Source: Elusimicrobiota bacterium (GTDB lineage: Bacteria > Elusimicrobiota > Elusimicrobia > UBA1565). From it: a DNA stretch of 34,598 nt. The notes under the pieces were generated by a model. That model worked only from the letters and a program-made list of their open reading frames with translations, was not told the DNA's origin and did not search any database. The position numbers and the translations under genes were made by a program. The stretch spans positions 1 to 34,598 of the forward strand of contig JACPXC010000057.1 of assembly GCA_016196755.1 (NCBI GenBank), written 5' to 3'. Shown here piece by piece: positions 1 through 34,598 of the stretch. Positions within the stretch are counted from its first letter, which is position 1. Each line of letters opens with the position of its first letter.

Positions 1-137
1 GCCGACACCAAACGTGAGAGAACCAGGGTGCGTAGCGCCTTAAAGATCGTGCCGGACGCGACGAGCTACCACGACCGTGGGATGGGGACGCTTTGCCTCT
101 TGACGGCAGAACTTCTAATGAGTGTCCCCAATCAGAA
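1..137. other. Intergenic edge with REP-like inverted repeat
   Basis: No gene can be supported here. The stretch holds a 7-base inverted repeat, TGGGGAC at 83-89 and GTCCCCA at 124-130, and beside the alr stop an imperfect palindrome with arms TTCTAAT (113-119) and ATCAGAA (131-137). Arms of the TGGGGAC/GTCCCCA kind are common in REP-type elements mobilised by RAYT transposases, so this may be a REP remnant next to alr. Plus-strand frame 1 is open from the window edge to a stop at 145-147, but it has no start and no recognisable product. Confidence 0.35.
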
Positions 138-1199
<1,062 letters not shown>

Positions 1200-1212
1200 G
1201 GGAAGCTGGGCG

Positions 1213-1224
1213 ATTATATAGAAT
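1213..1224. promoter_or_regulatory. Candidate divergent -10 elements, alr/hemA
   Basis: The 35 bases between alr and hemA are unusually AT-rich. On the minus strand a perfect TATAAT occupies 1218-1213, 13 bases before the alr ATG. On the plus strand TAGAAT occupies 1219-1224, 10 bases before the hemA GTG. I see no good -35 hexamer for either. If both are real, the two transcripts have very short leaders. Confidence 0.4.
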
Positions 1225-1234
1225 AACCTCCGCG

Positions 1235-2314
1235 GTGACCCTCTCCGTCGTCGGACTCAACCACCAGACCTGTCCCGTCGCTCTGCGCGAGCGCTTGGCC
1301 GCGCTGGGCCCGGCCGCGGCCCGCGAGGCGCTGGCGGCCGGCGGCTGGCGCGAGGTGGTGGTGCTCGGAACCTGCAACCGCTTCGAGATCTACACGGTCT
1401 CCGAGCGGCCGCTCGACGAGGCCAAGGCCGAGCTCATGGCCTTCGTCGACCGCCACGCCGGGGCGCCCGTCTCCCCGTACTTGTATCAGCACTCCGACGG
1501 CGCGGCGGCGCGCCACCTCTTCACCGTGGCCTCCGGGCTCGACTCGCTGGTCCCGGGCGAGACCGAGATCTTGAGCCAGGTGAAGGCCTGCTACGAGGCC
1601 GCGCTCGAGAGCGGGACGACGGGCAAGCTCGCCAACGTATTGTTCCAACGCGCGCTCTTCGTCGGCAAGGCCGTGCGCGGGCGGACCGGCATCTCGGTGG
1701 GCCAGGTCTCGGTGGCCTCGGTTGCCGTGGACCTGGCCCGGCGCATCTTCGGCGACCTGTCGGCGAGCCGGGTCCTCGTCCTGGGGGCCGGAGAGATGGC
1801 CGAGCGCACCGCCCGGCACCTCCTCTCGGCCGACGTGGCGGGCCTGCACATCGCCAACCGCACCTGGGAGCGGGCCGCGGCCCTGGCCGAGTCGCTGCGC
1901 GCCGACCCGGTGCGCTGGGAGGCCTTTGCGCGCCTCTTGCCCAAGGTCGACGTCGTCGTGGCCTCGACGGGCGCAACGTCGCCGGTCCTGACGCGGGAGA
2001 TGGTGCGCGCGGCCCTGCCGGGACGCGGGGGGCGCTCGCTGTTTATAATCGACATCGCCATGCCGCGCGACGTGGAGCCGGAGGTCGAGTCGCTCGACGG
2101 CGTCTACCTCTACTCGCTCGCCGACCTGAGCTCCCTGGCCGCCGAGAACGCCGGCCGGCGGCGCGGGGAGTTCGCCGCGGCCGCGGCCTTGGTCGAGGAG
2201 GCCTCCGCCTCCTTCTCGGACTGGCTCGGGTCGGTGCGCGCCGGGCGCGAGGTCAGCCTGCGTCACTCCGGCCTGCGGCCGCTGGGCTCGTCGGCCGCGC
2301 TGAGGCCGATTTGA
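1235..2314 (+). CDS. hemA: Glutamyl-tRNA reductase, short C-terminus
   Basis: Reduces glutamyl-tRNA(Glu) to glutamate-1-semialdehyde with NADPH, the first committed step of C5-pathway tetrapyrrole synthesis. The N-terminal catalytic domain has GLNH near residue 7 and the active-site cysteine in GTCNRFEIY (C47). GETEILSQVK and a Rossmann segment VLVLGAGEMAERTARHL follow. It starts with GTG; no other start preserves GLNH. The protein is 359 residues, whereas HemA usually has 410-430. It stops soon after DWL, so most of the C-terminal helical dimerisation domain is missing. The stop overlaps the TTG start of hemC by 4 bases, consistent with translational coupling. No hemB or hemL is in the window. 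Confidence 0.93.
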   Translation: MTLSVVGLNHQTCPVALRERLAALGPAAAREALAAGGWREVVVLGTCNRFEIYTVSERPLDEAKAELMAFVDRHAGAPVSPYLYQHSDGAAARHLFTVASGLDSLVPGETEILSQVKACYEAALESGTTGKLANVLFQRALFVGKAVRGRTGISVGQVSVASVAVDLARRIFGDLSASRVLVLGAGEMAERTARHLLSADVAGLHIANRTWERAAALAESLRADPVRWEAFARLLPKVDVVVASTGATSPVLTREMVRAALPGRGGRSLFIIDIAMPRDVEPEVESLDGVYLYSLADLSSLAAENAGRRRGEFAAAAALVEEASASFSDWLGSVRAGREVSLRHSGLRPLGSSAALRPI

Positions 2315-3240
2315 GCGCCCGCGTCCTGCGCATGGGGACCCGCGGCTCTCCGCTGGCCGTGGCGCAGTCCTCGGGCTACGCCAGGCTCCTCGAGCGGACT
2401 CATCCGGGGCTCAAGGTCGAGCAGGTCCTCATTAAGACCAGCGGGGACGCTCTCTCCGAAGCCTCCGGCGCGGACCGTTTCGCCCCCGCCGCCGGACCGG
2501 ACCCCAACGTGAAGGCCATGTTCGTCAAGGAGCTCGAGACCGCCCTCCTCGGGGGGCGCGTGGATTTCGCCGTCCATTCGGCCAAGGACCTCCCGGCCGA
2601 CATCCCCGAGGGGCTGACCCTGGCCGGCTTCCCCGCGCGCGAGGACCCGCGCGACGTCTTCGTGGGCGCGGCCGCGGCCGCGCGCTTCGCCGACCTGCCG
2701 CAGGGGGCCGTCATCGGTACGGTCTCGTCGCGCCGGCGGTTCCAGCTCGCTTCGGTCCGGCCCGACCTGGTCTTCGTCCCCATGCGGGGGAACGTCGACA
2801 CCCGCCTCAAGAAGCTGGCGGGGGGGGCGGCGGCCGGGTTGGTCTTGGCCCTGGCCGGCCTGCGGCGCCTCGGTCTGTCGGTGGACCATGAGGTCCTCCC
2901 CGTCGACCTGGTGGTCCCGGCCCCGGGTCAGGGCGCGCTCGCAGTCGAATGCCGTGCCGATGACGCGCCGACGCGCGAGCTCCTGGCGCCGACCTTTGAC
3001 GCCGACACCGGGTTGGAAGTCGACGTGGAGCGGCGCTTCCTCAGGGCCGTCGGAGGAGGCTGCTCGACCCCCTTAGGCGCCTTGGCGCGCGTTGAAGGGG
3101 CCGCCATCTCGCTGCGGGTGTTCTGGTGCCGGGCTGACGGGACGGCTCCCGCGCGCCTGGCCGGCCGCGCCGGGCGGCGGCCCGAGGAACTGGCCTCCTT
3201 GGTCGACGGACTGGCGGGCCGCCTCCTCGCCGGTGGCTGA
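2311..3240 (+). CDS. hemC: Hydroxymethylbilane synthase (porphobilinogen deaminase)
   Basis: Polymerises four porphobilinogens into hydroxymethylbilane, the linear precursor of uroporphyrinogen III. The sequence opens with RMGTRGSPLAVAQS, followed by the substrate-binding region KAMFVKELETALL...DFAVHSAKDLP. The dipyrromethane cofactor cysteine is in GGGCSTPLGA (C251). The length of 309 is normal. The TTG start at 2311, inside TTGA shared with the hemA stop, puts the usual handful of residues before GTRGS; an in-frame ATG at 2332 would leave almost none. With hemA it forms the tetrapyrrole part of an operon that continues into mfd. Confidence 0.93.
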   Translation: MSARVLRMGTRGSPLAVAQSSGYARLLERTHPGLKVEQVLIKTSGDALSEASGADRFAPAAGPDPNVKAMFVKELETALLGGRVDFAVHSAKDLPADIPEGLTLAGFPAREDPRDVFVGAAAAARFADLPQGAVIGTVSSRRRFQLASVRPDLVFVPMRGNVDTRLKKLAGGAAAGLVLALAGLRRLGLSVDHEVLPVDLVVPAPGQGALAVECRADDAPTRELLAPTFDADTGLEVDVERRFLRAVGGGCSTPLGALARVEGAAISLRVFWCRADGTAPARLAGRAGRRPEELASLVDGLAGRLLAGG

Positions 3241-6200
3241 GAAGACGGTCGGCCTCGCCCTGCGCGGGGTGCCCAACGCGGCGGCCTGGGGCCGCCTGGC
3301 CATGGCCCTGCTCGAGCCTGCCGGGCCGCCCGGACCGCTCAAGGCCGCGCTGGGCATAGCCCCCGCCCTTCCCATCGTCGTCGTGCGCTCCTCCGAGGAG
3401 GACCTCGAGGACGCGGCCGACGCGGCGCGCGCGCTGGGCCTCGTGTTCCCCGAGGCCGGCGAGGCGGCCGCGGCGGTCTTCGGAGAGGACCCGGCCGGCC
3501 GCCTGGCGGCGCGCGAGCGCCTCCACGCCGGGGCGCGACTGGTGTTCGCCACGCCCGCCGGACTCGGGGCGCCGGCCGCCGGGGTCGGAGAGTACGCGGC
3601 CGAGCGCCTGGTCGTGCGCGCCGGCGGCGGGCTCAAGCGCCAGCTCCTGCTCGACCGCCTGACCGGCCTGGGCTACCAGCGCGTCGACTTCGTCGAGAGC
3701 CCCGGCGAATTCGCGGCGCGCGGCGCGGTGGTCGACTTCCACACCTTGGAGCCGGCCCTGGCGGTCCGGGCGCTCTACGACGTCGACAAGATCGTCTCGG
3801 TGAAGTCCTTCGACCCCGCCACGCAGACCACGCGCCGCGAGTTCCTCGACTCGGCCGTCGTCGGGCCGGCCGTGGAGTCCCCGTCGAGCGCCACGGTAGG
3901 CTCGCTCTTGGCCGCGCAGGGGACCTGGCTCGTCGAGCCGGGCTTCGAGCTTCCGGGCCGTCCTCGAGCCGTCCTCACGGTCGGCGGAGACGCGGGCAAG
4001 GAGGCGGACCTCGGCTGGGATGCGTTCCCCGCCGCGCGCGGCGGAATCGAGGCCGCGGCCGCCTTCTGCGCCGCGCGCGCCTCCGAAGGCTGGAAGCTCC
4101 TGCTCTTCTCGATGACCCGCGGCGAGGACGAGCGCCTCCAGGAGATGCTCGAGGGCCGCGTGCCCGAGGGCGCGGTGCAGTTCCTCGTCGGGCCGCTGCG
4201 CCAGGGCTTCGTCGAGCCCGCGGCCAAGCGGGCGTTCTTGTCGTCGGCGGAGCTCTTCGGCCGGACCTGGCGCCTGCCGCGCTGGAAGGCGCCTCCCGGG
4301 ACCGAGCGCGTGCGCGCCCGCTGGCGCGAGCTCCGGCGCGGGGACTTCGTGGTCCACGAGCAGTTCGGCGTGGCGCGCTACCTGGGGCTCGAGGCCGTGC
4401 ACGAGCCCGGCTCCCTGCAGGCCGAGGCCTCGGGGGGGACTCCTTCGATCCACGACTGCCTATCGCTCGAGTTCCGGGGCGGGGACCGCCTGTTTTTGCC
4501 GATGGCGGATTTCAAGCGCGTCCAAAAGTACGTGGCCGCCGAGGGCGCGCGGCCGCGGCTCTCCTCGCTCGACACCAAGAGCTGGGCCGACGTCAAGGCG
4601 CGGGTCGAGGAGGGGGTGCGCGAACTGGCCCAGGAACTGCTCAAGCGCCACGCCGAGCGTGTCGGCATGCCCGGGCACGCCTTCTCGGCCGAGTCGCGCC
4701 TCGAGGTCGAGTTCGCGGAGTCGTTCCCCTATGAGGAGACCCCCGACCAGGCCAAGGCCATCGCCGAGGTGAAGGCCGACATGGAGGAGCCCCACCCGAT
4801 GGACCGCATCGTGGTGGGCGACGTCGGCTTCGGCAAGACCGAGGTGGCGATGCGCGCCTGCCTCAAATGCGCGGCAGGCCTCAAGCAGGCGGCCGTGCTC
4901 GTGCCGACGACGGTCTTGGCCGACCAGCATCTGCGCACCTTCCGCTCGCGCTTCGCCGAGTACCCGGTCCGCGTGGAGGGGCTCTCGCGTTTTGCGACCG
5001 CGGCCGAGCAGAAGGCCGTCATCGAGGCGCTCAAGGCCGGCAAGGTCGACATCGTGGTCGGCACCCATCGCCTGCTCTCGGCCGACGTGCGCTTCAAGGA
5101 CCTGGGCCTGGTCGTCGTCGACGAGGAGCACCGCTTCGGGGTCAAGGACAAGGAGCGCCTCAAGGCCCTGCGCGCCCGGGTCGACTGCCTGACGCTCTCG
5201 GCCACGCCGATCCCGCGCACGCTCCACCAGGGCCTCTCTGGCCTGCGCGGCATCTCGCTCATCCAGAGCGCGCCGACCGGCCGTCTGCCGATCACGACCG
5301 AGGTGCGCCCCTACGACGAGAAGCACGTGAAGGCCGCCATCGAGGCCGAGTTGGCCCGCGGCGGGCAGGTCTTCTACGTCCACAACCGGGTCAAGACCCT
5401 CCCCGAGGCCGCCGAGAAGCTGGCGGCGCTCGTGCCGGGGGCGCGGCTGACCACCGGCCACGGCCAGATGAAGGCCGAGACCCTCGAGAAGGCCATGTGG
5501 GACTTCCATAAGGGTAAGTACGACGTCCTGGTGGCCTCGACCATCATCGAGTCAGGCCTCGACATCCCGACCGTGAACACCTTGCTCGTCGAGGACGCCC
5601 AGGACTTCGGCCTGGCCCAGCTCTACCAGCTGCGCGGACGCATCGGGCGGGAGCGCCGACGGGCGACCTGCGTGCTCTATTACCCCGGCGACGCCAAGAG
5701 CCTCAAGTCTCTCTCGGAGGACGCCAGCCGGCGCCTCGAGGCGCTCCGGCAGTTCCGCGACCTGGGCTCGGGGCTGGGGCTGGCTATGCGCGACCTCGAG
5801 ATCCGCGGCGCCGGCGACCTCCTCGGCGCGCGCCAGCACGGCTACATCAACGCCGTAGGGGTCGAGTATTACTCGCGCCTGCTCGAGACCGAGGTCGAAC
5901 GTCTGCGCGGCCGGCGCGCGAAGCTCGAGCAGGCTCCGGCCCAGCTCGACCTATCCCTGCCGGCCTTCGTCCCAGAGACCTACCTGCCCGGCGACCTCGA
6001 GCGCCTGCGCTTCTACAAGCGCGCGCTCGACGCCGACGAGAAGGGGCTCGAGGCCCTCCACAAGGAGGTGACGGACATCTCGGGCCCGCCGCCGGCCGAG
6101 GTGGAGAACCTCTTCGCCGTCCTGCGCCTGCGCCGGCGCGCCTCGACGCGCGGGGTGCGCGCCGTCGCCGAGCGCGCGGGGAAGCTCGAGATCTATCTGC

Positions 6201-6370
6201 ACGCCGGTGTCGAGCCGCCGCCGGTCAGCCTTAAGGCCTGGCTCAACGCCTTCGGCGGGCGGCTCGAGTTCGCGCGCTCGGCGGAGGGCGACGGCATGAA
6301 GCTGACCCTCGGGCGCCAGAAGGCGGTAGAGGTGCTCGACATCCTGCTCGAGACGCTCCCAGACCTGTGA
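3233..6370 (+). CDS. mfd: Transcription-repair coupling factor
   Basis: Displaces RNA polymerase stalled at DNA lesions and recruits UvrA. Domain order: a UvrB-like N-terminal module (about 1-330); an RNA-polymerase-interaction domain beginning at [18 protein letters not shown] (about 367); a RecG-like superfamily 2 motor with Walker [10 protein letters not shown] (about 528), DEEH box (about 630), SATPIPRTL and GRIGRERR (about 801); then a C-terminal TRCF domain. A GTG at 3233, overlapping the hemC stop by 8 bases, gives 1045 residues. The frame stays open upstream to 3092, but that stretch is Pro/Arg/Trp-rich and lies inside hemC, so I exclude it. The N-terminal module is somewhat shorter than in E. 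coli Mfd (1148 residues). Confidence 0.95.
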
Positions 6371-8553
6371 TGGCGAAAGACCCGGTCTGCGGGATGGCCG
6401 TCGACCCCGCCGCTCCTAAGGGCGGCCGGCACGCCTACGCCGGAAAGGACTATTTCTTCTGCAACCCGCGGTGTCGCGAGCGATTCGCCGCGGACCCGGC
6501 AAGCTTCCTTTCCGGCAAGCCCGTCGTGGCGGTCGCGCCGGGCTCCGTCTGGGTATGCCCGATGTGCCCCGGTGTGCGCGGGTTGGAGCCCGGTCCCTGT
6601 CCCTCCTGCGGGATGGCGCTGGAGCCCGAGTTGCCGGGCACGGCCGCCGACCCCGAGACCGCCGACATGCTGCGCCGCTTCGCCGTCTCCGCCGTCCTGA
6701 CTGTCCCGGTCATGGTGCTGGCCATGACGATGCGCGCCCCGGCGGTCCAGGGCTTGCTGGCGTCCCCGGTGGTGCTGTGGGCGGGGGCGCCGTTCTTCGC
6801 GCGGGCCTGGACCTCGCTTAAGACGCGGCGCCTCAACATGTTCACGCTCATCGCGCTGGGCACCGGCACGGCGTACGCGGCCAGCCTGGCGGCGCTGGTC
6901 CTGCCGGGCTCCGTGCCGTCGGCCTTCCTCGATCATCACGGCCGGCCGCCGCTGTACTTCGAGGCGGCCGCGATGATCATCACCTTGGTCTGCCTGGGGC
7001 AGGCCCTCGAGGGGCGCGCCCGCGCGCGGACCCGGGACGCCCTGCGCGCGCTGATGGACTTAGCACCCAAGACCGCGCGGCGCTTGTCGGCGGGGGGGGA
7101 AGCGGACGTGTCCCTGGCCGAGGTGGCGGTAGGCGACCGCCTGCGCGTGCGGCCCGGGGAAGCCGTGCCCGTCGACGGCGAGGTCCTGGAAGGCTCCTCC
7201 TCCGTGGATGAGTCGCTTATGACCGGCGAGTCGGCGCCGGCCGCCAAGGGGCCCGGCGACGCCGTCGTCGGCGGGACGCTCAACGGCTCCGGAGGGTTCG
7301 TCATGCGCGCCGACGCGGTGGGCGCGGAGACGGCGCTGGCGCGCATCGTGGCGCTGGTGGCCGCGGCCCAGCGCAGCCGGGCGCCCATCCAGAGGCTGGC
7401 CGATTCGGTCTCGGCCTGGTTCGTCCCGGCGGTCGTAGCGGCCGCCGCGCTGGCCGCGGCCGGCTGGCTCGCGTGGGGTCCTGCGCCGCGCCTGGCGCAT
7501 GCGCTGGCCGGCGCCGTGGCCGTGCTCATCGTCGCCTGCCCCTGCGCCCTGGGTCTGGCCACGCCGATGTCGGTCATGGTCGGCGTGGGCCGCGGGGCGC
7601 TGGCCGGGGTCCTGGTGCGCGAGGCGGCGGCCCTAGAGGCGTTGGCCGGCGTGGACGTATTGGTCGTCGACAAGACCGGGACCCTGACCGAGGGCCGTCC
7701 GCGTATAGAGGCGGTCGAGCCCGCGGCGGGATTTACGGCCGACGAGGTCCTGCGCCTGGCCGGGACGCTCGAGCGCGCCAGCGAGCATCCGCTGGCCAAG
7801 GCCGTGCTCGAGGCCGCCTCGGCGCGGGGGTTGGACCTGCCCCCCGTCGAGGATTTCCTCTCCGAGCCGGGCCGCGGCGTCCATGGGCGCGTCGCGGGCC
7901 GCGCGGTGTCGGTAGGCCGCCCGAAGACCGACTTGGCCGACAAAGCCGCCCTCGAGGTCTCGGTCGACGGGCGCATGGCGGGCCTGCTGGTGGTCTCCGA
8001 CCCGGTCAAGCCCACGGCCGGCGAGACCGTAGCGGCGCTAGAAGCCGCGGGGCTGCGCATCATCATGGCCACCGGCGACGCTCGGGGTCCGGCGGAATCG
8101 GCGGCCAAGGCGCTGGGGATAGCCGAGGTCCACGCGCGCCTCCTGCCCGCCGAGAAGAGCGCGCTGGTGGCAAAGCTCAAGGCCGGCGGCTCTCGGGTGG
8201 CGATGGCCGGCGACGGCGTCAACGACGCCCCGGCCCTCGCCGCGGCCGACGTCGGCATCGCGATGGGCCTCGGGGCCGACGCCGCGAAGCGCTCGGCAGG
8301 GATCGTTCTGGCCCAGGACGACCTGCGCGGGCTCCTGCGCGCCCGGCGCCTGAGCGTCGCCGTCATGGGCAACATACGCCAGAACCTGTTCTGGGCCTTC
8401 GCCTACAACCTGGCCGCCGTGCCGCTGGCCGCCGGCGTCCTCTACCCCTGGACGGGCTGGCTCCTGGGACCGATGGCGGCGGGGGCGGCGATGAGTCTGA
8501 GTTCGCTGACCGTCGTGCTCAACTCGCTGCGGCTGAGGTCGGTGAAGTTGTGA
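6370..8553 (+). CDS. copA: Copper-exporting P1B-type ATPase with YHS and metal-binding N-terminus
   Basis: Inner-membrane Cu+ efflux pump. In place of ferredoxin-like HMA domains it has a YHS domain ([10 protein letters not shown], residues about 4-45) and a heavy-metal-binding domain with [11 protein letters not shown] (about 60-86). The core has TGES (about 285), the ion site CPC (about 390), phosphorylation site DKTGTLTEG (D434), SEHPLAKA and [10 protein letters not shown] (about 614). The YN in helix 7 and MSLSS in helix 8 mark Cu+ specificity. In the second N-terminal domain the usual CPMHPE reads CPMCPG, a His-to-Cys change. The ATG shares one base with the mfd TGA; an overlapping GTG at 6367 is possible. 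Its place behind mfd looks like operon packing, not shared function. Confidence 0.93.
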
Positions 8554-8560
8554 TCGCTTG

Positions 8561-9049
8561 ATGCCGCTTAGCTTCGAACCCGTCGTCGGGCCTTCGCCCA
8601 AGATCCTGATCCTCGGTTCGATGCCGGGAGTGGAATCCTTGCGTCGCCAGGAGTACTACGGCCATCCGCAGAACCAGTTCTGGCGCCTTTTAGGCGAAGT
8701 CATCGGGACCGACCTACAGTCGTTGAGCTATGCGAAGCGCCTGTCCGTGCTCAAGAAGAAGGGCATAGCGTTATGGGACACCATCAAGGCCTGTGAGCGA
8801 GAGGGCAGCCTAGACAGCGACATCTGTGACGAGGAGCCCAACGAGATCAGCGGCCTCGTCAGAGAGACCGGTGTGCGGGCCGTGTTCCTCAACGGGGGGA
8901 AGGCCCGCCAGATGTTCCTGCGTCACATCGCCGAGGGGCTTTCGACCGAGGTGACGGTCGTCGACCTGCCGTCGAGCAGCCCCGCGGCAGCCTCGATCCC
9001 TTACCCCGAGAAGCTCCGGCGCTGGCGCCGGATAGCCGACTTCCTCTAG
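8561..9049 (+). CDS. Hypoxanthine-DNA glycosylase (UDG family 6)
   Basis: Probably removes deaminated adenine (hypoxanthine) from DNA. The family signature is clear: LILGSMPGVESL, then YYGHPQNQFW carrying the catalytic-type asparagine of motif 1, WDTIKACEREGSLD, FLNGGKA, and LPSSSPA as motif 2. It has 162 residues, normal for the family. The ATG at 8561 is chosen over a TTG one codon earlier. It follows copA after 7 bases and ends the hemA-mfd operon, which puts a second DNA-repair gene beside mfd. Its TAG stop interlocks with the pcm TAG on the other strand in the tetranucleotide CTAG at 9046-9049, leaving no room for a terminator. Confidence 0.85.
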   Translation: MPLSFEPVVGPSPKILILGSMPGVESLRRQEYYGHPQNQFWRLLGEVIGTDLQSLSYAKRLSVLKKKGIALWDTIKACEREGSLDSDICDEEPNEISGLVRETGVRAVFLNGGKARQMFLRHIAEGLSTEVTVVDLPSSSPAAASIPYPEKLRRWRRIADFL

Positions 9050-9618
9050 ACCATCGGCACGAACCGGACCGGCATGAGCTCCTTCGCCTCGAACCCCTTC
9101 GCCGTCTTGGTGTAGAGCCAGAGCACCTGCTCCGAATCGGTCTTCCTCGTCGACCCTACGGGAATCACCAGCCGTCCGCCCTCGCGGAGCTGCTCGATGA
9201 GCGCCGGCGGCAGGGCCTCCGGCGCGCAGGCGGCGATGACGGCGTCGAACGGCGCCGCCTCCGGCCAGCCCCGGGCGCCGTCGCCGACCCGGAAATGGAT
9301 ATTCGAATAGCCCAGCTCCCGCAGCGTCCCCTGAGCCCGGAGCGACAGGTCCTCTAGGATCTCGACGGTGTAGACCTCCCGGGCCAGCTCGCCCAGGACG
9401 GCCGCCTGATACCCCGACCCGGTGCCGACTTCGAGGACCCTGTCGGTGGGACGGAGCTGGAGGGCCTGGGTCATCGCCGCCACGATGAACGGCTGGGAGA
9501 TGGTCTGTCCCTCGCCGATCGAGAGGGCCTTCTCCTCGTAAGCCTGCGCGGCCAGCTTGCGCGGGACGAACCGCTCGCGCGGGACGCGCCTCAGCGCCCC
9601 GAGGACGCGCGGGTCCAT
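9046..9618 (-). CDS. pcm: Protein-L-isoaspartate O-methyltransferase
   Basis: Methylates L-isoaspartyl residues to start repair of aged proteins, using S-adenosylmethionine. Visible motifs are VPRERFVP, GQTISQPFIVAAMTQAL, the SAM-binding motif I VLEVGTGSGYQAAVL, and PVGSTRKT near the end. It has 190 residues; family members usually carry 15-25 more at the N-terminus (a QLxxRGIxD segment), which is missing. The frame is open far upstream, but it runs through a terminator hairpin and antisense to unrelated genes, so the ATG at 9618 is the sensible start. No Shine-Dalgarno is visible. The gene begins about 20 bases after an intrinsic terminator, so it may depend on readthrough. Confidence 0.9.
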   Translation of the reverse strand: MDPRVLGALRRVPRERFVPRKLAAQAYEEKALSIGEGQTISQPFIVAAMTQALQLRPTDRVLEVGTGSGYQAAVLGELAREVYTVEILEDLSLRAQGTLRELGYSNIHFRVGDGARGWPEAAPFDAVIAACAPEALPPALIEQLREGGRLVIPVGSTRKTDSEQVLWLYTKTAKGFEAKELMPVRFVPMV

Positions 9619-9636
9619 CGCGGCGTAGAGCCGGCC

Positions 9637-9675
9637 AAGAAAACGGCCCCGGGAGGCATCCCCCCCGGGGCCGTT
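9637..9675 (-). terminator. Intrinsic terminator of the 15-codon mini-gene
   Basis: A perfect 12-bp stem (9675-9664 with 9653-9642, minus strand AACGGCCCCGGG) encloses a 10-base loop. On the minus strand it runs directly into TTTTCTT (9643-9637). The plus strand has no T run after the stem, so the terminator works only for minus-strand transcription, ending the mini-gene transcript about 20 bases before pcm. It could also act as an attenuator for pcm. Confidence 0.8.
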
Positions 9676-9692
9676 CCGAAGGAAGCTCAAGC

Positions 9693-9740
9693 TCAAGCGG
9701 CGTGCGCCGCCATGGACTGCTTCTTGACGGTATTCTTCAT
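9693..9740 (-). CDS. 15-residue peptide mini-gene, unknown function
   Basis: This short reading frame encodes MKNTVKKQSMAAHAA. Although tiny, it has the full set of gene signals on the minus strand: a sigma70-like promoter (TTGCCA, 18 bp, TAGGAT), a GGAGGT Shine-Dalgarno 3 bases before ATG, and a strong intrinsic terminator 17 bases after the stop. The Shine-Dalgarno is the loop of a palindrome ATCAC-GGAGGT-GTGAT whose second arm covers the start of the ATG. The peptide is basic at its N-terminus and ends in small residues; it is not enriched in any one amino acid, as a classical attenuator leader would be. It may be a small peptide, a leader controlling pcm, or a small RNA with a decoy frame. 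I do not recognise it. Confidence 0.5.
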   Translation of the reverse strand: MKNTVKKQSMAAHAA

Positions 9741-9754
9741 CACACCTCCGTGAT
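9739..9754 (-). promoter_or_regulatory. Palindrome presenting a Shine-Dalgarno in its loop
   Basis: The minus strand reads ATCACGGAGGTGTGAT. The arms ATCAC and GTGAT can pair with the whole GGAGGT in a 6-base loop, and the first two bases of the ATG are in the stem. This could regulate initiation on the mini-gene, or be a protein-binding site. Confidence 0.5.
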
Positions 9755-9769
9755 TTGGCCCGGCGCGGC

Positions 9770-9799
9770 ATCCTAGCTTGGGCGGGAGGCGGTTGGCAA
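9770..9799 (-). promoter_or_regulatory. Sigma70-like promoter of the mini-gene
   Basis: On the minus strand, TTGCCA (9799-9794) is followed by an 18-base spacer and TAGGAT (9775-9770). The predicted start near 9763 gives a leader of about 22 bases to the mini-gene ATG. Confidence 0.6.
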
Positions 9800-9839
9800 C
9801 AGAGGGGGTTTGAACGAAGCGTCAGGGATAGGCGACCGC

Positions 9840-11099
9840 TCAGGCGGTCCCAGGGCAGAGCGTCGGGACAGGGAACTCGGCGACGAAGCGCGCCCCGCCT
9901 TCCGACCGATTCTCGGCCCAGAGGCTGCCCCCGTATCGAAGCAGCGTCCTCTTGCTGGCCGCCAAGCCCAGGCCCGTCCCTTCGCGCTTTCCCGAGCGGC
10001 CGGCCTCGCCTAGTTGAAATCCCGGCGGCAGGCCGGGGCCGTCGTCTTCGACCACGCAGCGCACCGAGAAAGGCCGACCCGTTCCGTCTTTGACGAGCTC
10101 GGCCGAGGCGAGGATGCGCCCGCCGGGGCTCATGGCCTCGGCCGCGTTCTTGATTAGGTTCATGAAGACTCGTTCGACGGATATCGGGTCGACCGGCACG
10201 GACGGCAGCCCTCCAGCGACGACGACTTGGAGCGATAGGCGCCTGGAGCGCGTCTCGGCGCCGCAAAGCTGAGCGGCCTCGGTGAGCACGTCTCCTATGT
10301 CCGTGGGCACGGCCCCCGGAGGGGTCTTCCGGTATTGGTCGAGGGCCTGGACGAGGATATGCTCGGCTAGCCGCGCGGCCCTGCGGATGCGTTCGAGGTG
10401 GCTGTCCAGGGCCGAGGGGGAGTCCAGGCGGACGAGGTCCACGCTGGACTGTATGACGGTCAGAGGCGTGCGGATGTCGTGGATGATGCCGCCCACGTCG
10501 ACGCTGGCTCCGCTCAAGCGCTCGGCGTCGGCCAGACGCGCTTCTTGGACGCTCAGGGAGGCCTCCAGCGTTAGGAGGTCGGCGTGGTGGCGCGAGGCCG
10601 CCTCCCGGTGACGGCTCTCCCGGCGCATCACATGGGCGACCGAAGCGGCGGTCAGCGCCAGGACGATGGATTTGACGGCCGCGGCGAAGACCAGGACTTC
10701 TCGAGCCTCGTCGGTCGCCAGCCAGAGCGGCAAGACGCAGAACCCCACGGTGCCGGCCAGGACCAGCACGAGATGGCGCTCGTTGAGCCTCATCCCCGCG
10801 GAGTATATCGGGAGCAGGTAGAGCACCCACAATAGCGAGCGCTCCGCGCCCGATTTCTCCACGAGGCCGGCCACGACGGCGGCGCTGGCCATCGTGAAGA
10901 GGGCCGATATGGTGGGACGCTCGGGCCGGCGCCGCAGGATGACGGCGGAGGCCAGGAGCAGACCCAGGAGGATGATGATCAGATAGAGGATATCGGGGAA
11001 GACCAGGTCCGGGTTCCCGCGCGACAGGTAGACGAGGACGGCCAGTGCGACGCAGGCCATGGACTGGTGGTGCTGCTGCTGCCTTGCTAGTGCTTTCAT
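9840..11099 (-). CDS. Membrane sensor histidine kinase (orphan)
   Basis: Membrane sensor that autophosphorylates and would pass phosphate to a response regulator. The N-terminal 160 residues form about five or six hydrophobic helices with little periplasmic loop, suggesting membrane or intracellular sensing. A charged helical linker leads to the phosphoacceptor H-box GGIIHDIRTPLTVI (H207). The ATPase domain has N-box NLIKNAAEAMS (about 318), VEDDGPGLPPG (about 355) and GTGLGLAASKR (about 381). At 419 residues it looks complete. No response regulator is adjacent or in the window. It is divergent from the envelope operon, and phased OmpR/PhoB-like repeats lie just upstream of it, so autoregulation by a partner regulator is plausible. 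Confidence 0.88.
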   Translation of the reverse strand: MKALARQQQHHQSMACVALAVLVYLSRGNPDLVFPDILYLIIILLGLLLASAVILRRRPERPTISALFTMASAAVVAGLVEKSGAERSLLWVLYLLPIYSAGMRLNERHLVLVLAGTVGFCVLPLWLATDEAREVLVFAAAVKSIVLALTAASVAHVMRRESRHREAASRHHADLLTLEASLSVQEARLADAERLSGASVDVGGIIHDIRTPLTVIQSSVDLVRLDSPSALDSHLERIRRAARLAEHILVQALDQYRKTPPGAVPTDIGDVLTEAAQLCGAETRSRRLSLQVVVAGGLPSVPVDPISVERVFMNLIKNAAEAMSPGGRILASAELVKDGTGRPFSVRCVVEDDGPGLPPGFQLGEAGRSGKREGTGLGLAASKRTLLRYGGSLWAENRSEGGARFVAEFPVPTLCPGTA

Positions 11100-11115
11100 G
11101 CCTCCAAGATGGGGG

Positions 11116-11159
11116 ATTGAACTCTCGCCGGGCTCACACGAGCCTCAACCGGGGCTCAA
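11116..11159. promoter_or_regulatory. Phased 11-bp direct repeats, OmpR/PhoB-type operator candidate
   Basis: Three 7-mers with 4-base spacers repeat on the plus strand: GGCTCAC (11131-11137), GCCTCAA (11142-11148) and GGCTCAA (11153-11159). Their CTCA cores begin at 11133, 11144 and 11155, exactly 11 bases apart; a degenerate fourth, CTCT, begins at 11122. Seven-base direct repeats with 4-base gaps are the known site layout of OmpR/PhoB-family regulators. On the minus strand a -10-like TTCAAT (11121-11116) lies 9 bases beyond the repeats, so they would occupy the -35 region of the histidine kinase promoter. Confidence 0.5.
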
Positions 11160-11213
11160 CAATCGCGGAGCCGCCGCCTAGCCGGAAAGGCGGGCAGATT
11201 GATACAGTTGCTC

Positions 11214-12041
11214 ATGCGCGGCGCTTGCCGGGCCCTCCTCATGACCCTCCTCCTCGCCCCCACCGCCTGCCGCAAGGGAAGCGACGAGGAGGACGTCGTC
11301 GCGCGCATCGGGCGGGCCGCCATCACCCAGGCCGAGTTCCGCCGCAAGCTCGAGGACGTCCCGGCGGGGTTCCAGAGCTACGTGGCCACGCCGCACGGCC
11401 GCCGGCAGTTCCTCGACGTCCTCATCCGCGAGAAGCTCATGCTCGAGGCCGCCAAGGCCGACGGGATCGATTCCACCCCGGCCTTCCGCGAGCGCATGGG
11501 CGAGCTGCGCCGCGAGGAGGAGGAGAAGCTGCGCGAGGGGCGCGAGTACCTGCTCGCCCGGCTGTGGATCGAGCGCTTGCGCGAGCGCGGCGCCATCGCC
11601 GCCTCCGAGGACGAGGCCCGGGACTACCTGAAGAAGCACCCCGTGGAGATCCGCTGCCGGCACATCCTCCTGGCCACCGCCGGGGAGGCCGAGGCCGCCC
11701 TCAACCGCCTCCGTCGGGGCGCCTCGTTCGCCGAGGCCGCCAAGAAGCACTCGCTCGACGGGGAGACCGCGGCCGACGGCGGACGCATGCGGCCGGCGCT
11801 GGTAGGCGAGACCCTCCCCGAGCTCGAGATCCTCTTCAAGATGGGCTCCGGCGAGCTGGCCGGGCCGGTGCGCAGCAAGTTCGGCTGGCACATCCTCATC
11901 AAGGACGGCGAAGAGCGGCCCGCCTTCGAGGCCGTGAAGGACCGTATCAAGGACGTCATAGAGAAACAGAAGCTGGACCGCCACCTGCAGTCGATGCAGG
12001 GGTCGTTTCGCGTGGAGGTCGTCGATGCGCAGTTCCAATAG
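11214..12041 (+). CDS. Parvulin-type peptidyl-prolyl isomerase, probable lipoprotein
   Basis: Periplasmic folding helper that isomerises prolyl bonds. The first 19 residues form a signal sequence ending in LAPTAC, a lipobox-like cysteine with an unusual Pro at -3. A SurA/PrsA-type N-terminal helical part (ARIGRAAITQAEFRRKL) is followed by a charged coiled stretch (about 90-130). The parvulin domain has RCRHILLATAGEAEAA, GASFAEAAKKHS and KFGWHILI. ATG at 11214 gives 275 residues; a TTG at 11199 would add five. It is the first gene of an eight-gene operon and overlaps the SurA-like gene by 17 bases. The pair may divide early chaperoning between a membrane-anchored and a soluble form. Confidence 0.82.
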   Translation: MRGACRALLMTLLLAPTACRKGSDEEDVVARIGRAAITQAEFRRKLEDVPAGFQSYVATPHGRRQFLDVLIREKLMLEAAKADGIDSTPAFRERMGELRREEEEKLREGREYLLARLWIERLRERGAIAASEDEARDYLKKHPVEIRCRHILLATAGEAEAALNRLRRGASFAEAAKKHSLDGETAADGGRMRPALVGETLPELEILFKMGSGELAGPVRSKFGWHILIKDGEERPAFEAVKDRIKDVIEKQKLDRHLQSMQGSFRVEVVDAQFQ

Positions 12042-13125
12042 TCTTTTGCTGTCCGCCGCCCTGGCCCTTTCGGTCCCGGCCGGCGCCGCGGTGCTCGAGG
12101 ACGTGGTGGCCCGCGTCAACGGGAAGCCGCTCCTGCTCTCCGAGTACAAGAAGAACCTGCGCTCGGTGATCGACAACTACCAGAAGGCCATGCCCGAGCT
12201 GACCAAGGAGCCGGCGGCGATGAAGGAGCTGCGCGGCAAGGTGCTCGACCAGATGGTCGACGACGAGGTCCTGGCCCAGGAAGCCGAGAAGAAGGCGATC
12301 AAGGTCAGTGCTCGCGAGGTGGAGCGCGGCATCAACGAGGTCCAGGAGCGCTCCTTCCGGACCGACCCCGAGACCGGCGAGCGCCGCGAGGACAAGGCCG
12401 TCGAGGCCGCCCTCAAGCTCGAGCTCGACGGCGAGGGCATGACCTGGGACCAGTTCTCCGAGCGCATCAAGCGCCAGATCCTCATCCGCAAGACCGTGGA
12501 GCTGGAGCTGCAGGCCCGTATGAAGGAGGCCGACGAGAAGCGCATCAAGTCGACCTTCGAGACCTTCAAGACCATCGTCTCGGGCTCGACCGACTCGCTC
12601 AAAGGCCTGCCCGAGAACGAGTCCTCGGCCTGGGGCGCCTTCGCGATGCGGCTCAGGGACACCCACTCGGAGCGCGTCAGGGTCTCCCATGTCCTGGTCA
12701 AGGTGAGCGCGGGAGCGGCGATGACCGAGAAGACCAAGGCGCTCGACAAGGCCAAGGCCCTCAAGAAGAAGCTCGACGACGGCGCGGACTTCTACGAGGT
12801 GGCCAAGGACAACTCCGACGACCAGGAGAGCGCGGCCCGCGGCGGCGACATGGGCTGGATCCTGCGCGGCTGGATGCCCGAGAACTTCGAGAAGACGGCG
12901 TTCTCGCTCGGCGTCGGCGAGACCTCCGAGCCCGTGGAGTCCGACTTCGGCTACCACCTGGTGCGGGTCCAGGAGAAGAAGGCCAAGGAGACCTTGAACC
13001 TCGAGAAGCTCAAGATGCCGATCAAGGAGTTCCTCTACAACCTCGACTACCAGAAGGAGCTCGTGGCCTTCGTCAAGCGCATCCGCGAGAGGTCCACGAT
13101 CGAGGTCAAGCTCCCGCCCGAGTAA
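12025..13125 (+). CDS. SurA-like periplasmic chaperone / peptidyl-prolyl isomerase
   Basis: Likely escorts outer-membrane proteins across the periplasm. A signal peptide (about 1-21, cleavage near AGA-AV) precedes a SurA-type N-domain starting VLEDVVARVNGKPLLLSEY. A long Lys/Glu-rich helical region (about 90-190) follows, then one parvulin domain (RVSHVLVKVS, GADFYEVAKDNSDD, GGDMGWILRG, DFGYHLVRVQE). E. coli SurA has two parvulin domains and 428 residues; this has one and 366. It is followed after 3 bases by pdxA, the same order as surA-pdxA in gammaproteobacteria. Upstream it overlaps another parvulin gene, and the operon ends with an outer-membrane barrel that could be its client. Confidence 0.85.
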   Translation: MRSSNSLLLSAALALSVPAGAAVLEDVVARVNGKPLLLSEYKKNLRSVIDNYQKAMPELTKEPAAMKELRGKVLDQMVDDEVLAQEAEKKAIKVSAREVERGINEVQERSFRTDPETGERREDKAVEAALKLELDGEGMTWDQFSERIKRQILIRKTVELELQARMKEADEKRIKSTFETFKTIVSGSTDSLKGLPENESSAWGAFAMRLRDTHSERVRVSHVLVKVSAGAAMTEKTKALDKAKALKKKLDDGADFYEVAKDNSDDQESAARGGDMGWILRGWMPENFEKTAFSLGVGETSEPVESDFGYHLVRVQEKKAKETLNLEKLKMPIKEFLYNLDYQKELVAFVKRIRERSTIEVKLPPE

Positions 13126-13128
13126 GCC

Positions 13129-14052
13129 GTGCTCGTCCCCGTCATCGCCTTCACGGCCGGAGACCCCTGGGGCGTCGGCCCCGAGCTCGTCGTGAAGGCG
13201 CTGCGCGACGGGCGCGTCCGCCGCGCCTGCCGGCCGCTCCTCATCGGTCCCCGCCGGGCCTTCGCCGCCGCCGGCTGGCGCCCCGGGCTGGCCCCGCTCT
13301 TGGACCCCGGCCTGCCCGCCGGCCCGGTCAACCGCCGCTCCACCGCCGCGGGGGGGCGGGCCTCCTATCAAGCCGTCCTGACCGCGGCGAAGCTGGCCGG
13401 GCGGCGGCTCATCGGGGGCTTCGTCACGGCCCCGGTCTCCAAGGAGGCCTGGAAGCTGGCCGGGGTGCTGCACCTGGACCATACCGCTCTGCTCAAGGCC
13501 CTCACGCGTTCGCCGCGCGTGGCGATGATGCTTCTCGGCGGCCCGTTTCGCGCCGTCATCGTTACGCGCCACATCCCGCTCAGGGCCGTGCCGGCCGCCG
13601 TCACGCCGGCCGCGTTGGCCGAGGCCGCCGAGCTGGCCGACGAAGGCCTGCGCGCGCTGGGGATCCGGCGTCCCCGCCTGGCGCTCTGCGCCTTGAATCC
13701 GCATGCCGGCGAAGGGGGACTGCTGGGTTCGGAGGAAGGCCGCGTGCTGGCGCCGGCGGCCCGTTTCTTGCGCCGACGCGGCCTCGACCTCGACGGCCCC
13801 CTGCCGGCCGACGCCGCCTGGGCCGCCCAATCGCGCGGCGAGTACGACGCCTTGGTGGCGCTCTACCATGACCAGGCCCTCATTCCGCTCAAAGCCGCTG
13901 TGGGATACGGGGTCGTGAACTGGACGCTGGGGACTCCGTTGGTGCGGACCTCGCCGGGCCACGGCACGGCCTACGCCATCGCGGGGCGCGGGAAGGCCGA
14001 CGCCGAAGCGACTGTCCAGGCCGCTCTCCTGGCGGCCCGGCTGGCGCGATGA
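13129..14052 (+). CDS. pdxA: 4-hydroxythreonine-4-phosphate dehydrogenase
   Basis: NAD-dependent enzyme of the DXP-dependent pyridoxal phosphate pathway. Motifs in order: TAGDPWGVGPE at the N-terminus, TAPVSKEAWKLAG with HLDHTALL, TRHIPLRAVP, ALNPHAGEGGLLGSEE, YHDQALIPLK and RTSPGHGTAYAIAG. The three metal-binding histidines of the family fall in these blocks. It starts with GTG three bases after the SurA-like stop. At 307 residues it is a little shorter than usual (about 330). Its stop overlaps the LolA-like ATG in ATGA. The metabolic link to its envelope neighbours is unclear, but surA-pdxA linkage is widespread, so this is probably an old arrangement. Confidence 0.93.
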   Translation: MLVPVIAFTAGDPWGVGPELVVKALRDGRVRRACRPLLIGPRRAFAAAGWRPGLAPLLDPGLPAGPVNRRSTAAGGRASYQAVLTAAKLAGRRLIGGFVTAPVSKEAWKLAGVLHLDHTALLKALTRSPRVAMMLLGGPFRAVIVTRHIPLRAVPAAVTPAALAEAAELADEGLRALGIRRPRLALCALNPHAGEGGLLGSEEGRVLAPAARFLRRRGLDLDGPLPADAAWAAQSRGEYDALVALYHDQALIPLKAAVGYGVVNWTLGTPLVRTSPGHGTAYAIAGRGKADAEATVQAALLAARLAR

Positions 14053-14798
14053 AGGCGCTGGTCCTGCTGACACTCCTGTCCCTTCCTGCCGCGGTTGAAG
14101 CTTCCACGCGCACGGTCACCGAGGTCGTCGACATGGCAAATAAGGTGATGCGCGGGGATTCCAGCCGAGCCCGCCTCAAGATGACCGTGGTCACGAAGAC
14201 TTGGACCCGGACCATGGAGGTCGAAGCCTGGCACCGCGGGCGCACGATGGCCTATATCCTCATCCACGCCCCGGCCAAGGATAAGGGCACGACCACGCTG
14301 CGCCGCGGCTCGGAGATCTGGACCTGGATGCCGCGCGTCGAGCGCTTGATCAAGGTCCCGCCCACGATGATGCACTCCTCCTGGCAGGGCTCGGATTTCA
14401 ACTTCGAGGACATCGTGAAGGCCGACTCCATCGTCAAGGACTACGACCACAAGCTCCTGAAGAAGACTGCCGGCCCGGAGCGCGAGGAATGGGTCATCGA
14501 GGCCCTGCCCAAGCCCGACGCGCCGGTGGTCTGGGGCAAGGTGCTCTTCACGGTCGGGGTCTACCCCGACGGCTGGGTGGTCCCGGTCAAGGAGGAGGAC
14601 TACTCGGAGCGCGGCGAGCTCATCCGCACGATCACCCTCAGCCGGGTCAAGGATGTGGGCGGCCGCCGGGTGCCGACCCGGCTCGAGTGCGCGCCGACCC
14701 GGACCCCGGGGCGGCGCACCGAGATCGACTACTCGGACATCGCCTTCGAGCTTGACATCCCCGAGTCGTTCTTCAGCGTGAGCCGGCTCCAGAAATGA
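14049..14798 (+). CDS. LolA-like outer-membrane lipoprotein-sorting family protein
   Basis: Periplasmic protein of the LolA-like fold, which shields acyl chains of lipoproteins or lipids. A signal peptide (about 1-19, cleavage near VEAS) is followed by DMANKVMRGDSSRARLKMTVV, a beta-rich region with LRRGSEIWTWMPRVERLIKVPP, then MMHSSWQGSDFNFEDIVKAD, which is typical of this subfamily. Its 249 residues exceed classical LolA (about 180 mature). It is coupled by 4-base overlaps to pdxA upstream and to the first permease downstream. Subfamily members often neighbour membrane exporters and outer-membrane proteins, so it is likely the periplasmic carrier of this system; lipid and lipoprotein cargo cannot be told apart from sequence. 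Confidence 0.8.
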   Translation: MKALVLLTLLSLPAAVEASTRTVTEVVDMANKVMRGDSSRARLKMTVVTKTWTRTMEVEAWHRGRTMAYILIHAPAKDKGTTTLRRGSEIWTWMPRVERLIKVPPTMMHSSWQGSDFNFEDIVKADSIVKDYDHKLLKKTAGPEREEWVIEALPKPDAPVVWGKVLFTVGVYPDGWVVPVKEEDYSERGELIRTITLSRVKDVGGRRVPTRLECAPTRTPGRRTEIDYSDIAFELDIPESFFSVSRLQK

Positions 14799-16021
14799 CC
14801 GGGGGCGGGCTCTGGATGCTCGCCTGGCGCAACCTGTGGCGCAACGCGCGGCGCACGGCGATCACGGTGGTCTCGGTGGGCTCGGGGCTGACCGGCCTGC
14901 TCCTGGGACAGAGCCTCATCGAGACCATCCAGGTTCAGCTAGTCGACAAGGCGACCGGCGTCCACACCGGCCACATCCAGGTGCTGGAGTCGAAAGTGGC
15001 CGACATGAAGTTCCCCGACCGATACATCGACGATCCCGACGCGGTGGAGCGCGTCCTGCGCGGGACGGCGAACGTGGCCGCCTTCCAGCGCCGGCTGGTG
15101 GTGACGGGGCTGGTCTCCTCCAAGACCGAGTCGGCGGGGGTCATGATCTCCGGCGTGGAGCCGGGGCGCGACTCCAAAGTATTGAGGATGGCCACCTACC
15201 TCAAGGCGGGGAAAGGCCTGACGCCCGGGGACGGCGCCTATCTCGGCGACGCGCTGGCCGCCCAGCTGGGGGTGAAGCTCGGCGACGAGTTGGTCCTCAT
15301 GGCTACGGCGGCCGACGGCTCGATGGGCGCCGAACTGGCCCGCGTGGAGGGCTTGTTCCATTCCGGCTCGCGCACCTTCGACACGGCGCTGCTCTACGTC
15401 GACGTGGAGAAAGTCCAGCGCCTGCTCTCGGTGGAGGGCAGGGTCAACGGCTTCGTCCTGCGCCTGGAGGACGCCACCAAGATCGCCGCAACGCGCGCGC
15501 GCCTGGCCGCAGCCCTTGAGGGCTTGCCGCTGAAGGCCTCGACCTGGGAGGAGATCGACTACGAGCTGGTAGGCATCCGCGACTACCAAGACGCGCTGCT
15601 GCGCATCCTCCTGGGCGTGGTCTTCGTCATCGTCGCCTTGGGGATCCTCAATACGCTCCTCATGTCGATGTACGAGCGGGTGCGCGAGTTCGGGCTGCTG
15701 ATGGCGCTGGGGGCGCGGCGCGAGTTCATCGCCCGCCTGGTGGTGGCCGAGTCGGTGCTCATCGGGTCTTTAGGCGCGGGACTGGGACTTCTCGGCGGCT
15801 CGGCGCTCATTCTGTATTTCGCGCGCCAGGGGCTGGAACTGCCGGTCAAGGACGCGGTCAATTTCTTCATGCCCTTCGACTCGCTCCTCTACCTGCGCTT
15901 CGATTGGGGCCGCCACCTCGTGGCCCTGGGTGCGGTCTTCGCCACCTGTGTCCTGGCCGGCTTGCCGCCGGCCCTGCGCGCGATGAAGCTCAAGCCCGCC
16001 GAGGCTCTGCGTCATCTATGA
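14795..16021 (+). CDS. LolC/FtsX-type ABC transporter permease (first copy)
   Basis: Inner-membrane subunit of a type VII (MacB/LolCDE-like) ABC system. Topology: one N-terminal helix after LAWRNLWRNARRT (about 20-40), a large periplasmic domain (about 41-265), then three C-terminal helices (about 270-295, 315-345, 370-400). The cytoplasmic coupling motif RVREFGLLMALGARR lies between helices 2 and 3. These proteins extract or push substrates by mechanotransmission and do not carry them through the membrane. Its start overlaps the LolA-like stop in ATGA, and its stop overlaps the second permease in the same way. It is clearly paralogous to the next gene (shared VDKATGVHTGH / IDKATGVMLGH), implying a heterodimer like LolC-LolE. 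Confidence 0.9.
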   Translation: MTGGGLWMLAWRNLWRNARRTAITVVSVGSGLTGLLLGQSLIETIQVQLVDKATGVHTGHIQVLESKVADMKFPDRYIDDPDAVERVLRGTANVAAFQRRLVVTGLVSSKTESAGVMISGVEPGRDSKVLRMATYLKAGKGLTPGDGAYLGDALAAQLGVKLGDELVLMATAADGSMGAELARVEGLFHSGSRTFDTALLYVDVEKVQRLLSVEGRVNGFVLRLEDATKIAATRARLAAALEGLPLKASTWEEIDYELVGIRDYQDALLRILLGVVFVIVALGILNTLLMSMYERVREFGLLMALGARREFIARLVVAESVLIGSLGAGLGLLGGSALILYFARQGLELPVKDAVNFFMPFDSLLYLRFDWGRHLVALGAVFATCVLAGLPPALRAMKLKPAEALRHL

Positions 16022-17241
16022 GCGCCACGCTCTGGGCCCTGGCCTGGCGCAACGCCCGGCGCAACCACCGCCGGAGCCTGCTGACAATGGGCTCGGTGGC
16101 GCTGGGCCTGGCGGCGGTCATGTTCGGGCAGAGCCTGCTGCGCTCATTCCAGCGCCAGATGATCGACAAGGCCACCGGGGTCATGCTCGGACACCTCCAG
16201 GTGCAGGCGGCGGGGGTGAAAGACCACAAGGTGCCCGAGAAGCTGCTGGCGCGCCCCGAGCGCTTCACCGCCGCGTTCTCCGGCGACCCCCGCGTCGCCG
16301 CGGCCGGCACGCGCCTCCTTTATACGGGCCTCGTCACCTCGCCGACGGCGTCGCGCGGGGTGCTCATCACCGGGGTCGAGCCCGCGGCGGAGAAGGGGCT
16401 GTCGATCATCCCCGGCTACCTGGTGTCCGGGAGCTACCTCACGGGGGCGGAGCGCGAGGCCGTCCTCGGGGTGAGCCTGGCGCGCGACCTGGACGTCCGG
16501 CTCGGTGAGCGCATCGTATTGATGGCACAGAGACCCGACGGGGAGATGGGCTCCGAGCTCTTCCGCGTGGCGGGCATCTTCAAGACGAACTCGACGGCTT
16601 ACGACGGGCAGATCGTCTATGTGCCGCTGGCGGCCTCCCAGCGCCTGCGCGGCCGCCCGGGCCTGGCCAGCCACGTGGCCATCAAGCTCAAGGACGTCGA
16701 CGACACCGACGCCTTCATGGCCGAACGCGCGGACTTGGGCGACCCGGAGACCGTTCTCCTGAGCTACCGCGAGGTGGGCTCGGAGGTGGTCGGGATCAAG
16801 AAGTTCCAGGACGCCCTGCTCGTCATCATCATGGGCGTCATCTACGCCATCGTGGCCTTGGGCATCCTCAACACGGTGTCGATGTCGCTCTTCGAGCGCA
16901 TGCGGGAGTTCGGGGTCATCCGCGCCTTGGGCGCGCGGCCGGGCTTGCTCATCCGCTTGGTGCTCGTCGAGGCGTTTCTACTAGGCGGGGTCGGGGTTCT
17001 GACCGGCGTCTTGCTTGGAGGGCTAGGGATCGCGTTCTTCGGCGTGATCGGTCTGCCCCTGCCGCTGGCTACGGCGCTCTCCTACTTCATGCCGTTCGAC
17101 GGCATCGTCTACATGCGCCCGCAGTGGGCCCTGCACTTGCGCTCGGGGCTCGGGTTGTGGGCGGTCTGCCTGGCCGCGGCGCTGGGTCCGGCGGTGCGCG
17201 CCGCGAGACTCATCGTGAGCGACGCGTTGAGAACCGTATAA
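16018..17241 (+). CDS. LolC/FtsX-type ABC transporter permease (second copy)
   Basis: Paralogue and probable partner of the preceding permease. It has the same plan: ALAWRNARRNHRRSLL before helix 1, a periplasmic domain of about 225 residues, then three helices with coupling motif RMREFGVIRALGARPG. Both share ALGILNT, MPFDS/MPFDG and a similar C-terminal tail, so they arose by duplication. An ATG at 16018 overlapping the previous stop gives 407 residues; the frame is open further upstream only because it shadows the first permease. The ATPase gene follows after 7 bases. The two copies differ mainly in the periplasmic domain, where contact with the LolA-like carrier would be expected. Confidence 0.9.
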   Translation: MSATLWALAWRNARRNHRRSLLTMGSVALGLAAVMFGQSLLRSFQRQMIDKATGVMLGHLQVQAAGVKDHKVPEKLLARPERFTAAFSGDPRVAAAGTRLLYTGLVTSPTASRGVLITGVEPAAEKGLSIIPGYLVSGSYLTGAEREAVLGVSLARDLDVRLGERIVLMAQRPDGEMGSELFRVAGIFKTNSTAYDGQIVYVPLAASQRLRGRPGLASHVAIKLKDVDDTDAFMAERADLGDPETVLLSYREVGSEVVGIKKFQDALLVIIMGVIYAIVALGILNTVSMSLFERMREFGVIRALGARPGLLIRLVLVEAFLLGGVGVLTGVLLGGLGIAFFGVIGLPLPLATALSYFMPFDGIVYMRPQWALHLRSGLGLWAVCLAAALGPAVRAARLIVSDALRTV

Positions 17242-17248
17242 TCCAATC

Positions 17249-17914
17249 ATGCTCATCGAGCTCAAGGGCGTCACCAAGGTCTACGCGGGCAAAGGCGCGT
17301 CCGTGACGGCCCTGCACGGCATCGACCTGGCCGTCGAGAAGGGCGAGTTCACGGCGTTGGCCGGCCCGTCGGGCTCGGGGAAGTCGACCCTGCTCAACAT
17401 CATCGGGACGCTGGATACGGCCTCCTCAGGCAGCGTGGCCTACGACGGGCGCTCGGTGTCGGGCCTCTCCGAGAACGAGTTGGCCGATTTTCGCCTGCGC
17501 TCGCTGGGGTTCGTCTTTCAGGCTTACAACCTCATCCCGGTGCTGACGGCCTGCGAGAACGTGGAGTACGTGCTGGCCCTGCAGGGCGTCGAGAAGGGCG
17601 AGCGCCGTCAGCGGGCCCGGCAGGCGCTGTCGCAGGTGGGCCTGGACGCCGAGATGGACCGCCGGCCCGACCTGCTCTCGGGCGGCCAGCAGCAGCGCGT
17701 GGCGGTGGCGCGCTCGATCGTGCACCGGCCGATGGTGGTGTTGGCCGATGAGCCCACGGCGAACCTCGACTCCAAGACCGCCGAGGCCCTGCTCGAGCTC
17801 ATGGTCGGCCTCAACAAGGACCACGGCGTGACCTTCCTCTTCTCCAGCCACGACCCGCGGGTGCTCTCGCTGGCGCGCCGCGTGGTGCACATGGTCGACG
17901 GGCGACTGGCCTAG
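17249..17914 (+). CDS. LolD/MacB-type ABC transporter ATPase
   Basis: Cytoplasmic ATPase that powers the two permeases. Motifs: Walker A GPSGSGKST (K45), Q-loop VFQAYNLIPVLTACENV, signature LSGGQQQRVAVARS, Walker B VVLADEPTANLDS, and H-loop SSHDP. Its 221 residues are typical of the LolD/MacB/FtsE class. The ATG is 7 bases after the permease stop with no good Shine-Dalgarno; a TATAAT string lies at 17237-17242 but has no -35 partner. The stop TAG shares its last base with the GTG of the barrel gene, which ties the barrel to the transporter translationally. Confidence 0.93.
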   Translation: MLIELKGVTKVYAGKGASVTALHGIDLAVEKGEFTALAGPSGSGKSTLLNIIGTLDTASSGSVAYDGRSVSGLSENELADFRLRSLGFVFQAYNLIPVLTACENVEYVLALQGVEKGERRQRARQALSQVGLDAEMDRRPDLLSGGQQQRVAVARSIVHRPMVVLADEPTANLDSKTAEALLELMVGLNKDHGVTFLFSSHDPRVLSLARRVVHMVDGRLA

Positions 17915-19053
17915 TGCCGGGCTGGCTGCTGGCTTCCTTCCTTCTCCTTCCGGCCCAGGCCGGCGTCGAGGCCGGCGGGTCGCTTAAGACCCTCTACTCG
18001 TATTCGCGCTCGCCGCTGACGGGGCGCGAGCATTGGCTCGACCTCAACCGCGCGCGTCTGTCTCTGAAGGGCGAGGCTTGGGGTCTAAAGGCCTCCGTCG
18101 ATTACGACCATGAGCTGCGCTTTGGGTCGCAGCTGCGGTCCTTGGAGTCGCGCCTTTTCGGTTTGGCCGAGCCCGCCTCCTTCCTCGACATGGACCAGAC
18201 CATCAGCTCGGGGACGGACGCCGGCTGGCGGCATCGGTTATATCGAGGCTGGGTCGAAGCCGCGGCCTTGGGCTGGACCTTGAGATTCGGACGCCAGCGC
18301 GTGGCTTGGGGGACGGGAAAGATCTGGAATCCCGTCGACGTCTTAAACCCCTACCTGCCGACGGCGCTGGAGCGCGACCAGCGCCTGGGGGTCGACGCCC
18401 TGCATCTGCGGCGCGGGCTCGGGGACCTGGGTCAGGCCGAGGGAGTGTGGGCGTTGGGGCGCTCCTGGGTGGAGACGGACGTGCTCACGCGCGTGAAGGG
18501 GAACTATCGCGGGGCTGACGCCGCGCTCTTGGGCGGCAAGGTGGCGGGCTCGACGGGCTCTTGGCTGGCCGGCGGTGAGCTGGCCTGGGACTTGGGCGGG
18601 GGGAGCCTGCACGGGGAGTGGACCTATACGGACCTCGAGACCCGCACCCCGTTCTGGCGCGCCCTGGTGGGCTACGAGTACTCGCTGTCGAACGCGCGGT
18701 CGGCCGCCCTCAGGGACCTCTGGTTCAACGTCGAACTCTTCCAGAACGGCCGCGGCGCCACCGACCCGTCGCGCTACGACGTCAACCTCCTGCGCTCCGG
18801 ACGCGAGGTGGCCCTGGCCCGGACCTATCTCGGCACGGCCCTCAAGAAGGACCTGCACCCCTTAGTCGTCGTCGAGCTGGCCCTGCTCCAGAACCTCAAC
18901 GACCAAAGCCGCTTCCTGTCGCCGTCGATCAGCTGGAACGCCTGGCGCGAGCTCCACCTCTCCGGAGGCTGGCAGCACTTCGGCGGCCGCCAACGCTCCG
19001 AGTTCGGCCGCCTCCCGAACCTGGCCTTCCTCCAAGCCCAATACTTCTTCTGA
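17914..19053 (+). CDS. Predicted outer-membrane beta-barrel protein
   Basis: A GTG start one base into the previous stop codon gives 379 residues. A signal peptide (about 1-16, cleavage near AQA-G) is followed by alternating amphipathic strands such as LKASVDYDHELRFG and LHGEWTYTDLE, and the protein ends in the aromatic strand FLQAQYFF, a BAM-type C-terminal signal. The block LRFGRQRVAWGTGKIWNPVD, then LNPYLP, resembles the GRQxxxWG...DVxNP signature of DUF1302-like barrels found beside LolA-like proteins and lipid exporters. It is the last gene of the operon. It could be the outer-membrane terminus of the ABC system or a porin-like client of the SurA-like chaperone; exact family is uncertain. 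Confidence 0.75.
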   Translation: MPGWLLASFLLLPAQAGVEAGGSLKTLYSYSRSPLTGREHWLDLNRARLSLKGEAWGLKASVDYDHELRFGSQLRSLESRLFGLAEPASFLDMDQTISSGTDAGWRHRLYRGWVEAAALGWTLRFGRQRVAWGTGKIWNPVDVLNPYLPTALERDQRLGVDALHLRRGLGDLGQAEGVWALGRSWVETDVLTRVKGNYRGADAALLGGKVAGSTGSWLAGGELAWDLGGGSLHGEWTYTDLETRTPFWRALVGYEYSLSNARSAALRDLWFNVELFQNGRGATDPSRYDVNLLRSGREVALARTYLGTALKKDLHPLVVVELALLQNLNDQSRFLSPSISWNAWRELHLSGGWQHFGGRQRSEFGRLPNLAFLQAQYFF

Positions 19054-19054
19054 C

Positions 19055-19102
19055 TAGGACCTAGCAACGGGCCCTTTTGTGACTAGGCCCTAATCCTTTT
19101 TT
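19055..19102 (+). terminator. Likely intrinsic terminator of the envelope operon
   Basis: TAGGACCTA (19055-19063) can pair with TAGGCCCTA (19084-19092), nine positions with one A-C mismatch, around a 20-base loop. TTTTTT follows at 19097-19102 after a 4-base gap. The stem and tail lie directly after the barrel gene's stop. Each arm is itself nearly palindromic, so the site also reads as a direct repeat, TGACTAGGNCCTA, at 19051-19063 and 19080-19092. Confidence 0.5.
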
Positions 19103-19144
19103 CGGGTGCCCGGCTGGCCCATCCTTATATGAGGTCGGTCTCGG

Positions 19145-19150
19145 TATCAT
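19145..19150 (+). promoter_or_regulatory. Candidate -10 of the duplicated membrane protein gene
   Basis: TATCAT matches the -10 consensus at five of six positions and ends 6 bases before the ATG at 19157, which would place transcription start at or next to the start codon. There is no good -35 hexamer and no Shine-Dalgarno near the ATG. Confidence 0.35.
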
Positions 19151-19156
19151 GCCTGC

Positions 19157-22100
19157 ATGAAACGATTCACCGCCGCCGCCCTCTCCGCTTTCATCCTTTT
19201 AGGCACTCCCGGCCTGCGTGCCTCGGAAGCTTTCGCCCAGACCATCGCCCCGCGCGCGGCTAACAGCGGCGCAACTGTCGGCATCGTCACCGTGCCCATC
19301 GGCGTGGCCGGTGCCCACGGGAACACTCAGGCAGCGCCCACCTTTTCGACGTCGCTGACGCTTCCGTCCGCGATGACGCCCACTCCGTCCGTCACCCCGA
19401 ACGCCAAGGCCGTCGTCGCACAGGCCGCCATGGCCCTGCCGGTAGGAATAAAGGCGGTTCCCGCGGCCGTTGCCGCTGTCGCCGCGCCCAAGGCGGCCGT
19501 CGCCGCCACTGCCGCCGCCGAGCAGCGCCCCGCCGCGGCTCAAGTGAGCGTCATGTCGCGCCAAGCGGCCGCCGCCGTGAAGTCCGTCGGCGACGTCTCC
19601 GCGGCCTCGCCGTCCAGCGCCCACTCCCTGGGCGGCCGTCTCGAGCTCATCTTGACCGGCTCCCGCCGCCCCGCTTCCGATTCCTCCGCCGTCGCTCCCG
19701 AGAACCGCGACTGGGGCCAGTCGCCCGCGCCGCGCGGCTTCTCGTTCGGCAAGCCGGCCGGCGCCGAGTCGATCGCCGGGGCCGTCCGGGCCCACAACGG
19801 CCGCCAGGGTGCTAGCCCCGTCGCTCCCGCTCAGACGGAGCAGCCGCAGAACACCCCCTCGTCGGACTCGCCGTTCCTCCCGAAACTCATCTCAGCCGGC
19901 CTCGCCCTCGTTCCCGCCGTGGCGCTGGGCCTGCCGCTGTTGGCCGCGGGCTCCACTCTTGCCGGCGGCGCCATCCTCGCCGCTAGCGTGGCCCTGATGT
20001 CCCTGCCGTTCATGAGCCAGAGCACCCCGGCCTTCATCCGCTCCCTGCCCGGCGCGGCGGTCCTCGGCTTGGGCGCGTTGACCTTCGCCAGCGCCTTCAT
20101 GGGCGGGGGCAGCCTCTGGATGGGCGCGTTCGTGACGCTGGGCGGCTGGGGCCTCCTGCGCTACGGCCTCAAGACCGAGCAGAAGAACGGCAAGGACCGC
20201 GCCAAGGCCCTGACCGCCTACTTCGGCGCGGTCGGCGCCCTGCTCGGCGCCGGCTTGACCATAGCCGGCGCGGCGATGCTGGTCCCGGCCTGGGCCGCCG
20301 TCCTGCCCGCCGCGGCCTCGGCTTGGCTCGTCACCGGCGCCACCTGGGCCGCCTACCCGCTCTCCGGCCTGCTCTTCATGCACCTGCCCGGCTGGGTCGG
20401 CGAGGGCATCGAGGCCGCGCTTCAGACGATCTACAACTCCGGCCGCGCCGCGCACCGCGTGCTGGGCTCGCTCAAGCGCGACACCGTCCTTCAGGACCGC
20501 CTGCTGGCGTTCACGAAGCGCCATCTGCGGAGCTCGCCGTGGAACGCGATCTGGCTGAGCGGCGTCTGGATCCCGGTCTGGATCAGCGAGCTGTCGATGT
20601 TCGCGGTCTCGGCGGCCGCGGGCGTAGCCTTCGGCGCGGCGATGGCCCCGACCATGTTCCTCTGGGGCGCGGTCAACAAGCTCTTCCCCAAGTCGTCCGC
20701 CAACAAGTTCCTCGCGGCCTGGAACCGCTTCATCTTCGACTGGGCCCAGGGCTCCAAGATCCGGGTCTATAACCCCCTCGCCAAGCCGGTCATCGCCTTC
20801 ACGAACACCTCGCGCGGCCTGATGTCGAACCTCGGCGGCGGGGTCCTGCGCGTGATGCAGCTGGCCTGGCTCGTCTACGCGGGCGTGGCCTTTCCGGTGA
20901 CGGCCGTCATCGGGTTCTTCCGCGCCTTCGGCCAGACCGCCGGGGAGTACGACGCGGCGAAGCACTCGCCGGACTATTTCAAGGTCGACACCAAGGATAC
21001 GCCCGACGTCGAGCGGCCCAAGGACCCCGACCAGCCCGAGAAGCCCGTCAATAGCGGCTTGGTGCCGCGCGTGATGGCGGCCAGCTTCGGCGTCGGGCCC
21101 ACTGTTTGGCTGGGCATGGCGCTCTGGGACTTCCCGATCGCCGGCCCACTCTTCACGCTGGCCGGCCTGGGCCTGATCGCCATGCCGCTGATCCCCGCCG
21201 GGGCGCCGGACGCGGTCAAGCGGCTGCCGGGTCTCTTCCTCGGCCTCCTTGGCGTCGGCACTCTGGCGGCGGCGGCCTACCTCTACTTCGGCCCGGCCGC
21301 CACGCTCTTGGCCCTGGCCTCGAACAACACCGTGTGGGCCGCGGCGGTGACCGCCCTCTCGGGCTGGGGCTTGGTCCGCTACATCGCCACGCTAGGCGAG
21401 AAGGAAGACAAGAAGTGGCACTCGGTGGACGACCCCTTCTACATCGGAGCCTACTTCGGCTCGCTGTTGGTCTTCGTCGGCCTCGGCGTCTCGGTCCTGG
21501 GCATGACCGGCTGGGGACCGCTGGCGGTCAAGATCGCCGGCTATCTGGGAAGCTCCCTGCTCCTCATCCACCTGCCCCCCTGGATCGGGCGCGGCCTGGG
21601 CGCCGCGGCCGAGGGCATCTGGGGCAGCATGCGCGCCTTCGGCAAGGTCCTCTCGTTCTGGGAGAGCGACACCAAGTTCCTCAAGAACCTCCAGAAGCAC
21701 GCCTCCTACTGGCTCGACAAGTCGGTCTGGAACGGCAGTTGGCTCTCGGTCATCTGGGTGCCCACCGGGGCGATCGCGTTGGCCGAGTGGGTCGCCGCCG
21801 GGCTCCTGGGCCTGAGCTTCGGACTGCTGCGCGCGCCGCTCAACTTCGTCTGGGGCGCGGCCTACAAGATCTCGCCTGATTCAAAGCTCACGCGCTTGAT
21901 CGCCGGCTTCGCGCGCTCGAGCTTCGAGCGCTCCGAGGGCGCCAAGGCCCGCTTCGACCGCTGGAGCGGGAGCCTGAAGACCGCGATGGATGCGGCTCAC
22001 CCGGTGTCGGGCCGGCCGACGCTGGCCGCCGCCGGGGCGTTCCTCCTGGCCCGCTTCGTCCAGGCGGCCTGGCTCGTCTCGGTGGTCTTGGGCCTGCCCA

Positions 22101-22204
22101 TCATGCTGGTCCTGAGCCTTTGGGACGGCGTCGTCAACGCCTCGGGTGCTAAGCCCGAGCCCGGCGAGCTGGGCGACCGCGATAACCCGGGCCGGGTGTA
22201 CTAG
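19157..22204 (+). CDS. Large membrane protein with two tandem copies of a polytopic module
   Basis: I do not recognise a family. The 1015-residue protein begins with a signal sequence (about 1-28, cleavage near AFAQ) and a low-complexity Ala/Val/Pro/Ser region to about residue 235. Two related hydrophobic modules follow, about 238-625 and 630-1000, each with roughly eight or more hydrophobic segments and joined by a charged, Asp/Pro/Lys-rich linker. Matching landmarks recur about 400 residues apart: GWGLLRY (about 328) with GWGLVRY (735); FMHLPGWVGEGI (about 408) with IHLPPWIGRGL (804); SPWNAIWLSGVWIPV with SVWNGSWLSVIWVPT. No catalytic or transporter motif is evident. It stands alone between a terminator and a convergent gene. 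A scaffold, channel or lipid-related role are all open. Confidence 0.8.
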   Translation: MKRFTAAALSAFILLGTPGLRASEAFAQTIAPRAANSGATVGIVTVPIGVAGAHGNTQAAPTFSTSLTLPSAMTPTPSVTPNAKAVVAQAAMALPVGIKAVPAAVAAVAAPKAAVAATAAAEQRPAAAQVSVMSRQAAAAVKSVGDVSAASPSSAHSLGGRLELILTGSRRPASDSSAVAPENRDWGQSPAPRGFSFGKPAGAESIAGAVRAHNGRQGASPVAPAQTEQPQNTPSSDSPFLPKLISAGLALVPAVALGLPLLAAGSTLAGGAILAASVALMSLPFMSQSTPAFIRSLPGAAVLGLGALTFASAFMGGGSLWMGAFVTLGGWGLLRYGLKTEQKNGKDRAKALTAYFGAVGALLGAGLTIAGAAMLVPAWAAVLPAAASAWLVTGATWAAYPLSGLLFMHLPGWVGEGIEAALQTIYNSGRAAHRVLGSLKRDTVLQDRLLAFTKRHLRSSPWNAIWLSGVWIPVWISELSMFAVSAAAGVAFGAAMAPTMFLWGAVNKLFPKSSANKFLAAWNRFIFDWAQGSKIRVYNPLAKPVIAFTNTSRGLMSNLGGGVLRVMQLAWLVYAGVAFPVTAVIGFFRAFGQTAGEYDAAKHSPDYFKVDTKDTPDVERPKDPDQPEKPVNSGLVPRVMAASFGVGPTVWLGMALWDFPIAGPLFTLAGLGLIAMPLIPAGAPDAVKRLPGLFLGLLGVGTLAAAAYLYFGPAATLLALASNNTVWAAAVTALSGWGLVRYIATLGEKEDKKWHSVDDPFYIGAYFGSLLVFVGLGVSVLGMTGWGPLAVKIAGYLGSSLLLIHLPPWIGRGLGAAAEGIWGSMRAFGKVLSFWESDTKFLKNLQKHASYWLDKSVWNGSWLSVIWVPTGAIALAEWVAAGLLGLSFGLLRAPLNFVWGAAYKISPDSKLTRLIAGFARSSFERSEGAKARFDRWSGSLKTAMDAAHPVSGRPTLAAAGAFLLARFVQAAWLVSVVLGLPIMLVLSLWDGVVNASGAKPEPGELGDRDNPGRVY

Positions 22205-22821
22205 GTCTTAGCGCAGCCCAGATAGCGGCACCAGGCGTCTACCCAATCCTTCTTGAGCTTCTCGATGCCGCCGGCGGGCGGGCGGGCCTCGGCCTGGCGC
22301 TGAATCGGCGGTCCGGGCGGGGCCGTCGTGTGAAGGCCGCTTGGGCGCGGCTCGGGCGATGGGCCGGCCGGTCCCTCGGTCCCCGAGACGGCGCCATCCG
22401 ACGCGCCGTCCCGCGGCGCCGTTCCGTCGGGATTCCCGGGTCCCGCCGGAACCTGGGCGTCGACTCCGTGGGGCATCAGTTTGATGTGGGCATTGATCGT
22501 CGCCAGCGCCTGAGGCTTGAGGAGCGCGGCCATTAGCTGGACCCGCTCCTCCATGCAGAACCGCGGCTCGCGCTTCTGCTTCCGGCACTCCGCTTCCCCT
22601 GACGGCGGGTCGGGGCTCCAGCGCTTGAAGGCCGCCAGCGTGTCGCCATGGCGCTGCTGAAAAGCGTTCGGGTCGGCTTCGAAGGCCTTACGGGCGGGAA
22701 GGGTCAACTGCGACGGGTCGAAGGCGGGGCGGCGGGCCGGCGGGATGTCCCAGGCCTCGCCTACGGCCGAGCCGGCGGCCAGGATGGACAAAAAAAACGA
22801 CCAGAGAACGGGTCTATGCAC
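22201..22821 (-). CDS. Small secreted protein with four cysteines, unknown function
   Basis: GTG at 22821 is chosen because GGAGG lies 5 bases upstream and a strong promoter just before it; the frame extends further upstream but crosses the neighbouring promoters. The product has 206 residues. A signal peptide (about 1-21, FFLSILAAGSAVGEA) is followed by a charged helical domain with the cysteine pair ECRKQKREPRFC, a Gly/Pro/Ser-rich linker (about 120-185) and a short C-terminal element with WCRYLGC. Two CxnC pairs in an exported protein suggest disulfides. It is convergent with the duplicated membrane protein gene (stops interlocked in CTAG) and divergent from the TPR-kinase gene. No family recognised. 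Confidence 0.7.
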   Translation of the reverse strand: MHRPVLWSFFLSILAAGSAVGEAWDIPPARRPAFDPSQLTLPARKAFEADPNAFQQRHGDTLAAFKRWSPDPPSGEAECRKQKREPRFCMEERVQLMAALLKPQALATINAHIKLMPHGVDAQVPAGPGNPDGTAPRDGASDGAVSGTEGPAGPSPEPRPSGLHTTAPPGPPIQRQAEARPPAGGIEKLKKDWVDAWCRYLGCAKT

Positions 22822-22839
22822 TCCGGCCTCCTCCCTAGC

Positions 22840-22868
22840 AGTATAGGCCCGAGACCTTGACTTTGCAA
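22840..22868 (-). promoter_or_regulatory. Promoter of the secreted cysteine protein
   Basis: On the minus strand TTGCAA (22868-22863) is followed by exactly 17 bases and TATACT (22845-22840), a near-consensus sigma70 pair. The predicted start near 22833 leaves a short leader carrying the GGAGG Shine-Dalgarno before the GTG. Confidence 0.7.
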
Positions 22869-22884
22869 GGGCGGCGGCTACACT
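22857..22884 (+). promoter_or_regulatory. Promoter of the TPR-kinase gene
   Basis: TTGACT (22857-22862), a 16-base spacer and TACACT (22879-22884). Its -35 directly abuts the -35 of the divergent minus-strand promoter, so the two probably compete for polymerase. The predicted start is about 5 bases before the ATG at 22896, giving an almost leaderless mRNA. Confidence 0.65.
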
Positions 22885-22895
22885 AGCGGTAGCGT

Positions 22896-25460
22896 ATGCG
22901 CTCCTGCGCTCCACTCCCCGCGACGACCCTGGCTTGCCTCCTGATTTTTCCGGGGGCGGCGGCGGCCGACCCTGATGCCATGGGGAATCCCTCCCGGGAC
23001 TCATCGGACTCCTCAGTCGTTCCGCGGGAAGTCTCCAGGTCCATGACCGGGGCCCAGGGCCGTCATGAGGAGCTGCACACCGCCGCCGGTGCCCGGGGTC
23101 AGGGACATGGGGGCCCGGGTGGACTGCCCTCGCCGGAACAGCTTCAGGACTCGCTCCTGCTAGGGCAATACGGAGGGCTGCAGGGGCTGCGCCAGACCTT
23201 GATGGCCCTGCCGCCGACCGGGGAGGATCGACTCCAGTCCTTCGTAAACCAGCTGCAAACGCGGTCCAATACCCTCGCCCACGAGCTCCGGTTGGCGCCT
23301 GGCTCGGGCAATGCCATCTTCGAACGCATTCTGCCCCAGCTCTATCCCAGCCTGACGCCGATGGCCGGCGGGACCGGAAGCGGGGGCTCCGGCGGCGGTT
23401 TGGGAGCCGCTCTAGGCGCGGCGACCCCTCAACCCAGCGTTTCGGGCGGCGCGCCGGGAAGCGACGGCACCTCCGGAGGCCCCAACCCTCAGCCGCCTAT
23501 CCCGATGACTCCGCAGCAAAGCGTGCAGATCCAAGCGATGGCCCAGAGCTTGATCGCCGGGGGCGCCAGAGGGCCCGCGCCTCACGTCTGGACCGGTGAC
23601 GCGCTGGCCAGCGAGAAGCCCCTCAAGGCCATCATGGCCTACACCAAGGCCATCGAGCTCGGCGCGCCCCCCATCGTCCGCGTCAAACGCGGCGTCCTCG
23701 CCGACCGGGCCGGCGACTCCGAGCTCGCCAACGCCGACGCGCGGGCCGTCCTCAAGGTCGAGCCCGACAACGCTGCGGCCAGATCGCTCTTCATGCTGAC
23801 CCGCGGCCGCCCCTCGCGCCTGCGCGTCCTCGACGGCGGGGAGCTCGCCGACAAGGGCGCTCCCCAAGACGGCCAGGCGCTGACGCCCGCCGCGGCTCCC
23901 GCCGGTCTCGGCCAGCCGGCGCCGCAGGGCGACCTGCGCACCGCCGAGCAGATCTCCGCCGAGGAGAACGCCGCGCTGGCCAACCGGCCGGCCGACGCCC
24001 AGTCCTCGAAGCTCTCCCGCCAGGCCAAGGCCGCGCTCAAGGTCGGCGACGTGCCCTCCGCGGTGAGGATCAGCGCGGAGGCCGTGCGCGTCGACCCCGG
24101 CAGCACCGACGCGCGCTACACCCATGCCACGGCCCTGCTGAGGGCCCAGGAGCCGGCCGCCGCCGCCGAGCAGCTCTCGGCCGCCCTCGAGGTCGCCCCC
24201 GGCAATCCGCTCCTCCTCTATACGCGCGCCGTGGCCTTCGGCCGCCAGGGGCTCTGGCAGGAGGCATTCTCAGACGCTGACCAGGCCGTCCAGCGTTCGC
24301 CGCGCGCGGGCTTCCCGTATCAGGGCCGGGCGGGGACGGAGTGGGGGCTCAAGAAGCGCGCCGAGATGCTGGCCGACCTGCGCCAGGCCGCCGCTCTCGA
24401 CCCGCGCTACAAGGCGGACTTGGCCCGCGCCTCGAGCCTGCCCGACGACGTCGACCCGACCTTGCTCTTCGGCCAGCTCCCGCCGTCGGCCTCCAAGGCG
24501 CCCGCGGGCTCCTCCGCCCCACCCTTGGGCTACGCGGTCTGGGGAGTCCTCTGCGTCTTGGCCGCCGGCGCTCTCGTCATCCTCTGGCGGCGCGCCCCGG
24601 CGCGGGCCGAGGCCGAACCCGCCGCGGAGCCGGAGGCCCAGGTCCCGCCGTCGGCTTTCTGGCGCCGCTACGACGTCGTGCGTGAGATCGGCGCCGGAGG
24701 CATGGGTGTGGTCTACGAGGCGCGCGACAAGAGCCTCGAGCGGCGCGTGGCCGTCAAGCGCATGCGCGATGAGATCCGTCTCGACCGGCGCGAGCGCGAG
24801 CGTTTCCTGCAGGAAGCCCGCACGGTGGCCAAGATGCGCCACCCCAACCTCGTCGAGATCTACTCCATCGAGGAGGACGGCGACCACGCCTATCTGGTCT
24901 TCGAGTTCGTCGAGGGCAAGACCCTCTACGACCTCATCTCCGAGAAGGGGGCGCTATCGCCTGCCGAGACCCGCGAGGTCTTCCGCGGCATCTGCGCGGG
25001 GGTCGACTACGCCCATGGGCGCGGGATCGTCCATCGCGATCTCAAGCCCGCCAACGTCATCGTCCAGCCCGACGGGCTGGTCAAGGTCATGGACTTCGGC
25101 GTGTCGCGCCAGCAGGACGCCGGGCGTCAGGCCATGACGAACACGGTGATCGGGACCCCGCCCTACATGGCGCCCGAGCAGGAGCAAGGCGTCGTCTGCG
25201 CCCAGTCCGACGTCTATGCCCTAGGGGTCTGCCTCTACGAGGCGCTCTCGGGGGTCTTGCCGTTCCAGGGCACGGCGGGCGCCGTCCTGTTGGCGAAGCT
25301 GGCGGCGCGCTACGAGCCGCTGGAGAAGAAGGTCCCCGGCCTGCCGCCGGCGCTCTACGCCCTCGTCGACCGCGCGCTCGACCCCAAGCCCGAGACGCGC
25401 ATCCAGTCGGCCGCCGAGTTCCAGAAGGCGCTCGACGCGGCCGTGGCCGTCACCGCCTAA
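22896..25460 (+). CDS. Receptor-like Ser/Thr protein kinase with N-terminal periplasmic TPR region
   Basis: An 854-residue Hanks-type kinase. Signal peptide (about 1-24, GAAAADP); a Gly/Ala/Pro-rich segment (to about 215); TPR-like repeats (about 230-310 and 385-510: TKAIELG, AEAVRVDPGSTDARYTHATALL, AALEVAPGNPLLLYTRAVAF); one membrane helix GYAVWGVLCVLAAGALVILW (about 545-564); then the kinase domain with glycine loop GAGGMGVVYEA, ATP lysine VAVKRM (K621), HRDLKPANV (D715), DFG (D733) and MAPEQ. The kinase lies C-terminal and cytoplasmic with the sensor N-terminal, the reverse of PknB. Activation-loop threonines sit in MTNTVIGTPPYMAPE. The start codon follows the promoter closely. Expression is probably linked to the divergent secreted protein. 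Confidence 0.88.
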   Translation: MRSCAPLPATTLACLLIFPGAAAADPDAMGNPSRDSSDSSVVPREVSRSMTGAQGRHEELHTAAGARGQGHGGPGGLPSPEQLQDSLLLGQYGGLQGLRQTLMALPPTGEDRLQSFVNQLQTRSNTLAHELRLAPGSGNAIFERILPQLYPSLTPMAGGTGSGGSGGGLGAALGAATPQPSVSGGAPGSDGTSGGPNPQPPIPMTPQQSVQIQAMAQSLIAGGARGPAPHVWTGDALASEKPLKAIMAYTKAIELGAPPIVRVKRGVLADRAGDSELANADARAVLKVEPDNAAARSLFMLTRGRPSRLRVLDGGELADKGAPQDGQALTPAAAPAGLGQPAPQGDLRTAEQISAEENAALANRPADAQSSKLSRQAKAALKVGDVPSAVRISAEAVRVDPGSTDARYTHATALLRAQEPAAAAEQLSAALEVAPGNPLLLYTRAVAFGRQGLWQEAFSDADQAVQRSPRAGFPYQGRAGTEWGLKKRAEMLADLRQAAALDPRYKADLARASSLPDDVDPTLLFGQLPPSASKAPAGSSAPPLGYAVWGVLCVLAAGALVILWRRAPARAEAEPAAEPEAQVPPSAFWRRYDVVREIGAGGMGVVYEARDKSLERRVAVKRMRDEIRLDRRERERFLQEARTVAKMRHPNLVEIYSIEEDGDHAYLVFEFVEGKTLYDLISEKGALSPAETREVFRGICAGVDYAHGRGIVHRDLKPANVIVQPDGLVKVMDFGVSRQQDAGRQAMTNTVIGTPPYMAPEQEQGVVCAQSDVYALGVCLYEALSGVLPFQGTAGAVLLAKLAARYEPLEKKVPGLPPALYALVDRALDPKPETRIQSAAEFQKALDAAVAVTA

Positions 25461-25464
25461 GGTC

Positions 25465-25491
25465 GGTGTCAGTCTTTCGGATGTTTCGGAA
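25465..25491 (+). repeat. REP-like repeat, left copy
   Basis: A 27-base unit, GGTGTCAGTC at 25465-25474 then TTTCGGATGTTTCGGAA at 25475-25491, begins 4 bases after the kinase stop. It matches the inverted copy at 26687-26713 at 26 of 27 positions (only position 10 differs). Its GTCAGT (25468-25473) can also pair with ACTGAC at 25515-25520, forming a long hairpin. Paired inverted REPs flanking a RAYT gene are typical of this transposase group. Confidence 0.75.
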
Positions 25492-25563
25492 ATTCCCGCC
25501 TGCCTCTACCCATCACTGACGCACTTCGAGGAACTTTTTCGGGCGTTTTGCGTATATACATGT

Positions 25564-26400
25564 ATGGGTCGCCAACCTCGGTTGCACTTTCCCGGTGCCA
25601 TCTTCCACGTGATGAGCCGTGGCAATGGAGGTCAAATGGTCTTCTTGAGCGACGCCGATCGCCTGTACTTTCTCTGCGTCCTCCATGATGTCCTGGTGAA
25701 GACCGGCGCTCGGCTCCTGGCCTATTGCCTGATGGGAAACCATTATCACCTGTTGATTCGGGCGCTGGAAGTCTCGATTTCTGAGATTATGCAGAGGGTG
25801 CTGACCCGCTACGCTAAACATTCGAATTTTGTCGCTGAACGCGAGGGTCATGTATTCCAAGCCCGCTTCTTGGCGAAACTCTGCCATGACGATGCCTATC
25901 TCATTGCGGCATTGCGGTACATCCATCGCAATCCAGTGGACGCCAATCTCTGTGAGGGGCTGTCGGATTGGCCATGGAGCAGTCATCGGCAATTCGTGGG
26001 CCCGATTCATTCTACGGCCCTCGACATTGACACTGTTTTAGCGAAGCTAGGACCGACCAGAGCTCAGGCCTTGGGCCGCTACGCGCAATTGATGGAGGAG
26101 CCTGCAGACTTGGAATTGCCGGAGTTCGATGTGCCGGTCTTGCGGTCTGGCGCTCCCCCGGCCCATTCGGACCGGCCAAGCCTGGAGCTTCTGGGAGGAG
26201 AGGTATTTTCTCGGACCAGTATCGAGATCAGAGGCTTGAGCGGGAAGGTCCGCACCGCGGCGATATCTCGGGCGCGGTCGTTATTCTGCGAGATGGCAGC
26301 TCAGAACGGATACGGCGTCTCTGAAATAGCCGGATTCTTGGGCCTGGCCCCGAGCAGCGTGCACGAACGCATCGGCGAAATCTGGCGTTTTCCCGCTTAG
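25564..26400 (+). CDS. REP-associated tyrosine transposase (RAYT, Y1/HUH type)
   Basis: Single-strand DNA transposase-like nuclease that acts on REP hairpins. The Y1 domain starts PRLHFPGAIFHVMSRGNGG and has the metal-binding HUH motif LMGNHYHLLI (H60, H62) and the nucleophile in ALRYIHRNPV (Y119); RYAKHSNFVAEREGHVFQARF lies between. A C-terminal extension (about 225-278) ends in a helix-turn-helix-like stretch, YGVSEIAGFLGLAPSSVHERI, that may bind DNA. It has 278 residues and looks intact. A TATA-rich stretch (25553-25560) just before the ATG may hold a promoter, with no clear -35. GC content is below that of its neighbours. Its TAG stop interlocks with the xseB stop on the opposite strand. 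Confidence 0.9.
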   Translation: MGRQPRLHFPGAIFHVMSRGNGGQMVFLSDADRLYFLCVLHDVLVKTGARLLAYCLMGNHYHLLIRALEVSISEIMQRVLTRYAKHSNFVAEREGHVFQARFLAKLCHDDAYLIAALRYIHRNPVDANLCEGLSDWPWSSHRQFVGPIHSTALDIDTVLAKLGPTRAQALGRYAQLMEEPADLELPEFDVPVLRSGAPPAHSDRPSLELLGGEVFSRTSIEIRGLSGKVRTAAISRARSLFCEMAAQNGYGVSEIAGFLGLAPSSVHERIGEIWRFPA

Positions 26401-26645
26401 TTCCCTAACTCTTCGGCGTCTGATTCTTTCGAAGAGTACTTCCCCTTGCCTTCCTTGGTCAGAACTTCGACGCGGGTCCGCACCTCTTCCAGCCGGATGG
26501 AAAGACGTTTCGACAGCCCGACTCCTTCCTCGAACAGGGTAAGCGATTCCTCGAGGCCGCGCTCCCCTGATTCTAAGCCCTGGACGATTTCTTCCAGGCG
26601 TTCCAACTGCTTCTCGAATGGTTCCGGCTTGTCTTTTGGTTTCAT
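26397..26645 (-). CDS. xseB: Exodeoxyribonuclease VII small subunit
   Basis: Small helical subunit of ExoVII, which degrades single-stranded DNA with XseA. The 82-residue protein shows the family pattern FEKQLERLEEIVQGLESGERGLEESLTLFEEGVGL in its first half and a charged tail. Its ATG overlaps the xseA stop in ATGA, the usual coupling for a multimeric small subunit. It is the last gene of the infC operon. Its stop overlaps the convergent RAYT stop by 4 bases with no terminator between them, so the operon transcript may run antisense into the RAYT gene. Confidence 0.92.
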   Translation of the reverse strand: MKPKDKPEPFEKQLERLEEIVQGLESGERGLEESLTLFEEGVGLSKRLSIRLEEVRTRVEVLTKEGKGKYSSKESDAEELGN

Positions 26646-27949
26646 TTGTTCGAAGACTCCGATTTGACCGTCAGATTGGCTGAAACTTCCGAAACATCCG
26701 AAACACTGACACCAAGGATTCCGTCTCGCAGGCGGACCTTGAGGGCGTCGCCGGGCTTCACGGAAATGATCGAACGCAGAACGGCCTTCCCGTCTTCTTT
26801 GAAAGCGATGGCGTAGCCGCGCTCGAGGACGCGCAGGGGGGAGAGGGCGTCGAGTTGGGCCAGGCAGCGGCGCAGGTCCTGTTGGGCGCGCTCGATGACG
26901 CGGCGCATGGCGGCCTCCGGAGAGAGCGTCTCTAGGCGGCGCGCGGCGGCGACGGCGGCGACCTTCGCGCCGCTGAGCAGGCGCATGGTCAGCTCGTCGA
27001 CGCGCTGGATGCGGTCCGTCACGATGCGCCGCGGATCGCGCAGCCAGGGCGAGCGCGCGGCGCCGGCCAGGGCGTCCTTGGCCGAGCGCAGGGCGCCCCA
27101 CATGACGCCACCCATGCGCTCGTCTAAGTGCCCCAGGGTGTCGGCCAGCGCCGCTCGGTCTGGCGTGACGAGCTCGGCGGCGGCCGAGGGGGTGGGGGCG
27201 CGAAGGTCGGCCACGAAGTCGGCGATGGTGAAGTCGGTCTCGTGGCCCACGCAGGATACCACCGGGATGTTCGAGGCGGCGATGGCGCGGGCCAGGACCT
27301 CCTCGTTGAAGGCCCAGAGGTCCTCGAGCGAGCCGCCGCCGCGGCCGACCAGGAGGACTTCGGTGTCGGGACAGTGCTCGTTGAAGGCCTCGATGGCCTC
27401 GGCTATCCGCGCGGCGGCCCCGTCGCCCTGGACGGGCACAGGGATGAAGCGTATGCGCAGGCTCGGCCAGCGCCGGGTAAGGACGCTTAAGAGGTCGCGC
27501 ACCGCGGCGCCGGCGGAGGAGGTTACGATGCCGACGCTGGCCGGGTAGGCCGGGATGGCGCGCTTGCGGGTGTCGTCGAAGAGTCCCTCGGCCTGCAGCT
27601 TCTTCTTGAGCTGCTCGAAGGCCAGTTGGAGGGCGCCGACCTCCTTGGGCTCCATGGCGTTGACGATGAACTGATACTCGCCGCGCTTCATGTAGGTCGT
27701 CACGCGCCCGCGGGCCAGGACCTGGAGGCCGTGCTCCAGTTTGAAGCGGATCGCCGCGGCGTCGCCGCGGAAGATGACCGCCGATATCTGCGATTCGGCG
27801 TCCTTGAGCTTGAAGTAGGTGTGGCCGGAGGGGTAGGGGCGCGGGTCGGAGAGCTCGCCCTCCACCCAGACCTCGGGAAAGGTCTCCTCGAGGGTGTCGT
27901 GGATGCGCCGGCTGAGCTCGGTGACGCTGAGGGCGGCGCGCGCGCTCAC
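26642..27949 (-). CDS. xseA: Exodeoxyribonuclease VII large subunit
   Basis: Catalytic subunit of ExoVII. The N-terminal OB-fold (about 1-100: VWVEGELSDPRPYPSGHTYFKLKD, YQFIVNAMEP) is followed by the catalytic domain with GIVTSSAGAAVRDLL, VGRGGGSLEDLWAFNEE and SCVGHETDFTIADFVADLRAPTPSAAAEL. A helical region and the final strand (SPLRVLERGYAIAF, KPGDALKVRLRDG) end the protein at 435 residues. GTG at 27949 overlaps the rarA stop. Codons for GVSVSDVSE near the C-terminus are exactly the right-hand REP-like repeat, so the last 20 or so residues appear to be of mobile origin and are unlikely to be conserved. Confidence 0.95.
   Translation of the reverse strand: MSARAALSVTELSRRIHDTLEETFPEVWVEGELSDPRPYPSGHTYFKLKDAESQISAVIFRGDAAAIRFKLEHGLQVLARGRVTTYMKRGEYQFIVNAMEPKEVGALQLAFEQLKKKLQAEGLFDDTRKRAIPAYPASVGIVTSSAGAAVRDLLSVLTRRWPSLRIRFIPVPVQGDGAAARIAEAIEAFNEHCPDTEVLLVGRGGGSLEDLWAFNEEVLARAIAASNIPVVSCVGHETDFTIADFVADLRAPTPSAAAELVTPDRAALADTLGHLDERMGGVMWGALRSAKDALAGAARSPWLRDPRRIVTDRIQRVDELTMRLLSGAKVAAVAAARRLETLSPEAAMRRVIERAQQDLRRCLAQLDALSPLRVLERGYAIAFKEDGKAVLRSIISVKPGDALKVRLRDGILGVSVSDVSEVSANLTVKSESSNK
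26687..26713 (-). repeat. REP-like repeat, right copy, inside xseA
   Basis: Inverted copy of the repeat at 25465-25491, differing at one position (G for C at position 10 of the unit). It is in frame within xseA and encodes GVSVSDVSE near the protein's C-terminus. Confidence 0.75.
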
Positions 27950-29262
27950 TTCGCCTTCCGTTTGGCGCGCAGCTCGTCGAGGCGCTTCTTCATGCGCGCC
28001 TCGTCGCCCTCCGTCGTGGGCTCGTAGAAGCGCATCGGGTCGGGCATGTAGGCTTGGTCGACCCAGTGGCCGGGGTAGTCGTGGGAATAGAGGTAGCCGA
28101 CCCCGTGGCCGCGGGTCTTGGCGTCGCCGGTGGCGTCGCGCAAGTGGTTGGGCACCTCGCGGACCTTGCCCTGCCGGACCTCGGCCATGGCTTTGTCGAT
28201 GGCGAGGTAGGCCGCGTTCGACTTGGGGGCCGCGGCCACGAAGGTCACGGCCTGGGCCAGGACGATGCGCGCCTCGGGCATGCCCAGCTTCTCGACTGCC
28301 TCGAAGGCGGCGTTGGCGACGAGCAGGGCCCGGAAGTCGGCGTTGCCCACGTCCTCGCTGGCGCAGATGAGCAGGCGCCGGGCCAAAAAGCGCGGGTCCT
28401 CGCCGGCCTCGAGCATCTTGGCCAGCCAGTAGAGCGCGGCGTCGGGGTCCGATCCCCGCATCGACTTGATGAAGGCCGAGGCGTGGTCGTAGTGCTCGTC
28501 GGAGGACTTGTCGTAGCGGACGGCGCGCGTCCGGATCGACTCCTCGGCGGCCCCCAGGCCGACGCGGCGCTTGCCGTCCATCTCGACGGGGGACGAGAGC
28601 ACGGCCAGCTCAAGGGCGTTGAGCAGGCGCCTCGCGTCGCCGCCCGACATGCGCACCAAGTGGTCGCGGGCCTCGGGCTCGAGGACGGCGTCCTTGTCCC
28701 CCAGTCCGCGCTCTTTGTCCGCCACGGCGCGGTCTAAGAGCGCGCCCAAGGGCTCGGGGCCCAGCGGTTTGAACTCGAAGGCCGTGGCGCGTGAGAGCAG
28801 GGCCGCGTTCACATAGAACGAGGGGTTCTCGGTCGTCATCCCGATGAGGATGGCCTCCCCGCGCTCGACGGCCGGAAGGAGGATGTCCTGCTGGCTGCGG
28901 TTGAAGTGGTGGATCTCATCGACGAGGAGCAGGGTGCGGCGCTTCTCCTGGGTCAGGCGGAAGCGCGCAGCCTCGAGGGCTTTCTTCAAGTCCGCGACGC
29001 CGGCGGCCACCGCGTTGAGCTCGACTAAGGCCGCGTCGGCGCCCGCCGCGACGATGCGGGCCAGGGCCGTCTTGCCGACGCCGGGGGGGCCGAAGAAGAC
29101 CGCGGAGCGCAGGGTCTTGGACTCGACGAGGCGCCGGAGCATCCGTCCCGGGCCCAGTAGGGCCTCCTGGCCGACGAACTCGTCTAAGGTCCTCGGAGCC
29201 ATCCGCGCGGCCAGGGGCTTGGCCCCGGCCGGCGGCTCGGCCGCGAACAGCTCCGCGCTCAC
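27946..29262 (-). CDS. rarA: Replication-associated recombination protein A (AAA+ ATPase)
   Basis: Clamp-loader-like AAA+ ATPase of the RarA/MgsA/WRNIP1 family that acts at stalled replication forks. Motifs: APRTLDEFVGQEALLGPG at the N-terminus, Walker A FFGPPGVGKTALA (K64), Walker B LLVDEIHHFNRSQQD, sensor 1 GMTTENPSF and GDARRLLNALE. The C-terminal MgsA oligomerisation region has YDHASAFIKSMRGSDPDAALYWLAKM, RRLLICASEDVGNAD and LRDATGDAKTRGHGVGYLYSHD. It has 438 residues, normal length. A GTG start at 29262 overlaps the zapA stop; its own stop overlaps the xseA GTG. Confidence 0.95.
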   Translation of the reverse strand: MSAELFAAEPPAGAKPLAARMAPRTLDEFVGQEALLGPGRMLRRLVESKTLRSAVFFGPPGVGKTALARIVAAGADAALVELNAVAAGVADLKKALEAARFRLTQEKRRTLLLVDEIHHFNRSQQDILLPAVERGEAILIGMTTENPSFYVNAALLSRATAFEFKPLGPEPLGALLDRAVADKERGLGDKDAVLEPEARDHLVRMSGGDARRLLNALELAVLSSPVEMDGKRRVGLGAAEESIRTRAVRYDKSSDEHYDHASAFIKSMRGSDPDAALYWLAKMLEAGEDPRFLARRLLICASEDVGNADFRALLVANAAFEAVEKLGMPEARIVLAQAVTFVAAAPKSNAAYLAIDKAMAEVRQGKVREVPNHLRDATGDAKTRGHGVGYLYSHDYPGHWVDQAYMPDPMRFYEPTTEGDEARMKKRLDELRAKRKAK

Positions 29263-29561
29263 GGCTTCTTGGCGGGCGCCAGGCCCTTCTCGAGGGCCAC
29301 GATCATCGTCTCGAGGCGGGCCTCGAGGCCCTGGTCGCCGTGGTCGAGGCGGCCCTGGAGCTTCTCCATGTCGCAGGCGATGTCGAGGGCGAGCAGGATG
29401 CCCAGCTTGGAGCTGTCGATGATGCCGCTCGTGGCCTCGAGCTCGAGCAGGCGCTTCTCGACCTTTTGGGCCACGGCGTGGATGGTGAGCTCGTCTAAGT
29501 CGGTGCGGTGGAGCTCGAACTTGCGGCGCCGGATCTCGATGGGGACGCCCTGGCGCGCCAT
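29259..29561 (-). CDS. zapA: ZapA-like cell division protein
   Basis: Small Z-ring-associated protein that bundles FtsZ filaments. The 100-residue sequence has the ZapA layout: an N-terminal beta part (VPIEIRRRKFELHRTD), a conserved helix TIHAVAQKVEKRLLELEATS, then SKLGILLALDIACDMEKLQGRL leading into a coiled coil. It lies one base after the ZapB-like gene and overlaps rarA by 4 bases. A zapA gene shortly after pheST is a recurring bacterial arrangement, which supports the call. Confidence 0.8.
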   Translation of the reverse strand: MARQGVPIEIRRRKFELHRTDLDELTIHAVAQKVEKRLLELEATSGIIDSSKLGILLALDIACDMEKLQGRLDHGDQGLEARLETMIVALEKGLAPAKKP

Positions 29562-29562
29562 C

Positions 29563-29820
29563 CTAGCCGCCCGCCAGCTCGAGGGCCTTGTCGAGCCTCT
29601 TGACGGCCTTCTCGAGCCGTTCGCGCACGGCCTCCTGCTTGGAGCTCATGCTCTTGAAGCGCCGGAACTCGCCGTCGAGGCGCAGGTTGGCCTCGACTAA
29701 GCGCGCGGCGTCGGCCTTGAGCTTGGCGTTCTCGCGCCGCAGGTCCTCGACGGCCTTGGCGGAGTCGCGCACCAGCTCCTCGAGGTGCTTGAGGCGCTTC
29801 TCGAGCGTCCCGTCGCTCAT
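29563..29820 (-). CDS. ZapB-like coiled-coil protein
   Basis: An 85-residue protein that is almost entirely heptad-rich helix (EKRLKHLEELVRDSAKAVED, then ENAKLKADAARLVEANLRLD), without signal peptide or cysteine. Size, coiled-coil nature and position directly before zapA suggest a ZapB-type partner that links ZapA to other division proteins. Coiled coils match many families by composition, so the assignment rests largely on context. Its ATG overlaps the pheT stop in ATGA. Confidence 0.6.
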   Translation of the reverse strand: MSDGTLEKRLKHLEELVRDSAKAVEDLRRENAKLKADAARLVEANLRLDGEFRRFKSMSSKQEAVRERLEKAVKRLDKALELAGG

Positions 29821-32207
29821 GAGCGCAGGGCGTCGCGGACGAAGGGAAGGCCCGTGGCCTTGTCCATCGCGGCCTTGATATCGGCCTCGGTCAGGGTGCG
29901 GTCGGGGGCCGAGAAGGTCAGGCGGACGGTCCAGGAGAGCTTGCCGGCCGGCAGGCCCTGACCCGCGAAGACGTCGATGAGCTCGAGCCGGACCAGGGCG
30001 GGGACCTTGAGCGCCTGGAGCGGGCCGCGCAGGTCCTCGAAGGGCGCCGCCTCGTCGACGAGCAGCGAGAGGTCGCGTTCGACGGCGGGAAACGGCGAGA
30101 CCGGCGCGTAGCGCGGGGCGGGGGCCGGCGCGGCGGCCAGGGCGTCGAGGTCGAGCTCGAAGGCGGTTGCCGGTCCGCCGAGCTCCCAGCGGCGCAGGGT
30201 GTCGGGGTGCAGCTCGCCCAGGCGCCCCACCACGCGGCCGCCGGCCAGCAGGGTCAGCGAGGCCTTGGGGTGGAAGAGCGCGTCGCCGGCCGCGCCTGGT
30301 CGCTTCTCGAGCGGCCGACCGCGCAGCAGCGCGTCGATGAGCCCCGCGGCCTCTTGGACGTCGGGCGCGGGCGCGGAGCGCTTCCAGTGCTTGCGCTCGC
30401 CGCCCCACCAGACGCCGGCGAGGCGGGTGGACTCGTGGACCCCGGCCGCGAGCCGGCGATAGACCCGGCCGGACTCGAACAAGCGGCCCCCCGCGGCGCC
30501 GCGGTTCTGGTTGAGGGCGGCGTTGCGCAGGAGGCCCCCGAGCAGGGTCGGGCGCATGGCGGCCCAGTCCTCGGAGAGCGGGTTGAGCAGGCGCGCCAGG
30601 TCCCCGGCGGCGGCCGCGCCGTCGAGCATGTCGACGGAGGCCGCGGGGCCGTAGACCCGCTCGAGCTCGCGCTCGGAGAGGAAGTCGTAGTTCATCGCCT
30701 CTTGGAAGCCCAGGCCGGCCAGGGCGTCGGAGAGCGCCTCGGTCAGGGTCGGGACCGCCAGGTCGACAGGGACGCTGAGCCGGGCGGGGGCGGCGTCCTC
30801 GGGGATCTTGTCGTAGCCCAGGTGCCGCCCCACCTCCTCGGCCAGGTCCTCGGGGATGGCCAGGTCGAGGCGCCAGCTGGGGGGGAATACGGCGTCGCCG
30901 TCGACGCGCTCGGCCAGGCGGCCCAGGACGGCGTCGACGGCCGGCGCGGGGTGTGCGGTGCCGAGCAGTTCGTTGACGCGCGCGGCCGTGACCTTGATGG
31001 CCGGCGGCGGGGGGCAGGAAGGGGCGGAGTCGGTCAGCGGCCCGGCCTGGCCGCCGCAGTTCTCGACCACGAGAGCGGCGGCGCGCGCGGCGCGGCGGGC
31101 CAGGGCCGCCGGGTCGACGCCGCGCTCGAAGCGGGTCGAGGAGTCGGTGCGCAGGCCGAGGCGCTTGGCGGTGCGGCGGATGCGGCCGGGGTGGAAGCGC
31201 GCGCACTCGATGAAGATGTTCTTCGTCGACTCGGTGACGCCGGTGGGCTCTCCGCCCATGACGCCGGCGATGGCCACCGGCCCTTCGGCGTCGGCGATGA
31301 CCAGGTCCTCGGGAGTCAGCGCGTAGGTCCGGCCGTCGAGCGCCTTGAGGCTCTCGCCGGCCCGCGCCGCGCGCACCTCTATGCGCCGCCCGCGCAGCTT
31401 GTCGGCGTCGAACACGTGCAGGGGCTGGCCGTTCTCGAGCAGGAGGAAGTTCGTCACGTCGACGGCGCCGTTGATGGGACGGAGGCCGCAGGCCTCGAGG
31501 CGGCGGCGCATGGCCTCGGGAGAGGGGCCTACCGTCGCCCCCGACACCAGCAGGCCCGCGTAGCGCGGGCAGGCGGCCGGATCGGCGACGGCCACCGGGA
31601 GGGGGGCGGGGCCGGGTCCCGGCGCCGGAGCCTCGGGCGGTAGGCGCAGAGCGGTCCCCAGGTGGACCGCCAGCTCGCGCGCCAGGCCGACATGGGAGAG
31701 GCAGTCCGGGCGGTTGGGGCCGATCTCGACCTCCAACAGCGCGTCGCCCGGGCCGAGGGTGGCGGCGAAGTCCTGGCCGAGGGCGGCGCCTTCGCCGAGG
31801 ACGAGGATGCCGTCGACGCCGGGGTCGGGCAGGCCGAGCTCCTTGGCCGAGCAGATCATCCCCTCGGAGACGGCCCCGCGGATCTTGGAGCTCTTGATCT
31901 TGAAGTCGCCGGGCAGGCGGGCGCCGACCTTGGCCAGGGCCACGCGCTGGCCGGCTTCGACGTTGGGGGCGCCGCAGACCACCGGGAAGGAGGCCTTGCC
32001 GTCGGAGACCGTGCACAGCGAGAGGCGGTCGGCGTTGGGGTGCTTCTCCTTGGTCAGGACCTGGCCGACGACGACGCCGGTGAAGTCCGGGCCGGTGCGC
32101 TCGATCGAGGCGACCTCGAGGCCCAACAGCAGGAGGCGCTCGGCCAGCTGGTCGGCCCGCGGCAGGCCGTCGACGAGCTCGTTTAGCCAGGAGTAAGAGA
32201 CCCTCAC
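29817..32207 (-). CDS. pheT: Phenylalanyl-tRNA synthetase beta subunit
   Basis: Large subunit of the (alpha-beta)2 enzyme that charges tRNA(Phe), with the editing site. Domain order: N-terminal SYSWLNELVDG, the EMAP/OB domain (KHPNADRLSLCTV, about 45-150), B3/B4 editing domain (LEVEIGPNRPDCLSHVGLARELA, AVDVTNFLLLENGQPLHVFDADKL), B5 (RVNELLGT), the catalytic-like module with MNYDFLSE and LLRNAALNQNRG, and a C-terminal anticodon-binding ferredoxin-like domain (PAVERDLSLLVDE, DRTLTEADIKAAMDKA). GTG at 32207, overlapping the pheS stop, gives 796 residues, normal for the family. The longer open frame upstream lies inside pheS and is not used. Confidence 0.97.
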   Translation of the reverse strand: MRVSYSWLNELVDGLPRADQLAERLLLLGLEVASIERTGPDFTGVVVGQVLTKEKHPNADRLSLCTVSDGKASFPVVCGAPNVEAGQRVALAKVGARLPGDFKIKSSKIRGAVSEGMICSAKELGLPDPGVDGILVLGEGAALGQDFAATLGPGDALLEVEIGPNRPDCLSHVGLARELAVHLGTALRLPPEAPAPGPGPAPLPVAVADPAACPRYAGLLVSGATVGPSPEAMRRRLEACGLRPINGAVDVTNFLLLENGQPLHVFDADKLRGRRIEVRAARAGESLKALDGRTYALTPEDLVIADAEGPVAIAGVMGGEPTGVTESTKNIFIECARFHPGRIRRTAKRLGLRTDSSTRFERGVDPAALARRAARAAALVVENCGGQAGPLTDSAPSCPPPPAIKVTAARVNELLGTAHPAPAVDAVLGRLAERVDGDAVFPPSWRLDLAIPEDLAEEVGRHLGYDKIPEDAAPARLSVPVDLAVPTLTEALSDALAGLGFQEAMNYDFLSERELERVYGPAASVDMLDGAAAAGDLARLLNPLSEDWAAMRPTLLGGLLRNAALNQNRGAAGGRLFESGRVYRRLAAGVHESTRLAGVWWGGERKHWKRSAPAPDVQEAAGLIDALLRGRPLEKRPGAAGDALFHPKASLTLLAGGRVVGRLGELHPDTLRRWELGGPATAFELDLDALAAAPAPAPRYAPVSPFPAVERDLSLLVDEAAPFEDLRGPLQALKVPALVRLELIDVFAGQGLPAGKLSWTVRLTFSAPDRTLTEADIKAAMDKATGLPFVRDALRS

Positions 32208-33253
32208 GGCGCCAGACTCTCGAGGACCCGCAGGTCGTTCTCGTAGAGCATGCGGATGTCGGGCACGCCGTAGCGCAGGAGGGCGATGCGCTCGACGCCG
32301 ACCCCGAAGGCGTAGCCCGACCACTGGCCTGGGTCGATGCCGCAGAAGCGCAGGACGTTGGGGTGCACGAGCCCGGCCCCCAGCATCTCCATCCACCCGG
32401 TGCGCTTGCAGGCCGGGCAGCCCTTGCCGGCGCAGAGCAGGCAGCGGACGTCGACCTCGGCGCCGGGCTCGACGAAGGGGAAGAACGACGGACGGAAGCG
32501 GATCGCGGCCTGCGGGCCGAAGAGGCCGCGCATGAAGGTCGAGAGGGTGCCTTTGAGGTCGGCCATGCTGACCTTGCGGTCGACGTAAAGGCCCTCGACC
32601 TGGTGGAACACCGCCGAGTGGCTGGCGTCGACGGCCTCGTGGCGGAAGACGCGGCCGGGGGACATGATCCGCAGCGGCGCCTTGTGCGCCTCCATGTAGC
32701 GCACCTGGACGGGGCTCGTATGCGTGCGCAGGAGCAGCGGCAGGTCTTTGAGGTAGAAGGTGTCCTGGAGGTCGCGGGCCGGGTGGTCGGCGGGGATGTT
32801 GAGGCCCGCGAAGTTGTTGCGGTCGCTCTCGACGAGCGGGCCCTCGGCCGGAGCGAACCCCAGCCGGGCCAGGATGCCGGTCATCTCGCGCAGCGTCTCG
32901 GCCACGGGATGGCGCCGGCCGCGCGGCCACGGAGGGGGCGGGAGGCTGAGGTCGACGCGGGAAGCCGCCAGCCCGGACTCGAGCGCCGCCGATTCGAGAC
33001 TCCTGCGGCGCGCCTCCAGCGACTTCTCGAGCGCGTCCTTGAGGGCGTTGGCCTGGGGGCCCAGGCGCCTGCGTTCCTCGATGGACATGTCTTTTAGGGA
33101 GCGCAGGAGGCCGGTAAGCCGGCCGCGCTCACGCCCGAGGAAGTCGACCCGGGCGGCCTCCAGCGCCTCGAGCGTTTCCGCGCGAGACACGGCGTCGAGC
33201 GCCGTGGCCGAGAGCGTCAGCCACTCGCTATCCCAGTCCCGAGGCTCGGGCAC
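32204..33253 (-). CDS. pheS: Phenylalanyl-tRNA synthetase alpha subunit
   Basis: Catalytic class II synthetase subunit. An N-terminal coiled coil (about 20-95) is followed by motif 1 (HPVAETLREMTGILARLGF), HPARDLQDTFYL, motif 2 (PGRVFRHEAVDASHSAVFHQVEGLYVD) and motif 3 (YAFGVGVERIALLRYG). Between motifs 2 and 3 is a four-cysteine knuckle, CLLCAGKGCPACK, a zinc-ribbon-like insertion seen in many bacterial PheS. It has 349 residues with a GTG start 9 bases after the rplT stop. Its stop overlaps the pheT start, as expected for subunits made in equal amounts. Confidence 0.97.
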   Translation of the reverse strand: MPEPRDWDSEWLTLSATALDAVSRAETLEALEAARVDFLGRERGRLTGLLRSLKDMSIEERRRLGPQANALKDALEKSLEARRRSLESAALESGLAASRVDLSLPPPPWPRGRRHPVAETLREMTGILARLGFAPAEGPLVESDRNNFAGLNIPADHPARDLQDTFYLKDLPLLLRTHTSPVQVRYMEAHKAPLRIMSPGRVFRHEAVDASHSAVFHQVEGLYVDRKVSMADLKGTLSTFMRGLFGPQAAIRFRPSFFPFVEPGAEVDVRCLLCAGKGCPACKRTGWMEMLGAGLVHPNVLRFCGIDPGQWSGYAFGVGVERIALLRYGVPDIRMLYENDLRVLESLAP

Positions 33254-33262
33254 GGGGGCCGC

Positions 33263-33610
33263 CTAGGCGGCCGAGGCGAGGGTGACGAGCTTCTTGAACG
33301 ACGCCGCGTCGCGGAGGGCCATCTCGGCCAGCATCTTGCGGTTGAGCAGGATGCCCGCCTTCTTGAGGCCGGCGATGAAGCGTCCGTAGGTCAAGTCCTT
33401 CTCGCGGCAGGCCGCGTTGATGCGCGTGATCCACAGCGAGCGCATCTCGCCCTTCCGGTCCTTGCGGCCGGTGTAGGAGCGGTCGAGGGACTTCTCCACG
33501 TGCTGGCGTACGTGGCGCCAATTCTTCGACTTGGAAGAATACGCGCCCTTGGCCAGCCGGAAGACCTTCTTTTTGCGGCTGCGAGAGGTGACTCCGCCTT
33601 TGATCCTCAT
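33263..33610 (-). CDS. rplT: Ribosomal protein L20
   Basis: Early-assembly 50S protein that binds 23S rRNA. The 115-residue sequence is diagnostic: [58 protein letters not shown], and [21 protein letters not shown] Shine-Dalgarno-like AAAGGA lies about 8 bases before the ATG. In several bacteria L20 represses the infC-rpmI-rplT operon by binding its own mRNA; I see no obvious rRNA mimic in the short spacers here. Confidence 0.98.
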
Positions 33611-33622
33611 GGTAGTTGTCCT

Positions 33623-33820
33623 TTAAGCGTGGGGGAGGAAGCGCCGGATGGTGGCGCTGTCCTTGGTATTGAGAACATCGGGCTTGCGGAGGAAACGCGT
33701 CTGCTTGCCCGAGATCGGGGTCATCAGGTGGCGCTGGTTGGCGCGCTCGTGCTTGAATTTGCCCGAGGCGGTCTTCCTGAAGCGCTTCTTGGCGCCGCTG
33801 TGGCTCTTGAGTTTCGGCAT
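33623..33820 (-). CDS. rpmI: Ribosomal protein L35
   Basis: Small basic 50S protein, 65 residues: [20 protein letters not shown], then [20 protein letters not shown] and a C-terminal RRFLPHA. AAGGAGA about 8 bases before the ATG is one of the clearest Shine-Dalgarno sequences in the window. It lies between infC (36-base spacer) and rplT (12-base spacer), the standard order. Confidence 0.98.
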
Positions 33821-33856
33821 ACGGGTCTCTCCTTCTGGTCTTGTCGGGCCGCGGCG

Positions 33857-34405
33857 CTAACGCTTCGGGGCCAACGTCATCGAAAGGCGGTTCTTGTCCG
33901 GGGTCGGCTGCTGCTCGACGATGGCCAAAGCGGCCAGGCGCGCCTCGACCGACTTGAGCAGCTGGAAGCCCAGGTCTTTGTGCTGGTTCTGGCGCCCGCG
34001 GAAGACGACGGTGAAGCGCACCTTGTCGTGCTCCTTGAGGAACTCCTCGGCGTGGCGGATCTTGACGTCGAGGTCGTGCGCGCCGATGACCGGCGAAAAG
34101 CGGACTTCCTTGAGCATGCCCGACTTCTGGTGCTTGCGGGCCTCGCGCTCTTTCTTCTCCTGGTCGTACTTGAACTTGGAGAACAGGAGCAGCTTGCAGA
34201 CCGGCGGGACGCCCTTCGGGGCGACCTCGACTAAGTCGAGGCTCTTCGACTTCGCGTAGGTCAGCGCCTCGCCGATGGGCTTGATGCCGAGCTGCGCGCC
34301 GTCGGCGTCGATGAGGCGCACCTGGGGCACGCGGATCTGTTCGTTGATGCGCGTGGTGACTTTCGCGCCGGGAGGGATGAAGCCGGGCCGTCGGGGGAAT
34401 GACAT
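33857..34405 (-). CDS. infC: Translation initiation factor IF-3
   Basis: IF-3 keeps the 30S subunit free and proofreads start codons. The N-domain has RINEQIRVPQVRLIDADGAQLG and LDLVEVAPKGVPPVCKLL; the linker is the Lys/Arg-rich YDQEKKEREARKHQ; the C-domain has KEVRFSPVIGAHDLDVKIRHAEEFL and KVRFTVVFRGRQ. The length of 182 residues includes a roughly 18-residue N-terminal extension. The start is ATG, not the rare AUU/AUC typical of autoregulated infC. The promoter predicts transcription to begin only about 3 bases upstream, so the mRNA would be effectively leaderless. It is the first gene of the ten-gene operon. Confidence 0.97.
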   Translation of the reverse strand: MSFPRRPGFIPPGAKVTTRINEQIRVPQVRLIDADGAQLGIKPIGEALTYAKSKSLDLVEVAPKGVPPVCKLLLFSKFKYDQEKKEREARKHQKSGMLKEVRFSPVIGAHDLDVKIRHAEEFLKEHDKVRFTVVFRGRQNQHKDLGFQLLKSVEARLAALAIVEQQPTPDKNRLSMTLAPKR

Positions 34406-34414
34406 CGAAGGGCT

Positions 34415-34444
34415 ACTATATCAATCTCGACGGACGACGGTCAA
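34415..34444 (-). promoter_or_regulatory. Promoter of the infC operon
   Basis: On the minus strand TTGACC (34444-34439) is followed by an 18-base spacer and TATAGT (34420-34415). The predicted start is near 34408, about 3 bases before the infC ATG. Confidence 0.65.
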
Positions 34445-34596
34445 GACTTCTCGGTGACCCTAATCCTCGGGTAAGGCGGGGCCGGCTGAGGGAAAACAGG
34501 TTTTTCGAGCTCAGCGGGGCTACGGATCTTGGCCCCCCGGCGCCGGCGGACCCCCGTGGGGGGTCCTTCGGGGGTGCGGCAACGGCAACGCCGCCT
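34441..34596 (-). CDS. Possible C-terminal fragment of an upstream gene
   Basis: A frame on the minus strand is open from the window edge to a TGA at 34443-34441. Its last 30 or so residues (AKIRSPAELEKPVFPQPAPP, then YPRIRVTEKS) look protein-like, but the earlier part is an Arg/Cys/Pro-rich translation of GC hairpins. No family is recognised. The infC -35 overlaps its stop codon. It may simply be a chance open frame. Confidence 0.25.
   Translation of the reverse strand, partial: RRRCRCRTPEGPPTGVRRRRGAKIRSPAELEKPVFPQPAPPYPRIRVTEKS
34485..34566. repeat. Two strong hairpins upstream of the infC promoter
   Basis: First, GCTGAG (34485-34490) pairs with CTCAGC (34510-34515), with GAAAA and TTTTC able to extend the helix inside. 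Second, GGACCCCC (34548-34555) pairs perfectly with GGGGGTCC (34559-34566) around GTG; CCCCCG (34551-34556) can instead pair with CGGGGG (34569-34574). No T run follows on either strand. They may end an upstream transcript or belong to an RNA cut by the window edge. Confidence 0.4.
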
Positions 34597-34598
34597 GA

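Follow-up and report, generated by a model that had tools for sequence, protein, structure and literature searches.

The minus strand of positions 9799-9637 in the window, by which we mean the whole 34,598-nucleotide stretch of Elusimicrobiota DNA that was analyzed, carries what is probably a genuine, orphan small transcription unit. Inspection of the sequence reveals a promoter-like site, a GGAGGT, a 15-codon open reading frame (ORF) and a terminator, in that order. The putative sigma-70-like promoter, TTGCCA-18-TAGGAT, spans 9770-9799, with its -35 element (TTGCCA) at 9799-9794 and its -10 element (TAGGAT) at 9775-9770. The Shine-Dalgarno (SD) sequence GGAGGT lies at 9744-9749, and the ORF, MKNTVKKQSMAAHAA, occupies 9693-9740, running from an ATG at 9740 to a TGA at 9695-9693. 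Two codons past this stop, at 9689-9687, lies another in-frame TGA, which gives the frame tandem stops. The unit ends in an intrinsic terminator at 9637-9677, which consists of a hairpin at 9677-9640 and the T run TTTTCTT, ending at 9637. A first-pass annotation of the window had named the promoter-like site, the SD sequence, the 15-codon frame and the terminator on the minus strand, and all of them are present. The terminator hairpin and T run that it described likewise stand, but its 12-bp stem does not, as folding gives a stem of 15-17 bp.

Two genes on the same strand flank the unit. Upstream is an ORF that we identify from its sequence as a histidine kinase gene (9840-11099). Downstream is pcm, which encodes a protein-L-isoaspartate methyltransferase (9046-9618; PCMT profile match, E 5e-57) and is truncated at its 5' end.

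Chance expectation, terminator placement and coding evidence

The promoter-like match at 9770-9799 is the only one on either strand of positions 8400-11200 (2.8 kb), where 0.1 would be expected, and the exact TTGCCA-18-TAGGAT motif occurs twice in 4.59 Mb. The frequency with which such elements come together by chance was estimated by scanning both strands of stretches of the same genome amounting to 1.23 Mb. These stretches contain 438 short ORFs with an SD sequence, only one of which has a promoter of at least 9/12, and that one is the unit at 9637-9799. A terminator of at least 9 bp lies within 60 nt of two of the 438, namely the same unit and an ORF that proved, on reading its sequence, to be the in-frame C-terminus of GroEL, and which we therefore rejected as an independent short gene. 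The probability that a strong-SD short ORF ends 0-25 nt upstream of a random position is 0.0013, and no comparable unit arose in order-1 simulated sequence (3 x 435 kb). These figures are descriptive, since the thresholds were chosen after the unit was seen; the margin is large nonetheless. The 1.23-Mb scan and the order-1 simulations support the first-pass view that so tidy a set of elements is beyond chance. The unit thus has what would be expected of a small-protein gene: a promoter, an SD sequence, an ORF and a terminator, in order and in a combination that exceeds chance.

The terminator hairpin has a folding energy of -36.5 kcal/mol and is far more stable than shuffled sequences (z -5.4). 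A motif scan with preset rules named no terminator here, which we attribute to the stem and tail rules of that scan, since both folding and a separate terminator search detect the hairpin. Strong intrinsic terminators are rare in this genome, with ten having a stem of at least 15 bp in 1.23 Mb, and those that we inspected lie 0-33 nt after the stops of real genes, groEL included. Here, the terminator begins 15 nt past the short ORF's own stop but 162 nt past that of the histidine kinase gene. Given the 0-33 nt seen at the terminators inspected, it suits the 15-codon ORF better than the kinase. We consider the unit probably real because its ORF is the only short SD ORF in 1.23 Mb with a 9/12 promoter, and the only genuine one with a strong terminator behind it, and because the rare strong terminators that we inspected are placed after the stops of true genes.

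The start context of the ORF, GGAGGTGTGATGAA, and its one-mismatch variants are found in the family mostly before ordinary long genes. Measured against the genes of the genome, codon use is best in the ORF frame (0.59 bits/codon vs -1.58 and -0.47), and a codon-choice test for MKNTVKKQSMAAHAA gives a p of about 0.08, which is weak taken alone. The predicted peptide of 15 residues is basic and hydrophilic. If the unit is real, a peptide gene is somewhat more likely than not; the earlier suggestion that it could be either a peptide gene or a small RNA is supported.

Our preferred explanation, which we hold with about even confidence, is that of a stand-alone, lineage-specific small transcription unit. 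RNA polymerase would start near 9763 and produce an RNA of about 125 nt ending at the T run at 9637, and ribosomes would translate the 15-residue peptide from the ATG at 9740. The terminator would stop the RNA of the unit, along with any transcription that reads through from the histidine kinase gene, and would so insulate pcm. As for its role, we think it most likely a small mRNA of recent origin, which may also act in trans as an RNA. In favor of a stand-alone unit, we count the co-occurrence of the elements, the terminator spacing, the ordinary start context, the codon use in the ORF frame and the tandem stops. Against it, we count the weakness of the codon evidence when taken alone and the lack of any peptide or DNA homologue in the genomes searched.

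Conservation and RNA folding

At the DNA level, a search of 37 relatives gives no homologue of the unit, and its own genome contains no second copy, which led us to reject a repeat element or multi-copy family. None of 294 other phylum genomes has a fully degenerate match to the first eight codons, and a looser peptide pattern allowing one mismatch, run on 55 other genomes of the order, hits just two places, both unrelated; such start-based pattern searches would miss a peptide conserved chiefly in its C-terminal half. In 85,000 species genomes and a viral collection, only unrelated ORFs share the first eight codons. The exact MKNTVKKQ starts found elsewhere belong to ORFs of 8 to 395 codons with unmatched context, their number is within the chance range, and we rejected them as relatives of the peptide. 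In a same-genus genome, no such unit follows the orthologue of the histidine kinase gene, and a literature search found nothing on the 9637-9799 unit. The nearest genomes compared are at the level of the genus, with pcm 66-68% identical.

The unit is thus an orphan among the phylum genomes compared. The first-pass annotation had named a lack of conservation of the peptide, palindrome or terminator in close relatives as evidence against the unit, and this comparison did turn up no conservation. Because the nearest genomes are only genus-level, their lack of the unit marks it as an orphan and does not refute it. Likewise, since orphan small genes exist, non-conservation of the peptide lowers the case for membership among small genes without excluding it.

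A non-conserved ORF (294 genomes of the phylum and 55 of the order) is also what would be expected of a small RNA that is non-coding and whose short frame is incidental, whether the RNA acts itself or is a processed 3' end of the kinase mRNA. The unit is strongest in its promoter and terminator, which accords with this explanation, and the whole RNA folds better than its shuffles (z -3.5). However, the 86 nt upstream of the terminator fold in an ordinary way (z -0.8), which indicates that most of the excess in the whole RNA is due to the terminator. In addition, no Rfam family matches the unit at the gathering score, and an RNA of this kind would leave the strong SD sequence, its good spacing, the tandem stops and the favorable frame unexplained. 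We consider a non-coding RNA rather unlikely, though likelier than the other alternatives.

The first-pass annotation had also drawn attention to a palindrome, ATCAC-GGAGGT-GTGAT, with the SD sequence as its loop. This hairpin (9739-9754) is present and probably incidental. Its folding energy on its own is -4.9 kcal/mol, and it is seen in a short fold and in a 132-nt fold but is lost in 86-nt and 127-nt folds. Similar inverted repeats cover the SD sequence at 8 of 194 GGAGG-N3-7-ATG sites (about 4%), and so the palindrome is not notable. Given its frequency and its loss from some folds, we rejected it as a regulatory device.

Truncation of pcm and possible attenuation

The match of the PCMT profile to pcm starts at profile position 17 and the NCBIfam matches start at 21-24, both at the ATG at 9618; the first 16-23 residues of the family profiles are therefore missing from pcm. 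In nearly all relatives, pcm homologues have an extension before DxRVL that is mostly signal-peptide-like, and none is present in this pcm, which is the only copy found in the genome. Neither a promoter nor an SD sequence is visible before the ATG at 9618. The first-pass annotation, in raising attenuation as one possibility, was right that pcm has no visible ribosome site; we ascribe this to the missing 5' end. A TTG in the pcm frame (9696-9694) overlaps the stop of the small ORF (TTGA), and the pcm frame is open through the terminator hairpin. We rejected an upstream extension of pcm to this TTG, because the PCMT profiles begin at the ATG and none of the added sequence matches them.

In several relatives, as judged by eye, only about 6-20 nt separate the ATG of pcm from a box resembling TATCCT, TAGAAT or TATCAT. 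Boxes so near the ATG hint that pcm transcripts in those genomes have very short 5' UTRs or are leaderless. On the other side of pcm, a uracil-DNA-glycosylase-like gene on the plus strand (8558-9049) converges with it, the two overlapping by 4 bases (9046-9049). Elsewhere in the window, a plus-strand ORF at 25564-26400 resembles a REP-associated (Y1-type) transposase by sequence.

The anatomy of the locus is that of an attenuator, with a leader ORF, an intrinsic terminator and then a gene. Translation of the 15 codons as a leader peptide might accordingly tune read-through of the terminator into pcm; attenuation of pcm was one of the options raised in the first-pass annotation. The order of promoter, short ORF, terminator and gene fits, pcm starts 18 nt past the T run without a visible promoter of its own, and the overlapping TTG would allow coupling. 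However, when folding is barred from using the 3' arm of the terminator, its 5' arm pairs instead with the start of the leader in a duplex of -16.5 kcal/mol, compared with a mean of -19.2 kcal/mol for shuffled leaders, and 80% of the shuffles are equal or better. Thus, no antiterminator pairing better than that of shuffled leaders was found, and no codon run was seen in MKNTVKKQSMAAHAA, which may still contain a stall motif. The stretches upstream of pcm in the relatives have other starts, with no such arrangement noted, and this pcm, besides being truncated, has unrelated contexts in the relatives. Attenuation of pcm is possible on anatomy, unsupported by the evidence and unlikely.

Quite improbable is a rearrangement or draft mis-join that left the two ends, 5' and 3', of an otherwise lost gene before a 5'-less pcm: the N-terminus of pcm, present in nearly all relatives, is missing exactly at the unit, the synteny around pcm is kept in none of the relatives tested and the genome is a 67-contig draft, but the elements of the unit are all whole and suitably spaced, and neither a second copy nor a source gene with the same start is found in the genome or its relatives.

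Known systems and meaning

As general classes, both independent small ORFs and leader peptides are familiar. Leader-peptide attenuators of the trp/his operon type combine a short ORF, a strong SD sequence, an intrinsic terminator and a gene on the same strand. The unit has these parts in the same arrangement but differs in that neither a significant antiterminator nor a codon run was seen, and in that pcm is truncated and not conserved in place. Dual-function small RNAs of the SgrS type are short RNAs that contain a small ORF and end in an intrinsic terminator, as the RNA of the unit would; unlike them, the unit has no known target, conservation or Rfam match. Macrolide-inducible leader peptides upstream of mef/mel (PMC4335068) and msrD (PMC10314930) belong with the leader-peptide attenuators, and the unit resembles and differs from them in the same ways. 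Independent bacterial small-protein (sORF) genes, mostly of unknown function, have been detected by Ribo-seq (PMC11955535). Like these sORF genes, the unit has a promoter, SD sequence, short frame and terminator of its own, but its 15 residues are at the low end and it has no homologue.

A stand-alone gene of some 15 codons is difficult to recognize and seldom annotated. The stand-alone unit that we favor is well delimited and is therefore testable with one RNA-seq or Ribo-seq data set. For now, it ranks as an ordinary orphan. In its fullest form, our explanation would make it a functional 15-codon gene with its own transcription unit, new in one lineage and arriving together with the 5' truncation and insulation of pcm, a combination to which we attach a low likelihood. 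Absence from relatives would make the unit a candidate de novo small gene.
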